From assembly GCF_003015185.1 (NCBI RefSeq), contig NZ_CP027860.1, forward strand, positions 3,772,501 to 3,836,500: a DNA stretch of 64,000 bases. The letters run 5' to 3'. Shown here one piece after another: positions 1 to 64,000 of this stretch. Position 1 is the stretch's first letter; each line of letters opens with the position of its first letter. The notes beneath the pieces are model-generated. The model saw only the letters and a program-made list of their open reading frames with translations, made no database searches and had not been told where the DNA came from. This DNA comes from Ahniella affigens (lineage in GTDB: Bacteria > Pseudomonadota > Gammaproteobacteria > Xanthomonadales > Ahniellaceae). The translations under genes were made by a program, and so were the position numbers.

Positions 1-1003
1 CGTGGTCAAACCGCACCTCGCCACTGACGCCCACCTGATAGGCACTGACTTTGCGTTCAAAGAAATTGGCGAGCTCTTGCACATCCTGCGCCACCATGAA
101 CGGGAACGGGTTGCTCGCGCCATAGATGGGCATCAGGCCGAGTTGCTGCAAACGCTGATCGGCCACGTATTCGAGATACTGCCGCATCTCTTTCAGCGAC
201 AATCCAACAACGCCGCCGGCGAGTACATCCTCGGCGAACGCCAGCTCACAGTGCACCGCCTCCTCGATCATGGCCCGGACGGATTCATGCCACTCAGCAT
301 CGAACAGATCCGGCTGCTCATCGCGGATGGTGTCGATCACCTCGAACGCGAAGCCCATATGCATCGACTCATCGCGGAATACCCAGTTCGTGCCCGCCGC
401 CAACCCGGGCAGCAGACCACGCGAACGCAGGAAATACACATAGGCGAATGCTGCAAAGAAGAACAAGCCTTCGACGCAGCAGGCAAACCCCGTGAGGTTC
501 AACAGGAACTGCTGTTTTGCCGCACGGGTATCGAGCCGATCCAGACTGGCGATCGAATCAATCCAGCGCTGACAAAACGCTGCCTTCTGCGCAATCGACG
601 GCACATGATGGACCGCCGCAAACGCTTCAGCCCGACGCTCGGGATCGGGCAAGTAGGCATCGAGCAGTGTCAGGTAGAACTGCACGTGGAGCGCCTCTTC
701 GTACAACTGCCGAGACAGATACAGGCGCGCTTCTGGCGCATTGATGTGGCGATACAGATTCAGCACGAGGTTGTTGGCGACAATCGTGTCGCCAGTCGCG
801 AAGAAGGCCACCAAGCGTTCGATCAGGTGTTGCTCGGCCGGGCCAAGTTTGTTCCGAAGGTCATTGAGATCGATCGCGAAATCAATTTCATCGACGGTCC
901 AGGTATTCCGAATCGCGGCCTTGTAGCGCTCATAGAAGCTCGGGTAGCGCATGGGCCGCAGGCTCAGATTGAACCCAGGGTCGAGCAGATCAGCGGTCTT
1001 CAT
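1..1003 (-). CDS. nrdB: Class Ia ribonucleotide reductase, beta subunit (partial, C-terminus outside window)
   Basis: Small subunit of aerobic ribonucleotide reductase; it houses the di-iron centre and the stable tyrosyl radical that is passed to NrdA for conversion of ribonucleotides to deoxyribonucleotides in the cytoplasm. The reverse strand reads MKTADLLDPGFNLSLRPMRY onward. Expected metal ligands are visible: an Asp in DEIDF, the E-x-x-H pair in EEALHVQFY, the Glu of VEGLFFF and E-x-x-H in DESMHMGF. A Tyr sits four residues after the first His, the position of the radical Tyr in E. coli NrdB. The start ATG overlaps the nrdA stop (ATGA), implying translational coupling. No stop codon is reached, so the gene runs off the left edge. 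Confidence 0.93.
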   Translation of the reverse strand, partial: MKTADLLDPGFNLSLRPMRYPSFYERYKAAIRNTWTVDEIDFAIDLNDLRNKLGPAEQHLIERLVAFFATGDTIVANNLVLNLYRHINAPEARLYLSRQLYEEALHVQFYLTLLDAYLPDPERRAEAFAAVHHVPSIAQKAAFCQRWIDSIASLDRLDTRAAKQQFLLNLTGFACCVEGLFFFAAFAYVYFLRSRGLLPGLAAGTNWVFRDESMHMGFAFEVIDTIRDEQPDLFDAEWHESVRAMIEEAVHCELAFAEDVLAGGVVGLSLKEMRQYLEYVADQRLQQLGLMPIYGASNPFPFMVAQDVQELANFFERKVSAYQVGVSGEVRFDH

Positions 1004-3399
1004 TGGCAGGCCTCGCACAATTCTGGGTTCTCCAACGAGCAGTAAACCGCCTCGACCGGCGCCACTTTCGTTTGGGCAATGCGGCTCGCGGGTCGCGAAC
1101 GCAGGTAGTAAGTCGTCTTGAGCCCGGACTTCCAGGCATACATGTACATCGACGACAAGGTTCCAATATTGGGATTCGCCTGGAACAAGTTCAGCGACTG
1201 GCTCTGATCGATGTAGGCGGCCCTCGCTTCCGCAAGATCGATCAACGCCCGCTGCGGCAACTCCCAAGCCGTGCGATAGATCGTCTTTAACGGATCCGGA
1301 ATGCCAGCAATACCCTGAATCGAACCGTCGGCGCGTTTGATCGCATCACGGATCGCCTCCGTCCACAATCCGAGCCGCTTCAGTTCGGCCACCAGGTAGC
1401 GGTTCACCTGCAGGAAATCGCCACTCAGCGTTTCGCGCTTGAACAAATTGGACACCATCGGCTCGATGCACTCATAGCAACCCGCGATCGATGCAATCGT
1501 GGCCGTCGGCGCGATCGCAATCAGCAAGGCGTTGCGCAGCCCATGTTCCTTGATCGCTGTACGCAGCGCTTGCCAACGCGGCGTATCGAGCTTGATCCCG
1601 GCAAACAACTCTGGATGTAGCTCACCGCGCGCCAATCGGGTTTCTGCGAATGCGGGATGCGCGCCGTGCGCCGCTGCCAATTCGACCGATTCCTGCAACG
1701 CGTGAAAATAGATCGCCTCGGCGATGTCGGTCGAGAGTTGCTTGGCCGCATCCGAATCGAATGGCAGCCGCAACTGAAAGAACACGTCCTGCAACCCCAT
1801 GACACCGAGCCCGACCGGGCGCCAGCGCGCATTGGATCGGCGCGTCGATTCGATCGGATAGAAGTTGAGGTCGATGACCGCGTCGAGTTGGCGCACCGCA
1901 ATCGCAACGGTTTCGGCGAGCTTGTCGAAGTCGAAACCATCGTCGCCGACGTGCTGGGCCAGATTGATGGAGCCCAGATTGCAGACCGCGGTTTCGTCGC
2001 TGCTATTGACCTCCAGTATCTCGGTACACAGATTCGACAGGTGGATGACGTTGCCGGGCAATGCCGTCTGATTGCCGGTCGCGTTCGCGCGATCCTTGAA
2101 CGTCATCCAACCATTGCCCGTCTCGCCCAGGGTCCGCATCATTCGGGCATAGAGCACGCGCGCCGGAAGGCTTGATTTGGCGAGCCCGGCACGCTCGGCG
2201 CGTTCGTAGGCAGCATTGAACGCGTCGCCCCACAGATCAGGGAGCTCGGGCACGTCGCGGGGATCGAACAAGGACCAGGGCTGATCCTGCTCCACGCGAC
2301 GCATGAACAAATCGGGCACCCAATGGGCGAGGTTGAGATGATGCGTTCGACGCGATTCGTCACCGGTGTTGTTCCGGAGTTCGAGAAATTCTTCAATATC
2401 GGCGTGCCAAGTCTCCAGATACACGCAGCATGCGCCCTTCCGCTTGCCGCCTTGATTGACGGCAGCCACCGATGCGTCCAAGGTCTTCAACCACGGCACA
2501 ATGCCATTTGACTGACCATTCGTCCCGCGAATCAGCGAGCCGCGCGAGCGCACGCGGCTGTAAGCTATTCCGATGCCACCGGAGAACTTGGACAACTGTG
2601 CCACATCGGCATATTTGGTGTAGATCGCCGCCAGATCATCCGCCGGCGAGTCGAGTAGAAAGCACGAGGACAGTTGCTCGTGACGGGTGCCGGCATTGAA
2701 CAGCGTCGGCGAACTCGGCAGATAGTCGAGACGGCTCATGCGCTCGTACAGCGCAAGCGTCTCCGCAGGCTGTGTGGTGAGCGCCGCCGCGATCCGCAAG
2801 AAGAAGTGCTGCGGACTTTCGATGACCTGGCGTGTGCGCGGATGCTTGAGCAAGTAGCGATCATGCACGGTCTTCAAACCAAAGTACTCAAAGCGCCGAG
2901 TCTGCCTCGGATCAACCGCATCGTTGAACTTGCGCGAGTGCTGCTGCACGTAGCGCAGCAAGCGCTCGCCGATCAGCCCCAGATCAAAGCCCAACTGGAT
3001 CGATTGCGAAAATGAATGCACGCCTTGGCCACTGACTTCTTTGTCGATCACACCCGCCAGCAGGCGCGCAGCCAACTGCGCATACTCAGGCTCTTCGACC
3101 GTCAGCGCAGCAGCGGTGCGGATCGCGAGTTCATCGAGTTCACGCGTGCTGGCCCCATCAAAAATCCCGGCAATAGTCTTCAGGGCGACGCGCATCGGAT
3201 CAATGTCATGCAGACCATCGGCGCAGCGACCGATCGCCCGCACGATCTTGCTGACATCGACCGGCTCCTGCCGGCCATCGCGCTTGGTCACTCGCATGGT
3301 GTTGGGCGCATACGGTGCGTTGAGCTCGAGCGGCGGATGCACGTTGCCGGCCGCAGCCGCGCGTTCTGCAGTGAGAGAATGTTCCAGCGTTGACGACAT
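1000..3399 (-). CDS. nrdA: Class Ia ribonucleotide reductase, alpha (catalytic) subunit
   Basis: Catalytic subunit that reduces ribonucleoside diphosphates with NrdB. About 799 residues, normal for the family. An ATP-cone starts near residue 30 (MRVTKRDGR, VSKIVRAIGRCADGL). The barrel shows LSSCFLLD, then NLCTEI followed by the AVCNLGSINL active-site segment, and PTATIASIAGCYECIEP. The tail ends LCEACQ, the mobile redox Cys pair. The start at 3399 (MSSTLEHS) is chosen because GGAG lies seven bases upstream; the ATG six bases earlier is too close to it, and the long N-terminal extension of the open frame runs into the riboswitch leader. First gene of nrdAB; a cobalamin riboswitch and NrdR-like boxes precede it. 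Confidence 0.95.
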   Translation of the reverse strand: MSSTLEHSLTAERAAAAGNVHPPLELNAPYAPNTMRVTKRDGRQEPVDVSKIVRAIGRCADGLHDIDPMRVALKTIAGIFDGASTRELDELAIRTAAALTVEEPEYAQLAARLLAGVIDKEVSGQGVHSFSQSIQLGFDLGLIGERLLRYVQQHSRKFNDAVDPRQTRRFEYFGLKTVHDRYLLKHPRTRQVIESPQHFFLRIAAALTTQPAETLALYERMSRLDYLPSSPTLFNAGTRHEQLSSCFLLDSPADDLAAIYTKYADVAQLSKFSGGIGIAYSRVRSRGSLIRGTNGQSNGIVPWLKTLDASVAAVNQGGKRKGACCVYLETWHADIEEFLELRNNTGDESRRTHHLNLAHWVPDLFMRRVEQDQPWSLFDPRDVPELPDLWGDAFNAAYERAERAGLAKSSLPARVLYARMMRTLGETGNGWMTFKDRANATGNQTALPGNVIHLSNLCTEILEVNSSDETAVCNLGSINLAQHVGDDGFDFDKLAETVAIAVRQLDAVIDLNFYPIESTRRSNARWRPVGLGVMGLQDVFFQLRLPFDSDAAKQLSTDIAEAIYFHALQESVELAAAHGAHPAFAETRLARGELHPELFAGIKLDTPRWQALRTAIKEHGLRNALLIAIAPTATIASIAGCYECIEPMVSNLFKRETLSGDFLQVNRYLVAELKRLGLWTEAIRDAIKRADGSIQGIAGIPDPLKTIYRTAWELPQRALIDLAEARAAYIDQSQSLNLFQANPNIGTLSSMYMYAWKSGLKTTYYLRSRPASRIAQTKVAPVEAVYCSLENPELCEACQ

Positions 3400-3599
3400 A
3401 AGCATGCTCCATGGTTTCGGAGCGGGAATCAGCGACGAATGTCCACAGTCACACCTAAACTGCCCAGACGGTGGCAGTTGGCATGAGCGAGGACTCCGGC
3501 GCGCTGCCCCCGCGGGCAAGCCGATCGTTCTGGAAGAATCTGCAGACAGACGCGCAAAAGACGCCGACCTGCCGAGTTCCCCGCGGAACGTCGAGCCGA

Positions 3600-3838
3600 G
3601 ACCGGCCATTGACCGGGCTGAGGCAGGTCTTCGGACTCACGGGCACAGCGGGCGCTTGCAAGCGCCAACGCCACCTACTCCAGTTCGCTTCCCAGATGAC
3701 CCTGAGCAAAGCCTTGCGCCTTGCTCAGGAACCCAGTGCCAATGAACTGTTTCGTTCCCGATTACCGCTGCGGGGCAGTTCCGGATTCACACCGGATTCC
3801 CTTTTCAGCTCCAACCTGGCCGGTTGGAGCACCATCAG
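3600..3838 (-). promoter_or_regulatory. Cobalamin (B12) riboswitch in the nrdAB leader
   Basis: Read on the minus strand, the leader carries the cobalamin riboswitch hallmarks in order. A 5' paired region is followed by AAAAGGGAA, then GGTGTGAATCCGG, then the B12-box-like GCCCCGCAGCGGTAA. Next comes GGCACTGGG with its stem (CCTGAGCAAGG/CCTTGCTCAGG-like arms near 3698-3735), and the 3' GAGTCCGAAGACCTGCC segment. It lies about 200 nt upstream of the nrdA start. Known logic: B12 binding switches off the B12-independent enzyme when a B12-dependent (class II) reductase can serve. That a class II nrdJ exists elsewhere in this genome is inference. Confidence 0.93.
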
Positions 3839-3841
3839 CCC

Positions 3842-3888
3842 AAACAAGATATTGTGTTTTGACAGAGCACGTCAACAGAATGTTGTGG
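3842..3888 (-). promoter_or_regulatory. nrdAB promoter with two NrdR-like boxes
   Basis: A 16-bp site at 3842-3857 matches the NrdR consensus ACACAATATATTGTGT at 14 of 16 positions. A weaker site at 3873-3888 (10 of 16) begins exactly 31 bp away, the spacing usual for paired NrdR boxes. On the minus strand TTGACG (3870-3875) and TATCTT (3846-3851) make a plausible -35/-10 pair with 18 bp between them, each inside one box. Transcription would then begin just at the 5' end of the riboswitch. Motifs are seen; NrdR binding is inferred. Confidence 0.7.
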
Positions 3889-3908
3889 TTTTTGCGTTGC
3901 GAGTCGCA

Positions 3909-4865
3909 CTATTGCGACACTTGGGTCAGGGTCGTGTCGGCCTGGGTTTTGGCCTCTGGCGTCGTTCGGGTATGTGCGCGGATCACGTTTGCGATGACGT
4001 CTGGCTTGGCGTCCACATTCGACTCGGCGAGCGTAAAGAGCCCCGTAATAATGGGCATACCGTGCACCGGCGTCTCCAGATGCAGCCAGCCGTGTTCATG
4101 CAGGCGTTCGTTCCAGATTGCGCGCACCTGTGCCCAGAACGCCTGCGTCTTCGTCCAGTACGCCGTGATCGGTGCGAAGTCGACCTTGTCGGTGCGTCGG
4201 TAGTCGTTGAAACCAAACTCGCGCGTTAGCACTTGGCTGCCATCGGCCTTGCGCACCACCTTGCTGTTGTCCTGCTCGTGTGTCCAGCCATTCGGCGTGA
4301 TCGTGTGGCGATTCTCAGCGTTGATCGCGTTGTAGTCATCGCGCTGGGTGTATTCGCGGCGTGGCAACGGTCGCCAGGAACGGTCTGAGGTCCATGTAGG
4401 CTGGCCGTACGCGTGACGCCAACGCCCCGTGCCGCAATACCGTGGCGCATCGCTGACCTCAAAGACACACTGCGTCCAAGTGCCCCGGTGCTCGGTTTCG
4501 TCAAGGCGCTTGATCTCCCAGGTTTGGTCAGCGGTGAACTCGAATCGCTCGCGCGCTTCGAACGTCCAGTCTTGGCGCCAGTGTTTGGTGACATGGCCCT
4601 TCTTGTCGACTAGCAAGTGCTGTAACACGATGCGCGTGCCCTGGTCTTCCAGCACCAACACCTGCTCGTAGGCGCCAGAGTCTTTGGCGGGTTTGGTCTG
4701 ATAGCCAGGAGCCAACGCAACGGTTTCTTGAAAGTGGAAGCGCACTTCGAAATCGCCAGCCATCGCGAGAATGGCTTGGCGGTCGGCGTCGGAGGCGGTA
4801 CTGGCGTAGCAGAGGGGGCTGACTGTCGCAGCCATGAGCAAGCTGATTCGGAGCAATACGGACAT
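3909..4865 (-). CDS. DUF6607-like exported protein of the heme-uptake operon
   Basis: About 318 residues. The chosen start (MSVLLRISLLMAATVSPLCY) gives a clean signal peptide, cleaved near YAS-TAS, so the product should be periplasmic or outer-membrane associated. The mature part is rich in Trp, Arg and Thr (HWRQDWTFEARERFEF, GTWTQCVFEV) and has no motif I can tie to an enzyme. From memory it resembles DUF6607 proteins, which recur beside TonB heme receptors; I am fairly but not fully sure of that family name. It is the last gene of the hemP-receptor operon, 64 bp after its upstream neighbour. Function unknown. Confidence 0.7.
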   Translation of the reverse strand: MSVLLRISLLMAATVSPLCYASTASDADRQAILAMAGDFEVRFHFQETVALAPGYQTKPAKDSGAYEQVLVLEDQGTRIVLQHLLVDKKGHVTKHWRQDWTFEARERFEFTADQTWEIKRLDETEHRGTWTQCVFEVSDAPRYCGTGRWRHAYGQPTWTSDRSWRPLPRREYTQRDDYNAINAENRHTITPNGWTHEQDNSKVVRKADGSQVLTREFGFNDYRRTDKVDFAPITAYWTKTQAFWAQVRAIWNERLHEHGWLHLETPVHGMPIITGLFTLAESNVDAKPDVIANVIRAHTRTTPEAKTQADTTLTQVSQ

Positions 4866-4929
4866 GAGTTGTCGATCCACAGTTAAGTTCAGGTTTGGAA
4901 GGCGTGTTGAGCGAACATCACGCCAACGT

Positions 4930-5394
4930 TCAAGCCGCCAGGCGACCACCGCTCGCGATGCGTGCCAAGCGTTCCGCTTGTTGGGCCCCGGTCGCTGAGA
5001 GTTGCACGGGCGCCGCAGCTAGCGTGGGGCCAGATACCGTGGCGCAGGCATGCAAGCGCAGCGGACAACAGCGCCAAAACGTGTTGCCAGGACAGTAGGT
5101 GGCATTGACATCGGACTCGCTCGCGCATTGCAGCTCTGCAAGAATCCGATCCCAGGCCCAGTAATTGCTGTCGGGCAGCAGGCACAGACGCCAGCAGGGA
5201 TTCTCGTCGGCATCCAGAAAGCTCAGCGACTCACAAATCCCATCGCTATCGATTCGCACCTGCACCCGGATCAACGTTGCCTGACGAAGCCCAAGCAAGG
5301 CATGCGGGTCAGCATCACGATGCAAGCACAGTACTGGTCCAAGGTCCGTCAGAGCTTGCACCAACCAACGTTCACAAGCGTTACGCAAGTCCAT
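4930..5394 (-). CDS. HemS/ChuX-like heme-handling protein (tentative)
   Basis: A 154-residue soluble protein that begins 10 bp after the TonB receptor stop, with GAGG eight bases before its ATG. The segment SLSFLDADENPCWRLCLL followed by a Trp-Asp-x-Ile helix recalls the FFDxxGxAxxKV strand and following helix of HemS/HmuS/ChuX heme-binding proteins, and LTDLGPVLCLHRD fits the first repeat strand. The match is weak and rests on pattern recognition. Context supports a cytoplasmic heme chaperone or heme-degradation role. The C-terminal third is rich in Ala and Cys. If the resemblance fails, call it a hypothetical gene of a heme operon. Confidence 0.6.
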   Translation of the reverse strand: MDLRNACERWLVQALTDLGPVLCLHRDADPHALLGLRQATLIRVQVRIDSDGICESLSFLDADENPCWRLCLLPDSNYWAWDRILAELQCASESDVNATYCPGNTFWRCCPLRLHACATVSGPTLAAAPVQLSATGAQQAERLARIASGGRLAA

Positions 5395-5404
5395 GGCAGC
5401 GTCC

Positions 5405-7720
5405 TCAAAAGGTGTAGTTCAGACTGATGCGGTAGCCGCGACCGGGCCGGGTGAACCGATCGAGCACCGTGCTCGATGCCGCCAACGCGGGCAAGTCGGC
5501 CCAATCCCAGTATTGGCGATCAGTGATATTCGTGGCAGCCACGTCGATCGAGAATGCGCTGCCTATAGGAATCGACGCATAAGCATCCAACGTCGCATAG
5601 CCCGGCGTCGCAAAAGCTGCCGATCCTTGGGAATCGATTGCGGCGAGCCGCTTTTTGCGCGCCGCCAAATTGCTGACCAACTCGAACTGCATCCCGCCTT
5701 GGTCGTAATGCAGCCCGATCACGCCACGCAGCGGATCGACGCTGTTCAACGGCACGTCATCGGTCAAGTCATCGCCGTGCGCAAACGCGGCGGATGCGAG
5801 TACGGCCCAACCATCGGCGCCCAGCGCATCGAGATACCAGCGGCCCTGGATCTCGGCGCCACGAATCCGAACCTCGTCGATGTTCTGCGACTGGAACACC
5901 AGGAGGCCCGTGTTCGAATCGACGCCCAATGAGCGCAGGCTTTCGATAAAGTCGTCGTACTGATTATCGAAGACCGAGAACGTGATGCTGGCATCGTCGC
6001 CAATCCACTTCAGCCCGACTTCGATGCCAAGGCTGGATTCGGGTTTCAAGTCCGGATTCGGAATGGCCGTGTAGCCAGACTGCACGTTGGTAAATCCAAA
6101 GTTCACGTCGTTGTACGGCGGCGCGCGGAATCCGGCAGCCACTTGCACGTAACTCGACCATTCATCGCTGAACTGCCACAACGCGCCAAGCCTCGGCGAC
6201 CATTGCGCGTGGTTCAGCGCCACCGGCGTGATGCCCGGGTTGTCGGCCGCAAAGATGGCATCCGGCTTTGGCGTCAAGCTGAAATGATCGAAGCGGACGC
6301 CCGGCGTTAGTTGCAAGCGGCCCTCGGCGAACGCGATCTGATCTTGGACGAACACCGCCCACTCGCGTGTGTCCGATTTCGGAAAGTCGCGTACCGGGAA
6401 CACATCGGGAAAGATGGTGCTGCTGATCGCACCGGTCGTCAGGTTGATACTCCGACCATCGCGCAGTCCGGCAATTCGACCCTCCTGAAGACTGGCGCCA
6501 AGCGTGACCTGATGATCGGCGCCCGCTGTTTCAATGGTTCGCTTGCCCAGCCAGTCGAGTCCCAACGTACGCTGGTCGAATTGGAACAAGCGCTCGCGAC
6601 GCGTCGGCGACACGACATTGCCGGCAATCACGGTGCCACGCGTCTCGAATGTTTCCTGTTCCGTCCGACTATCTTGATAGTAGGCACGCAGCAACGATTC
6701 TTCGAGCAGCGCGCCCGGCAATGCCGTCCATTCCATGCTGACGCGCTCGCGCCATTGCCGATCTTCGGCGTCCATATCCTGGGTCAGCACAGTCTGGCCA
6801 AACACGGTTTGCGGTCCTTGCTGGGACAGCACTTCGGTATCGGTTTGCAGGTCAACGCGGTCGACGATCAGGCTCAATCGGTGTTGCGCGTTCGCCTGAT
6901 AGATGAGCTTGGCGAGCACGCCTTGGCGTTCTTGGTCTTGAGAATTGGGTGCCGTGCGAGTGCGATCGGCCGTGTCCACCTCGCCTTGATTCTCGCGCTC
7001 GCCGCCTTCTTGTCGGTTGATCTGCGCGAGCATGGACCAATCGCCTGACTGCCCCGCCCACCACGCGTTTCCGCCATAGCTGTCGTCGTCGCTGCTCGCG
7101 TAGGTGCGCGCCGCGGCTCGCGTCGCCTGATCGCTCAGCAGGTCTTCGGGGTCCAGCGTGGTGTACGTCACGACACCACCAATCGCATCGGAGCCATAAA
7201 GCGCACTCGCACTGCCACGATAGAGCTCGATTCGTTTCAACAAGCTCGGATCAATGAAGTCGCGGCCAGCGCTGGAGAAGCTGCCAATCGCAAAGCTGTC
7301 GGACAACTCAACGCCATCGACTTGCTGACGGACGCGATTGCCACCCAGGCCACGAATCCGTACGTCACCAATGCCAAAGCGGCCGCTGCCCTGGCTGACC
7401 GACACACCGGGAACATAGCGCAGTGCGTCTTTGAGATCGCGGGCTTGGCGTCGCGATAGATCCACCGCGTCGATCGCAACCGCGCTGTCGGCACGCTCTG
7501 AGCTACTCGCCGCGCTCAAGGAGCCAACCACGGTCACCGGGTCCAAGACCCGCGCATTCGGCGCAGCCGTCGGTTTGTCGCTGCGATCGGTTGGTTGCGA
7601 CGTTGATGCGGTCGCTTCGGACGTCGCTGCAGGCGCGCCGTCCTGCGCCAGAGCGCTTGCAACCGGCCAGAATGCGAGGCTGATCGCTAGGACCAAAGGG
7701 GATGTCTTGTATCGCTGCAT
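5405..7720 (-). CDS. TonB-dependent heme/hemoglobin receptor
   Basis: Outer-membrane gated porin importing heme or iron-protein cargo using TonB energy. 771 residues, typical length. Signal peptide at 1-25 (ends SALA-QDG), then a TonB-box-like VTVVGS, a plug domain (DALRYVPGVSVSQGSGRFG, VRIRGLGGNRV, LYGSDAIGG) and a 22-strand-type barrel ending in the aromatic C-terminus GYRISLNYTF. The FRAPPYND motif followed by NPDLKPESS corresponds to the FRAP/NPNL region of heme receptors. GGAGTGATTC precedes the ATG. hemP and a Fur-like site lie upstream, and the HemS-like and DUF6607-like genes follow. Whether the cargo is free heme, hemoglobin or transferrin cannot be decided here. Confidence 0.9.
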   Translation of the reverse strand: MQRYKTSPLVLAISLAFWPVASALAQDGAPAATSEATASTSQPTDRSDKPTAAPNARVLDPVTVVGSLSAASSSERADSAVAIDAVDLSRRQARDLKDALRYVPGVSVSQGSGRFGIGDVRIRGLGGNRVRQQVDGVELSDSFAIGSFSSAGRDFIDPSLLKRIELYRGSASALYGSDAIGGVVTYTTLDPEDLLSDQATRAAARTYASSDDDSYGGNAWWAGQSGDWSMLAQINRQEGGERENQGEVDTADRTRTAPNSQDQERQGVLAKLIYQANAQHRLSLIVDRVDLQTDTEVLSQQGPQTVFGQTVLTQDMDAEDRQWRERVSMEWTALPGALLEESLLRAYYQDSRTEQETFETRGTVIAGNVVSPTRRERLFQFDQRTLGLDWLGKRTIETAGADHQVTLGASLQEGRIAGLRDGRSINLTTGAISSTIFPDVFPVRDFPKSDTREWAVFVQDQIAFAEGRLQLTPGVRFDHFSLTPKPDAIFAADNPGITPVALNHAQWSPRLGALWQFSDEWSSYVQVAAGFRAPPYNDVNFGFTNVQSGYTAIPNPDLKPESSLGIEVGLKWIGDDASITFSVFDNQYDDFIESLRSLGVDSNTGLLVFQSQNIDEVRIRGAEIQGRWYLDALGADGWAVLASAAFAHGDDLTDDVPLNSVDPLRGVIGLHYDQGGMQFELVSNLAARKKRLAAIDSQGSAAFATPGYATLDAYASIPIGSAFSIDVAATNITDRQYWDWADLPALAASSTVLDRFTRPGRGYRISLNYTF

Positions 7721-7897
7721 GAATCACTCCGGGCTCAAGTAAGTCTTGGGCCGGCGGAGCTGGCTTCGGGCAATCCCGTGCTGGCAGCCGGTACAACAGG
7801 CCCGGTTGTGCCGGGCGTTTGGGGCCGGACGCGGCAATGCATCCAACCGTTTCAAGCAAGTGCCGGGCAGTCGATACGCTGAGCTGCCCGGCGGGGG

Positions 7898-8086
7898 CTA
7901 TTTCGTCAGAATCAGCCGATCGTTGCGCGTATGCTGCAATCGATACAGTTGACCTTGATGGCGGATCAACACTTCACGTTGGCCGTTCAGCAAGCGCGCG
8001 CTGTCGAGCACCGGCGCGGCCAGATCTGGCGACGCATTCGGCACGGAGACGGTATCGGCTTGGTTTGGCTCAGGCGCTTCATTCAT
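7898..8086 (-). CDS. hemP: Hemin uptake protein HemP
   Basis: Small 62-residue protein, usual for HemP. The C-terminal part is diagnostic: RLLNGQREVLIRHQGQLYRL then RNDRLILTK, matching the family pattern of a Leu-x-Gly turn, I-x-H-x-G-x-x-Y and a LILTK end. The start MNEAPEP is chosen because the longer frame runs through the regulatory region. HemP genes classically open Fur-controlled heme-uptake operons; the TonB receptor follows after 177 bp. HemP homologues are reported to aid activation of heme receptor genes, but that role here is inference. Confidence 0.88.
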   Translation of the reverse strand: MNEAPEPNQADTVSVPNASPDLAAPVLDSARLLNGQREVLIRHQGQLYRLQHTRNDRLILTK

Positions 8087-8092
8087 GCGGCT

Positions 8093-8115
8093 AAATGATA
8101 ATAGTTCGTATTTGC
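8093..8115 (-). promoter_or_regulatory. Putative Fur box upstream of hemP
   Basis: The stretch AATGATAATAGTTCGTATT six bases before the hemP start matches nine consecutive bases of the Fur consensus half (AATGATAAT), with a poorer second half. The position suits iron-dependent repression of the hemP operon. This is a motif match by eye only. Confidence 0.5.
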
Positions 8116-8297
8116 ATGTCAAGCCCACAAGGCCCGGGACCGCAGGCCCGCGCCAGACCGTCATTCCCGCAGGGGCAGACCCCTGTGTCTGCCCTGGCCT
8201 CTCGCGCAAATCGTTTACAAGGCCACTCCCATCAAACACACGATAACCCGTTGATTGATGTACTCAGTCCATTTACGACTGATGCCCATCCTGATCG

Positions 8298-8490
8298 CAA
8301 GTAACCCCCTCCCCGACCCTCCCCCGCGATTGCGGGGGAGGGTGCGCTCCCGCTCCCACGCGAGTGGGAGCGGGCTGGGGAGAGGGCTACTTGCCACACT
8401 GTGCCGTCGTGAAAATCGCCCACCGTCGCCGACAGTTTGATGCGCGAATAAGCGCACCAAAGGTACGGCTGGACTCCCAAGACACGAACC
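8298..8490. repeat. Composite palindromic repeat, copy 1
   Basis: A block bounded by GCAAGTAACC (8298) and the inverted GGGCTACTTGC (ends about 8394) contains two strong internal hairpins, CCCTCCCCCGCG/CGGGGGAGGG and GCTCCCACGCGAGTGGGAGC. It continues into a conserved tail with AGTTTGATGCGCG and AATAAGCGCACC (8435-8476). The same block and tail occur in inverted orientation at 40760-40953, and the tail alone recurs at 23922-23971. No coding capacity. Confidence 0.85.
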
Positions 8491-8692
8491 ATCCCGGAAA
8501 ACTGCGATGACTCTACCCTGCCCCGACGGATGCCGACGCAACAATCAGTTCTTTACCAATTCACGCACCGCAGAAGATTCGAATGAACGGAAAACGTCGC
8601 TAGACTGGCAACCCATCCGAATCACCAATTGCTTGACGTGCAGACTGGCGCAACAACTGGTGAAGACAACTCTTTCGATGCGAGGGGCACGC

Positions 8693-9004
8693 ATGCGTGG
8701 AAGGTTTACATGGCTACTCATTTTTGGCGCTGGTGCGTACGGGCTATACGCCTATCAATCCAAGGCAAACTTGGTCGCGTCGTATCGACAAGAGTCGGCG
8801 GCAGAAGCGGTTGAAACACCTGCCAAACCAAAACCAGAAGTGGCCAGCAGACCAGCGCCGGCGCCGTATCAGTGCGACGGACGGCAGTACTGCAGTCAAA
8901 TGCACTCGTGCGCCGAGGCAAGATGGGTCCTGAGAAACTGCCGGAACACCAAAATGGACGGGGACGATGATCAAATCCCTTGCGAGGATCAATGGTGTGG
9001 GTGA
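8693..9004 (+). CDS. Small Excalibur-domain exported protein
   Basis: 103 residues. GAGGGG lies five bases before the chosen ATG; an alternative ATG lies at 8678. N-terminal signal-anchor (MRGRFTWLLIFGAGAYGLYA), a Pro/Lys/Ala linker, then a Cys-rich end with CDGRQYCSQM, a C-x-E-A-x-W helix and DGDDDQIPCEDQWCG. The D-x-D-x-D-G-x-P-C-E order is the Excalibur calcium-binding motif. It is predicted to sit in the periplasm or at the inner membrane. Stands alone, convergent with the large repeat protein downstream. Confidence 0.8.
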   Translation: MRGRFTWLLIFGAGAYGLYAYQSKANLVASYRQESAAEAVETPAKPKPEVASRPAPAPYQCDGRQYCSQMHSCAEARWVLRNCRNTKMDGDDDQIPCEDQWCG

Positions 9005-9278
9005 ACCCTGCTACTAGTGTGCGATTGGACGGTTCGACTCTGGACAAATCCAACCTGCGCCTTCACACCCGCCCAGACTTGAGGCGTCTTGTCTGCCCCG
9101 GCGACAGCACAATCGAGACTCAGCGCAACAGAAAAGAGCATGAGCATGCTTCACCCCGCGCGAGCCATCAATGTCCCGCGTCGCCGCTGGTTTTATTCAG
9201 CGGGACGTGACACGAGCTGGCGGGTTCAGTCATCACCGTGACCGCGGCGGCCATTGCACACCGCGGTCAAGCGCCCAA

Positions 9279-12200
9279 TCATTCAAAGCTGTCAACAAAG
9301 ATGCCAGTTGCCACACAGTTCAAGCTGACACTACTGACATTGGCGCCATTCAATGTGCCGGTTGCCTGGTCGAGCAGACACACCTGCTGGAACGGCGCGG
9401 CTGGCTGCGATGACACCGTCACCGTAAAGGCACTGCCATCGGTCAGCGGTGCCACAAAGTTGAAGGCACCGTTGGCGCTCAACACCAGATCGTCGCCACC
9501 GTTGTTCTGAAGCGTGACACTCGCTCCCGCAGCTAAGCCACTTAGCGTCCCACCGATGGTGTACGTGTTGGTCGTGCACTGGATGCTGACCGTCGTGACT
9601 TTCGCCCCAGAAAGCGTCCCGGTACCGTTGCTGACCGTACACGTTTGATTCGGACTGGTCGGCTGCGCCAGCACCGTCACTGAATACGCACTGCCATCGG
9701 CCAAAGCCACACTGAACACGAAGCTGCCGTTGGCCGACACGATCAGGTCGTCGCTATTGTTGTTCTGCAAGACGACATTGTTACCGGACGCAAGTCCACT
9801 GACCGTGCCGCCAATCGTGTAGACATTCGTGGTGCAGAGCACACTGACGTTCGTAACATCGACACCCGTCAGCACGCCGCTGCCATTGTCGACCACGCAT
9901 AGTTGATTGGGCGTGGTCGGTTGCGACAGCACGGTGACCGAATACGCACTGCCATCCGGGAGCGCACTTGCAAACGTAAACGGGCCATTGGCGCTGACGG
10001 TCAAGTTATTGCCACCGTTGTTCTGCAGCACCACCGAATTACCAGCGGCCAGGCCTGAGACCGTGCCGCCAATGGTGTATGCGTTCGTTGTACAGACCAC
10101 CGAGACGTTCGATATGTTCGCGCCGTTCAACGAGCCCACACCATTGCTGACGACGCAGGTTTGATTCGGCGTTGTCGGCTGGGTGAGCACAGTCACGTTG
10201 AAGCCACTCCCGTCAGCCAGTGCGGTCGCGAACGCGAATGCCCCGTCTACCGAAACGGTCGTGTTGCCGCCACCGTTGTTCTGCAACACCACGCTATTGC
10301 CCGCAGCGAGTCCACTGACCGTCCCGCCCACCGTATAGGTGTTTGTCGTGCACACCACGGTCACATTGGTCACGTTCGCACCCGCGAGCGCGCCCGAGCC
10401 ATTGCTCGCCACACAGGTTTGGTTTGGTGTCGTGGGTTCAGTCAACACCGTTACTGCAAACGTGCTGCCGTCCGATAGCGCCGTCGAGAACGTGAACGGG
10501 CCATCGGCGCTGACTGTTGCATCATTGCCGCCGTTATTCTGCAGCACCACCGAGTTCCCGCTCGCAAGACCCGACACCGTACCGCCGATGGTGTACGTGT
10601 TCGTCGTACAGACCACGCCGACAGTCGTGACATTCGCACCGTTCAACGAGCCCGAGCCATTGCTGACCACACACGTTTGATTCGGCGTGGTCGGTTGCGT
10701 CAGCACAGTGACGTTGTAGCTGCCGCCATCGGCCAATGCAGTCGCAAACGTGAAGCTGCCATTGGCCGATGCGATCAGGTCGTCACCACCGTTGTTACGA
10801 AGCACCACGCTGTTGCCGGTGGCCAAACCACTGACCGTGCCGCCAATCGTGTAGACGTTCGTCGTGCACGTGACTTGTACCGTCGTGACGTTCGCGCCAG
10901 TGACCGTACCGGACCCATTGGTCACCACGCACGTTTGACTCGGCGTGGTCGGTTGAGTCAGCACGGTCACCGCGTACGTGCCGCCATCCGCTATCGCCGT
11001 TGTGAAGCTGAAGCCGCCGTTGCCCACCACATTCGTATTGTTACCGCCATTGTTTTGCAGCACCACCCCATTGCCCGGCGCGAGCCCCGACACGGTACCG
11101 CCAATGGTGTACGTGTTCGTCGTGCACGTCACCGAGACGTTCGTGACATTGGCGCCTGTCAAGGTGCCGCTGCCATTGCTCACCACGCACGTCTGGTTGG
11201 GCGTCGTCGGTTGCGTCTGCACGGTAACGGCATAGGCACTACCGTCAGCCAGGCTGCTGCTGAACATAAACGCGCCATTGGCGCCAACTGTCAAGTCGTT
11301 ACCTGCATTGTTCTGCAGGACCACACTGTTGCCAGCAGCCAATCCGCTCACGGCGCCACCAACCGTGTAGGTGTTGGTTGTGCACACCACGCTGACGTTG
11401 CTGATGGCAGCACCTGAAATCGTGCCCGAACCATTACTGACGACGCAGGTCTGATTCGGCGTGGTCGGTTGAGTCAGCACGCTGACGCTGTAGCTGCCAC
11501 CGTTGCTCACGGTATTGGCAAACGTGAAGCTACCGTCGCTCGACACAATCAGATTGTCGCCGCCATTGTTTTGCAGTGTGACCGAGTTGCCAACAGCGAG
11601 CCCGCTCACCGTGCCGCCGATCGTGAACGCATTGCTCGCGCAGCTCACGGACACGCTCGTCACGGGGCCGCCGCTGACCGATCCCGTGCCATTGCTCACC
11701 ACGCAGATCTGACTCGGCGAACTGGGCTGCGTCAAAATCGTAACAAGATACGAGCCGCCGTCGGTGATCGCGGTCGGGAATGCGAACGCACCATTGCTGG
11801 TGAGGCTCAGATCATCGCCACCGTTGTTCTGCAGCACCAGCGTATTGCCAACCGAGAGTCCCGACAGCGTGCCACCGACCGTGTAGGTGTTCGTGGTGCA
11901 CGTCACATTGACACCCGCGACGTTGGCACCATTGATGGTGCCACTGCCATTGTTCACGACGCAGGTTTGGTTTGGCGTCGTGGGTTGCGTCAGCACGGTC
12001 ACCGCGTAGGTGCCGCCGTCGCTGATCGCTGTTGCAAAGGTGAACGCGCCATCTGCGTTGACCGTGAGATTGTCGCCGGCGTTGTTTTGCAGTACGACCG
12101 AGTTACCCACCGCAAGGCCGCTGACCGAGCCACCAACCGAATACGCGACGGTGGTGCACACCACGCTGACCGATGTGATGTTCACCGCAGTCGAGCTGCC

Positions 12201-15200
12201 CGAGCCATTGCTCACCACGCAGGTTTGATTCGGCGTCGTGGGCTGTGTCAATACCGTGACCGCATACGTCGTGCCATCAATCACCGGCGTCGCGAAGGTG
12301 AACGCGCCGTTGGCGCTGACCGCTAGGTTGTCACCGCCGTTGTTTTGCAGCACGACACTGTTGCCAGCAGCGAGTCCGCTCACCGTGCCCCCAACCGTGT
12401 ACGTGCCGCCGGTACAGGTGACCGTCACGTTGGTGATGTTGCTGCCCGTCGTCGTGCCACTGGCACTGGTGACGGCGCAACTCTGCACCGGTGCCGACGG
12501 TTGCGTCTGCACCGTCACCGCGTAGGCGCTCGGATCCTGCAAGGGCTCGGCAAATACGAACACACCGTTCGCCGAAACTGTCAGGCTGTCGACGCCATTG
12601 TTCCGCAGCGTCACGCTATTGCCCGGAAGCAGCCCGCTGACCGTGCCGCCAATTGTCACCAGATTGCAGTTGTTGCAAACGGGCGTACGCCAAGCGCCAC
12701 GGCCATGTGTGAACGCATACAGAAATGTTCCCGCCTGATTGAACTTCAGCGATTCGACGGGCGTCTTCGCAAAACCCGTGTTCTCGACATACCAGGACGC
12801 GCCACCATCGATGGATGTGAATACGCCGAGGTCCGTTCCGACGAAGATCTGTTGCGGGAAGTTCGGGTTGACGGCAATCGACAGAATCGGAATCTGCGGC
12901 AACGCCGTTGGGCCACTGCCCACACTCGCCGACCACGTCACACCACCATCGACGGACTTGAAGAAGTTATTGATGCCGAACGCAGAGATCGCCGCGTAGG
13001 CGATGCTCGTGTTGCTAGGGTCCCAGGCGAACCAAGAGATATAGCCACTCGCGATGGTGCCGCCGCCGGGCCAGATACCCGAATTCGGCGCGGACAACGC
13101 GGCGGTGTTGTAGTGATAGCACCCATCGGACATCCCCACCAGCACGCGATTGCCATCCGTCGGATGCACCGCAATGGCTGATATGGAGCCGGTTCCACAA
13201 GTCCCGTTGCTGCCGGTTGCGCGCGCCCAACTCGTCGCCTGATTCGTAGTCCGCCAGATATCCCAACCGCCAATCCAAAGTTGGTCGGGGTTGGCTTGCG
13301 CCATCGTGAACGGTGCGATGAACAGGAATCCCGTACCGGTAATGCCGGTATTCGCATTACTGAACGAGGCCCCACCGTTCGTCGAACGCTTCAGGGAGTT
13401 GCTCGTGTTCTCCAGAAACAACACGTCATCAGCCGTGCCAGCGCCGTTAATGTCGACCGCGGTATAGCCACCATCGCCGCCCGCCAGGACCGACCAATTC
13501 GTGTTGCCTAGCGTTGCGCGCAGGGTGCCGTTGTCTTGCAGGCCGCCGAAATAGGTCAGGCCATCTGGGTACACGCTGCCATCGTAGAATTGTGTGGTCA
13601 CCAGACCGTTGCTGCGGTCCGTCCAAGTCACCGGACTCGCGACCGGCGTGCCACAGACGGCAGCGAGTGCCGTGCCCACACCACCACGCGCGTTGGTCGT
13701 GCGCTGAACACCACCATCATTGCCGACGAACATCGTGGCGTTCGACGTGCCGTTATAGAGCGGGTGAAACACGATGGCATGCTGATCGGCATGCGCATAG
13801 TTGACATCGGTCTTGTTGAACCACCAATAGCTGGCAACGCCAAAGGTCGCACCGCCGTCATCCGAGCGCCACAAGTCGATACCGCCCGTCCAAACCCGGT
13901 TGGAATCAAGCGGATCCACCGCAATGACGTTGTCGTACCAGCCTTGGTTGTTGAACGAAGACGTGCCAAGTCCGCAGTCGGCCAGCACGGCAATGACTGG
14001 GTTCGTGAGCAAGGACACTTGGATTTTTTGCGCCGCCGTTGTGGCGGTGATCAGACCATTCAGACGGGTCGTGAACGAATCGCCGTTATCGGTGGATCGG
14101 TAAATACCATGCAGACCATACTGCCCGGCACCGCCACCAGCAGTGCCCTGTGACGCCATCACGTAGATGACGGATTCGTTCGATGGTGCAACCGCAATCG
14201 AACTGCGACTCTGTCCAGTGAGGCTCAATGCCGACACAAACGTCGAGGCGTCGGCATCGTCACCGCGATACACGGTGCCCTGACTGTTGAAGCGACCACA
14301 GGACACGAACACCCGACCACTCGCACCACCGACTTGCATCGCCATGTCGGTGCAGCCACCGACGGCAGTGGTGTTCAAGACCAGAGAGAACGACGTGCCG
14401 CCGTCGATAGACCGATACAAACCCGTGGTGGTCGCGGCATAAAGGCGTTGCGTGTTGCGCGGACTGACCAGGATCTTGTTGACGAAATGGAAGTTCGAGT
14501 TGTTGGTGCTCGCCAATTGCGACCATGTCTGGCCCGCATCGGTGGTTCTGAAAATACCGGCGCCGCGAACCGCATCGATATTGCCGAAACCCTCACCGGT
14601 GCCCGCGTAAATCGTGTTCGTATTGCTCGGGTTGAATGCCAAGGTAGTGATGACGATATTGGCCATCTGGTCGGTCAATGCCGCCCAATTGGCGCCACCA
14701 TCAGTCGACTTCCAGACGCCGCCCGCCACGCCACCGGCATACATGGTGTTCGGGGTACCCGGATCGATCAGAATCGATCGGGTTCGCCCGCCCTGATTGT
14801 TCGGGCCGAGATTGCTCCACACGCCCAGCGCATTGCCCGGGGTGGCCGCAAACAAGTCAGACGGGCCAGTGCCCAGGGCGGGTTGTTCGGCGCCCGTCGC
14901 GCTGGTTCGACGCGGCATGCTGCGGATATGCCGCATTGCATCGGTATACATGTCTGGCCCGATGGAACGAACCTCAGTCGTGCGTTCGTCGCCGCGGGTG
15001 ATGACGGGCCCGGTACGGCTGTTCACATAGAACGCCTCGGCCAAGTCCGGAAAGCCTTGCGGCTCTGGGTGCTGCAGCTTGGCGATCTTGCGCTGCAAGC
15101 GCTCCCGACGATCAGCAGGAAGCGCGGCCAATCCAGCTGCCGGCGCTTCGGCCTGAGTCTGCGCGGACGTCGCGACCTTTATTGGCGCAGGATCTGCGCT

Positions 15201-15260
15201 CGCGGCGCTGCCCGCCAGAGCGATCAGCCCGATCGATACCCACGCACACACGCGAACCAT
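9279..15260 (-). CDS. Giant secreted Asp-box/propeller protein with 13 tandem repeats
   Basis: About 1993 residues. The start at 15260 follows AGGGAG and gives a signal peptide (MVRVCAWVSIGLIALAGSAA). Residues ~120-870 hold many Asp-boxes (STDGGANW, TTDAGQTW, SIDGGTSF, STDNGDSF, RSDDGGATF, STNGGASF, SVDGGVTW, SIDGGASW) in a sortilin/BNR-type beta-propeller, perhaps two of them. After that come 13 repeats of ~84 residues of the form YTIGGTVSGLAAGNSVVLQN with QTCVVSNGSG and VSVTC, each with two Cys probably disulfide-bonded, giving a long stalk. The end is GIFVDSFE, close to the short IFxDGFE-like tail of many exported proteins in this order. Likely surface-exposed or released; substrate unknown. 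Confidence 0.9.
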   Translation of the reverse strand: MVRVCAWVSIGLIALAGSAASADPAPIKVATSAQTQAEAPAAGLAALPADRRERLQRKIAKLQHPEPQGFPDLAEAFYVNSRTGPVITRGDERTTEVRSIGPDMYTDAMRHIRSMPRRTSATGAEQPALGTGPSDLFAATPGNALGVWSNLGPNNQGGRTRSILIDPGTPNTMYAGGVAGGVWKSTDGGANWAALTDQMANIVITTLAFNPSNTNTIYAGTGEGFGNIDAVRGAGIFRTTDAGQTWSQLASTNNSNFHFVNKILVSPRNTQRLYAATTTGLYRSIDGGTSFSLVLNTTAVGGCTDMAMQVGGASGRVFVSCGRFNSQGTVYRGDDADASTFVSALSLTGQSRSSIAVAPSNESVIYVMASQGTAGGGAGQYGLHGIYRSTDNGDSFTTRLNGLITATTAAQKIQVSLLTNPVIAVLADCGLGTSSFNNQGWYDNVIAVDPLDSNRVWTGGIDLWRSDDGGATFGVASYWWFNKTDVNYAHADQHAIVFHPLYNGTSNATMFVGNDGGVQRTTNARGGVGTALAAVCGTPVASPVTWTDRSNGLVTTQFYDGSVYPDGLTYFGGLQDNGTLRATLGNTNWSVLAGGDGGYTAVDINGAGTADDVLFLENTSNSLKRSTNGGASFSNANTGITGTGFLFIAPFTMAQANPDQLWIGGWDIWRTTNQATSWARATGSNGTCGTGSISAIAVHPTDGNRVLVGMSDGCYHYNTAALSAPNSGIWPGGGTIASGYISWFAWDPSNTSIAYAAISAFGINNFFKSVDGGVTWSASVGSGPTALPQIPILSIAVNPNFPQQIFVGTDLGVFTSIDGGASWYVENTGFAKTPVESLKFNQAGTFLYAFTHGRGAWRTPVCNNCNLVTIGGTVSGLLPGNSVTLRNNGVDSLTVSANGVFVFAEPLQDPSAYAVTVQTQPSAPVQSCAVTSASGTTTGSNITNVTVTCTGGTYTVGGTVSGLAAGNSVVLQNNGGDNLAVSANGAFTFATPVIDGTTYAVTVLTQPTTPNQTCVVSNGSGSSTAVNITSVSVVCTTVAYSVGGSVSGLAVGNSVVLQNNAGDNLTVNADGAFTFATAISDGGTYAVTVLTQPTTPNQTCVVNNGSGTINGANVAGVNVTCTTNTYTVGGTLSGLSVGNTLVLQNNGGDDLSLTSNGAFAFPTAITDGGSYLVTILTQPSSPSQICVVSNGTGSVSGGPVTSVSVSCASNAFTIGGTVSGLAVGNSVTLQNNGGDNLIVSSDGSFTFANTVSNGGSYSVSVLTQPTTPNQTCVVSNGSGTISGAAISNVSVVCTTNTYTVGGAVSGLAAGNSVVLQNNAGNDLTVGANGAFMFSSSLADGSAYAVTVQTQPTTPNQTCVVSNGSGTLTGANVTNVSVTCTTNTYTIGGTVSGLAPGNGVVLQNNGGNNTNVVGNGGFSFTTAIADGGTYAVTVLTQPTTPSQTCVVTNGSGTVTGANVTTVQVTCTTNVYTIGGTVSGLATGNSVVLRNNGGDDLIASANGSFTFATALADGGSYNVTVLTQPTTPNQTCVVSNGSGSLNGANVTTVGVVCTTNTYTIGGTVSGLASGNSVVLQNNGGNDATVSADGPFTFSTALSDGSTFAVTVLTEPTTPNQTCVASNGSGALAGANVTNVTVVCTTNTYTVGGTVSGLAAGNSVVLQNNGGGNTTVSVDGAFAFATALADGSGFNVTVLTQPTTPNQTCVVSNGVGSLNGANISNVSVVCTTNAYTIGGTVSGLAAGNSVVLQNNGGNNLTVSANGPFTFASALPDGSAYSVTVLSQPTTPNQLCVVDNGSGVLTGVDVTNVSVLCTTNVYTIGGTVSGLASGNNVVLQNNNSDDLIVSANGSFVFSVALADGSAYSVTVLAQPTSPNQTCTVSNGTGTLSGAKVTTVSIQCTTNTYTIGGTLSGLAAGASVTLQNNGGDDLVLSANGAFNFVAPLTDGSAFTVTVSSQPAAPFQQVCLLDQATGTLNGANVSSVSLNCVATGIFVDSFE
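9300..12657 (-). repeat. Thirteen ~252-bp in-frame coding repeats
   Basis: Internal to the giant secreted gene. Each unit encodes GGTVSGL, VVLQNN, FTFA, AVTVLTQPTTPNQTCVV and a closing VTCTTN. The period is close to 84 codons and units are similar but not identical at DNA level, so copy number can change by slippage or recombination in frame. Repeat 1 (next to the propeller) is the most diverged, using LRNNGVD and SAPVQSC. Confidence 0.9.
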
Positions 15261-15436
15261 AGACCACTCCCTGCCAATGACGCCCAAATTGGACAATCGC
15301 TATGCTGCCATAGTTTGCGGGGCTGGGTGAGACTGATGCTGCGTGAACATGGTACTCAGTGAACGTGACGCATCGTGAACTCGCTGCACGAATGATTGCG
15401 CGCCGCCAGATTGCCTGGACCCAGGACCAAGTCCGA

Positions 15437-16946
15437 GGTGACGAGAGGTGAATTGGAAATCCTTGGGGAACCGCTCCTTTCTAACATCTGAAGCAACAGT
15501 TTTGCCGCGACGGACACTCTCGCGATTCGTCGCCCCGGACTTGATCCGGGGCGGGGTTCAAGCTCGCGGCGAGCTGACCCATCGCGTGCGCTCAACATCG
15601 CCTCTGTGCGACTGCAAGAACTTCAAACCCACCCCGGATCAAGTCCGGGGTGACGAGAGGTGGATTCGAACTCCTTGGGAAACCGCTCCTTCCTGGAGTC
15701 TGAAGCGACGATTTTGCCGCGACGGACACTCTCGCGATTCGTCGCCCCGGACTTGATCCGGGGCGGGGTTCAAGCTCGCGGCGAGCTGACCCATCGCGTG
15801 CGCTCAACATCGCCTCTGTGCGACTGCAAGAACTTCAAACCCACCCCGGATCAAGTCCGGGGTGACGAGAGGTGAATTGGAAATCCTTGGGGAACCACTC
15901 CTTTCTAACGTCTGAAGCAACAGTTTAGCCGCGACGGACATTCTCGCGATTCGTCGCCCCGGACTTGATCCGGGGCGGGGTTCAAGCTCGCGGCGAGCTG
16001 ACCCATCGCGTGCGCTCAACATCGCCTCTGTGCGACTGCAAGAACCTCAAACCCACCCCGGATCAAGTCCGGGGTGACGAGAGGTGAATTGGAAATCCTT
16101 GGGGAACCACTCCTTTCTAACGTCTGAAGCAACAGTTTAGCCGCGACGGACATTCTCGCGATTCGTCGCCCCGGACTTGATCCGGGGCGGGGTTCAAGCT
16201 CGCGGCGAGCTGACCCATCGCGTGCGCTCAACATCGCCTCTGTGCGACTGCAAGAACCTCAAACCCACCCCGGATCAAGTCCGGGGTGACGAGAGGTGGA
16301 TTCGAACTCCTTGGGAAACCGCTCCTTCCTGGATTCTGAAGCAACGATTTTGCCGCGACGGATACTCTCACGATTCGTCGCCTCGGACTTGATCCGGGGC
16401 GGGGTTCACGCTCGCGGCAAGCTGACCCAACGCTTGCGCTCACTATCGCCTGTGTGCGACTGCAAGAACTTCAAACCCACCCCGGATCAAGTCCGAGGTG
16501 ACGAGAGGTGAATTGGAAATCCTTGGGGAACCACTCCTTTCTAACATCTGAAGCAACAGTTTTGCCGCGACGGACACTCTCGCGATTCGTCGCCCCGGAC
16601 TTGATCCGGGGCGGGGTTCACGCTCGCGGCAAGCTGACCCAACGCTTGCGCTCAAGATCGCCACTGTGCGACTGCAAGAACTTCAAACCCACCCCGGATC
16701 AAGTCCGGGGTGACGAGAGGTGGATTCGAACTCCTTGGGAAACTGCTCCTTCCTGGATTCTGAAGCAACGATTTTGCCGCGACGGATATTCTCGCGATTC
16801 GTCGCCCCGGACTTGATCCGGGGCGGGGTTCAAGCTCGCGGCGAGCTGACCCATCGCGTGCGCTCAACATCGCCTCTGTACGACTGCAAGAACCTCAAAC
16901 CCACCCCGGATCAAGTCCGGGGTGACGAGAGGTGGATTGGAACTCC
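15437..16946. repeat. 212-bp tandem repeat array (seven full units)
   Basis: The anchor GGTGACGAGAGGTG recurs at 15437, 15649, 15861, 16073, 16285, 16497, 16709 and 16921, always exactly 212 bp apart. Each unit carries two inverted copies of a CCCCGGACTTGATCCGGGG palindrome and a short AGCTCGCGGCGAGCT hairpin. Two sequence types occur in the order A B A A B A B plus a diverged end; the units from 15861 and 16073 look nearly identical. The unit length is not a multiple of three, so the short open frames on both strands are by-products. Single cores are dispersed elsewhere (23.6, 44.1, 52.1 kb). Confidence 0.95.
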
Positions 16947-17036
16947 GTGGGAGACCGTTCCATTCTTGGGTCTGAAACACCGGCTTTGCCACGACAGACA
17001 CTTTCGCGAAGCGAGGAGGATGCACTCTATACCAGC

Positions 17037-19109
17037 TCAAATCGCCAACCCCACATCGCCCTCCAACACAGTCTGCCGAATCACCGGCTGCTCACCCGCA
17101 CGCCAGATCGTCACCTCATGGCGCACGCGATACCGCAACGGTCCGCCATCAGGTTCCTCGCGTCGCTCCAGCGGCCGCTCGATACACACAAAGTCAGTCT
17201 GCATCGTTTCCGCATCCACCCGAACCGTCGCATAGCCATGCCCAGCCATGTCGACAAAGCGCAAATGCGGCGCCAAATCCGGATTACTGAGCGCATGCGC
17301 GGCCGCCAGATCACCATTCGTGCTGTAAGACACAGCGCACTGCACCCCATGCCGCAACAGCAAATTCATCGCATGCTTCGCCGAGCCCGTCTGCGCATCC
17401 GCCATGAACAGCGTGCGGAACGGGCTCGCTTTGTTGCCATGTTCGTACGACTCAGCCATGCCCGGCGACGAGATCGAGCCCACCACAAAACTGAGCCCCA
17501 CCGGTTCGAACGCAGCAGGCGGCAACGTCTTCGCAGCAAGCCCGGCCCAAAAGCTATGCCGATCACCCGACACAATCGCGAAGCCCGTCACGCCCGCATC
17601 GCGGACCGTGTCGTAAATCTCGCCACGCTCATGATACGCCGTGCCCCAATCGCTGCTGTTCATCATCGCGAATCCAGACTCCGGCCACTTACCCATCGCC
17701 TCGGGCAAGTGAACCGGATCAATCCGCGAATCGAGCGCGCCAAGCGAGTTGCCCCAGATCTTCCAAGTGGCCGTCGTGCCACGCAGTCGATCAAGAAACC
17801 ACGCCTTCTGCTTCGCGCCAAGATACGTCTGCGCGGGTTCGTTGGCACGGAAATTCGGGATGCTCTTATCGCCATACGTCAACACCTCTGGCGGCCGACC
17901 GCCCGCAAACTCACGACCACTATCGATATGCATCGCCAATGCTTCGGGATAGAAGCTAAACGGCACACCCTCGAACAACGGCCCCAACTCCTCACGCGTT
18001 GCCGGATCCCGCGACCGAAAACTCCGCTGATCCGTGATCAATAAGTCGATGTGCTTCCCCCATCGAAGCGCGCGATACGCAATCAAGCTGTCGATCGCTG
18101 CAAGATTATTGGGTTCGAGCCCCAGCCCGTGTTCGTCAAATTCGTTGATCGGTGCGTCCACGACCACTGGCGCCGCAAACGTGGCCAACGACACACCTTG
18201 GCGTGTCACGCGCGCCGGTTGATATTCGAACCAAGCCTGATTCGCCGCAACCTTTAACGACTGCGCCGGCACCATCCCCTCGCCAAAGTCCTGCACCGAC
18301 TGCCAAGCCTTCCACGAAAACTCATGGTTGTCCCAGATCGGCACGAACGGAAAGCGCGCACGCGCATCCTGAATCTCGGGGTCCATCAGATACGCATGGT
18401 AAAGCGCACGATAGTCTTCGAGTGACGTCGGCACTTGGAACTGATTGTTCGCGACCGCCTTGCCCGGATTGAACCGCACCGGGAACTTGATCAGACGATC
18501 GTACCGATGCCCATCCTTGACCTGGTCCGGATTCTGTATGACCTCATAGATGAAGTCACCGAGATGCAACACAAAACCAATCCGCTCCGCTTCCGGCGCT
18601 CGCTCATCCTCATAGATCATGCGCCGATACGCATTTTGCGCCCCTTCGCAAATGTTCTGGCAACTCACAAACGCAAATCGTGCCGGTCGCGGATCATCAG
18701 GCGCTGGCGCCGTCATCGTCCGCCCGATCCGACTCCCAAAGCCGTCCTCGTCCACAAACCGATACCAATACTCCCGCGCCGGCTTCAGATCGACAACCAA
18801 CACCCGACACGTCCAATCCGCTGCCGCCAGAATCTCGCACTCAGCGTTCGCAACCACCCGAGCAAACGCCGCGTCCTCCGCGACTTCCACCACCAACCGC
18901 GCCCGCTCCCGCCCATCAACAAACGGCCGCCGCGTCCACAACAACACACTCCCCGCATCCGGGTCACCCGATGCCACCCCTTGCGGATACAAATCCCGCC
19001 GCTCGACCCAAGCCCGTGCCGAGGGCGCCTCGGACGAACACCCCGAAGCCAACACCGCGCCGAGCGCCGCAGCCAGCTTCAAAAACTCCCGCCGTTCCAT
19101 CGTCGACAT
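17037..19109 (-). CDS. phoD: PhoD-family alkaline phosphatase/phosphodiesterase, Tat lipoprotein
   Basis: About 690 residues. The start MSTMERREFL follows GAGGAG. The N-terminus has a Tat-like RREFLK motif, a hydrophobic stretch and a lipobox (LASGC), so the enzyme is probably exported folded and lipid-anchored. Metallophosphoesterase features: FVSCQN, HLGDFIYE, PIWDNHEF, and SGDRHSFWAG near the C-terminal side, the metal-binding order of PhoD. An N-terminal beta domain (GVASGDPDAGSVLLWTRR) is typical. PhoD enzymes release phosphate from mono- and diesters in the periplasm. Substrate choice here is not visible. It lies directly after the 212-bp array and has no obvious operon partner. Confidence 0.88.
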   Translation of the reverse strand: MSTMERREFLKLAAALGAVLASGCSSEAPSARAWVERRDLYPQGVASGDPDAGSVLLWTRRPFVDGRERARLVVEVAEDAAFARVVANAECEILAAADWTCRVLVVDLKPAREYWYRFVDEDGFGSRIGRTMTAPAPDDPRPARFAFVSCQNICEGAQNAYRRMIYEDERAPEAERIGFVLHLGDFIYEVIQNPDQVKDGHRYDRLIKFPVRFNPGKAVANNQFQVPTSLEDYRALYHAYLMDPEIQDARARFPFVPIWDNHEFSWKAWQSVQDFGEGMVPAQSLKVAANQAWFEYQPARVTRQGVSLATFAAPVVVDAPINEFDEHGLGLEPNNLAAIDSLIAYRALRWGKHIDLLITDQRSFRSRDPATREELGPLFEGVPFSFYPEALAMHIDSGREFAGGRPPEVLTYGDKSIPNFRANEPAQTYLGAKQKAWFLDRLRGTTATWKIWGNSLGALDSRIDPVHLPEAMGKWPESGFAMMNSSDWGTAYHERGEIYDTVRDAGVTGFAIVSGDRHSFWAGLAAKTLPPAAFEPVGLSFVVGSISSPGMAESYEHGNKASPFRTLFMADAQTGSAKHAMNLLLRHGVQCAVSYSTNGDLAAAHALSNPDLAPHLRFVDMAGHGYATVRVDAETMQTDFVCIERPLERREEPDGGPLRYRVRHEVTIWRAGEQPVIRQTVLEGDVGLAI

Positions 19110-19257
19110 CGCAGCTCCTCGCAGCAAGGATCAAATTGATCGCAAGGCGAAGACGCTATCGCTGAAGGCTTTACCGGGCAGCGTGCTGGAAGTAACCGGG
19201 GGTTCGTGTGGTTTTGCAGCTCAGTGAGCGCCTGCAGTGACCGTGTCGGCGCTAGGA

Positions 19258-19338
19258 AGCCCCTGAACTTGTTCAGAGGCTCCCTGAAGATTCATAGGCG
19301 ACTCGGCATTCAGGCTGCCTTGCGACAGCCTGAATGCC
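19258..19338. terminator. Two hairpins between phoD and the fibronectin-like gene
   Basis: CCTGAACTTGTTCAGAGG (about 19262-19279) is followed by a 13-bp perfect stem, GGCATTCAGGCTG (19305-19317) with CAGCCTGAATGCC (19326-19338). There is no U-run, so this could be a Rho-independent-like end, an mRNA stabiliser or a repeat. The first hairpin recurs at 42324-42343. Confidence 0.55.
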
Positions 19339-19351
19339 AAGCGCTTGAGGG

Positions 19352-22300
19352 TCAATGCACCCGAGTCATGCTGTCCAGTGTCACAACTTCATCGTCTGTC
19401 GGATTGTGCATCAGCAACGGCTGAGAGTCGCCGCTGACCTGCTTCTTGTCCTCTTTAGAAAATCCGATCCAGCCTAGATGCGACTCGAAGATGCTGCGGC
19501 GCCGGCCGAGCTCGTTTTGCGTGTACGGGAACGCACATTCCGGGATCGCCTTCGGATTAAAGACGCCGCACAGTGGCACGTTGAAGAAGAAATCGGCCAA
19601 GCGCGTTTCTTGCCCGCGCTGCCGCGGTTGCAATTGGTAGAACGGACGTAGACCGTCGCTGGCGCGGTTATTGTTTTCGATATGGCAGCCGCTGCAGGTG
19701 TTCTTGGAGAACAACATACCGGCAAACTTGTTGCTGACGTTCTCTGGAATAGTCACGCCGATGAGGTGGTCATTGCCGGCATGCTGCAGCGGCGCCGAGA
19801 TCTCGTGCGATTCGGCCAGAATCTCGGCTTCGTGGGCGTTGATCCACTCGCCGATCTGGTTGGCATTGGTGCTCGTCTGGAACGGTGTCTGCTTGACCGT
19901 GGTCTGCACCAGATTGGCGTTTGCCGCAGGCTGCATGAATTCGCGGAACTCCCAGAAGAAGGTCGAATTGAATCGCAAGCCGTCGTTGGTACGGACCTGG
20001 CCAAGCGAGATGCGTCCATTAACCGGTGTGCGTGCGAAGGAATCAGTCAGGTACTGCAGCTGCGCCAGATATTCTGGTGACGACTGATCTGGGAACTGGT
20101 TCAACCGGTGCCATTCGCTCCACCATTGCGCGCGCGACAAATAGGCTTCGCTCATCTTGTACTCGAGAATAACGGTCAACCGAACCGGGCGGCCAAAGGA
20201 GTCGACGAGTCCGTAAACGACGCGTGCCTCACCGGCGTCGCCTGGCCGGACTAGGTCGGCACGATTGACGATTGCCAACGGAATCAAGGGCGAGCGCGCC
20301 ATGTCCAGGCGGCCATCACCCAGTCGCGGCCAGTTGCCCAGGACATCGTCGGCGACATGTCGGGCTGGATCGACTGTGTCCGGCCCAATCACCTGCGTGG
20401 TGCGGAACAAATTGAAGAAGTTCGTCGTGAAGTCCGATGGATCCTGCGAGCCCGCCATGGCGGTCATCATCGCGCAGAACGTGAACGCGCCGCAGTTTTG
20501 ACCACGCGTCGGATCGTCGACGACCGAAACGGCAGTGATCATCAACTCGTGCGCAGGATTCACGGAAGACGACAGCGCGGGCGCGATGCTGAACACGCCG
20601 GACTGAGTCACCGGGCCCCATAGGTCATTCCGATCTTGGGCCTTGATTGCCAGACGGTAGCTCGCGCCGACGATCAGATTGCTGCTCGCGAATGTCGCTG
20701 AGAAAGTGGCATTAGAGTAGAAGACCGAGTTGACGATTCCCGCGACATCAACGCGTTCGAGTGTGACCAAATAGCGCTTGATCCCGCTCGCATCCGTTGC
20801 AGCAGTCCAGCTCATGTCAATCGCCGGATTGTTCCACGGAATCTGCTGACCGGCGATATCGCGTCGACTCAGGGTCGTTGCAAAGCTCCCGACTGCAGAT
20901 GGCGGCGTCGTGTCCAGGCGAACCATGAAGGTTCCAGCGTTTCGCAACGGGCCGTTGTTGTTACTGCTGTCAATCGCGCGTACCTGCACGCTGTAGTTGC
21001 CACCATCCTGCAAGCCGGAAGTCATCAGCGTGTAGGTTGTGCCCGGGTGATTCACGGTCAGGTTGTAGACGCCACCGCCAGACTGGTTGTGGATCAGCAT
21101 GACTTGGTATCGCGACACCGCGACATTGTCCGTGGCGAGACCCCAGTTGATGACCACCGTCGGCGCGGTATTGGCGAGCGTCAAGCCATTGATCGACGTC
21201 CCACCAATCGTTGCCGACAAACTGGGCAAGGCCGATGGCGGCGTTGTATCGGCGATGGATACCGAGAACGTGCCAAGGCTAACGAAGGTCCCGGCGTTGC
21301 CGGCATTGTCGATCGCACGAATCCACACGGTGTACTGCGCGCCGTGCTGAAGATTAGCAGTGGCGACGGTCGCTGAAGTACTCGGATGACTGACCGAAAC
21401 GTTGTAGGTCCAAGCGCCAGTCGCGACATGCTGGACGACGATGTTGTAACGATTCACGGCATCATTGTCCGTTGCAAGCCCCCACGTCATCGCGATACTC
21501 GGATTGGCAACATTGACGGTAAGGCCGTTCACCGACGTCCCGTTGATCCGCGCAACGCCATTCGGCACCGTGCTCGGTGGCGTCGTGTCTGGCAAGGTCT
21601 GCACATACAACGGCGCGTTCCAGTTACTGTAGTTGCCGGCATTGTCGCGGACACGCGCATAGTACGCGCGCCGTTGCCCAGGGGCGGGTCGATGGCTCCC
21701 GCTGACCACAAAGCTCGTGCCGGCAGTTGTGCTCAAGGTCGCATCGCAGCCGCCCCAGCCAGACGTGTCGTTGCTGCGGCAGAAATTGTAGCCGCTGGTG
21801 TTGATGCCGGACCCGCCTGGGTTGTCGGTAGCTGCCGTCACTTGCACTGTAAAGTCGCCAGGATTGACCATGCAGGTGCCGTTTTGCACCGACACGCAAT
21901 GGGGCGAACTGGTGTTTCCGGGTGGGTTTGGTGCCGTGATATCGCCGCCACTGGTGGTGACGATGTAAATTGGGTTGTTCCAGGGCCCCCAGTTGCCGGC
22001 GTTGTCACGCGCCCGGAAGTAGTAAGCGCGCCGAGCACCGGGCGCGGGCCGATGGCTACCGGTCACGGTGACGTTGATCGTCGCACTGGTGCTGATGCTG
22101 ACATCACAGCCACCCCAGCCGGTGACATCGTTACTGCGACAAACCTGATAGCCGCTCGCGTTGAGACCACTCCCGCCGGCATCCGTAGCAGCAGTGACCC
22201 TGAGCGAGAAGTCCGCATCGTTGACGATGCAAGCATCGCCGACCACACTGATGCAACTGGTCGAAGTGGTATTGCCAGGGGCAGTGGGCGGCGTCGTATC

Positions 22301-22405
22301 GGCGAGTACCGACGGCGCGATACCTGCGATGACCCAAGCAAACACAAACCGTTCAAGTCGCCAACGACGCATCGTAGGCGTGCAACGCAATATCAGGTTT
22401 AGCAT
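19352..22405 (-). CDS. Exported fibronectin-like multi-domain protein with C-terminal CxxCH heme site
   Basis: About 1017 residues. The start MLNLILRC follows AAGGAG six bases upstream; a signal sequence ends ...APSVLADTTPP. Residues ~25-250 hold two Cys-containing modules (GYQVCRSNDVTGWGGCD; RRAYYFRARDNAGNW). Three or four fibronectin-III/cadherin-like modules follow, each opening DTTPPS and with WGLATDN. The last ~400 residues differ: LGNWPRLGDGRLD, PLIPLAIVNRADL, a single CSGCH heme-binding site near residue 900, and a charged end. CSGCH in an exported protein suggests covalent heme c and redox activity, but only one site and no recognised enzyme domain are visible. Stands alone. Confidence 0.82.
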   Translation of the reverse strand: MLNLILRCTPTMRRWRLERFVFAWVIAGIAPSVLADTTPPTAPGNTTSTSCISVVGDACIVNDADFSLRVTAATDAGGSGLNASGYQVCRSNDVTGWGGCDVSISTSATINVTVTGSHRPAPGARRAYYFRARDNAGNWGPWNNPIYIVTTSGGDITAPNPPGNTSSPHCVSVQNGTCMVNPGDFTVQVTAATDNPGGSGINTSGYNFCRSNDTSGWGGCDATLSTTAGTSFVVSGSHRPAPGQRRAYYARVRDNAGNYSNWNAPLYVQTLPDTTPPSTVPNGVARINGTSVNGLTVNVANPSIAMTWGLATDNDAVNRYNIVVQHVATGAWTYNVSVSHPSTSATVATANLQHGAQYTVWIRAIDNAGNAGTFVSLGTFSVSIADTTPPSALPSLSATIGGTSINGLTLANTAPTVVINWGLATDNVAVSRYQVMLIHNQSGGGVYNLTVNHPGTTYTLMTSGLQDGGNYSVQVRAIDSSNNNGPLRNAGTFMVRLDTTPPSAVGSFATTLSRRDIAGQQIPWNNPAIDMSWTAATDASGIKRYLVTLERVDVAGIVNSVFYSNATFSATFASSNLIVGASYRLAIKAQDRNDLWGPVTQSGVFSIAPALSSSVNPAHELMITAVSVVDDPTRGQNCGAFTFCAMMTAMAGSQDPSDFTTNFFNLFRTTQVIGPDTVDPARHVADDVLGNWPRLGDGRLDMARSPLIPLAIVNRADLVRPGDAGEARVVYGLVDSFGRPVRLTVILEYKMSEAYLSRAQWWSEWHRLNQFPDQSSPEYLAQLQYLTDSFARTPVNGRISLGQVRTNDGLRFNSTFFWEFREFMQPAANANLVQTTVKQTPFQTSTNANQIGEWINAHEAEILAESHEISAPLQHAGNDHLIGVTIPENVSNKFAGMLFSKNTCSGCHIENNNRASDGLRPFYQLQPRQRGQETRLADFFFNVPLCGVFNPKAIPECAFPYTQNELGRRRSIFESHLGWIGFSKEDKKQVSGDSQPLLMHNPTDDEVVTLDSMTRVH

Positions 22406-22759
22406 GATCAACTCCTTGTGTGGGCATCCTTGATTTGATTTGCCGGAGTTGGTCAGTGCGAACCCGCGCCTACCGCTCCCCAAGTACAAGCAACGCATCG
22501 CCCGTCAAACGGCAACACGATGATCGATTGCAAATCACGTTCAGGCTACGCACGTCAGGCGAATTGTCAAAGACCGATACGGCCTATTCCCTTTTCGCAA
22601 AAGCACCCTTTCCCGCCAAGCTTTCGCTTATGCAAGCGCTCGCGTGCGCAAGTTCTGTGCGAGGTTTGGCGCATGGCACAGGGAGGGAATCTCTGCAACG
22701 ATTTGGTTGGTCGGATGCGGCAGCTCAGAGTGATCTGTTCCTGAGCGCAATGGGCCGGC
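22406..22759. other. Intergenic, no gene recognised
   Basis: Upstream region of the fibronectin-like gene and the 3' flank of the HEPN relic. I see no convincing gene; all open frames are short and lack family signatures. Confidence 0.5.
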
Positions 22760-23173
22760 CGGCGTTGTCGAACTACTGTGCGCCAGCCGCTTCGCTGCTG
22801 CCAGCAAACCATCCAACAGTCGCTCGTCGTGTTCCAGATGGCCTTCTTACTCAGCCAGATTGTGGCGTTCGCGCGCTTTGGCCAACACCCGCGATGTCTC
22901 GGCAGGTACCCCAACCGTGTGCGGTAAAGATTGAACAGCGAGGTAACGGGTATCGCATAGATAACCGGCACGACGCAACGCGTATAAGGCCAACGCATGA
23001 CTGGCGTTGTAGGCCAAATCAAAGCGGCTATCGAAAGCGAGCACCGTGCTGGCAGCATTAATCAAACGAGCCCGGGCAGAGTTAAGCAGCCCATTCAACT
23101 CACGTGCCGAAGACGGCTCAGCCTTGAGCTTGCCAATTCGCCTGAGGTTCTCAAGTTCAGTCGAGGTCTTCAT
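22760..23173 (-). pseudogene. HEPN-domain protein of an MNT-HEPN module, broken by a stop codon
   Basis: The first 108 codons (MKTSTELENLRRIGKLKAE, FDLAYNASHALALYALRRAG, HTVGVP, VLAKARERHNLAE) look like a family of ~145-residue HEPN proteins that pair with a nucleotidyltransferase. Family members as I recall them read NLAEYEG at this point. Here the Tyr codon position is TAA, and the frame continues beyond it as EGHLEHDERLLDGLLAAAKR, the expected C-terminal helix. So the ORF looks truncated by a single nonsense change. The start overlaps the end of the nucleotidyltransferase relic by 17 bp, as in intact modules. Confidence 0.68.
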
Positions 23174-23375
23174 CGGACCCGATCACGAACAGCTTTGCTT
23201 GTGCAGCAATACGCGCGGCAAGATTATCGGCTTCGGCACGTTTGTGTCGCCACGCCTCGCGACTCATCACATTGGGATTCACCGGCCTTGCCAGCGCCAC
23301 TCAGGCCGCGGACAAGACCGCGAACAGCGTTGCATAGTCGAGATCATCGAAGATCACCGTGATGCTGCCGCGGAG
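23157..23375 (-). pseudogene. MNT nucleotidyltransferase remnant (partner of the HEPN relic)
   Basis: The reverse strand reads SITVIFDDLDYATLFAVL, SAA, an in-frame TGA, then VALARPVNPNVMSREAW and KLFVIGSDEDLD. This is the C-terminal half of the small MNT proteins found just upstream of the HEPN gene above (D-L-D-Y-A-x-L and NPxVMSxxxWxxKR are the cues). The DNA-binding and catalytic N-terminal half is absent, and the TGA interrupts what remains. No functional antitoxin can be made from it. Confidence 0.6.
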
Positions 23376-23557
23376 AATACGGAATTGCTGTGCGTCCCCA
23401 TTCAAACCTCTGATGAAGCCGTTCTTCTGGGCATTCTCTCCTCAAACATCACCCAAGGCATTGTTTTTATGTTCATTCCAGCGAAACAGGCTGTGTGAAA
23501 ACATTTGGGCAGGACAGTGTTTGGCGCTTCAACATGGCCTCGGTGCGGCTGCAAGAC

Positions 23558-23725
23558 CTTCAAACCCACCCCGGATCAAGTCCGGGGTGACGAATCGCGA
23601 GAGTGTCCGTCGAGGCAAAGTCATTACTTCAGACGCTAGAATGGATCGGTTCCCCAAGGAGTTCCAATCCACCTCTCGTCACCCCGGACTTGATCCGGGG
23701 TGGGTTTCAAGCTCGCGGCAAACTG
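23558..23725. repeat. Two dispersed cores of the 212-bp repeat in opposite orientation
   Basis: ACCCCGGATCAAGTCCGGGG at about 23570-23590 and its inverse near 23682-23702. Their flanks (GACGAATCGCGAGAGTGTCC; CCACCTCTCGTC; TTTCAAGCTCGCGGC) are also found in the 15.4-16.9 kb array, but joined in a different order. The pieces therefore behave as mobile or recombined units. Confidence 0.85.
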
Positions 23726-24158
23726 ACCCATCACTTGCGCTCATCATCGCCTCCGAACCCGATCGGCTAGGTTGCTCGAACCAGTCCTTCGTTGTTTGCA
23801 CACAGTCTGGAAAGCTGGAATCCATTATTTGAGGCAACCAGTGTGCGACATTCAAAATGGATGTCAGCTTTCGCTGGCATGACAGCGAGTAGGCCGAGCG
23901 TTACGTCCGACCCGGAACAATAGTTTGATGCGCGAATAAGCGCACCAAAGGGGCGGCTGGACTGCGAAGAGCGTGAGTTCGTGTCGCCAAAGGGCACGTA
24001 GGATTCGCTGTTCCAGGGTGCCTCCTTCGCAGCCGCGGCGACGGCGGCCTGCGTTTCGCCTGCGCCATTGAGCCACACTCGGCTCAGCAGTTGCTCGAGG
24101 CTTCGCAGTTGATCGAAATCACGGACTGCGGGTGGTCTACTTGTAATTCGGGCAACGC
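23726..24158. repeat. Intergenic with a 42-bp repeat (copy at 23922-23971)
   Basis: 23922-23971 carries AGTTTGATGCGCG, AATAAGCGCACC and CGGCTGGACT, the tail of the composite repeat seen at 8435-8476 and, inverted, at 40768-40812. Here the large hairpin block is missing. No gene is recognised in the remainder; the minus-strand open frame through it includes the repeat and ends in the hsdR remnant. Confidence 0.7.
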
Positions 24159-25082
24159 CTACACCCAATCGGCGCAGAGCAATTCCGCCTGCTTCAACAC
24201 CGTCTTCACGGCGTCGTCCTGCAAGTCCGGCGGATAACCGTATTTGTTGAGGATGCGCTTCACCATCACGCGAATCTTGGCGCGGGCACTTTCGCGCAAC
24301 GTCCAGTCGATCGTGACGCTCTTGCGCACCTGGGTGATGAGTTCAGCGGCGATCAACTTGAGCTTGTCGTCGCCCATCGCCTGCACGGCGGACTCGTTCG
24401 CGGCGAGGGCGTCGTAAAAGGCGATCTCGTCCTCAGTCAGGCCGAGCGCTTCGCCCCGTTTGGTGGCGGCGTCCATCTCCTTCGCCAGCGTGATGAGTTC
24501 CTCGATGACTTGCATCGTCGAGATGGCACGGTTGTGGTACCCGTTGAGGGTTTTCTTCAATTTCTCAGCGAAGGACTGGCTCTGCACGAGGTTCTTCTTC
24601 GAGCGCAGCTTGAGTTCGTCCTTGAGCAACTTCTCCAGAAGTTCAGCGGCGACGTTCTTGTGCTTGAGGCCGCGCACTTCGGCGAGGAACTGCGGACTGA
24701 GAATGCCAATGTCGGGCTTCTTCAAACCGGCAGCGGTGAACACATCGATGATCTCGCCTTCGGTCGTGATCGCTTTGGACACAAGCTGGCGGATCGCGGC
24801 GTCGATCTGTTCCGGACTCTTCCTGTTCTCGCCGAGCTTCTTGTTGAGCGCGGCCTGCAGGGCTTGAAAGAAGGAGACGTCATCCCGGATCGCGGTCGCT
24901 TCATCCGTAGCGGCGCAAAGCGCGAAGGCTTGGGAAAGTTCCATCACCACTTGCACCCAACGCTTCTAGCCGTCTTCCTGTTCGAGTATGTGTTCCTGTC
25001 CGGCGGGGATGAGTTGCAGGCGTTCAGTCGGTGTGCCGGTGGTCCACTCAGGCCGCTTGAGTTCTTCCAATGGCCGGCGGCT
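24159..25082 (-). pseudogene. 3' remnant of a second hsdR (DUF3387-type C-terminus)
   Basis: The reverse strand begins immediately after the SIR2 gene stop with PLEELKRPEWTTGTPTERL and IPAGQEHILEQEDG, then an in-frame TAG (24966-24968), then KRWVQVVMELSQAFAL and a further ~260 residues to CADWV. This is the helical C-terminal domain (DUF3387-like) of type I restriction subunits, including DDVSFFQALQAAL and the closing IRVMVKRILNKYGYPPD. The nuclease and helicase parts are absent. The intact hsdR at 29.2-31.6 kb belongs to a different (EcoEI-like) type, so this is not its displaced end. Residues after the TAG could be translated only from an internal start. Confidence 0.85.
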
Positions 25083-26192
25083 CTATGCCTGCAACAGTGC
25101 GAACATTTCCTCGATGTGCTGATACTCGCCTTCGGGGAACCAGATGGCGGAGATGTGGGCGTCGACGAGGCGTTGTTCGAGTTTGGATCTCCGGTCGGCA
25201 TCACTGGGGCAGGCGAGGATGGCGTAGTGGTGCGGGAGGGAGTCGGCTCCGACGTCTTGGGCGATCTTGGTGAAGGTCTGGATGGTGCGGTCAAAGCTCA
25301 GGCTGCAGCCGAGAAAGAGGAAACTGAAGCTGGTATAGAGGCGCTTGAGGAGTTTCGGTACGGGGCGATCGAAGTGGATATTGCCGTCGTTGCCATAGGC
25401 GTCGTCGTATTCGGCTTTGTTCAGCACCCGTTCGGCGGCGTTGGTGAGGCTGCCGTGGAGTTTGAGGAGGTGGCGCTCTCCTGCGGGAATGGCACGGTAG
25501 AAGGCGTTGATGGATCCGATAAGTCCGCGGCCGGTGGTCTTTTCGACGAAGGCTTTGCCGCTCTTCTCATAGGCCTTCTCCAGCACGCGGTCGAAGTTGG
25601 TGGTGATGGCACAACTGTCGAAGAGGTCGGGCAGTCGGAGCACCGCGCCAGAAACTTCGCCCGGCGGATCAAAGTCGCGCTCGAAGTCCTGGTTGAAGCG
25701 GTTCTCGCCGAGCTTGGTGACGAGGTCATGCATCACGCCTTCGTAGTCGCCATGGTCTTCGAGGCGCTGGCGTATGGGGTCTCGGTCGAATCCGGCATCA
25801 GGGCAAAGATTGAGCAAATATTCCTTCCACTCGGGGCAGCCGGCGCTCTTCGACATGCCCGCGCCAATGAAGGGAATCACGAAGCCGCGCTGGCAGGCGC
25901 GTTTGAGTTCGTCGAAGCGGCGCTCGTTTCGGTTGAACGTGTCGGTGTTGAGGATCTGCTGCTTCTCCCCGAGGTCGTAGCGCTTCGACTCCTCCTTGTA
26001 CAGAATGCGGTCGCCGAAATAGAAAGCGCGGGCCGGGTTAGCTAAGGGAATTTCTGTGCCGTCGGCGCGTCGACAGACTACCTGGATCGCGTCATCGTCC
26101 TTGTCGTTGATCACGGCATCGAAAGCGGCGTGGCGATCGATGCCGGCGATTTCCTCGACGGTGGCTTCCGGGGCAAATTTGAGTGTTGGCAT
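25083..26192 (-). CDS. SIR2-like (NADase-type) protein in the type I restriction operon
   Basis: 369 residues. After an unrecognised N-terminal ~95 residues comes a SIR2-like Rossmann domain with FIGAGMSKSAG (from residue 108, the GAGxS NAD loop), CAITTNFDRVLE (TTNxD with the catalytic-type Asn) and LLKLHGSL (catalytic-type His). Later strands FSFLFLGCSLSFD and HHYAILACP follow. SIR2-like domains of this group act as NAD-depleting effectors in several phage-defence systems; that role here is inference. It starts three bases after the hsdS stop, so it is co-transcribed and probably translationally coupled. It ends exactly where the second hsdR remnant begins. Confidence 0.85.
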   Translation of the reverse strand: MPTLKFAPEATVEEIAGIDRHAAFDAVINDKDDDAIQVVCRRADGTEIPLANPARAFYFGDRILYKEESKRYDLGEKQQILNTDTFNRNERRFDELKRACQRGFVIPFIGAGMSKSAGCPEWKEYLLNLCPDAGFDRDPIRQRLEDHGDYEGVMHDLVTKLGENRFNQDFERDFDPPGEVSGAVLRLPDLFDSCAITTNFDRVLEKAYEKSGKAFVEKTTGRGLIGSINAFYRAIPAGERHLLKLHGSLTNAAERVLNKAEYDDAYGNDGNIHFDRPVPKLLKRLYTSFSFLFLGCSLSFDRTIQTFTKIAQDVGADSLPHHYAILACPSDADRRSKLEQRLVDAHISAIWFPEGEYQHIEEMFALLQA

Positions 26193-26195
26193 GGG

Positions 26196-27734
26196 TCAAT
26201 CTTGGGTCGTGAGTTCGGCAACGAGGGCGGTGAGGAGGTTCGCGGCGGTAGTGCTGGCGGTGGCGAGCTGCGTTTCAAGCGCGTCCACCAAGGCCATCAG
26301 TTGCGCCACTCTTGCCACGATCCGGCGTTGTTCGGCGAGGGGGGGGATGGGGACGGAAATCGAGAGCCATTTTCCCTTGTTTAGGATAGGGATGGTGGTG
26401 CTGCTGGATTTTTTCCAAGCCGCGTCCTGAAAATACGGCGCACGGACTGCGAGAAGGAGGTATTGAGAATCAACCCACTGAACGGGAGATAGAGAGTTGA
26501 TCTGTTGGTTAAAGGCGCATTCCCGCTCAATCAGGTTGCACTTCCCGATGGTGCCAATGCAGACCATCAATAAACTGCCAGCGGGAGCCAGACGACTTCC
26601 GCTTTGGGCGCCATGCCGAGTCAGGCTTTCGCTGGAGTAGTCGATGCCGTCGGGAAGGATGGCCGCCGGTTTGATAAACGGGATGTCTCCGTTGAAAGCC
26701 TCTTGGTTGTTCTTGCTCGGCGTCGTTCCGGTCTGAGCTGCGCCGAGATCGGCAAGCACCATCCAGCGCCAATGAGCTGGCACGTCAAAAGGTGGCTGGG
26801 CTTCGTCGAGAGACTCTTTTGGTGAGCGCAGTCCGAGGGTGTCCGCGAGCGTTGCAGCAGCTTCGCGGAACTCTTCAATCGGACGGATTTCGCCGTCGTC
26901 GGGTGCGGGTGCCGCCAGCTTTCCACACACTGCAAGGTCTAGGATAGATTTGCGGAGTTCGGCGGGGGGGATGCCGTAGGACGGGTGGAAGAGGAACGAG
27001 AGGTTGGCCGGGGTGGGCGCGTCCGCAAAGCGGGCCAGCGACGCGCGGGCGAGCGCGGCGTGCCGCGTCTCCCGTTCCTGCTGCTGCGCCTCCAGCCGAT
27101 CACACAACGCCATCAACTCATCCACCTTCGCCACGATCCGCTTCTGCTCGGCGAGCGTTGGGAGGGGAATATTGAACTGCTCGATCATTCCCTTCGTTAA
27201 CGCCTCGCGTGTCGCGCCGACTTGGACTTCGTCTATCATTCTTTGAATCACGGGACTGGCTAAGAACCTCGCTAAGAACTGAGTATCGAGTTCTTTGATC
27301 GTGCGGATAATTGCGACGTGCTGGTTGACCCTCGCACCCGCCATTTCCAATGGTGCGGTGGTGACCCGGCCAATCGAAGCACCAGTGATGTTCAGCAGCA
27401 CGTCACCAGGCTGGACGTTAACGTTGGCGAGTTGCTTCGCCTGCTCATCGCTGAGGAAGACAAGTCCCTTGTGCTCGAAGCCTGCAAAGTGGACGTTCAT
27501 CGAGCGAATGAGAGGAATGCCCTCGGTGAAATAGGATTCTCTTCCGCCGGCTGGAGTGGCTCCGCTACCAATCTTGGTTGCGAGCGATTTCAGCGGTTTG
27601 AGCGGCCATTCCGACTCGGCAGGCAACAGCTTTCCCGAAAAGGCGAAGTGCAGCACCAGCTCTCGCATCTTTGCCACCCCATCGGGCGCGTCGGCAAACT
27701 GGTCGAACTTCTCGAAAAACGTTTCCAGCTTCAT
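26196..27734 (-). CDS. hsdS: Type I restriction-modification specificity subunit
   Basis: 512 residues, long enough for two target-recognition domains. TRD1 starts near residue 45 (WPLKPLKSLATKIGSGATP; GIPLIRSMNVHF; GDVLLNITGASIGRV), ending in the IPLPTLAEQKRIVAKVDELM conserved helix. TRD2 follows (HWRWMVLADLGAAQTGTTPS; DIPFIKPAAI; LLMVCIGTIGKC) with a second closing helix, PPLAEQRRIVARVAQLM. Each TRD reads half of a bipartite DNA site for the HsdM/HsdR complex. The start overlaps the hsdM stop (ATGA). Confidence 0.93.
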   Translation of the reverse strand: MKLETFFEKFDQFADAPDGVAKMRELVLHFAFSGKLLPAESEWPLKPLKSLATKIGSGATPAGGRESYFTEGIPLIRSMNVHFAGFEHKGLVFLSDEQAKQLANVNVQPGDVLLNITGASIGRVTTAPLEMAGARVNQHVAIIRTIKELDTQFLARFLASPVIQRMIDEVQVGATREALTKGMIEQFNIPLPTLAEQKRIVAKVDELMALCDRLEAQQQERETRHAALARASLARFADAPTPANLSFLFHPSYGIPPAELRKSILDLAVCGKLAAPAPDDGEIRPIEEFREAAATLADTLGLRSPKESLDEAQPPFDVPAHWRWMVLADLGAAQTGTTPSKNNQEAFNGDIPFIKPAAILPDGIDYSSESLTRHGAQSGSRLAPAGSLLMVCIGTIGKCNLIERECAFNQQINSLSPVQWVDSQYLLLAVRAPYFQDAAWKKSSSTTIPILNKGKWLSISVPIPPLAEQRRIVARVAQLMALVDALETQLATASTTAANLLTALVAELTTQD

Positions 27735-29206
27735 TCAACAATCCCGGCGGTGGCCGTGAGAGCATGGTGGAGTTCCTGTTTCAACGCAGCGCGGGTCGCG
27801 GCGATCTGGGCGAGGAGTTTTTCGTATTCGGGCAGGAGGTGGTCCACGTCGCCGGGGCCCGTGTCGGCGTTGTGCGGGTTCTTGAGGTCGAGGTTGAAGT
27901 TGCCGGACTTGATCGTGTCGATAGAGACGCACCAAGCCTGCTCGTTTTCCACGCGGGATCTAAAGCCGTCCATTTCCTCACCCCACCAGGCGCGCTCGGC
28001 ATCGAACTCCTCGATGCGGATGGGTTTGCCCTTGTTGTAGCTCTTGGCGCCGGGCGGATACGGGTGCTCGTAGTACCAGACGTGGGTGGTGGGCGCGCCC
28101 TTGGTGAAGAACAGGAGGTTGGTGCGGATGCCGGTGTAAGGATTGAACACGCCGTTGGGCAGGCGGACGATGGTGTGGAGGTTGCACTCGGTGAGGAGGG
28201 CTTCCTTGATGCGGGTCTTGACGCCTTCGCCAAAGAGCGTGCCGTCGGGCAACACGAGGCCGGCGCGGCCGCCGGGCTTGAGCAGCTTCATCAGCAGCAC
28301 GAGGAAGAGGTCGGCGGTCTCGCGGGTGCGGAATTCGGCGGGGAAGTTGGACTCGATGCCGTCTTCCTCCATGCCGCCGAAGGGTGGGTTGGTGACGATG
28401 ACGTCCACGCGCTCCTTCGGGCCCCAGTCGCGTAGCGGGCGCGCCAGCGTGTTGTCGTGACGGACGTTGGAAGGGACGTCGATGCTGTGGAGCATGAGGT
28501 TGGTCATGCACAGGACGTGCGGCAAGTGCTTCTTCTCGATGCCGGCGAAGCAGTCCTGGATGATGCGCTCGTCGGCCTCGGTCTTCGCCTGCTTGCGCAG
28601 ATGCTCGATGGCGCAGACGAGGAAGCCGCCGGTTCCGCAGGCGGGATCGAGGATGGTTTCGCCGAGGCGCGGATTGACTTGCTCGACGATGAACTGGGTG
28701 ACGGCGCGCGGGGTGTAGAACTCGCCGGCATTGCCCGCGGACTGAAGGTCTTTGAGGAGCTTTTCGTAGATGTCGCCGAACATGTGGCGATCATCGGAGG
28801 CGTTGAAGTCGATGCCGTTGATCTTGTTGATGACCTGGCGCATCAACGTGCCGTTCTTCATGTAGTTGTTGGCATCCTCAAACGCGGTGCGGATGAGCGT
28901 GGTGATGCGGTCGCCGCCGCCGGAGAGGGACTTGAGCTTGGGCAGGAGGGTGTTGTTGATGAAGTCGAGTAGGGCGTCGCCGGTGATGCCTTCCTCATCT
29001 TTGGCCCAGTTCGACCAGCGCAGATGCTGCGGGAGCGGGGATTTGTAGCGATCGCGGAGGAGTTCCATCTCCAGCTCGCGGTCGTCGAAAATTTTTAGGA
29101 AAAACATCCAGCCGAGCTGTTCGAGGCGTTGGGCGTCGCCGTAGGTGCCGGCGTCCTTGCGCATGATGTCCTGGATGGTTTTGACGAGGTTGGATACGTT
29201 GGGCAT
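27731..29206 (-). CDS. hsdM: Type I restriction-modification DNA methyltransferase subunit
   Basis: 491 residues, full length. N-terminal helical domain (MPNVSNLVKTIQDIMRKDAG), GEFYTPR, SAM-binding motif I as ILDPACGTGGFL, and catalytic motif IV as VIVTNPPFGG; C-terminal helical part. It N6-methylates adenine in the site selected by HsdS and forms the core of the restriction complex. It starts three bases after the hsdR stop and overlaps hsdS. Compared with the truncated hsdM at 31.6-32.4 kb it belongs to a clearly different subtype. Confidence 0.95.
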   Translation of the reverse strand: MPNVSNLVKTIQDIMRKDAGTYGDAQRLEQLGWMFFLKIFDDRELEMELLRDRYKSPLPQHLRWSNWAKDEEGITGDALLDFINNTLLPKLKSLSGGGDRITTLIRTAFEDANNYMKNGTLMRQVINKINGIDFNASDDRHMFGDIYEKLLKDLQSAGNAGEFYTPRAVTQFIVEQVNPRLGETILDPACGTGGFLVCAIEHLRKQAKTEADERIIQDCFAGIEKKHLPHVLCMTNLMLHSIDVPSNVRHDNTLARPLRDWGPKERVDVIVTNPPFGGMEEDGIESNFPAEFRTRETADLFLVLLMKLLKPGGRAGLVLPDGTLFGEGVKTRIKEALLTECNLHTIVRLPNGVFNPYTGIRTNLLFFTKGAPTTHVWYYEHPYPPGAKSYNKGKPIRIEEFDAERAWWGEEMDGFRSRVENEQAWCVSIDTIKSGNFNLDLKNPHNADTGPGDVDHLLPEYEKLLAQIAATRAALKQELHHALTATAGIVE

Positions 29207-29209
29207 GGA

Positions 29210-31573
29210 TCAGGCAGCTTTCAGATAAAGAGCGGTTTCGAGTTCGCGGATGGCGGCGAGGTAGGCGGGGCGGCCGCCGAAGAGTTTGACGATTTCCACG
29301 GGGGTGCCGTGAGTGGTAAGCGGATCCACTTTGAGGATTTCCAGCGACTCGACGCTGGCAATGCCGTTGTCGGCGTATTTCTGAAGCAGGGCATCAAGAA
29401 CGGCCCGGGCCTTATCCCCATACTTGGCGAAGACATTGCGCTTCTTCACTCCTTCAGCGCGTTCCTTCCGCGTCAGTGGCGGGGCATCGAAGGCGATATG
29501 GCAGATGAGGTCGAAGGCATCGTACTCGCGGCCAGCTTGCTCTGCGAGTTCGTCGAGGAAGACGCCCTTGGCGGCGAGTTCTTCGAGCACGGCCTGCTTC
29601 TTCTCGGCGTCGTTCCAGGTGGTGAGAAATTCGTCGAGGGTGGCATAGGCCGCGCGGACAGTTTTGCGCGTGAAATCGGTGAGCGACTCGGTGATGAGGC
29701 GGCCGTTTTCGTCAAGATATTGGACGCGCTCCACAGAGACGCTTACGGGTACGTTGTTGACGACGTAACGCCTCGGCGGCTCGGGACCTTCTCCGCCGGG
29801 ATCTGGACCGGGACCGGGTGGCAGGGGCGGCTCCGGGGATTCACCACCCGGAGGCGGATCTTCGGGCGGCACCGGCGGATCTTCCGGGCCGGGTTCATAA
29901 ACCTGCACCGGGTCACCGTCAAAGGTCGGGTCGGCGAACAAGGCAGTCGCCCCGCGAAAATCCATGATGGTGAAGAAGAACTTGCCGTAGTCCTCGTTGA
30001 TGCGCGTGCCGCGACCGATGATCTGCTTAAACTCGGTCATCGAGGCGATGCGCTTGTCGAGGACAATGAGGTGGCAGGTCTGGGCATCCACGCCGGTGCT
30101 CATGAGTCGCGAGGTGCAGGCGACGACCGGATAGGTGGACTCCGGGTCGATGAAGTTGTCGAGTTGGGCCTTGCCTTCATCGTCGTCGCCGGTGATGCGC
30201 ATGACGTACTTATTGTTGGCGGCGGCGAGGTCGGGATTGGCATTCACCATGGCCTGCCTCATGCGCTCAGCGTGGTCCGTGGTCTCGCAGAAAATGATGG
30301 TCTTGGCGAAACGGTTGGTGGTGCGGAGGAACTCGGAGACCTTGGTGGCCACCAGTTCGGTGCGCTTTTCAAGGATGAGGTTCTTGTCGAAGTCGCGCAG
30401 GTTGTATTCGCGGTCTTCGATGAGGTTGCCGTATTTGTCGACCTGCCCAAGCTCAGGACGCCAACCGAGGATGTCCTTGTCGAGGCCGATGCGGACGACT
30501 TTGTAGGGTGCGAGGAAACCGTCGGAAATGCCCTGCCTCAGCGAGTAGGTGTAAATGGGGTCGCCAAAGTATTCGATGTTCGAGACGTCCCTCGTCTCCT
30601 TGGGCGTGGCGGTGAGGCCGATCTGGGTGGCGGACGTGAAGTATTCAAGGACTTGCCGCCAGCGCGCATCATCGGCGGCGCTGCCGCGATGACACTCGTC
30701 CACGATCACGAGGTCGAAGAACTCCGGGGAGAACTGCTTGTAGATGTTCTGGTCCTCCTCCGTGCCGGTCACGGCCTGGTAGAGGCAGAGATAAATCTCG
30801 AACGACTTGTCGACGGTGCGGTTCGTGATCTTCGTCATCGCGGTTCCGAACGGCTTAAAGTCGTTGGTCTTCGTCTGGTCGGCGAGGATGTTGCGATCGA
30901 CCAGGAAGAGAATGCGCTTCTTCGCGCCCGACTTCCACAGCCGCCAAATGATCTGGAAGGCGGTGTAGGTTTTGCCGGTGCCAGTCGCCATCACGAGGAG
31001 GATGCGGTTCTCACCACGGGCGATGGCCTCTACCGTGCGGTTGATAGCGATGAGTTGGTAATAGCGCGGCGCCTTCCGGGAGCCGTCGTCGTAGTAGTCC
31101 TGAGTGGTGACTTTGCGCTGGCCCTCGGTCCACCCTTTGGCGGCGCAGTAGCGGGACCAGAGCTCCTCGGGCGTAGGGAACTGATCGAGCGGGATTTCAC
31201 GGGTGACGGTGCCGCTGGTGGCGGTGCGGTCGTGCTCCAGAAAGGCGTCGCCGTTGGAGCTAAAGGCGAAGGGCACGTCGAGAATTTCGGCGTATTCGAG
31301 CGCCTGCTGCATGCCCTCCCCGACACCGTGGTTGTTATCCTTGGCCTCAATGACCGCGATGGGCAGGTTCGGTTTGTAGTAAAGCAGGTAGTCCGCTTTT
31401 TTGGCTTCGCCACGACGAACGGTTTTCCCACGGACAACGACGCGGCCTTTGGTGAAATAGGCTTCCTCCCGGACTTGGGTCATGAGATTCCAGCCCGCAC
31501 CCTCCGGGCCGCAGAGTGCCGGAGTGATGAACTTGGACCGGATGTCCGTTTCGGAGAGAGTTTTCTTGTTCAT
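29210..31573 (-). CDS. hsdR: Type I restriction endonuclease subunit, EcoEI-like
   Basis: About 787 residues. N-terminal nuclease domain with [20 protein letters not shown], the Asp...Glu-x-Lys pattern of PD-(D/E)XK enzymes. SF2 motor motifs: [12 protein letters not shown] (Walker A), [10 protein letters not shown] (DECH box), LTATPKE, and [12 protein letters not shown]. EcoEI-like C-terminal helical domain. It cuts unmethylated DNA after ATP-driven translocation. The real start is [10 protein letters not shown]; the longer open frame overlaps the truncated hsdM out of frame. The ATG overlaps the stop of that truncated gene (ATGA). Odd feature: a ~45-residue linker made largely of Pro, Gly and Glu (around residues 520-565) before the C-terminal domain. 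Confidence 0.94.
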
Positions 31574-32427
31574 GCTGCCCGGAGGTTGGGATGGAGCGGG
31601 CGGCGGAAGGTGTCGGCGTTTTCGGGGCCGAAGTCGGCCTCGATGCCGCGCAGGGCGAGGTTCATGATGGCGAGGCGGCGCGTGGTGGGGTTGCTCTCCT
31701 GGCCGTAGATGCTGATGTCGCCGAGCTGGCCACCGTGGGATTCGACGAATTTTTCCGACTGCACGAACATGCCGCCGGAGCCGCAGGCGGGGTCGTAGAT
31801 GCGCCCTTTGTAGGGGGCGAGCATCTCGACGAGGAGCCGCACGACGCACGACGGGGTGTAAAACTGGCCGCCGTTCTTGCCCTCGGCGCTGGCGAACTGG
31901 GTGAGGAAGTATTCGAAGACGCGGCCGAGGAGATCCTTCGACCGGCTGGCGACATCGGCGAGCTGGATGGAGCCGATGAGGTCGATCAGTTCGCCGAGGC
32001 GGTGTTTGTCGAGATCGGCGCGGCCGTAGTTTTTGTTCAGCGCGCCTTTGAGGCGGGGGTTGTCGCGTTCGAGGGCAACCATCGCATCATCCACGTCCTT
32101 GCCGATGCTCGGGAGCTTGGCGTTGGCCTGAAGGTGAGCCCAGCGGGCGTCCTTGGGCACCCAGAAGACATTGGCGGCGAGGTATTCGTCCTTGTCCTCG
32201 GGATTGGCCCCGGCAAAATCGCCCTGACCGGCCACGAGCTTGGCGTGGTGCTCGTCGAAGGTGTCGGAGATGTATTTAAGGAAGATGAGGCCAAGGACGA
32301 CGTGCTTGTATTCCGCCGCGTCCATGTTGTTGCGCAGCTTGTCGGCTGCGAGCCAGAGCTTGGCCTCGAAGCCGAGATTGGCTGAGGAATCTTTGTTGGT
32401 GGTCGGTGACTTCTTCTTGGCTGCCAT
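31570..32427 (-). pseudogene. Truncated hsdM of a second type I system
   Basis: 285 residues instead of ~500. The start [10 protein letters not shown] is followed by a normal HsdM N-terminal domain ([36 protein letters not shown]), [11 protein letters not shown] and motif [13 protein letters not shown]. The frame ends at [17 protein letters not shown] then stop, just where relatives would run into the NPPF catalytic motif. So the SAM site is present but catalytic motif IV and the C-terminal half are lost. The stop overlaps the ATG of the intact EcoEI-like hsdR. It could still be translated and seed translation of the cassette, but cannot methylate alone. Confidence 0.85.
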
Positions 32428-33282
32428 CGAAATTCCTGTTCCATTTGGGTTTCGGTGAATTCCGGCATCGACTGGACCCTGTGGGCTCAGACGCGTGCCG
32501 GAAGGCCGAAACACTGATACTTATTGTTCGGACGACCTGCCGAGGTTTCCCCCACGCCCACTCTTGCTTAAGTCAGCGATTGCGATGCCTCCCTAACCCC
32601 GTCATCGGTTGACCTGCCTACCATAGCGCATGTCCAATGTCACCGACACAACTGGCGCTAACAGCTTTTCCATCCTCGACCAGCTCCGCTGCCATCTTCC
32701 GCACGCGGCACCGCTCCTCATGGATCGCGAGAGGCCAATAGCCCACCGCCCGCTCTGGGGCTAAGAGCCAGGCCCCACACGCCACGAATTGCCGTATCTC
32801 TCGGCTGATGAGGCCGCGGTCTGTGACGAGCTCCGCTTCAATCGCCTTCAAGCCAAGTTGCGACTGGAGCAAGAATGGGTGGGATTCGGCTGGCTGAGCG
32901 CCCGGATTGAGGAGTTCGCGTCCGAGTCACGCGTAGCGCGGTAGCTGTGTCCGCCGGGCCGACAAAGACGATGGCGAGATCGGAGCACGAGTCTTATGAG
33001 GCAGCGCACTTTCAGTTCACGGTGTATTCCCCGACTTAAGAGTGAGCATTCAGCTCCCCAGATCTGCAGCATGGGTCCGATCGATGCCGTCATCCATTGA
33101 TGCGGCAGATCAGAAGCGCCTCTCAGACGTATACTGGGTGGATAATCGCAGCCTTACCCGGCGATTTTTGAAAGCGCTATGATGGCTTTCGGGTAAGCTA
33201 GCGTTCTGCGAATCCCAAACCCCATGTCAATGTTCGCGATACTGCGGGCGAAGAAGAATAATGAATCGAGGCACTGATTTCG
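32428..33282. other. Accessory-region gap with possible coding debris
   Basis: 855 bp between divergently transcribed genes, so promoters for the restriction operon (leftward) and the HEPN-LOTUS gene (rightward) should lie here. An open plus frame at 32765-32944 reads LPYLSADEAAVCDELR and WVGFGWLSARIEEFASES before a stop. It looks protein-like but has no start and no family I recognise. Competing short minus-strand frames exist. I see no integrase or attachment site. Confidence 0.4.
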
Positions 33283-34143
33283 ATGACCGAGGACCCACTT
33301 GACGCCCCCCAGCGCGACGTTCAGCGTCTGCTCGGACGGTGTTTGATTCGGCTGCAGCAGTATGAGCGGGTCATCAAGCTGATCGTGGCGCATCACGAGT
33401 TATCTGGTCCAATGCTCGAACTAGAGGCTATACGGGCTGCACGAATCGCTAGCACCGGTGGCCAAACCCTCGGCACCCTGGTTGGTCAGCTCATGGATTC
33501 ATATGTAGTTACCCAGGAAGTTGGTGCGAACGCGGCCTTGGCGATCAGTGCTCCTGAACAAGTCGATTCAGTGAGCATCCGAACCCATTTGACCCTTTCG
33601 GACGACGATCACCAGCGAGTAAAGCATGGACTGAAAGAGCTCGTTCAGTTGCGGAACAACCTCGTGCATCATTTTATCGACCAACACAACATTTGGACCG
33701 CAGAGGGATGTCTCAGTGCACAGGATGCTCTGGCTGCAGCCTACAATCAAATCGACGAGCGCTTCGAGCAGCTTCGAGAATGGGCCAAGCACATGGATAG
33801 TGCCCGAAGTCTTACCGTAGCCCTCCTTGAATCAGACGCAATCCAAGACCTCATCATCAATGGCATTGCCCCGGACGGCAGCGTGGACTGGCCTGCCTCT
33901 GGCATCGTAAGTGCGCTGCGCGAAGCGACCAGTAGCCTAGCCGTCGACGGATGGACACTGGTCAAGCTGGCAGAACAGTGGGTTACCGAGCGGTACCCAG
34001 ATCAGTGTCCTAGCAAGTATGGATGCACCAGCTGGCGCCAAGTCGTGCATGAATCGCGTGTCTTTGAACTTCGTTACCGCGAAGTCAAGGGCCAGCGCGC
34101 AGCTTGGTATCGCGAGTTGCCGGAAAAGAAGCAAGTGAAATGA
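33283..34143 (+). CDS. HEPN-like plus OST-HTH/LOTUS domain protein
   Basis: 286 residues. The central helical region includes LVQLRNNLVHHF; R124-N-N-L-V-H129 fits the R-x4-H catalytic motif of HEPN ribonucleases. The last ~85 residues (from DWPASGIVSALREA through DGWTLVKLAEQWV to SWRQVVHESRVFELR and AAWYREL) match the OST-HTH/LOTUS fold, an RNA-binding winged helix. A protein that binds RNA through LOTUS and cuts it through HEPN is a reasonable inference, in keeping with its place next to a restriction operon. A decayed relative of its 3' end lies beside glmS at 38.5 kb. Confidence 0.75.
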   Translation: MTEDPLDAPQRDVQRLLGRCLIRLQQYERVIKLIVAHHELSGPMLELEAIRAARIASTGGQTLGTLVGQLMDSYVVTQEVGANAALAISAPEQVDSVSIRTHLTLSDDDHQRVKHGLKELVQLRNNLVHHFIDQHNIWTAEGCLSAQDALAAAYNQIDERFEQLREWAKHMDSARSLTVALLESDAIQDLIINGIAPDGSVDWPASGIVSALREATSSLAVDGWTLVKLAEQWVTERYPDQCPSKYGCTSWRQVVHESRVFELRYREVKGQRAAWYRELPEKKQVK

Positions 34144-34440
34144 ATGATTTAAGCCTGTCTCGGAGGTCTAGCTGGTAACCGCGCCAGATCAGCGCCTCCG
34201 AATTATGATGAAACGACCAAAGTCAGTCGCGAAGCACTAAAACAACGCAAAAGCGACAATCTTGAGCATAGAGTCTGTCTCGCCCAGTTCTGGTGCGGGT
34301 CGCACAAGCTGAATTGGCATTCTTTGACGTACCCGGCAATTCGACCGCCAGGAATCGCCTGCATCCGAATCCAAATGGGCTCCCGACCTTTCGTGAAAGA
34401 CACCTCCGGATCCGGACAAAGGACATTGGGCATGTAGCGT

Positions 34441-34929
34441 TCAGCGCCGCCGCCAAACATGCACAACGCCCAGAAAAAGTGTTGCGAGTAACAACAGCGA
34501 TGCACTCCTCGCGTCGAGTGCTGGCACGCCATGTTGAGTTCCCCGAACAACCATTGCTTGAGAGCGCACCAAACTGCAACGCGGCAGGGGTGGCGGCGGA
34601 TTGCTGCAGTAATACAACTCAACGACGTACTGTCCTTGACTAAACGCTCCGAGGGAGTACGCCCTCTGAGGAACCACATCGGGCGGCGTGCAGAAGTCTG
34701 GGATCTCAAGTTCAAGCCGGACAGTGGACCCATCTCTCACGACGGTCGCCGCCGGTGGCAGCAATGTGCACCCTGTGACTGCCACGGTGGCCACCACCTC
34801 TTGTCCCGCAAGTGGCGATGAAGGATTGATCGTCAACGATGGATCCGTCACGCCGGCTACTGCCTCGCCAACTGCAAGGCACAGAATCCACAGCGCTCGA
34901 AATAACATGGTAGGGCTCTCGCTGATCAC
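34441..34929 (-). CDS. Secreted protein with IPTL-CTERM-like sorting tail
   Basis: About 162 residues. GGAGG four bases before a GTG favours 34929; an ATG at 34908 (MLFRALWILC) is the alternative. Signal peptide (FRALWILCLAVGEAVAG), then a beta-rich domain (SLTINPSSPLAGQEVVATVA, ELEIPDFCTPP), and a C-terminal tripartite tail: VPAL, a hydrophobic helix SLLLLATLFLGVV and WRRR. That order resembles the IPTL-CTERM/PEP-CTERM class of exported protein tails. Function unknown. About 300 bp on its 3' side (34144-34440) hold no gene I can name. Confidence 0.65.
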   Translation of the reverse strand: MISESPTMLFRALWILCLAVGEAVAGVTDPSLTINPSSPLAGQEVVATVAVTGCTLLPPAATVVRDGSTVRLELEIPDFCTPPDVVPQRAYSLGAFSQGQYVVELYYCSNPPPPLPRCSLVRSQAMVVRGTQHGVPALDARSASLLLLATLFLGVVHVWRRR

Positions 34930-35140
34930 AATTCCTCCGGGGGAGCTTGGCATGCAATTGACTCAAGGGTCTCGACGAGCCTCGTGAACACAAGAATCTT
35001 GACAACCCCTCGGAAGGGCTCGCGACAAACTTGGCCGCTTCATCGTCTTTTTGAGAGCATACAACGGCGCGGTCTGTAGCCCGACACCCGCGACAGACTT
35101 TGTTCGTTCACTTCACAATGTATTCGACTCTTGGCTATCC

Positions 35141-35708
35141 CTACTCCACCGTCACGCTCTTAGCCAAGTTCCGCGGCTGATCCACATCCGTGCCCTTCAA
35201 CACCGCCACGTGATACGACAGCAGTTGCAGGGGGATGGTGAACACAATTGGGGCGATGAGTTCGCCGCAGGGTTCGAGTTCGAGGAGGGTTTCTTGTGGG
35301 TGGGTGATGCCGCGGCTGACGCTTTTATCGGCGAATACGATGAGTTGGCCGCCGCGGGCGCGCACTTCTTCGATGTTGCTTTTCAGCTTTTCGAGCAGGT
35401 GGTCGTTTGGCGCGACGGCGATGACGGGCATGTCTTCGTCGACGAGTGCGAGGGGGCCGTGTTTGAGTTCGCCGGCGGGATACGCTTCGGCGTGGATGTA
35501 CGAGATTTCTTTGAGCTTCAGCGCGCCTTCCATCGCGATCGGGAACTGGCGGCCGCGGCCCAGGAACAGGGCGTGATGTTTGCTCGCGAAGCGTTCGGCC
35601 AATACACGGATTTCTGGGTCTAACTTGAGCGCATCAGCCACGGCTTGTGGCAGGTGTTCGAGTTGCGTTACGCCGTCGCGATAGCGGGTTGCATCGAGGC
35701 CGTGTCAT
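35141..35708 (-). pseudogene. Second 3' end of glmS (isomerase-domain fragment)
   Basis: From [10 protein letters not shown] to the C-terminus LAKSVTVE this fragment encodes the same residues as the intact glmS at 38573-40405. Across the last 166 residues I find no amino-acid difference although roughly 30-40 bases differ, all at synonymous positions. The 5' two thirds, including the glutaminase domain, are missing; similarity stops at about 35708. An internal GTG could open the frame but there is no obvious promoter or binding site. Confidence 0.9.
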
Positions 35709-35790
35709 GACCTTAGAGCACGGACCTTGCTGGAAGACGGCTCAGCGGAGAAGGTTTCGTGGAACCTATGGGTGTCTTGGCTTCCGTCTT

Positions 35791-36420
35791 TCAGGATGCA
35801 GATTTCTCCGGCATCAAGTCTGAAAGTGCTTGCCTTTCCTCGACTCGCCATTCAGGAATCCAACTGAGCGTGTCGGACAGGAACGTCCGATTCTCTGGTG
35901 TATTCAGATTCTCACCGGATCTTGCCATTGTTTCCAACGAATAGACCATGCAGATCCATGGGATACGTGACCAGGGCGGCCGTCCGTGTTGCGGCAGCGT
36001 TGAAGCGGCAAGGTCGCCAGAGCGCAGGAGACGAAGGTCATCGAGGTAGTCGCGGTCTTGTTGTTCGAAATCGGGCCTTTTTAGCAGTTCGTCAGTCAAG
36101 CGAGTGAACTGAGCGTGGTCCCTCACCCACGCTGCACATTCCGAAAGAGCAAGCAACACCGAAGTCTTTGAAGATTGCCACCGCTGTTGAACCTGAAAGT
36201 TCGCCGCATGGCAAACTTTCTCCGGGTCACGCAGACGAAATCCCTGGGCAATCAGCCATGCGCTCATGCATGAGCGCGGAATCCAGGAACGCCCGCTCGA
36301 CAAGATTTGATACTCAAATTGCCAGGAACAATGAGTCTCTCTAAGGCGCCATCTTAGGGCGCAGTTTGCCGCCAAGGTAACTAGGCAAACAATTCCAAGG
36401 AGAATGCGCTGCACAGTCAT
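35791..36420 (-). CDS. Hypothetical membrane-anchored protein
   Basis: About 209 residues from MTVQRILLGIVCLVTLAANC, a single N-terminal membrane helix or signal anchor, followed by a helical, Trp/Arg/Leu-rich region (WIPRSCMSAWLIAQGFRL, DYLDDLRLLRSGDL, SDTLSWIPEWRVEERQ). No family recognised. Its ATG overlaps the stop of a start-less upstream frame (36417-36611), so the two were or are translationally coupled. The layout would suit an immunity or accessory gene after a toxin tail, but nothing in the sequence proves it. Confidence 0.6.
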   Translation of the reverse strand: MTVQRILLGIVCLVTLAANCALRWRLRETHCSWQFEYQILSSGRSWIPRSCMSAWLIAQGFRLRDPEKVCHAANFQVQQRWQSSKTSVLLALSECAAWVRDHAQFTRLTDELLKRPDFEQQDRDYLDDLRLLRSGDLAASTLPQHGRPPWSRIPWICMVYSLETMARSGENLNTPENRTFLSDTLSWIPEWRVEERQALSDLMPEKSAS

Positions 36421-36611
36421 ACACACCATCCAGACTTGTAACATTCTTCCATCATCGCATCAATTTCCGCCTGCGTTCTCGTGTCCTCGGCTGGGCACAC
36501 GTTTACGGCCCCATTTCCGAACAGAAAGTCAGTAAACATTTTGAGCAGATCGATCAAGCCATCTCCGTCTCTGATTCCCGGGCCGCTCAAATGATATTGG
36601 CGTGTCCAAAA
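36417..36611 (-). pseudogene. Start-less 64-codon tail coupled to the next gene
   Basis: The frame opens after a TAG and reads YHLSGPGIRDGDGLIDLLKM, FLFGNGAVNVCPAEDTRT, and ends EECYKSGWCV with its TGA inside the ATG of the next gene. Composition is that of a real protein C-terminus, possibly the end of a larger secreted or toxin-like protein whose body was lost. No family identified; it could instead start at an internal Met. Confidence 0.4.
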
Positions 36612-36646
36612 CTAACAACTGATCACCGGGTCAGGCCCCTTGCCAT

Positions 36647-36982
36647 CTATGGATTGATCGCACATCGGCAAGAACCGCTGGATTCGGATCGGCACACCAC
36701 AATGTGCTTCGCACCAAAAATCGTCGCGCCTCCGTCGGATTCGGTCGAAACGACGCCATCGGCAATCTTCCTACACCGGTACTCGCGCCCCCATGGGTCC
36801 AGCGTCACTGCGGCAGACCCTGATACAGGACAATCGCCTTGTTTCGCGTACACCTGACACAGCGCCGCCGCTTCACTGGTCGCTCGGCGAAGCCTCTCTC
36901 CCTGAACGACCTGAAGCATGCCGAGGCAACCCAGAACCAGTAAGCACAGAAGAACTAAATATAGTGCGAGCTTTCTCGTCAT
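36647..36982 (-). CDS. Small membrane-anchored protein with GspG-like end
   Basis: 111 residues: an N-terminal hydrophobic helix (LALYLVLLCLLVLGCLGML), a short helical part, then a Cys-containing domain with LDPWGREYRCRK and ESDGGATIFG. The DPWG-x-x-Y and following D-G-G pattern recalls the C-terminal calcium loop region of type II pseudopilin GspG. There is no prepilin cleavage motif, so it is not an ordinary pseudopilin. It reads toward the start-less frame at 36417-36611. Function unknown. Confidence 0.5.
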   Translation of the reverse strand: MTRKLALYLVLLCLLVLGCLGMLQVVQGERLRRATSEAAALCQVYAKQGDCPVSGSAAVTLDPWGREYRCRKIADGVVSTESDGGATIFGAKHIVVCRSESSGSCRCAINP

Positions 36983-37149
36983 TTACACACCATGTTCGCT
37001 AGCACAGTCTAACAATCAGTCTTGATGAATACCTACAAAGTCACTCAAGTCGCCTTGAATAACTTTCAGATAGTCGTTGACCGCCCGTGAGAAGCTCCGA
37101 CAGTCCTGAATCCCGAAAATGATCTTGCCCCGGTTTTCCGGACACTTCG

Positions 37150-37714
37150 TTAAGCGGCTTTTGATAGCTCAAACTGAGCCGGGCTTCGATGCCCGAGTGC
37201 TGAGTGGAGCCGGTTTCGATTGTAGTAGACCTCGATGTAGTCAAATACCTGCGTTCGCGCGGCGACTCTCGATGTGAATCGTTCGCCGTGAATCGCCTCG
37301 ACCTTCAGGCTGTGGTTCCAACGCTTCATGGCGGCATTGTCGTAGCAGTTGCCCCTGGCGCTCATGCTCAGCTGTAGGCCGTTCTCAGCGGCAAGCTCGC
37401 GATATTCGCTGGAACAGTACTGGACTGCCTCGATCAGAGTGCAAAATCACGCCCCTCGGCCGCTGACGACGGAATTGCGCCATTTTCGGCGCATCGCAGA
37501 CCAGCGTCGCCTTCATTCGGCCAGACATCGACCAGCCGACGACCATTCGCGAGTGAAGATCGAGCACGACTGCCAGATACAGCCAGCCTTCATCGGGTCC
37601 GATGCACGTTGTGTCGCTGACCCATTTCTGATTCGGTCGGTGTGCCCGAAAGTCCTGCTCCAGCAAGTTCGGCGCTACTGGCAGACGATGATTCGAGTTG
37701 CAGGTGTCCGACAA
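37150..37714 (-). pseudogene. IS3-family transposase (orfB) remnant, frameshifted
   Basis: Two adjoining frames cover part of an IS3-family integrase. Upstream 37385-37714 has [27 protein letters not shown], the first Asp region ([16 protein letters not shown]) and VILHSDRGS with the second Asp. Downstream 37150-37365 has MSARGNCYDNAAMKRWNHSL and FDYIEVYYNRNRLHSALGH. A frameshift near 37370-37390 separates them, the catalytic Glu region reads as Lys-Arg, and the N-terminus and orfA are missing. Dead element. Confidence 0.85.
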
Positions 37715-37719
37715 ACAGG

Positions 37720-37856
37720 GGGAAGATCAAATCCAGACAAGTCCAGTGTATCCACCAGATGGTGCGTCGCATGGGCAGAGGAACCAGTCACCAGTTGATC
37801 CTCCAGCACCACCGGCAAAAACCGCGGGCTCATGTCGACATACTTGTAACGAGCCA
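37720..37856 (-). pseudogene. N-terminal fragment of an IS1182-like transposase
   Basis: From a GTG at 37856 the frame reads VARYKYVDMSPRFLPVVLED, then a segment ending [12 protein letters not shown], the opening of a DDE transposase family I associate with IS1182-type elements. At about 37725 it runs directly into the IS3 orfB remnant. It shows one insertion sequence truncated by another. Confidence 0.6.
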
Positions 37857-37932
37857 CTGCCGACCCCCTTGCGCTCAATCACCGAAGGAAGCAGGATCGA
37901 GGCCACTCTTTCTACAGCTTCGTTAAGTGCGC

Positions 37933-38366
37933 ATGGAAACGATGTCGCCATCTGCAACGACCTTTCGCACCGCTGTCGTAATTGCGGTGCTCTGCTCCGT
38001 CCTGGCGGCAGTGCTGCCTGCATACGGCTTCTCAGGCATTGAACCGAATGTTGCGCAGTTCACTGAGTACTCCACACACGGTGCACTCCTACCACCGGAA
38101 GCGCTCTACTGGGGTTCAATGGCGGCCGGGACAGCGAACGCAATCGGGCTCGTCGGCTTGTTCTTCTTCTGGAGCGCTGCGCGTTTTTGCTGCTCGGCAG
38201 CTTTATCGCCGCTTTACTCCTGTCTCCTTTCTCAGGGCACGGAATTCATTCTCCCTTAGAATCGTTTCTCGGCGGCATCGGAAGCATTTTTTCTGTGTGG
38301 TTGGTTTCGGTAAGCATTTGGTCGCCGCTGTCACAACGCTTCAGTTCACGCACCGTGCGCGCCTAA
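37933..38366 (+). pseudogene. Small multi-pass membrane protein broken by a frameshift
   Basis: The first frame (METMSPSATTFRTAVVIAVL; GLVGLFFFWSAAR) has two membrane helices. At about 38175, next to a run of five T, the good reading shifts: AFLLLGSFIAALLLSPFSGH, then IGSIFSVWLVSVSIWSP, to a TAA at 38364-38366. Joined, this gives a four-helix protein of ~144 residues. As sequenced it makes a 110-residue product with a scrambled end. No family recognised. A sequencing error in the T run cannot be excluded. Confidence 0.6.
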
Positions 38367-38464
38367 CTACTACCGTCAGTAGCTGGGGGAGGCGTCATGG
38401 TGCCGGCCTGGAGCGCCCCGCACATTGGGAATTTTCTGAGGTTCGGCTCAGAAAAATCGGAAAA

Positions 38465-38553
38465 GTGGATGACCAAAGACTTGTCAATCTCGATACCGTG
38501 AAGTCCACGGCCAGCGTGCAGCTTGGTACCGCGAGTTGCCGGAAGAGATGCAG
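38465..38553 (+). pseudogene. 3' remnant of a HEPN-LOTUS gene next to glmS
   Basis: Allowing one missing base near 38497, the plus strand reads VDDQRLVNL then RYREVHGQRAAWYRELPEE. The intact gene at 33283-34143 ends ELRYREVKGQRAAWYRELPE. DNA over the last 45 bases is also clearly similar. The rest of that gene is absent upstream. The fragment ends 20 bp from the glmS stop. Confidence 0.75.
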
Positions 38554-38572
38554 GCACCCACTCGCACCAGAA

Positions 38573-40405
38573 TTACTCTACCGTCACACTCTTAGCCAAA
38601 TTCCGCGGCTGATCCACATCGGTGCCCTTCAACACCGCAACGTGATACGACAGCAGTTGCAGGGGGATGGTGAACACGATTGGGGCGATGAGTTCGCCGC
38701 AGGGTTCGAGTTCGAGGAGGGTTTCTTGTGGGTGGGTGATGCCGCGGCTGACGCTCTTGTCGGCGAACACGATCAGCTGGCCGCCGCGGGCGCGGACTTC
38801 TTCGATGTTGCTTTTGAGTTTTTCGAGCAGGTGGTCATTCGGCGCGACGGCGATGACGGGCATGTCTTCGTCGACGAGTGCGAGGGGGCCGTGTTTCAGT
38901 TCGCCTGCCGGGTACGCTTCGGCGTGGATGTACGAGATTTCTTTGAGCTTGAGCGCGCCTTCCATCGCGATTGGGAACTGGCGGCCGCGGCCCAGGAACA
39001 GTGCGTGGTGTTTGCTCGCGAAGCGTTCGGCCAATACGCGGATTTCGGGGTCGAGCTTGAGAGCGTCGGCGACGGCTTGGGGCAGGTGCTCGAGTTGCGT
39101 CACGCCATCGCGATAGCGGGTTGCATCGAGGCCATGTTGGCGGCCGAGTTCGAGGGCGAGCAGCAGCAACGCGGTGAGTTGGGTAACGAATGCTTTCGTT
39201 GAGGCGACGCCGATTTCGGGGCCGGCGCGGGTCATCAGGCACAGGGCCGACTCGCGCACGAGGGACGATTCGGGCACGTTGCAGATCGCGAGTTCGGCGA
39301 GATAGCCGAGGCTCTTCGCCATGCGCAAGGCCGCAAGCGTATCGGCGGTTTCGCCGGATTGCGACACGGTGACGAGCAAGGTGTTCTTCGGCACGACGGG
39401 GTCGCGGTAGCGGTATTCGCTCGCGATTTCGACGGAGACCGGAATGCGCGCGAGGGCTTCGATCCAATACTTGGCGACCATCGAGGCGTGATAGCTCGAG
39501 CCACACGCGACAAACTGCACGGCTTCGGTCTGCTTCAGCAATTGCACGGCTTGCGGGCCGAAGATACCGGTCAGGATCTGGCCGTCGAGCAGGCGGCCTT
39601 CGAGTGTGTCGGCCACGGCCACGGGTTGCTCGTGGATCTCTTTCAGCATGTAGTGGCGATATTCGCCGCGCTCGACGGCATCGGCGGAGAAGTGTGCTTC
39701 TTTGACTTTGCGTTGTTGTTCGACGCCGTGGATGTCGAACACGCGGGCGCGCTCGATCGTGATTTCGGCGACATCGCCTTCTTCGAGATAGACAAAGCGG
39801 CGCGTGATGGGCAGCAGCGCGTGGATGTCGGATGCGATGTAATGCTCGCCATCACCGAGGCCCATCACCATCGGGCTGCCTTTGCGTGCGCCGATAACGC
39901 GACCTGGGTCTTGCAATGACAGCACGGCAATCGCGTAGGCGCCATGCAGACGCCTAACGACGGTCAGCACGGCGTCGAGCAGGTCTTTGCCGGCGGCTTT
40001 CTCGGCGTGCACGAGGTGGGCGATGACTTCGGTGTCGGTCTCGGATGTGAAGTCGTAGCCTTTGGCGCGCAGTTCGTCGCGCAGTTCGGCGTGGTTTTCG
40101 ATGATGCCGTTGTGGACCACAGCGATTTCGTCGCGCGAGGTCATGGGGTGGGCATTGCGCTCGGCCGGTACGCCATGGGTGGCCCAGCGTGTGTGGGCGA
40201 TGCCGGTGTGGCCTTGCACGCTGTGCTGCTGCTGCAACTGTTCGAGCTCGGCGACCTTGCCCTTGGCGCGCAAACGGGTGAGGCCTTGATCGGTGATCAA
40301 GGCGATTCCGGCCGAGTCGTAGCCGCGATATTCGAGCGCTTTCAGGCCGTAGATTAGGTTACCGACGACGTCCCGACGCGCTGCAATGCCAACAATTCCA
40401 CACAT
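38573..40405 (-). CDS. glmS: Glutamine-fructose-6-phosphate aminotransferase
   Basis: 610 residues, normal length. Makes glucosamine-6-phosphate from fructose-6-phosphate and glutamine, the first step to peptidoglycan and LPS amino sugars. MCGIVGIAARRDVV places the catalytic Cys at residue 2 after Met removal, so the start is certain. The glutaminase domain has YRGYDSAG and HTRWATHG with NAHP. Two SIS isomerase domains follow ([50 protein letters not shown]) and the family's C-terminus LAKSVTVE. Its downstream side is an accessory hotspot. No glmS ribozyme is visible in the short leader. Confidence 0.96.
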   Translation of the reverse strand: MCGIVGIAARRDVVGNLIYGLKALEYRGYDSAGIALITDQGLTRLRAKGKVAELEQLQQQHSVQGHTGIAHTRWATHGVPAERNAHPMTSRDEIAVVHNGIIENHAELRDELRAKGYDFTSETDTEVIAHLVHAEKAAGKDLLDAVLTVVRRLHGAYAIAVLSLQDPGRVIGARKGSPMVMGLGDGEHYIASDIHALLPITRRFVYLEEGDVAEITIERARVFDIHGVEQQRKVKEAHFSADAVERGEYRHYMLKEIHEQPVAVADTLEGRLLDGQILTGIFGPQAVQLLKQTEAVQFVACGSSYHASMVAKYWIEALARIPVSVEIASEYRYRDPVVPKNTLLVTVSQSGETADTLAALRMAKSLGYLAELAICNVPESSLVRESALCLMTRAGPEIGVASTKAFVTQLTALLLLALELGRQHGLDATRYRDGVTQLEHLPQAVADALKLDPEIRVLAERFASKHHALFLGRGRQFPIAMEGALKLKEISYIHAEAYPAGELKHGPLALVDEDMPVIAVAPNDHLLEKLKSNIEEVRARGGQLIVFADKSVSRGITHPQETLLELEPCGELIAPIVFTIPLQLLSYHVAVLKGTDVDQPRNLAKSVTVE

Positions 40406-40540
40406 GTTTTTTTGATCCGTGCGACCCGGAGGGCCGGCTGAGACGCACAGTGTACCGGCTTGGTTCTGACCATTCACGGCCGGGGAAAGGGCGGGATTGG
40501 GGGTGAAATGTTAGGTGGATGTTTGTTGCGTGCTGGTTTG

Positions 40541-40788
40541 TCGCAAGTAGCCCTCTCCCCGGCGCGCTTCCACTCGCGTGGAGGAGGGAGTTGGTGGGCT
40601 GGTCGCAAGTAGCCCTCTCCCCAGCCCTCTCCCACTCGCGTGGGAGAGGGAGTTGGTGGGCTGGTCGCAAGTAGCCCTCTCCCCAGCCCTCTCCCACTCG
40701 CGTGGGAGAGGGAGTTGGTAAGTTTGTCGCAAGTAGCCCGCTCCCCGGCCCGCTTCCACTCGCGTGGGAGTTCAGCCGCCCCTTTGGT
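40541..40788. repeat. 62-bp tandem hairpin repeats (four units)
   Basis: TCGCAAGTAGCCC recurs at 40541, 40603, 40665 and 40727, exactly 62 bp apart. Each unit contains CTCCCACTCGCGTGGGAG or a variant, a perfect hairpin. The same unit head is found again at 40850 and 41042. Units two and three are almost identical. Not a CRISPR array: the whole period is repeated, with no unique spacers. Confidence 0.9.
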
Positions 40789-41112
40789 GCGCTTATTCGC
40801 GCATCAAACTGTCGGCGGCGATGCGCGATTCTTGCGACGGCGCAGTGCGGCAAGTAGCCCTCTCCCCAGCCCTCTCCCACTCGCGTGGGAGAGGGAGTCG
40901 ACTCCCTCCCCCGCGAGCGCGGTGGGGGGAGGGCCCGGGGAGGGGGTTACTTGCGGTCAGAATCGTCACCAACCGCAATTTATTGGTTATCAATACCAAT
41001 GGGTTTCGGCGTGTTTGATGAGAGAGGGAGTTGGTGAGTTTGTCGCAAGTAGCCCTCTCCCCGGCCCTCTCCCACTCGCGTGGGAGAGGGAGACGTTCCC
41101 CCTCCCCCGCGA
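40760..41112. repeat. Composite palindromic repeat, copy 2 (inverted), plus an extra unit
   Basis: 40760-40953 is the inverse of 8298-8490: first the tail (GGTGCGCTTATTCGCGCATC at about 40786), then a ~40-bp joint, then GCAAGTAGCCC (40850) through two hairpins to GGGGTTACTTGC (ends about 40954). A further single unit lies at 41042-41112. This fills most of the 788 bp between glmS and the SDR gene; no gene is seen there. Confidence 0.85.
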
Positions 41113-41193
41113 TCGACCACCAGAACAACAGATCGCATCGCAACTCACTTAGATCGCTAGAATCGAGATCAACCACGCGCCCTGGAGCACTTC

Positions 41194-42195
41194 ATGAAAA
41201 TCGCCATCCTTGGTGCCACCGGCATGCTCGGTCACCACACCGCCCTCGCCTTGCAGGCAATGGGCGAAGAACTGGTTGTCTTGCATCGCGCAGGCTCCAA
41301 ACTCGACCGGCTTTCGGATCTCCAATTTGAAGCACGAACGGCCGATGCCGACTACCCTTCGGCGGATCTCGCTCGGGTGTTGGCGGGGGTGGACGTGCTG
41401 ATTCATGCCGCGGCCTATTACCCGCCCGAACCTCGCGCGCCGAAGGACGACGAGGCAATCGCCACCGCGCAAATGCAGCGGATTCTGGATGCCTGCCGCC
41501 AAGCAAATTGCCGGCTCGTCTATGTCGGCGGCGCGATTGCACTGGCGCGACGCCAGGACGGCCAAGCCGCAGACGAGACTCAGAGCTATTCCGAGCGGCC
41601 CAAACATCGCAGCGGCTATCTGCTCGCGAAATGGCGCATGGATCAGATGGCTCTGGCAGCAGCAGCCGCGGGTCAATGGGTCGCGATTGCGATTCCAGCG
41701 ATGACGTTTGGCGCGTTTGACTATGGCCCTACGACGGGGCGGCTGATTGTTGGCATCGCCAGTGGCAAGTTTCCGCGTTACTTACCGGGCAAGCGCAATG
41801 TGATTGATGCACGCGATGCGGGTCGCGGGATTGCGCTGGTCGCCACGCGCGGCCAGAGCGGTCAACGCTACTTGCTGACCGGCACGAACATCGACATGCG
41901 AGACCTCACCGGCAAGATTGCCAAACATGCGGGCATGCCAGCCCCGAAGCCCGCGCCGCTGGCGGTGGCCACGCTGATTGCGCGGTTCAATCATTGGCGC
42001 TATCGAAGATTTGGCGGTCAAAAGCCTGATCTGGATGAGACGGCTTTGGCGATCATTACGGCTGGGCAGTTTTTGGATGGCAGCAAGGCTAAGCAGGCGC
42101 TGGGCTTTGTCGCTGAGCACGATCCGGACGCCGCAATCGCTTATGCGCTAACGTGGTTCCGAAGCGTCGGCATGCTGGCTGCTCGAACTAATTAG
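41194..42195 (+). CDS. NAD(P)-dependent epimerase/dehydratase (extended SDR)
   Basis: 333 residues. GATGMLGHHTA at the N-terminus is the extended-SDR GxxGxxG dinucleotide loop. LAGVDVLIHAAAYY matches the conserved segment after beta-4, and HRSGYLLAKWRMDQ supplies a Tyr-x-x-x-Lys active site (Y-L-L-A-K). The C-terminal part is helical. GGAG seven bases before the ATG. Such enzymes act on nucleotide sugars, flavonoid-like or steroid-like ketones; the substrate cannot be told. Stands alone between repeat clusters. Confidence 0.85.
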   Translation: MKIAILGATGMLGHHTALALQAMGEELVVLHRAGSKLDRLSDLQFEARTADADYPSADLARVLAGVDVLIHAAAYYPPEPRAPKDDEAIATAQMQRILDACRQANCRLVYVGGAIALARRQDGQAADETQSYSERPKHRSGYLLAKWRMDQMALAAAAAGQWVAIAIPAMTFGAFDYGPTTGRLIVGIASGKFPRYLPGKRNVIDARDAGRGIALVATRGQSGQRYLLTGTNIDMRDLTGKIAKHAGMPAPKPAPLAVATLIARFNHWRYRRFGGQKPDLDETALAIITAGQFLDGSKAKQALGFVAEHDPDAAIAYALTWFRSVGMLAARTN

Positions 42196-42199
42196 GGCC

Positions 42200-42343
42200 G
42201 GTCTGAACAAGTCCATCCTGGACTTTCAGACCCGCACTGAGTCCGGCACGTGTCCGGACTCAGTGCGCCAGAATCGAGCACTAGCGTGCTCGATTCTGGG
42301 CGGGCCATCCATGGCCCGCGTCGCCTCTGAACTTGTTCAGAGG
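42200..42343. repeat. Cluster of five consecutive hairpins
   Basis: Between two convergent genes: (1) GGTCTGA/TCAGACC, 42200-42232; (2) GCACTGAGTCCGG with CCGGACTCAGTGC, 42234-42266, 13-bp perfect stem; (3) CCAGAATCGAGCAC with GTGCTCGATTCTGG, 42268-42299, 14-bp perfect stem and 4-base loop; (4) GCGGGCCAT/ATGGCCCGC, 42300-42319; (5) CCTCTGAACTTGTTCAGAGG, 42324-42343. The last probably serves as a two-way transcription stop. No U-runs follow the others. Confidence 0.9.
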
Positions 42344-42347
42344 CTCC

Positions 42348-43064
42348 TTAGCAATAGTCCTCGCGCTCATCGCGTCGACGCGGCGGCTCCGGCGGCATTG
42401 GCAACACGTACTTCGCCCACGCGCGCTGGCGGGCGATTTGCCATTCGACGAGCACGAATCCCACTGCGCAGATCGGGATCACCCAGCGGAGCCCGGATTC
42501 GCCGAGCTTCGAGGCAAACATCCCGGCGAACAGAAACACGTTCGCGACGACCACCACTTTGTACAGCGTCTCCAGCATCCGCACGCGTTCCAACTCCTGC
42601 GGCCGCAGTTGGTTTTTCTCGGCACAAATGCGTTGCACTTGATCGAATGCAAACCAGATTAGGCCAAGCACGATCAACAACACAGCATCCCAAGGCAGCG
42701 GAATCGGGCCTGGTCCCGCCAAGGTGCGAATCATCATCCAGGCACCGAACAGGCCGAGCCCACCGACCATGACGGCGACACTGGCGACGAAGCCGACCAC
42801 GATGGTGCCGATCACGATCCGGACCCACAAACCCCCTGCCGCAGCAGTCGAATCACGCCGAGCCGATTGCAGAATCAAAGGCAGCGCCGTCGCCAGCAAG
42901 TAGCCGACAAAGACTTCGGCCGACACCGCAGCCAGTGCGGTCGCCAGCGGCCAATCCAATACGAAAACGCCGAATGGCAGCAGCGCTTGCCGAAGTACGA
43001 CCGCGCCCAACCCCGAGACCAGGCGGTTCGATTCGGCATCAGGCGTAGCGGTTGGCGCGCTCAT
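42348..43064 (-). CDS. Multi-pass membrane protein of unknown function
   Basis: About 238 residues from MSAPTATPD; an in-frame ATG at 43124 would add 20 residues and neither has a good ribosome site. Six or so hydrophobic segments: [86 protein letters not shown] and [15 protein letters not shown]. Basic cytosolic end ([13 protein letters not shown]). The layout is like DUF6498-type proteins, but I am not certain of that family. Convergent with the SDR gene across the hairpin cluster. Confidence 0.65.
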
Positions 43065-43253
43065 GACGCGATCATGCGCCAGCGCGCGATGCTTCTGCAA
43101 ACCGAAACTGAGGAACGAATCCATCCCCTGCTTCGGCTAACAACGACAGCCAGGCATTGCGCCCCCATAGTCTCGCGCAGACGCCAACAAATGTTTTCGC
43201 GTCGCATTGTTCGGGCGCGCTATGGTCGGGAGACAGGGAAACCAGGAGGCGTG

Positions 43254-44072
43254 ATGCGGCATCGTATTCTCATCGTTGGCACGATTGTCCTTGGCTGCAC
43301 GGTTGTCGCAAGCGTGGTCGAAGCGAGCGCCTTGGCCGGCAGTCCTCAGCATCTTGTGCTGACGACCTCAATGTCGGTTCCATCCGATACGGAAGACCAG
43401 ACGATCTACAAAGTGATCGTCAACCTCGAAGAGCAATTCTCGATCTGGCCTGCTTATAAAGACTTGCCGGCGGGCTGGTCGGAAGCGGGGAAGTCTGGCA
43501 CCAAAGCGGAATGCCTCGAGTACATCGAAAGTGTTTGGACCGATATGCGACCCATGAGCCTGCGCAAGGCGAAGGCGGCGCAGGGACTGGAACAGCCTAA
43601 GCCCACAACGGAAGCGCCGCAGGAGAAGGCGTCTGAGGCTTCCGAGCCAGAGGGTGACGCTGCTGCCGAGGAGGCGCCAGAAGACGCTGGGACGCCGGAC
43701 GAATCCGGCAGTTCGCCACCGCCGCCGCCGCCACCACCGCCGCCTCCAGCAGAGAGCGATGGTGCTGATTCGTTTGCGACCGAAGAGGCGCCGGCCGATG
43801 CTGAGGCCATAGACGACTCAGAGGATGCCGCGCTCGAAGAAAGCAACGGTGAACCTGAGTTTGACGACGAAGCCTCGGTTCCGGAGATTTCTGAAGACGG
43901 AGATAATTCGGAGTCGTATGACGATGAGGGTGACTCAGAGTCCAATGAAGACGACCTTGATGCGGCGTCTTACGAGGACGAAGGTGATTCCGAGTCCTTT
44001 GATGACGAAGGCGAGTCCGAATCCGATGATGACTTCGATGACTCGGCGTCGTACGAAGACGATGGTGCGTGA
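43254..44072 (+). CDS. Exported MbtH-like protein with polyproline hinge and acidic repeat tail
   Basis: 272 residues; AGGAGG precedes the ATG, so the start is firm. Residues 1-28 look like a signal peptide ([20 protein letters not shown], cleavage near SALA-GS). Residues 46-107 are MbtH-like: [33 protein letters not shown] and [11 protein letters not shown], with the three hallmark Trp at 65, 75 and 95. Then an Ala/Glu/Pro region, 11 consecutive Pro (155-165), and ~107 residues of Asp/Glu/Ser with tandem [10 protein letters not shown]-like units. Known MbtH proteins are ~70-residue cytosolic partners of NRPS adenylation domains. An exported one with an acidic tail is not something I know. 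No NRPS gene is in the window. The 11 prolines should need EF-P type help to translate. Confidence 0.85.
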
Positions 44073-44089
44073 ACTGATACTCGCGGTCG

Positions 44090-44126
44090 AAACCCACCCC
44101 GGTTGAAGTCCGGGGTGAGTTTCAAG
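44090..44126. repeat. Dispersed palindromic core before mutS
   Basis: ACCCCGGTTGAAGTCCGGGG with flanks AAACCC and TGAGTTTCAAGCT, a slightly diverged copy of the core found in the 15.4-16.9 kb array. It sits just after the acidic MbtH-like gene and may end its transcript. Confidence 0.8.
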
Positions 44127-44318
44127 CTGCCCGAAACCGCTCCTGGCTCTAGGCACGCGCGAAATCGGGATATCGGGCGCCCCCGAAAAACGGGGCATCA
44201 CCCACAGACTGTCAGCAAATCACCCGCTTGGCCGTGGTCAGCACTGCCGGTTCCGGGCACAATGACAGGCTGGCATCACTTAACCGATGCCGCCTGCCCC
44301 TGAACCCTGTCTGATGCC

Positions 44319-46919
44319 GTGAACAGCAAAACCACCACCACCGAACCGTTTGCCGAACACACGCCGTTGATGCGGCAGTTTTTCCGCGCCAAGTCGGAGC
44401 ATCCGGACTTGTTGTTGTTCTTTCGCATGGGCGACTTTTACGAGTTGTTCTATGACGACGCCCGCAAGGCGGCGCGGCTCTTGGATGTCACGCTGACGCA
44501 GCGCGGCTCGTCGGCAGGTCAGCCTATTCCAATGGCCGGCGTGCCGGTGCATGCGTTGGAGCCGTATCTCGCGAAACTCGTCAAGCTCGGCGAGTCCGTC
44601 GCAATTTGCGAGCAGATTGGCGACCCGGCCACGAGCAAGGGGCTGGTCGAGCGCAAAGTCGTGCGCGTGCTGACCCCGGGCACGATTACCGATGAGGCGT
44701 TGCTCGATGAGCGCCGCGATTTGTGGCTGGCCGCCCTCACGGCGCGGAACGGCCGCTATGGCTTGGCCTACGCGGATCTCGCGGGCGGCCGCTTTGTTTT
44801 GGCCGAGCACGAGAGCGAGACCGCGCTGCTCGCCGAACTGGCGCGTTTGAACCCAGCAGAATTGCTGCTCGACGAATCAGCCGAATTGCCGTTCAACAAG
44901 CTCGGTGCCGCGCGCAAGCGGCCACCTTGGCATTTCGATCGCGATGCCGCCGAGCGCGCCCTCACCGAATTCTTCAAAACACGCGATCTGAAAGGCTTCG
45001 GCTGTGCCGATCAGCATTATGCGTTGGCCGCAGCCGGTGCGCTGCTGACGTACATCAAAGAGACCCAGCGTACGCAGCTGCCGCATTTCTCGCGGCTGTC
45101 GGTGGAATCGGCCGACGAGACGATCGCGATGGACGCGGCCACGCGGCGAAATCTGGAGATTGATACGCACGCGAGTGGTCGCTTGCAGCACACGCTGTTC
45201 GGCGTGGTCGATTCGGCCGTGAGCCCAATGGGCGCGCGCCTGCTGCGTCGTTGGCTGCATCGCCCGCTGCGCACGCATGCCACGTTGCGCGCACGCCAAG
45301 TCGCGATTCAGTGTCTGATCGACCGCGGGGTACTCGAACCGCTGCGTGATCTGCTGCGCGGCATCGGCGATACCGAGCGCATTCTCGCCCGCGTGGCGCT
45401 GCGCTCGGCGCGTCCGCGCGATCTTTCGGGGCTCCGTACCGCGCTGAATCGCGCGCCTGATTTCGCGACGCTCCTCGCCGATCTGCAATGTCCGCGTTTG
45501 GACGAACTCTGCGGACAACTGGGTGATCATGCTGAGCTCGCCGATTGGTTGAATCGCGCACTCGTCGATGAGCCACCGGTGCTTGCCCGCGATGGTGGTG
45601 TGATCCGCACGGGCTTTGACGCGGAGCTCGATGAGCTTCGGGAACTGTCAATCAATGCCGATGGGTTTTTGATCGATCTCGAAGCCCGCGAGCGCGCCAG
45701 CACTGGTATCAGCACACTGCGCGTCGCGTACAACCGCGTGCACGGCTACTACATCGAGATCACGAACACGCATGCCGACAAGGTGCCGACGCACTACACG
45801 CGGCGGCAAACGGTCAAGGGCGCCGAGCGTTACATCACCGAAGAGCTGAAGCTATTCGAGGACAAAGTCCTGTCGGCGCGCGAACGCTCGTTGATGCGCG
45901 AAAAGGCACTACTGGAAGGCGTGTTCGATCGCTTGGTCAACGAGATCGAAGCCTTGAAGCAAGCCAGCGCCGCGCTTGCCGAACTGGATGTACTGGGCGC
46001 ACTCGCCGAACGTGCTGAGCGTTTGAACTGGGCCTGCCCGGTACTGAGTGATGAACCGGGCATCGAAATTCGCCGCGGCCGTCACCCGGTGGTTGAAGCG
46101 GTGCGCACCGACCCGTTTGAGCCCAACGATACGGCGTTGAGCCCAGACCGGCGTATGCTGATCATCACCGGCCCAAACATGGGCGGTAAGAGCACGTATA
46201 TGCGCCAAACGTGCCTGATCGTGCTGCTCGCATCGATCGGCAGTTTTGTACCGGCCGATTCGCTGCGCCTGGGGCCGATTGATCGCATGTTCACGCGCAT
46301 TGGCTCGGGCGATGATCTCGCCGCGGGTCAATCGACCTTCATGGTCGAGATGAGCGAGACGGCGAACATTCTGCACAACGCGACTGAGCAAAGTCTCGTG
46401 TTAATGGACGAAGTCGGTCGCGGCACGTCCACCTACGATGGTCTGGCGCTCGCGCATGCCGCGGCAGTCCAATTGGCGACCGTCAATCGCGCCTATACGC
46501 TGTTTGCTACGCACTATTTCGAATTGACGGCGCTCGCGGGCGAGTACGAGGGCGTCGCGAATGTCCATCTTGATGCCGTCGAACATGGCGAGGCCTTGGT
46601 GTTCTTGCACGCGGTCAAGGATGGCCCGGCGGATCGGAGCTTTGGTCTCGCTGTCGCGGCACTGGCTGGCGTGCCGCGTCCGGTGATTCAGGCGGCGCGC
46701 GACAAGCTGCGTTCGCTCGAATCGAAGCGCGATCACGAGCAGGCGGCGCAGAGTTTTGTCGAGGCGACGCGGATTGATTCCAGCGCGCCGTCCCCGCATC
46801 AGTTCTCGCTCTTTGATCGGACGCCGCCCGCGCTCGAAGCGTTGAAGGCGGTGGATCCTGATTCATTGAGCCCGCGCGAGGCGCTTGAAGCGCTGTATCG
46901 CTTGAAGACGATGCTGTGA
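44319..46919 (+). CDS. mutS: DNA mismatch repair protein MutS
   Basis: 866 residues, full length. Recognises mispairs and small loops and recruits MutL. N-terminal mismatch domain with [15 protein letters not shown] (the Phe-x-Glu wedge lies here), clamp and lever helices, then the ABC-type ATPase: [15 protein letters not shown] (Walker A), [16 protein letters not shown] (signature region), [15 protein letters not shown] (Walker B/D-loop) and FATHYFELT. The start is a GTG at 44319; an ATG five bases earlier runs into a stop at once. Conserved [17 protein letters not shown] begins 14 residues in, as expected. Confidence 0.96.
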
Positions 46920-46958
46920 CGGCGTGCTCGGCGGCGGCAATCGCTGTGGCCGCCGCGT

Positions 46959-48338
46959 TTACACGTCCGGCTTGTTCGACTCAGCGTCGTTCGTCTCGCG
47001 CAACATGTTGACGGCCATATAGCCGACCAGCACGGCGGCGACGAGCAACAAACTCCACAGTAACCAAGCGCGATAGTCCTGGTTCGACTTTGGTGGGACG
47101 GGCTTCAACGCCTCGGTCCCGCGCCACGGAAAGCGCGCGCCAACCTGGGCTCTTGCAGGTTGCCAGTCCTGCCCCAATTGCGCACGTACGTCTTCAACCA
47201 TGTCGAGCACGGGGTAGCTTGGCCGCTGCACGCGCTGACTGCCGGCCAGCAAGGTGAGCTGGGCGGGGCCGCGCTTGGAGAACACCAGAATGTCGGGCTG
47301 ATAGGCAAGTTGCAACTTGGGCGGGCTTTCGGGCGCTGGCCGCACCATCACGCGCCAGCGGCGCGCGCGCACTTCGCGAAAGCCAAGCGTGTTGCGGGCA
47401 AAACGCGCATCGTCCAACGAAATATCGTAAGACGTCATGGCGCCCTGCCCTGCCCAGTAGCCGCTACCGTCCAGACTCATCAGTTCGATCTCGCCTACCT
47501 TATCGCCGCCCAGATCGAACCGGGCACGATGAAAGCGTGCCGGTCCAGGCGCCAGATACTCGAACATATCCCATTGCGTGGCGGTACCCGCCAACGGCTG
47601 CAGGGTGGTGTCGACCCATCGCAACTCCGGCGACTCGCGCAGATCGTACTCGGCCATCACCGAGCGCACCGTGACCGATGCTGGTATGGGTGCAATCATC
47701 AGCTCCAGTTCGCGCGTGGCCTGCGGCTCCAGGACCAAGCGCACTTCGCCCGTGCGCGTATCTGCATTGAAACGCGATGCCACCTCGTCTAAGTGCAGCC
47801 ACTCGCCGGCACTCGCATTGGACTCGGGCTTAGCGCTAGCCCGGACGCGAAAGGTCGCATCGGCGGGCAACTCTCGGCGATGCTCGTAATTGATGCGCAG
47901 CGCGCGAATCGGCAACACATCGGTCTGGCGCGATTGCACGAGCAACCGAATGCGCGAGCGCTCCGATGGATAGGGTGCATCGTCCGTCAGCGGCAGGCCA
48001 TGCTGCAAGACAATCTCCATCGGCGTAGGCAAATCGAGCCACGCGTTCAACGACGGCTGCGGCAGAATCGACAGGGACACCGGTTGGCCCGTTGCATCGA
48101 TCAGCGTCAGATCGCTCAAGTCCAGGCGCGTCAAGACCGGATACACGTCAGCCGGCACGGTCAGCTGATGCAGACTGTCGGTGCCGGTGACTTGCACCGG
48201 CCACGCATAGGCGAAATCCGGATTCGACGGCGCGGGTAATTCGTTCGGCGTCGCCACCGTTACGGCACTTGTTGACGTTGCGACGAAGGCCAGCAGGCCT
48301 GTCAGCAGGCTGGCACGCACCGTTGGGCGAATGTTCAT
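46959..48338 (-). CDS. DUF3999-family exported membrane protein
   Basis: 459 residues: signal peptide (LLTGLLAFVATSTSA), a large beta-rich periplasmic region (FAYAWPVQVTGTDSLHQLTV, RIRLLVQSRQTDVLPIRAL, RELELMIAPIP) and a C-terminal membrane helix (AWLLWSLLLVAAVLVGYMAV) with a short cytosolic end. This is the DUF3999 layout. Its ATG overlaps the stop of the DUF2339 gene upstream (ATGA), the usual pairing. The pair presumably forms an inner-membrane complex of unknown role, with envelope or polysaccharide links suspected. Confidence 0.85.
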   Translation of the reverse strand: MNIRPTVRASLLTGLLAFVATSTSAVTVATPNELPAPSNPDFAYAWPVQVTGTDSLHQLTVPADVYPVLTRLDLSDLTLIDATGQPVSLSILPQPSLNAWLDLPTPMEIVLQHGLPLTDDAPYPSERSRIRLLVQSRQTDVLPIRALRINYEHRRELPADATFRVRASAKPESNASAGEWLHLDEVASRFNADTRTGEVRLVLEPQATRELELMIAPIPASVTVRSVMAEYDLRESPELRWVDTTLQPLAGTATQWDMFEYLAPGPARFHRARFDLGGDKVGEIELMSLDGSGYWAGQGAMTSYDISLDDARFARNTLGFREVRARRWRVMVRPAPESPPKLQLAYQPDILVFSKRGPAQLTLLAGSQRVQRPSYPVLDMVEDVRAQLGQDWQPARAQVGARFPWRGTEALKPVPPKSNQDYRAWLLWSLLLVAAVLVGYMAVNMLRETNDAESNKPDV

Positions 48339-51283
48339 CGCGGCGCACCTTCCTGGTCGCTTTCCGATTCGTCGTCGCCATCATCGCTCGCCACCAGCGG
48401 GATACTGGACGGCGGCATCGGCGCGAAGTAGCCGACTGCCACGAACAGAATCCCGACGGTCAGCAACGAGATGATGCTGGGCAATGTGCCAAGCAGACGC
48501 ATGTCGAGCAGCAGCAGCTTCGCGACCACGACGCCGAGCACGACGGCACCAGCGATCCACATGGCCCGACGGCCACGGCTGGAGCCAATCAACATGCCGG
48601 CGATACCAAGAACCGTCCAGACAATCGACAGGGCTGCATTCGGCAGACTGTGCGTGAGCATGCTGAGCGACCAGGCCTCACCACCGTATTGATGGGTGGC
48701 GCGTAGCGTCATCAGCGTGATCTGACCAAAAATCAAGGCAGTCATGACGGTCTTGGCCGCGTACCGCGCATCGGCCGTATCGGTTTGCAGATTGAACCAG
48801 CGCCACAGCACCAGAATCGCGAACCATTGCATCAACTCGATCGGATTGAACAGCGGCACGAACGGCAGCGGTTTAGCGTCGCCTGAGCTGAACGCAAACA
48901 GGAAGAAGCCGAGGATCACCACGACTACCATGAACACGGTCGGACGAATGCGATAACTCGGGAAGGATTCATGCAGCGGCATGCCGAGCCAGTCTGCTTC
49001 GCGCAGCAACAAGGCGGTCAGCCCCAACACGGGCAGGCCGAGCGCAGCCAGGCGCCAGGCTTCGCCCAATCCTTGCAGCGCCGGCGACACATCGAATGCA
49101 TGGTTGATCTGCAACAGGATCGCGACCGGCACCGCCAGCCACCAGAACGTGTGTACCCAGCCCAAGCCCAAAGGCCAAGGCGATCGCAAGGTCCACAAGC
49201 TCAGCAGGCCGATCAGGAAGTAGGCACTCATCGTGTACAGACCTGTCTCGCTGAACGGCGCACTGTGCCGCGCGGTGCTGACCATGACCCAGATTACGGC
49301 CGTAGCGAGGATGAACATGGTCGGCCAGCCGAGACTCGGAACCTTCAAGCCGCGGCGCGCGAGCGCGAAGATCAGCCCGCTGACCGCCAGAAAACCGATC
49401 AGCACGTCCGGGCGATGATCCCAAATCAGCATGCGGTCGATTTCCATGAAGCCCAGGCCAAACCACCATGTGGCGGACCACAGCACCAGCATGGGCGACA
49501 GCACGTTACCGCTGCTGCGCCGCTGATACATCGTGGCCGAGAATACGCCCGCCAACGCGATCATCAGTCCGGTCATGGTGATGCGATTCAAGATGAGTGG
49601 CGCATCGCTTGGCAACGCACCGCCAACCAGCAACGAGATGCCCGCCATGAACTGCAGCAAGAGGCCCACCCAGCGGAGGCGACGTTGATCCTGAGACAAG
49701 CCCAACCAGACCATCGCGGCGCCTTCGATCGCCCAGAATGCGGCCGTCGTGCGGGCACTGAAGGCCAGCGGAATCACCAGGGTCGCAAAGACCAGGCTCA
49801 AGCCGGCGTAGGCTTTGCGCCAACGCGCCAATTGCGCATGGCGCCACACAAACACCGACAGCGCGGCATAAATAATGGCCATCACCAGGGCCGACAGCGC
49901 GAGCTGGTCACGATTCGGACTGAGCAGCGCGGTTTGCAAACCAAACGCGACCAATGGCGTCCCGAATACGAGCGTGCCATCGACGATGTCGCGGCGGTCT
50001 GGATCTTGATTGCGCAAGGCTGGCAACAATGGAATTGCCAGGTACAACAGGAAGAACGCAATCAGGAACGGCTCGGTGGTGTTGAACAACTCGGGGCGAT
50101 AGGAGTCGTCGCCCCAGAGTGAGCCGATGACAAACGTGAATACAAAGCCCAGTACGTTCAACACGCGCCAGCCGCGATACCAGCTGACCGCCAGGATGCC
50201 GGTGTTGAGCACCAAATAATACGAGAACAGCGCGACGTGATTGCCGCTTCCGGTTGAAACCAGAATCGGGGCAGCGAAGCCACCGATCAGTGCGAAGACC
50301 GCAAGCCCGAGCGAGCGCTGGGTGATCGCGAGAATCGTGCCGCTGAACACCAACAAAAACAGCAGCGCGAACGCCATGGCAGGTTGCAGCAAGTGATACA
50401 TGTGGTACGCAGCGAAGACGGTCAACTGCAGCACCGCAATCGCGCCGCCTTGCAGATTCAACGCAAAGACGCGTCGACGCACGCGCTCCCGCCAGCCGAG
50501 CCACAACGCCGCGATGGCGCCAGCGGCGACGCCCGCAAGACGGAGTTCGATCGGAAACGTCAGCCAGCCTTGCTTGGACGCAAAGCGGAAAAATGCGCCC
50601 AGTGCGATCAGCACGAGCACGATGCCGACCTTGGCGACCCAGTTGCCTTCAATCAGCCAACGCCAGGCATCGGCACCAAAACCGGTCGCGGGCGCTACGG
50701 GCTCGCGTGGGCGTGGTGGCGGCGCCTGCGGGCGGCTTTGTGCAGCCGCCGGTGCAGATGCTTGGGCCGGCGTGTCTGCGAAATCGAGCGGCGGCGGCGT
50801 TTCGCCGCGGCGCGTCAACAGCGGCGCGCGGGCGCGACTCGGCGCTTGATTAGGCGTCTCTGCCGGCAGCGTTGCCGCGGCTTCTGATGCGGCCTCAGCG
50901 GCCAGTTGCGCGAGCGAGATCGGCGTCGGATCAATCGGCACGCCCCGATCGTCAACCGCGGCCCAAGTCGTCGGCGCAGTAGCGGGATGCGCAGGCTCGC
51001 GACTTGGCGCCGGAACCGGTGTCGGCGCAACGGGCGCGGTCGGCTTAGGCGCCACTTCCTTCTCGGCTTGCGGATGCGCCGCCCACTGACTGACCGCCAA
51101 CAGGCGCCGGTGCAGATCGGCAACTTTCTGCTCCAGCGACCCCACCCGACTTCTCAGGTTGATCCAGCTACCGAGCAGCGCACCGACCACCGCGCCCATG
51201 AAAAAGCCGAGCCCTTCCGCCTCGATCGCCGCGGCACAAATCAAGCCGGCGATCGCACCCATGAAACCAAACAGCCAAGCCAT
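48335..51283 (-). CDS. DUF2339-family large multi-pass membrane protein
   Basis: 982 residues. The start MAWLFGFMGAIAG follows GGAGAACAG. After an N-terminal helix pair and a short coiled coil (SLEQKVADLHRRLLAV) come ~150 residues rich in Pro and Ala, then ~24 hydrophobic helices (first: NWVAKVGIVLVLIALGAFFR; FGTPLVAFGLQTALL; last ISLLTVGILFVAVGYF). This matches DUF2339 in length and topology. First gene of the two-gene unit with DUF3999. Exact function unknown. Confidence 0.88.
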   Translation of the reverse strand: MAWLFGFMGAIAGLICAAAIEAEGLGFFMGAVVGALLGSWINLRSRVGSLEQKVADLHRRLLAVSQWAAHPQAEKEVAPKPTAPVAPTPVPAPSREPAHPATAPTTWAAVDDRGVPIDPTPISLAQLAAEAASEAAATLPAETPNQAPSRARAPLLTRRGETPPPLDFADTPAQASAPAAAQSRPQAPPPRPREPVAPATGFGADAWRWLIEGNWVAKVGIVLVLIALGAFFRFASKQGWLTFPIELRLAGVAAGAIAALWLGWRERVRRRVFALNLQGGAIAVLQLTVFAAYHMYHLLQPAMAFALLFLLVFSGTILAITQRSLGLAVFALIGGFAAPILVSTGSGNHVALFSYYLVLNTGILAVSWYRGWRVLNVLGFVFTFVIGSLWGDDSYRPELFNTTEPFLIAFFLLYLAIPLLPALRNQDPDRRDIVDGTLVFGTPLVAFGLQTALLSPNRDQLALSALVMAIIYAALSVFVWRHAQLARWRKAYAGLSLVFATLVIPLAFSARTTAAFWAIEGAAMVWLGLSQDQRRLRWVGLLLQFMAGISLLVGGALPSDAPLILNRITMTGLMIALAGVFSATMYQRRSSGNVLSPMLVLWSATWWFGLGFMEIDRMLIWDHRPDVLIGFLAVSGLIFALARRGLKVPSLGWPTMFILATAVIWVMVSTARHSAPFSETGLYTMSAYFLIGLLSLWTLRSPWPLGLGWVHTFWWLAVPVAILLQINHAFDVSPALQGLGEAWRLAALGLPVLGLTALLLREADWLGMPLHESFPSYRIRPTVFMVVVVILGFFLFAFSSGDAKPLPFVPLFNPIELMQWFAILVLWRWFNLQTDTADARYAAKTVMTALIFGQITLMTLRATHQYGGEAWSLSMLTHSLPNAALSIVWTVLGIAGMLIGSSRGRRAMWIAGAVVLGVVVAKLLLLDMRLLGTLPSIISLLTVGILFVAVGYFAPMPPSSIPLVASDDGDDESESDQEGAPR

Positions 51284-51740
51284 TCTGTTCTCCCAGTCCT
51301 GCCCCGAGCATGACAACAATGTGAAGACTTATGCCAGCTTGCCCCCTGCGGTCGCAAGTTTTGCACCCGGGCGGCGCGTCCGGTGGCCACAAGTTGCCTC
51401 GCCATGAAAACGAGACGCTTGCCGACTGGGGTCACCGCGCGTCACCCTGCCCCGAATCTGCCCTTTTCCGACCGGTCGGCCCGTCGCGAGGCGCCACCAC
51501 GTGCGGCAACGGATGCCCAAATGCGTCACATACAAACTGTGAACTGCTTCACTCTATTCAGAATCCGCTGCACTTGCTGGGAATTCGATACAAAGCCGTT
51601 TCAGAGTGTTTCACCAGCGTTGCAATCGGCCCGTAGATCGACGTTTTGTTACCTGAAATCAGCAGTTTGCGTGTGTTAAGGATTCGGCACCGCCTTGGGC
51701 ACGATTCTTGTTTTGGAGCAAAAACCCTGAGATTTGAGCC
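51284..51740. other. Intergenic, no gene recognised
   Basis: Upstream region of the DUF2339 gene and of the small plus-strand gene that follows. No tRNA-like cloverleaf, repeat or convincing small gene was found. Confidence 0.5.
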
Positions 51741-52013
51741 ATGCAGACCGCCTTCCGATCCCGACTCCGCTTCGAAGCCAATACCGCCCCGGAACCAGCC
51801 GACATCGTGATTCTGCACCTGATCGACAAATACCAGGGTCGGCCTCGAAGCATGAGCGCTCATTTTGACGACGGCGTTTGGCGCTGCGCGGAAACCGGCA
51901 ATGAGATCGACGAGTTCCAGGCCATGCTGATGGGCTGGACACCGAAGAGCCCTGAGCAAGAGGCCAAGTACCGGCGAATCTGCGATACCGGCCAGTACAT
52001 GATTGTGCAGTAG
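51741..52013 (+). CDS. Small hypothetical protein
   Basis: 90 residues, soluble: MQTAFRSRLRFEANTAPEPA, DIVILHLIDKYQGRP, HFDDGVWRCAETGNEIDEFQ and KYRRICDTGQYMIVQ. Sequence reads as a folded alpha/beta protein and has no competing gene on the other strand. The ribosome site is weak. No family recognised. Confidence 0.55.
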   Translation: MQTAFRSRLRFEANTAPEPADIVILHLIDKYQGRPRSMSAHFDDGVWRCAETGNEIDEFQAMLMGWTPKSPEQEAKYRRICDTGQYMIVQ

Positions 52014-52077
52014 GTCCGACTGCCGATCAGCCGAGCGAAACGCGCGACGCGTGCTTGATGGCTTTTGGCGAGATCGA

Positions 52078-52115
52078 AACTCACCCCGGATCAAGTCCGG
52101 GGTGACGAATCGCGG
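52078..52115. repeat. Dispersed palindromic core
   Basis: TCACCCCGGATCAAGTCCGG plus GGTGACGAATCGCG, a single core of the 212-bp repeat family, between the small plus-strand gene and the OGT-like gene; possibly a shared terminator. Confidence 0.8.
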
Positions 52116-52203
52116 GGATGTGCGGCGAGGCCCAATGGGATGCCTCATCTGCCCAGAAGATCACGCCAACCTCGTCAATTTGTGCGATTGACAGCGTCTT
52201 GGG

Positions 52204-54141
52204 TCAGTCATCCACGGAAACCGTATCCAACCAATCCGCAAACGCCGAATGTGTGTCGTGATGCGCGAACAGGCGATGCTTGCGTTCACGCACACGCGTG
52301 GTCAACGCGGCACGATAGGACGCGTCGGTCGCCACACGCGTTGCGATTTCGATGTAGTCATCAACATCGGCCGCCAACAATTCTGGCAACTCCAGCAATT
52401 GCAGCATGGCCGCGGTATGGCGGGCGCGCATCAATTTGCCCGGCAACGACACGATGGGTCGATCTTGGGCAAAGCCCTCGAATGCGGTGACACCGCCTGA
52501 CCAACCCAGCGCATCCAGCAGGAAATCAGCCTGTCCTTGCAGCGCATGGAAATCGGCGGGCGACAATCGTGGATGAATGACGATGCGCTCGGCAAAATCC
52601 ACGCCGTAATGGACACACGCCGACTCAAGTCGCGCGCGCAGCAGTTCGAAACCATCACCCGTGGCCGCCGGTGTCAGGTGCAGATCCAGATTCGGCGCCT
52701 TGGCGAGCAAGCGCGCAAACACGGCATCGTGCTCGGGACCAAGTTTGGCCCACATCTGCGCGCACAACGCGATCACCCGCCCGGGTCGGCGCGGCAACTG
52801 GGCTTGGCTCGAACCGAAGCTCGGCATCTCAAACGCGCAGCCCAAACCCGGCAGACCATAGAGGCGCTCAACGTAGTGGGTGCTGCCATCCGCGGGTTCC
52901 ATCAGCGCTGAGCTCAAGTACCAGTCAACGGTCGACAAACCGGAGCTGATCGGATGCCCCCACATCATGGCTTGCACCGGCGCAAGGCGCAGTGCCGCCA
53001 AAGCGTGCGTGATTGCATTCATCCCGAGGTCGGGATAGATCAACACATCGCAATCGAGCGCAGCGATGCGCTTGGCCCAGTGCGCTAAATCACCGTCGCC
53101 ATCGTGATAGGCCGACAATCCCTGACGGGCGCGTTCCACCCATTCGTCACGATACGTATTGGGACAAATGCCGATCACTTCAAAACGCCGCGGATCTAAC
53201 CCGAGGAACAACGGCAGAAACAACTTGCTGATCGAATGTTGGCGGAAGTAGCGCGTGACGATGCCAATGCGACGGCGGCTTCGGCTGATATGGCGCCGAC
53301 TCGTTTGCAGTGCCCCCAGCGCCGGACGCGCGAGACGTTGCAGCAACACGCCGAATTGCGCGAGATCATCGCGAAAGGCCTCGCCCAGATACGCGAGATA
53401 GAAGTTGGGCTGCGACGTCAGCACCTCAAGATTCTCGGCGGCACGCTCCGCCGATTCCACTGGCAAGGCCAAAAGCTGTTGCAGCCGTGCGCGCCAACGG
53501 GCCAGGAAACGCTGCTGATCAACGGCATCGCGCATATTGCGCCGATCCGGAGTCAGCATGCTGAGCCAGAGCGCGGGCACGCTGTCTGGTGCGATCGTCA
53601 GCGCCTGATTCACGGCGTCGTGCACCGGTTCGTAGTCCCCGGCCTCCAGATAGAGCCTCGCCGCTGCCAGCCACGCCGACACACACTGCGGCATCGCGTT
53701 GCACCAGCGTGCTGCGAGTTGCATCTGAGCATCTCTGGTCGCCCCCGACCGGGTCGCGAGCCAGAGCAGCAAGCCCCAGATTTCCGGACGATCAGCACGG
53801 CAGACCAACGCGCGGTCGGCCGCCTCTTGCGCGCTTGCCCAGTCGGCTGACTGCGCCCGCACACGGGCCAAATTGAGCCACGCCTCAAACTCGTTCGGAA
53901 ACCGCATCGTCAGCACTTCGAACAACAGGGCTGCCGACGCCAATGCCCCGGCCTGAGCAGCCTGCTGACCTTTCTGGATCAGCGCCTGCGTCGCCAGCGC
54001 TTCGGTTGCGGCAGTCAGTTGTGCCGCGCGGCTCACAGCGTCTGAGTTGCCGAGCCCGGCGATCGCTTGTTCGGCGCGCTGCCATTCATTGGCAGCGAGC
54101 GCCGTCAGCCAGGGTCGAAGACCAGCACTGGCTGAGTTCAC
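52204..54141 (-). CDS. TPR plus O-GlcNAc-transferase-like (GT41) protein
   Basis: 645 residues from a GTG. The N-terminal ~290 residues are TPR-like helices (ASAALLFEVLTMRFPNEFEA; AADRALVCRADRPEIW; AVNQALTIAPDSVPALW). The C-terminal half is the GT-B fold of SPINDLY/OGT relatives: RIGIVTRYFRQHSISKLFLP, LAHWAKRIAALDCDVLIYPD, APVQAMMWGHPISSGLSTVD and GGVTAFEGFAQDRPIVSLPG. Predicted to transfer a sugar, perhaps GlcNAc, from a UDP-sugar to protein. Homologues of this short kind are often found with glycosylation or surface-structure genes; here no such partner lies next to it. Confidence 0.85.
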   Translation of the reverse strand: MNSASAGLRPWLTALAANEWQRAEQAIAGLGNSDAVSRAAQLTAATEALATQALIQKGQQAAQAGALASAALLFEVLTMRFPNEFEAWLNLARVRAQSADWASAQEAADRALVCRADRPEIWGLLLWLATRSGATRDAQMQLAARWCNAMPQCVSAWLAAARLYLEAGDYEPVHDAVNQALTIAPDSVPALWLSMLTPDRRNMRDAVDQQRFLARWRARLQQLLALPVESAERAAENLEVLTSQPNFYLAYLGEAFRDDLAQFGVLLQRLARPALGALQTSRRHISRSRRRIGIVTRYFRQHSISKLFLPLFLGLDPRRFEVIGICPNTYRDEWVERARQGLSAYHDGDGDLAHWAKRIAALDCDVLIYPDLGMNAITHALAALRLAPVQAMMWGHPISSGLSTVDWYLSSALMEPADGSTHYVERLYGLPGLGCAFEMPSFGSSQAQLPRRPGRVIALCAQMWAKLGPEHDAVFARLLAKAPNLDLHLTPAATGDGFELLRARLESACVHYGVDFAERIVIHPRLSPADFHALQGQADFLLDALGWSGGVTAFEGFAQDRPIVSLPGKLMRARHTAAMLQLLELPELLAADVDDYIEIATRVATDASYRAALTTRVRERKHRLFAHHDTHSAFADWLDTVSVDD

Positions 54142-54204
54142 GAGAGTGACCAGCCAAGCTCATGATCAATCACGATACCGGTGCAATACCGGGTCGACCT
54201 GCGC

Positions 54205-54516
54205 TCAGTCCTTGTCCTGACGATCATGCTTTTGCTTGTAGATGCGCCGGCTGTTGCGATTCTCGGCGCGCTCCAGGCGGGCACGCTCACGCGCGGTGAC
54301 ATTGCCATCGGCCTTCGCACGATCCTCGATGTTCTCAACGTGTTCTTGACCGGCTTCCAGACGGCGGGCTTCGCGATTCGTCAGCTCACCGCTGGCCTGA
54401 CCTTGCTCGATCCGGTCTTCCTGGTTTTCCTGGCGCTGATCGACGACCGGCGTTGAATCAGCCATCGCTACACTGGTACCGGCCACGAACATCAGCACAC
54501 ACCAAAAGGCTTTCAT
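54205..54516 (-). CDS. Small periplasmic Arg/Glu-rich helical protein
   Basis: 103 residues. GAAGGAGTGACA precedes the ATG. Signal peptide (MKAFWCVLMFVAGTSVAMA) then a charged helical mature part with two similar segments: QASGELTNREARRLEAGQ and KADGNVTARERARLERAE, EF-hand-like in spacing (A-x-G-x-[LV]-T-x-R-E). It resembles small exported proteins common in this order; role unknown. Confidence 0.75.
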   Translation of the reverse strand: MKAFWCVLMFVAGTSVAMADSTPVVDQRQENQEDRIEQGQASGELTNREARRLEAGQEHVENIEDRAKADGNVTARERARLERAENRNSRRIYKQKHDRQDKD

Positions 54517-54625
54517 TGTCACTCCTTCATCGCTGAGAAACTGAGGCGCTGAACTTGCCGGGGCCCGGCATCGAGAACGGCCTCGCTGCTCGGTATAACG
54601 CGCACCCACCGACGTGGTTGACAGA

Positions 54626-55810
54626 TTACTCCACGCGGCAGAACACCGTTTTCAGGTATCGGGACTCCGGCGCGTGTGCCATGAACGGATGGTCGCGACC
54701 CGCCCCACGCACTTCAATCACCTGCACGCGCCGATTGGCGTAGAACGCCGCCCGTCGCAACATGTCCAGGAACTGTTCTTCGCTGACCAAGCCCGTACAG
54801 GAACACGTCACCAACACGCCGCCCGGTTTGACGACATTTAACGCCAGCTTGTTCATGTCCAGGTACTTCTTGAGTGCTGGAATGACCTGCTCGCGGTCAC
54901 GCGTCATTTTGGCCGGATCAAGAATGACGACATCAAACTGCTCGCCATTGACGTGCGCGTCGCGCAAATACGGAAAGATGTCGGCCTGGACGAAGCGCAC
55001 CTTGGCCTTGTTCAGCTGCGCATTGGCTTTGGCGATCTCCAGAATCTCCTCGTCCAGATCGACCCCGATGACTTCCTTGGCCTGGCCCTTCACCTTTGCG
55101 TAGATCGCAAATCCACCCGAGTTGCAGCACAGGTCCAGCACGCGGGCGTCTTCGCAGAACGGCGCCAACAGCAAGCGGTTGTCGCGCTGATCGCAGAAGA
55201 ACCCAGTCTTGTGCTTAGTCCCCGGTTGGACTTTGAACTTCAGGCCATACTCTTCGATGATCGACGCATCCGGCGGCGCCGGCGCATGGCAATCGAAAGA
55301 TTCCTGCTTGCCGACGTGCTCTTCGGCAAACCAGTACATCCGCGAATTCGGGAAGTGCTCGTCGAAAATTTCGCGCACCAAATCGCGAATGCGCCACATG
55401 CCCGCCGAGAAGTACTCGATGACCAACAGATCGCCATAGCGATCGACGACGAGCCCAGACAAACCATCGCCTTCCGAGTGAACCACCCGGTAGGCGTTGG
55501 TGACGGCATCGAGCTTCAGCAAATCCCGACGCAGACGGATAGCCTCGCCGATCTTGCGCCGGAAGTAGTGCTCATCGATCGCCTCGTCCGGGTCTTCAGT
55601 CAGCATTCGAAGCGCGATGCGAGAGTGGCCGTTATAGAAGCCACGGCCCGCAAACGTCCCATCGCGGTTGTACACCTCGACGATGGACCCGGGCTTTGGC
55701 TTTTGTTCCGGCTTCTCGACCATCTTCTGGAAGACCCAGGGATGATTCGAGCGGCGCTCGATCTTTAGATGCACCTGGGGCAACTGCGTCGGAATCGGCT
55801 CGCGCTTCAC
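54626..55810 (-). CDS. rlmI: 23S rRNA m5C methyltransferase-like (RlmI family)
   Basis: 394 residues. N-terminal PUA-type region (HPWVFQKMVEKPEQKPKPGS, AGRGFYNGHSRIALRML), an EEHVGKQE linker, and a Rossmann methyltransferase with VLDLCCNSGGFAIYA (SAM loop), VIGVDLDEEIL, VVILDPAKMT and TCSCTG with the catalytic Cys pair. RlmI methylates one cytosine in 23S rRNA in E. coli. The start is GTG, overlapping the DUF349 stop (GTGA), so the two are translationally coupled. Exact target here is inferred. Confidence 0.85.
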   Translation of the reverse strand: MKREPIPTQLPQVHLKIERRSNHPWVFQKMVEKPEQKPKPGSIVEVYNRDGTFAGRGFYNGHSRIALRMLTEDPDEAIDEHYFRRKIGEAIRLRRDLLKLDAVTNAYRVVHSEGDGLSGLVVDRYGDLLVIEYFSAGMWRIRDLVREIFDEHFPNSRMYWFAEEHVGKQESFDCHAPAPPDASIIEEYGLKFKVQPGTKHKTGFFCDQRDNRLLLAPFCEDARVLDLCCNSGGFAIYAKVKGQAKEVIGVDLDEEILEIAKANAQLNKAKVRFVQADIFPYLRDAHVNGEQFDVVILDPAKMTRDREQVIPALKKYLDMNKLALNVVKPGGVLVTCSCTGLVSEEQFLDMLRRAAFYANRRVQVIEVRGAGRDHPFMAHAPESRYLKTVFCRVE

Positions 55811-58428
55811 GACTGTGCCCCCAGCAAGCGACCGAGTGCCGATTCAAGCCGAGCATTCATGCCGTTCGTGTTGCCAGCCGCGAAGGCTGGCGACAGGCAC
55901 CACTGCTGCCACAGCACGATGGCCTCGGCCCCAGGATTCTGCTGTTCGCCCTGCCCCATGCGCTCAGCCAGACGCGCCATCGAAATCTCGCGACGACGGT
56001 CCTTGTCCGACTCCGGTGACGCGACGCCCGCAAGCATCTCAGCCTGAATGGCCAGGTCGTTCAGATCCGATAGATCTTCCGCACTCGGCGTGCTGTTCGG
56101 CGCCGACAGACGTGCCTGCCAGGCCGACTTCGCAGCACTGTCCAAGTCGCTCTGCAACGATGACCACAGTGCCTGCCGCGCAGCCTCGTCATGCGGATGC
56201 GCGAGCAGGTTGGCAAGTTCTTTCTGACGAATCCGTGCCTGATGCAACAACGCGAGCTTGGCCGTCGCGCGGGCTTCTTCCAGCTTGCGTAGCGCCTGCC
56301 GGTAGTCCCGATCAAATTCGCGCGCCAACTCGTCCAGTTGATCGAGCTTGCCACGCGCGTCGTTGACGTCGTGCTCAATCGCCGCGTGTGGGTCGGCTCG
56401 CAGTTTGTCGGCCGCTTCAGCGAGCGTTGCGAGTGCCGAGCGGGCGTCCTGACGCTGCGTATTAAAGCGCACGTTTTCTTCGGCGCGCGCCTCGCGCAGT
56501 TTTTCGAATACCGGGTCAATCAGGCCGCGGAGCTCGGTCCACAGCGCATCCTCGACCGCACGCTTGCCACGCGGCAGCGTCTTCCATTTTTCCTGCGCGT
56601 CCAGCGCGAGTCGACGCGCGGTTTCCGGGTCGGCGCCGACCAACTCACGGCGCAGGCCGGCAATCACCTTGCGCTTGGCGGCTTCGCCTTCCGTGCTCAA
56701 CTGATCGATACGCGCTTTCAGCGGATCCAGCACCGCCTTGATTGCATCGCCCTTGTGCTTGCGTTCACGACCTTCCAGATCACGCGTCGTGTCGAGCAGA
56801 TCGCGCAGGCGACGCTGCACGGACAACAGTGCGGGAAGTGCGTCGGCCGAGCCAGCTTCGGCGCTGAGCGCCTGCAAACTGTCCTGAATCTGCTGGGCGT
56901 CCTGCTCACGCTTTTCAGCGCGTTGATTGAGATACGGCTTTGCTGGCGCAATGGCACGCGACACCAGCGCGCGGAAGCGGCGGTTCAGGCCGTTTTTCTG
57001 CGCCTCGTCTTTGCTCAAGCCTTCGAGCTCATCGAGCTTGGCCATCGCATTCTGTGCTTCGCGAATGCGCGTCAGCAACGCATCGGGATGCAGGCCCTGC
57101 TCCGGCAGTTGCTCGATCTGCTCACACCAGCGCACACGTTGCTCGTTGTTCGACCAGCGCTGCCAATGTTTGATCTTCGCGAGTTGTTGTTCGACCCGCT
57201 TTTTCTTTGCGGCCAAACCGCGCTCCGCCAGCTCGCCAAGTTCGGCCAGCTTGGCCTCGGCGGCCTGGAAATGTGTCAATGCTGCCTGGGCCTCACCGGC
57301 TTCGGCGGCCTTGCTCGCGGCGTCAAGATCGGTATGCACAGCACGCTGACGCGCTGCGAGCGCTTCGGCTTCTTGGTTGAGCCGCGCCTGGGTGGCGTGC
57401 ACCAACGCCTTGCCACGCTGCAGTTCGGTCTGCTCATGTGCCGACAGGCTACCGATCGCCTGCTGGGCCGCGTCGAGCCGCTTGAGCCAGGACTCGATCT
57501 TGCCGGCGTCGCTCAATTCATGCGCTTGCTCCAGCAATCGGGCTAAGCGCTCGTCGTATCGATTCGGATCGAGCGTAGGCGGCGCCGGTTCGGCGACAGG
57601 CGCCGCTGCGTCCACCACCGGCTCCGGCACTGGCACTGGCTTCGGCGCGTGTTTGACGCCATCGAGCTCGTCACGCAGCGTCTGCGTCAAGCCCTGAAAC
57701 TTACCCTGCCAATTTGCTTCGGGCGCCGGCTTCAAACCGGCCCATTGCGCTTCGGCCTCTGCGAGTTCGGCACGGGCCGTGGCCGGACGGTTGCTGACCA
57801 AGTGCTGTAGATGCTCGCAGATTTCTTCGGCGCGCTGTGCGATGGCCTTCTTGTCGCCAGCCGAGAGCCGGAGCGTCAGCGATTTCAGCCGGGCCTCGCG
57901 CGCCAGATTCTTGTCCGACTTGCGGACGTTTTCGGCAATGCGCTCCAGAGCCGCCGGCTCTTCAATGCGCGCCAGCAGCTTCAGGCGCAAAGCCGGATCA
58001 GCGTCCTTGCAACAGCGTTCGACCAGAAAGCCTTTGCGCTGGATGCGCGCCAATGCCTCTTCGCGCAGACTGCTCTCGCCCGCCTGCGTGGCCACATGTT
58101 CGAGCAGGTCCACTTGCTCCAGCACGCGGACCTGACGCTCACGCTGCGCCAGATCGACCTTGCTGTCGACCAACGCCTGCCGCAGCCGCTTTTCAGCAAA
58201 ACTGCGCACCTGGGTGTCGGTGTCGAGGCGCGAACGATCGGCAAGCAAAGACAAATCATCCAGGCGCGCCAACGCCGCGCGGCGCACACTGGCGTCAGCG
58301 TCATGGCGGGCGAAATCGACCAGCTTGCCAATCAGGACGGGATCCTGACTGCTACTGACCGCCTCAGCTCGGCGGGATGAATCGGAATGTTCCCAGGCGG
58401 GCTTTCGAAACAGAGAAAACAACTTCAT
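55807..58428 (-). CDS. DUF349-domain coiled-coil protein
   Basis: 873 residues from MKLFSLFRKPAWEHSD. The first ~230 residues are HEAT-like helices (AALARLDDLSLLADRSRLD; ALARIQRKGFLVERCCKDAD). A Pro-rich linker (PVPVPEPVVDAAAPVAEPAP) follows, then long charged coiled coils and repeated Trp-containing DUF349 units (HWQRWSNNEQRVRWCEQIEQ; KWKTLPRGKRAVEDALWTEL). The end lies by ALVAAQ-like helices with GAEAIVLWQQWCLSPA. Known as DUF349 family; function is unclear, nucleic-acid-related roles have been suggested. In operon with rlmI. Confidence 0.82.
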   Translation of the reverse strand: MKLFSLFRKPAWEHSDSSRRAEAVSSSQDPVLIGKLVDFARHDADASVRRAALARLDDLSLLADRSRLDTDTQVRSFAEKRLRQALVDSKVDLAQRERQVRVLEQVDLLEHVATQAGESSLREEALARIQRKGFLVERCCKDADPALRLKLLARIEEPAALERIAENVRKSDKNLAREARLKSLTLRLSAGDKKAIAQRAEEICEHLQHLVSNRPATARAELAEAEAQWAGLKPAPEANWQGKFQGLTQTLRDELDGVKHAPKPVPVPEPVVDAAAPVAEPAPPTLDPNRYDERLARLLEQAHELSDAGKIESWLKRLDAAQQAIGSLSAHEQTELQRGKALVHATQARLNQEAEALAARQRAVHTDLDAASKAAEAGEAQAALTHFQAAEAKLAELGELAERGLAAKKKRVEQQLAKIKHWQRWSNNEQRVRWCEQIEQLPEQGLHPDALLTRIREAQNAMAKLDELEGLSKDEAQKNGLNRRFRALVSRAIAPAKPYLNQRAEKREQDAQQIQDSLQALSAEAGSADALPALLSVQRRLRDLLDTTRDLEGRERKHKGDAIKAVLDPLKARIDQLSTEGEAAKRKVIAGLRRELVGADPETARRLALDAQEKWKTLPRGKRAVEDALWTELRGLIDPVFEKLREARAEENVRFNTQRQDARSALATLAEAADKLRADPHAAIEHDVNDARGKLDQLDELAREFDRDYRQALRKLEEARATAKLALLHQARIRQKELANLLAHPHDEAARQALWSSLQSDLDSAAKSAWQARLSAPNSTPSAEDLSDLNDLAIQAEMLAGVASPESDKDRRREISMARLAERMGQGEQQNPGAEAIVLWQQWCLSPAFAAGNTNGMNARLESALGRLLGAQS

Positions 58429-58674
58429 GGAGGATAGGCGCGGCGACGTCGAATGGACCCGTGAGGGTATCGCATGGGCCGCCATCCGGCGATAGCCAGA
58501 GCGGCCAGAACCGGGCGAGCCTGGGGCGATTCGGGGCAGCGCCGTCCGAAATCGCGCTCGATGACACGCAAGTCATTGATTTAATGAGAGTGTCAACGAC
58601 GAGCCCCGATCCGCGCCGAGGCCTCACACCGACGGCGGATGTCGGCGCCGCCCGGGATCGCCGACAATGCCCGC

Positions 58675-59487
58675 ATGGAATTGTTCACCTACCCGTTCGA
58701 GACCAACCGAAAAGTGCGTGCTTGGCATTGGCACATAATGCCTGGGCTGGCGCTGGCGGCGCTGTTCCTCGCGCTCGTCGTCGCACCGGCCTCGGCAGAT
58801 TCGGGTGCGCCGGATTGGCAAGTCCGAACCATTGATGCGCGCCACGCCATAGCGCCGTCCGTACAAACGATTTCGATCAGCAATCCCGACGGCGACATTC
58901 GCATCCGCCGGGGCACCGCTGATGCAATTGTGATCCATGCGGTCGCCCAGGGCACGGCAGCGGTGTCGGCCGGCCAGTGGTCGATTCGAGCGTCGCGCCA
59001 GCGCTGGCAGTTGCGGGTGCCGGGTGCCCGCCGCGTTGCCCTGGGGCTCAGTACGCGGGTGGATCTGGTGGTGCTGGTGCCGACCGGCGTCATGCTGGAC
59101 CTGCGCAGTCGGCAAGGTCAGATCGATGTCCGAAAGCAGGACGCGCTGATTCGCACGCAGAATAATGAAGGCAAGACCATCGTTACGAGCACGGTTGCGC
59201 TCGACCTTCGCAGTCGCGATGGGCCGATCGTGGCAGCGCTGCTTGGCAACAGGCTTGCTCGGGCGTCACGCTTACAAAGTCGCACTGGCGCCATCGACCT
59301 GGCGATTTCCGCGTCCGCGCGATTCGCCTTGACCGTACGCGCCTGCGGCGGCATTGCCGGCTTGACGCCGAAAGGCGCACAGCGGTCACGATGTCCAACC
59401 GTGCAGGACGCACCCGCTGACGCGCCCGAATTTCGGGTGACGACGCGTGGCCGGTTCAGCTTGTCGCGGATTCCGGCAACCAACTAG
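58675..59487 (+). CDS. Exported DUF4097-like beta-repeat protein
   Basis: About 270 residues. A hydrophobic segment (MPGLALAALFLALVVAPASA) ends a signal peptide with an unusually long n-region. The mature part is a beta-roll of short similar strands (SISNPDGDIRIRRGTADAIV; LDLRSRQGQIDVRKQD; LDLRSRDGPIVAAL; RLQSRTGAIDLAI), as in DUF4097/putative adhesin proteins. No partner ECF or anti-sigma gene is adjacent. Start could also be the ATG at 58639. Confidence 0.65.
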   Translation: MELFTYPFETNRKVRAWHWHIMPGLALAALFLALVVAPASADSGAPDWQVRTIDARHAIAPSVQTISISNPDGDIRIRRGTADAIVIHAVAQGTAAVSAGQWSIRASRQRWQLRVPGARRVALGLSTRVDLVVLVPTGVMLDLRSRQGQIDVRKQDALIRTQNNEGKTIVTSTVALDLRSRDGPIVAALLGNRLARASRLQSRTGAIDLAISASARFALTVRACGGIAGLTPKGAQRSRCPTVQDAPADAPEFRVTTRGRFSLSRIPATN

Positions 59488-59499
59488 TGTCGCGGCTGA

Positions 59500-60231
59500 T
59501 CAGGCTGGTACCGGATTGCTCATGCACGCCGCCACGAGCGCGGCCTCGACCGACTGCTCCGGATGCGCGCGCAATTGGGCGAGATGGTCGGACGTCCAGT
59601 CGGCCAGCATCTGACCGTCCGCGAGAATCAGCACCCGACTGAAATGGCGCTCAGCCAGATCCAGACTGTGCGTTGCCAACAACGTGCTGATGCCGCGCGC
59701 CTGGGCTGCTTGCAGATACTGCTTCAACACGAACGCGCTAGGCGGGTCGAGACCGTTCAGCGACTCGTCGAGGAGCCAGTACGGCGGCGCATCAATCAAT
59801 CCGGCCAAGATACCGAGCTTTTGCTTCATGCCTAGGGAGTAGGTCGCAATCAGCTTGGTGAGCGCTGGGGTCAAGCGGAATGATTCGGCGAGCGCCATCG
59901 TATCCTGCGGCACACTGAGCCCCACTTGCCGCGCCTCAGCGACCAATTCGAGCAACTGCTGCCCGGTCAGACCCAGAGGCAATTGTGCGGGATCGATCGC
60001 CTTGCCGAGCAGGCGACGGGCGGCCAAGGTGCCAGCGGGATGTCCGTCGACCAGAATGCGCCCTGAGGCAATTGGGAGCAGCCCGGCAAGCGCCGACAGC
60101 AGCGTCGATTTCCCGGAACCATTGCTGCCGATCAAGCCCACCCATTCGCCGCGCCCGATGTGCAGATTCAGATTCGACAGAACCGTCTGCACGCCACGCT
60201 GTAGCGACAATTGTTCGAACACAATACTCAT
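59500..60231 (-). CDS. ABC transporter ATP-binding protein
   Basis: 243 residues from MSIVFEQLSLQ. Complete nucleotide-binding domain: GLIGSNGSGKSTLLSAL (Walker A), a signature YSLGMKQKLGI (LSGGQ equivalent, with Gly-Met-Lys-Gln), WLLDESLNGLDPP (Walker B and D-loop; Glu present) and LLATHSLDLAE (switch His). The variant signature is the type seen in ABC-2 exporters. It overlaps the permease gene by four bases. Substrate unknown. Confidence 0.9.
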   Translation of the reverse strand: MSIVFEQLSLQRGVQTVLSNLNLHIGRGEWVGLIGSNGSGKSTLLSALAGLLPIASGRILVDGHPAGTLAARRLLGKAIDPAQLPLGLTGQQLLELVAEARQVGLSVPQDTMALAESFRLTPALTKLIATYSLGMKQKLGILAGLIDAPPYWLLDESLNGLDPPSAFVLKQYLQAAQARGISTLLATHSLDLAERHFSRVLILADGQMLADWTSDHLAQLRAHPEQSVEAALVAACMSNPVPA

Positions 60232-61352
60232 GCGTGCAGTCCTCGCGTGGCGCGCCATGACAACCACAACAGTAAGGGCAGCAAACCCATCGGCCATTGC
60301 TGCAGCATGACCAAGACCAACGCCATCGACACCACGCGCACGCGCTGCGCGCGGGCAGCGTCGCGGCGAAACCGGACACACCACAGCAGATCAATGATCG
60401 TCAATACGATCAACAGCAACGCGACGGCGACAACCATCGGCCAGGGGGCTCGCACCGACAACAGAACGGCGCATAGCAGCCCAAGTAACCCGATGAGCAG
60501 CAAGGCGGGCGCGCGCCACGCGGCGCGCAACACGCGGGTGCCCGGCAGTGGGCACCACGCGAGCAACGCCTGCATGGCAAACAGGCTGCGGTGCATGGCC
60601 TCGAGTTGGCTCGCGCCATACCAGATTGCCATGCCGACGATCGGTATCAGCACCGACAACAAATCACGTGGTGAAATCAGCAACAGCACAAACAGCCCCC
60701 AACGTGCCCGACCGGCCCACCACAGCTTTTGTCCGAACTGCACTTGAAATGCGGGTACGTGTGGCAATAGCGGATGCGACAACCACAGCCACGGGCGCCC
60801 AACGGCCCGCGGCGCATGCTCACGGGTGGCCTCGGCGAGCGACGGCGGTCGAATGCTCAATCTCGCTGCAAGATTGCCGACGCTGAGCGCGACCAGCGCC
60901 GTCACCAGCAACGTAGCCTGCATCGCAGCGCCCACGTCCGCCGCGTGCAGCAACCAAGCCACCGCCAGCAACAATACGGTTTGCCAACCCTGCCGCTGCC
61001 AGACGAGATGATTGCGCCAGCGCTCCGTGGTGCGACCCGAAACGGGCAGCGCAGCATAGGGACCGCTCTGAGCCTCGATCTCGGCACGCTGCAAGCTTGC
61101 GCGCGTGGTGAACCACGACAGCATCAACACAATGATCGCAACGCCGGCTGGACGGGCTTGCCAATAGCGCCAGATCGATTCCAGTTCAGGGACCAACAAT
61201 TGCCGCAGCCACAGCACGGCCGCCACAATGACGAACGCCGACAGCAACCCAAACACCACTGTCTGCGGCCACAGTTGCCGGCGCTGCTGCCAGCGATTTT
61301 GCGCGTGCAGCCGCCGGGCGCGCCACTCGGGATGGAGAATCGGTTCAGTCAT
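60228..61352 (-). CDS. ABC transporter membrane component
   Basis: 374 residues from MTEPILHPEWRARRL, with about eight hydrophobic segments (TVVFGLLSAFVIVAAVLWL, VAIIVLMLSW, GWQTVLLLAVAWLLHAADVG, WPMVVAVALLLIVLTIIDLL, QQWPMGLLPLLLWL) and Arg/Trp-rich loops. Not a recognised permease family by motif; assigned as the partner of the ATPase because the genes overlap (ATGA) and no other membrane gene is near. An ABC-2-like exporter is the likely type. Confidence 0.78.
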   Translation of the reverse strand: MTEPILHPEWRARRLHAQNRWQQRRQLWPQTVVFGLLSAFVIVAAVLWLRQLLVPELESIWRYWQARPAGVAIIVLMLSWFTTRASLQRAEIEAQSGPYAALPVSGRTTERWRNHLVWQRQGWQTVLLLAVAWLLHAADVGAAMQATLLVTALVALSVGNLAARLSIRPPSLAEATREHAPRAVGRPWLWLSHPLLPHVPAFQVQFGQKLWWAGRARWGLFVLLLISPRDLLSVLIPIVGMAIWYGASQLEAMHRSLFAMQALLAWCPLPGTRVLRAAWRAPALLLIGLLGLLCAVLLSVRAPWPMVVAVALLLIVLTIIDLLWCVRFRRDAARAQRVRVVSMALVLVMLQQWPMGLLPLLLWLSWRATRGLHA

Positions 61353-61519
61353 GCTTTGGCTGGTGCGAGAAGCGTGCCGCGCCAGCCGGATTGCCGAACG
61401 CCCGCACGCGCAATGAATTGACGCGTGCGGGCATAAGAGGTCGAAACGTATCCAAAGTTCCCGTTGGCACCTTCGTTGATCCACCAACGAGTGGACAGAA
61501 CCCCAATCGGCCCTGGCGT

Positions 61520-62089
61520 TTACACTCGGCCTGAGAACTCGCCGGTTTCGGTGTTGATCCAGATTTTCTCGCCGTTGACGATGTATTCCGGCACCTGCAC
61601 TTCGATGCCGGTGTTCAACTTGGCCGGCTTGCTACGCTTGGTCGCGGACGCGCCTTTCAATTCGGGCGGGGTATCGACCACTTCCAGAATGACTGATTGC
61701 GGCATTTGCAAACCAATCGGCGTGCCGTCGATCAGCAACACCTGCGCGCCTTCCAGGCTTTCGGTGATGTAGCCGGCCGCTTCCCCGACCATGCTGGGGT
61801 CGAGGTGATACGGCGTGTAGTCCTCGTTATCGAGGAACACGAACGCCTCGCCGTCCATATAGGAGAAATTGACCTGACGGCGCGTCAGATCGATTTCGTC
61901 CAGCATGTCATCGGCGCGCAGCGCCAGGTCGAGCTTGGTGTTGTTCGGCACTTGGTACAGCGCAAAGTGGTACGTGGTGTTGCCACCACGCCCTTGCGGT
62001 GCGCTCTTGCTGACTTGCGCCACGCGCCAGGTCTGGTTGTTGTGTTGGACGACAAAACCGCGTTTGATGTCGGATGCTTTGGTGGCCAT
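61520..62089 (-). CDS. yeiP: Elongation factor P-like protein EfpL (YeiP)
   Basis: 189 residues. Three-domain EF-P fold: KASDIKRGFVVQHNNQTWRV with the loop SKSAPQGRGGNTTYHF where EF-P has its modified residue (here Arg, as in YeiP/EfpL), LTRRQVNFSYMDG, FLDNEDYTPYHL and a C-terminal OB domain (LPxx-like PQSVILEVVDTPPELKGASA, GIEVQVPEYIVNGEKIWINT). Helps ribosomes through difficult peptide bonds such as runs of proline. Lies five bases after the SDR gene, so probably one transcript. Confidence 0.93.
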   Translation of the reverse strand: MATKASDIKRGFVVQHNNQTWRVAQVSKSAPQGRGGNTTYHFALYQVPNNTKLDLALRADDMLDEIDLTRRQVNFSYMDGEAFVFLDNEDYTPYHLDPSMVGEAAGYITESLEGAQVLLIDGTPIGLQMPQSVILEVVDTPPELKGASATKRSKPAKLNTGIEVQVPEYIVNGEKIWINTETGEFSGRV

Positions 62090-62094
62090 AGGGA

Positions 62095-62862
62095 TTACTT
62101 TGGTTGCAGACGGATCGCGCCATCGACACGGATGGTGCCGCCATTGAGATAACGATTTTGCAGTACAAACGCGACGGTGGCCGCGAACTCTTCGGGTTTG
62201 CCGAGGCGCGACGGATACGGCACCTGCGCGCACAAGGAGTCGTACACCGCCGGCGGCATGCCATCGACCATCGGGGTGTGGAACACCCCTGGCGCTACGG
62301 TCATCACGCGCACCCCAATGCGGGCAAACTCGCGCGCCATCGGCAAGGTCATCGACACGACGCCACCCTTCGACGCCGAATAGGCCGCCTGTCCGATCTG
62401 GCCTTCAAAGGCCGCGATCGATGCCGTGTTGACGATCACACCGCGCTCGCCGTCTTCGCCCGGTGCGTTGTGCTGCATCAGGCTGGCAGCCGCCTTGGCA
62501 ATATTGAAGCTGCCAATCAGATTCACGCGGACCGTGGTTTCGAACTGACTCAACGGCATCGGACCGTCTTTACCGAGCACGCGACCAGCTCCCAGAATGC
62601 CGGCGCAGTTGATCGCCGCGTTGAGTCCGCCCATGGCGTCTTTCGCGGCGGTGACGGCCGCAAGCACGTCCTGCTCCTGGCTGACATCGACCTTCATGAA
62701 TCGCGCGTTGCCGCCAAGTGCTGCGGCCGCCGTCTCGCCTTTTTCGGCGTTCACGTCGAACAAGGTGACCACGGCCCCGTGGCTGAGCAGATGTTGGGCC
62801 AGGGCATGCCCCAGGCCCGAGGCGCCGCCCGTAATGACGGCCCGGACATTGTTGAGTTCCAT
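62095..62862 (-). CDS. SDR-family 3-hydroxyacyl-CoA dehydrogenase-like
   Basis: 255 residues, classical [15 protein letters not shown] (TGxxxGxG cofactor loop), [11 protein letters not shown] (NAG-like), [22 protein letters not shown] with catalytic Ser and Y-x-x-x-K, and a C-terminal [12 protein letters not shown]. The internal insert [20 protein letters not shown] and overall reading match the type-2 3-hydroxyacyl-CoA dehydrogenase (HSD10-like) branch used in branched-chain acyl-CoA breakdown; exact substrate inferred. First gene of a pair with efpL. Confidence 0.88.
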
Positions 62863-63065
62863 GACAGCTTCTCCTGCTGAATGACAAATCGGGAAAACTC
62901 CCTATTGTAGCCCACCCCCCGCCACGCTGGGCGCAACAGGAATCATGGTCGTTCTTAGCGATGATGGATCCGTGGGTGACCGGCCATGGCGGTAACGCGT
63001 TCAGTCCAGTCGTTCGCGATTTTCAGCAGGCGCGGCTGCTAAAGTCGGCGACCCTGGAGGTGAAT

Positions 63066-63449
63066 ATGCCGCTACGCATCGCGCTGTTCGTGTTTTTATT
63101 CCTGCTGCTGCCGCTTGCGCATGCGGCCGAGCGGGTTGAGCGCCGGGTCGAAGTACTGGCAACCACTCGCATCGCCGAGGCCAACTCGGAGCTCCGTTTC
63201 GAGAGTGGGTCAGTACTCGCGGTGCCACTCGACCGGATCGAGATCATTGACCTGCAACATCCGGCCCGACCACCGCGCCGGAGCCTCAAACTCGCACCAG
63301 CGGGGTCAGGCGTCGTCCTGGATCTGCGCCACGACGAAACGGGCGCGCTGCGCTTTGGCCGAGTCTTTCTGACCCGTGATCGCGCCAGTGCCGAAGCATT
63401 TCTGGCCCAGGAGTTTCGTCGCGACCAGGTCACCCAGGAGTCCCCATGA
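63066..63449 (+). CDS. Small exported protein preceding a beta-helix gene
   Basis: 127 residues; GGAGGTGA sits before the ATG. Signal peptide (MPLRIALFVFLFLLLPLAHA) then a short beta-rich domain (RRVEVLATTRIAEANSELRF; VLAVPLDRIEIIDLQHPA) and helix. Its stop overlaps the start of the following secreted protein (ATGA), so the two are coupled; it may be a periplasmic helper for that protein. Family not recognised. Confidence 0.7.
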   Translation: MPLRIALFVFLFLLLPLAHAAERVERRVEVLATTRIAEANSELRFESGSVLAVPLDRIEIIDLQHPARPPRRSLKLAPAGSGVVLDLRHDETGALRFGRVFLTRDRASAEAFLAQEFRRDQVTQESP

Positions 63450-64000
63450 AGCGCTTGCTCCCCTGGACCTTGCTCGGCACACTCGGCACCTGGAACGCTG
63501 ACCCAGCGCGCGCGGCTGGGCGGTATTACGCTGGTGGCCGCAGCAAACAGGTCCTGACGACCTTTACCGTTACCAACTTGCTGGATGACGGGGCTGGCTC
63601 GCTGCGCGATGCGATTGCACAAGCCAACGCCAATCCCGGCCTCGACACGATCCAGTTCGATGTGACGGGGCTGCTACCGGTCGGGCTACCGCTGGCGATC
63701 ACCGACGCCGTGACGATTGTCGGCCCGGGCGCCGATCAGTTGGAACTGGATGGTGGCAATCTCGATCGCGTATTCGAGATTTTCGATCCAGACGTCACCA
63801 CCAATGGCAACCCGATCGATGTGTTCCCTGCGAGCATTTCCGGCTTGACGATCAGCAACGGCCAAGCGCCCTATTACGATTACAACGACACGCGCTACTT
63901 TTATGACGCCGGCGGCATCCTGGCGCTGGAGGTGGACTTAACCTTGGACGACGTCACGTTCCGGAACAACTATGGCGCCATCGGCGGCGCTGTGTATTTT
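63446..64000 (+). CDS. Secreted right-handed beta-helix protein (partial, C-terminus outside window)
   Basis: 185 residues visible and no stop before the edge. Signal peptide (MKRLLPWTLLGTLGTWNADP), then TFTVTNLLDDGAGSLRDAIA followed by ANANPGLDTIQFDV, the CSLREA-type/chlamydial-polymorphic-like motif that opens parallel beta-helix proteins. After that come repeated strand patterns (TIVGPGADQLELDGG, ISGLTISNGQAP, LTLDDVTFRNNYGAIGGA). Probably a large outer-surface or released protein. Confidence 0.85.
   Translation, partial: MKRLLPWTLLGTLGTWNADPARAAGRYYAGGRSKQVLTTFTVTNLLDDGAGSLRDAIAQANANPGLDTIQFDVTGLLPVGLPLAITDAVTIVGPGADQLELDGGNLDRVFEIFDPDVTTNGNPIDVFPASISGLTISNGQAPYYDYNDTRYFYDAGGILALEVDLTLDDVTFRNNYGAIGGAVYF

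Follow-up and report, generated by a model that had tools for sequence, protein, structure and literature searches.

The stretch of DNA analysed here, 64 kb in length and hereafter called the window, carries on its forward strand an open reading frame at 43254-44072, stop codon included, whose translation is a protein of 272 amino acids, P0001. This protein can be described as a chain of a predicted signal peptide, an MbtH domain, a run of prolines and a long acidic tail (Table 1). MbtH proteins are partners of NRPS adenylation domains, and the known members of the family, which are small and either stand-alone or fused to an NRPS, work with cytosolic enzymes. On the minus strand, segment 42348-43124 encodes a protein of 258 amino acids that is membrane-like by eye and has no Pfam match, and mutS is located beyond the MbtH gene, at 44319-46919. 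A simple scan detected neither a promoter-like site nor a terminator-like one adjoining the ends of the gene.

Elsewhere in the window, a tandem array at 15419-17009 is made of 7.5 copies of a 212 bp unit that includes a CCCCGG...CCGGGG palindrome, and a similar palindrome is located beyond the MbtH gene, at about 44095-44117. A second array, at 40540-40770, has 3.7 copies of a 62 bp unit. A Type I restriction region occupies 26196-32514 of the minus strand and comprises HsdS (26196-27734), a full HsdM (27731-29206), an HsdR-like frame (29210-31849) and a second HsdM frame (31570-32514, minus), in which the methylase match spans positions 2-121 of 311 only.

Table 1 Coordinates of the P0001 gene, its parts, and the three other signal-peptide MbtH genes.
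Feature	Position	Strand	Basis or remark
Shine-Dalgarno sequence AGGAGG	43244..43249	+	sequence; six-base match, ATG 4 bases on
P0001 gene: predicted signal peptide, MbtH, Pro11, acidic tail	43254..44072	+	272 aa; translation
Predicted Sec signal peptide, about residues 1-28	43254..43337	+	own rule; coding-like codon use
Internal in-frame ATG, residue 40, usual start of cytosolic MbtH	43371..43373	+	three-base Shine-Dalgarno match only
MbtH domain, residues 45-107	43386..43574	+	Pfam PF03621, phmmer, AlphaFold, Foldseek
Linker rich in Glu, Ala and Pro	43575..43715	+	sequence
Run of 11 prolines, residues 155-165	43716..43748	+	codons mixed CCA/CCG/CCT
Acidic tail rich in Asp, Glu and Ser, residues 166-272	43749..44069	+	model of low confidence, probably disordered
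Acidic 10-residue-like repeat units	43914..44024	+	sequence
G018 signal-peptide MbtH	L071 5798-6100 (core L025)		no long tail
G042 signal-peptide MbtH	L073 7183-7449 (core L030)		no long tail
G028 signal-peptide MbtH	L045 3041-3646		Pro/Ala-rich, acidic tail

Translation start and signal peptide

The N-terminus of P0001 consists of an n-region, MRHR, followed by residues 5-22, which are uncharged and mostly hydrophobic, and candidate cleavage sites are found after residue 26 or 28. Signal peptides were scored by a rule of our own, not by SignalP, at a level of 1.8 for MbtH cores and of 2.5 for the starts in the window. Among the 2918 open ATG, GTG and TTG starts on both strands of the window, 37 pass this rule at level 2.5 and 23 have a six-base Shine-Dalgarno match, while both are found together at two starts, 43254 and 63066. 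The frame that runs from 63066 on the forward strand, MPLRIALFVFLFLLLPLAHAAERVERRVEV..., is secreted-looking.

The 117 bases that separate the upstream ATG from the internal ATG at 43371 are coding-like in the frame of P0001 only, with a score of 0.081 that was reached by 3 of 2000 random sequences. The 120 bases upstream of 43254 have a negative coding score in all six frames. Because of the AGGAGG, the signal-peptide rule, the coding-like segment and the weak internal ATG, 43254 was taken as the start. At this start codon P0001 has the n-, h- and c-regions of a Sec signal, as judged by our rule and the start-site tests. The initial annotation had placed a signal peptide behind a strong AGGAGG, and the six-base match, the rule and the coding-like segment all agree with it; the true start could have lain after the hydrophobic segment, but the evidence favours the upstream one. 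From these sequence features, P0001 is probably exported.

The MbtH domain

Residues 42-92 of P0001 correspond to the Pfam MbtH profile PF03621 (E value 7.6e-21; 73.7 bits, cut-off 27). The three tryptophans are W65, W75 and W95, and WTDMRP corresponds to residues 95-100. By sequence, the closest solved structures found with phmmer are the PA2412 entries 2gpf and 2pst, with E values of about 3e-22. The AlphaFold model, made from an alignment of 18 sequences, places the MbtH fold between residues 45 and 109, with a three-stranded sheet (residues 52-57, 62-66 and 75-82) plus a helix (residues 84-95). The block-mean pLDDT is 93-96 over residues 51-90, but low in the signal peptide and over the greater part of the tail; the overall mean is 59.1 and the pTM 0.32. 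The top 26 PDB rows of Foldseek are all MbtH proteins or MbtH-containing NRPS structures, the best of which is 2pst with an E value of 1.5e-6, and 15 rows have E values up to 0.001. In NCBIfam, no MbtH model matched any of the four signal-peptide proteins described below, and P0001 had one weak match, to GltJ (12.7 bits; cut-off 450). The MbtH-like domain that the initial annotation had recognised by its three tryptophans and WTDMRP is thus recovered by the profile search, and structure prediction, which might have given no such fold, does give it. It is virtually certain, from sequence and model together, that P0001 carries an MbtH domain, and by sequence and predicted fold the protein is a member of PF03621.

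The part of PMC7593251 available to us gives an MbtH-like motif, VxxNxExQxSLWP-x5-PxGW-x12-L-x6-WTDxRPxSL. P0001 keeps 19 of the 19 residues checked, with Leu and Ile taken as alike at one place, so its domain may have kept the ability to bind an adenylation domain. To judge by profile, sequence and predicted fold, this domain is the same as that of PA2412 from Pseudomonas aeruginosa (PDB 2pst, 2gpf and 5ja2), and in the Foldseek matches the identity is 60-63% over about 60 columns. Unlike the known MbtH proteins, P0001 has a predicted signal peptide, a hinge of 11 prolines and an acidic tail, and it has no NRPS neighbour in the window. A functional NRPS MbtH protein is small, with no export signal or extra regions, and is commonly, though not universally, encoded in an NRPS cluster; P0001 departs from this description in both respects. 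Because its predicted location and its neighbourhood differ, P0001 is only putative as a functional NRPS MbtH-like protein.

The C-terminal region of P0001 beyond the domain has 165 residues. In segment 165-272, Asp and Glu account for 50 of 108 residues and Ser for 17 of 108, and the acidic tail is free of Lys and Arg. The repeat units occur at residues 221, 239 and 248, and a DNA repeat is located at 43977-44033, inside the region that encodes the tail. Synonymous codon preference is absent from the tail-coding DNA (-0.046). The hinge of 11 prolines and the Asp/Glu/Ser-rich tail of about 107 residues with tandem units were likewise described correctly at the outset.

Other signal-peptide MbtH proteins

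In a sample of the order, 43 of 398 genomes had an MbtH match, 42 of them above the cut-off. A set of 137 distinct MbtH cores was assembled from the matches listed, with 62 from the order, the family and the genome of the window, 9 from the class, 46 from the phylum, 19 from genome_contigs and 1 from a viral contig. Left out of this set are the matches of G807, G356 (L046) and G741 (L088), which fall below the cut-off, together with a second, divergent MbtH-like frame of G697 and all duplicates of identical cores. Five of the 137 cores passed the signal-peptide rule at level 1.8, those of the window, of genomes G018, G042 and G028, and of locus L062. The last of these was set aside; its normal ATG has a Shine-Dalgarno match of five bases. 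The other four come from one order and from four different families.

The N-termini of the three additional proteins are MSNKRSVTAALAVLAGASTQAVAQ- in G018, MQKSMVLVFMLLALVAGSLQA- in G042 and MPKRWWWVLALVGLLTCGNAAA- in G028. The signal-peptide scores are 2.77 for the window, 2.17 for G018, 3.29 for G042 and 2.40 for G028, so the G018 and G028 proteins would miss the stricter level of 2.5. The Shine-Dalgarno matches, of 6, 4, 3 and 0 bases in the same order, are strong in the window only, and the start signals in the other three genomes are therefore weaker. No ATG or GTG is present at the normal MbtH start in 3 of the 137 cores, namely G018 (L025), G028 (L045) and L067, a short frame. In G042 (L030), the sole ATG at the normal start falls within the hydrophobic stretch. 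The PMC7593251 motif, as given in the available part of that paper, is intact in G018 (all 19 checked residues, Leu and Ile alike), has one change in G042 and has three in G028, one of which affects the interface Ser.

The G028 protein has the same order of parts as P0001, with a predicted signal peptide, an MbtH domain, a Pro/Ala-rich stretch and an acidic tail. More than 40 residues follow DMRP in five of the 137 cores, and these extensions are acidic only in P0001 and G028 (37% and 32% Asp plus Glu, versus 12-14%). The G028 tail has SFADDEAPADAE opposite a 12-residue stretch of P0001, and the alignment score of the two tails, 118, was reached by 12 of 1000 shuffles, which is suggestive of homology. 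A tree of MbtH domains, based on 60 columns and poorly resolved, requires four changes for the four signal-peptide forms, as many as shuffled labels do. A single origin of the four is not rejected (AU p 0.28), and a pair formed by the window and G028 is acceptable (p 0.53). The tree does not bring the four domains together, so that a role inherited from a common ancestor would be conjectural.

When 397 genomes of the order were searched with the G028 query, the matching genomes were as before and no further signal peptide and tail were found in one open frame. A search of genome_contigs with short peptide patterns gave 19 loci; each has an MbtH core, and none has a credible signal peptide or a tail of acidic character. 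In plasmids, 304 records matched by tblastn. Viral contigs had no match to the P0001 query, and the G018 query found one ordinary MbtH of 71 amino acids (L118 1989-2204), which is located on an IMG/VR contig beside genes that are transporter-like and peptidase-like by eye; this contig may be non-viral. The initial annotation knew of no described family with the layout of P0001. The G028 protein is a second one with the same order of parts, and in the titles and abstract beginnings covered by our literature search no exported MbtH was found.

Several other MbtH proteins had unusual arrangements. L076, L077 and L051 have, by eye, an insert of about 17-19 residues between GW and the Cys-Leu region. 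L065, from Amycolatopsis, appears by eye to have a carrier-like region at the C-terminus of the MbtH that starts at 6001, and Pfam identifies only MbtH in 6001-6309. In G306, L047 2411-3031 has a C-terminal extension of 137 amino acids of no assigned kind, and in L160 (G1026) MbtH is fused to an adenylation-like region.

Relation to NRPS genes

The genome of the window, G000, has 6.12 Mb in two contigs and a second MbtH, L001, at C1:2083497-2083643. L001 has the same domain as P0001. Unlike P0001, it has 70 amino acids, no signal peptide and no tail, and it lies inside the NRPS region at 2.04-2.13 Mb, which holds all 19 condensation-domain matches of G000. No orthologue of P0001 was found by protein search in the 9 other genomes of the family that were examined. 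Condensation-domain matches number 16 in G002, 3 in G018, 5 in G028, 7 in G019 and 0 in G042; those of G018 and G028 are located elsewhere in the genome from the signal-peptide genes. In G042, a single contig of 3.7 Mb that is 99% complete, the one MbtH present is the signal-peptide form.

NRPS-like sequence was sought in a wide scan around each of the four signal-peptide genes and, for comparison, at four control loci. All four controls were positive, and no NRPS-like sequence was found around the signal-peptide genes in the whole 64-kb window, the 61-kb contig of G018, some 55 kb of G042 and some 34 kb of G028. Within about 1.5 kb, an NRPS-like match is present for 0 of the 4 signal-peptide genes versus 57 of the 133 other cores; restricted to full flanks, the numbers are 0 of 4 versus 39 of 86, a difference that is not significant (Fisher p 0.13).

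In G018 (contig C8, L071 229-6100), the genes that come after the signal-peptide MbtH gene on its own strand encode a tryptophan halogenase, a carbamoyltransferase and a 717-residue protein without Pfam match, and a MatE transporter gene is divergent from them. To judge from its gene content, this set resembles a small biosynthetic operon that has no NRPS. A general link to tryptophan halogenase genes, considered because of this neighbourhood, was rejected; the halogenase matches of G000, G028 and G042 are on other contigs or hundreds of kb away.

Discussion

The domain, the tail, the start site and the recurrence of the signal-peptide form in three other genomes can be read in the sequences themselves. 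For P0001 we infer the following course of events. Translation would begin at 43254, and the Sec signal peptide would take the chain across the inner membrane, where it would probably be cut after residue 26 or 28. The MbtH domain would then fold outside the cytoplasm, on its long flexible acidic tail, and the face that binds adenylation domains would be offered instead to an extracytoplasmic protein or peptide. The proline hinge and the strongly negative tail may serve solubility, extension, or the holding of cations or of cationic parts of the envelope. We give a probability of about 45% to export followed by an extracytoplasmic, NRPS-independent role of some kind. That P0001 is a binding or chaperone module outside the cytoplasm is our best guess at its role, though a rather doubtful one. 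The initial annotation had proposed that the fold was reused after export. This idea is made stronger by the signal-peptide MbtH proteins of three more genomes and by G042, which has no condensation-domain match, while for P0001 itself re-use is what we infer. The intact motif in P0001 and G018, the NRPSs in the genome of the window and the internal ATG at 43371 stand against it.

These same observations would fit an ordinary orphan MbtH in the cytosol, serving the NRPSs of G000 in trans, whose translation starts, perhaps additionally, at 43371 and whose upstream part is a little-used extension. Every checked motif residue is intact, NRPS genes are present at 2.04-2.13 Mb, and residue 40 is the usual MbtH start position. 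Orphan MbtH proteins acting on distant NRPSs have been described in the literature, for example MXAN_3118, for which the accessible part of PMC7593251 reports interaction with seven NRPSs whose genes lie elsewhere in the same genome. P0001, like MXAN_3118, is encoded outside any NRPS cluster; unlike for P0001, that part of the paper makes no mention of a signal peptide. We consider this explanation unlikely. The upstream start combines a strong signal peptide with a Shine-Dalgarno match of six bases, against three bases at the internal ATG; the segment before 43371 is coding-like; and an MbtH gene, L001, is already present in the NRPS region. Moreover, the G018, G042 and G028 proteins are hard to read in the same manner, and G042 has no condensation-domain match.

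A recent chimera or relic, in which a horizontally gained MbtH came to lie between a signal-peptide start and a repeat-rich frame, would be exported or degraded with nothing selected. This origin appears improbable for a frame of 272 codons that is open without decay and has an intact motif and a strong translation start, and which is one of four signal-peptide cases across four families. It would nevertheless account for the patchy distribution (the protein search gave 0 of the 9 other genomes of the family), for the DNA repeats and absent synonymous codon preference (-0.046) of the tail, and for a domain up to 67-68% identical to the MbtH of distant bacteria.

Positive residues before a hydrophobic segment and acidic residues after it favour an N-in/C-out orientation, as MRHR and the acidic residues of P0001 do, and VLGC (Cys15) resembles a lipobox; an uncleaved anchor or lipoprotein signal that ties the domain to the periplasmic side of the membrane is still quite improbable, as the mostly hydrophobic residues run on past Cys15 to end in AXA-like sites (residues 24-28), the signal regions of G018 and G042 have no Cys, and in G028 the Cys follows LLT, a poor lipobox.

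Beyond export and an extracytoplasmic role for P0001 alone, the four proteins could tentatively be regarded as a recurrent class of Sec-exported proteins with the MbtH fold, extracytoplasmic and NRPS-free, in which the adenylation-binding face is turned to a new partner, and in which the acidic-tailed architecture occurs in at least two families. If this is true, the MbtH fold has a second life, and these proteins would offer a clean system for finding what the MbtH face binds besides adenylation domains. A PF03621 protein should not automatically be taken as an NRPS accessory protein, and the putatively exported MbtH would be a variant seen in four families of one order.
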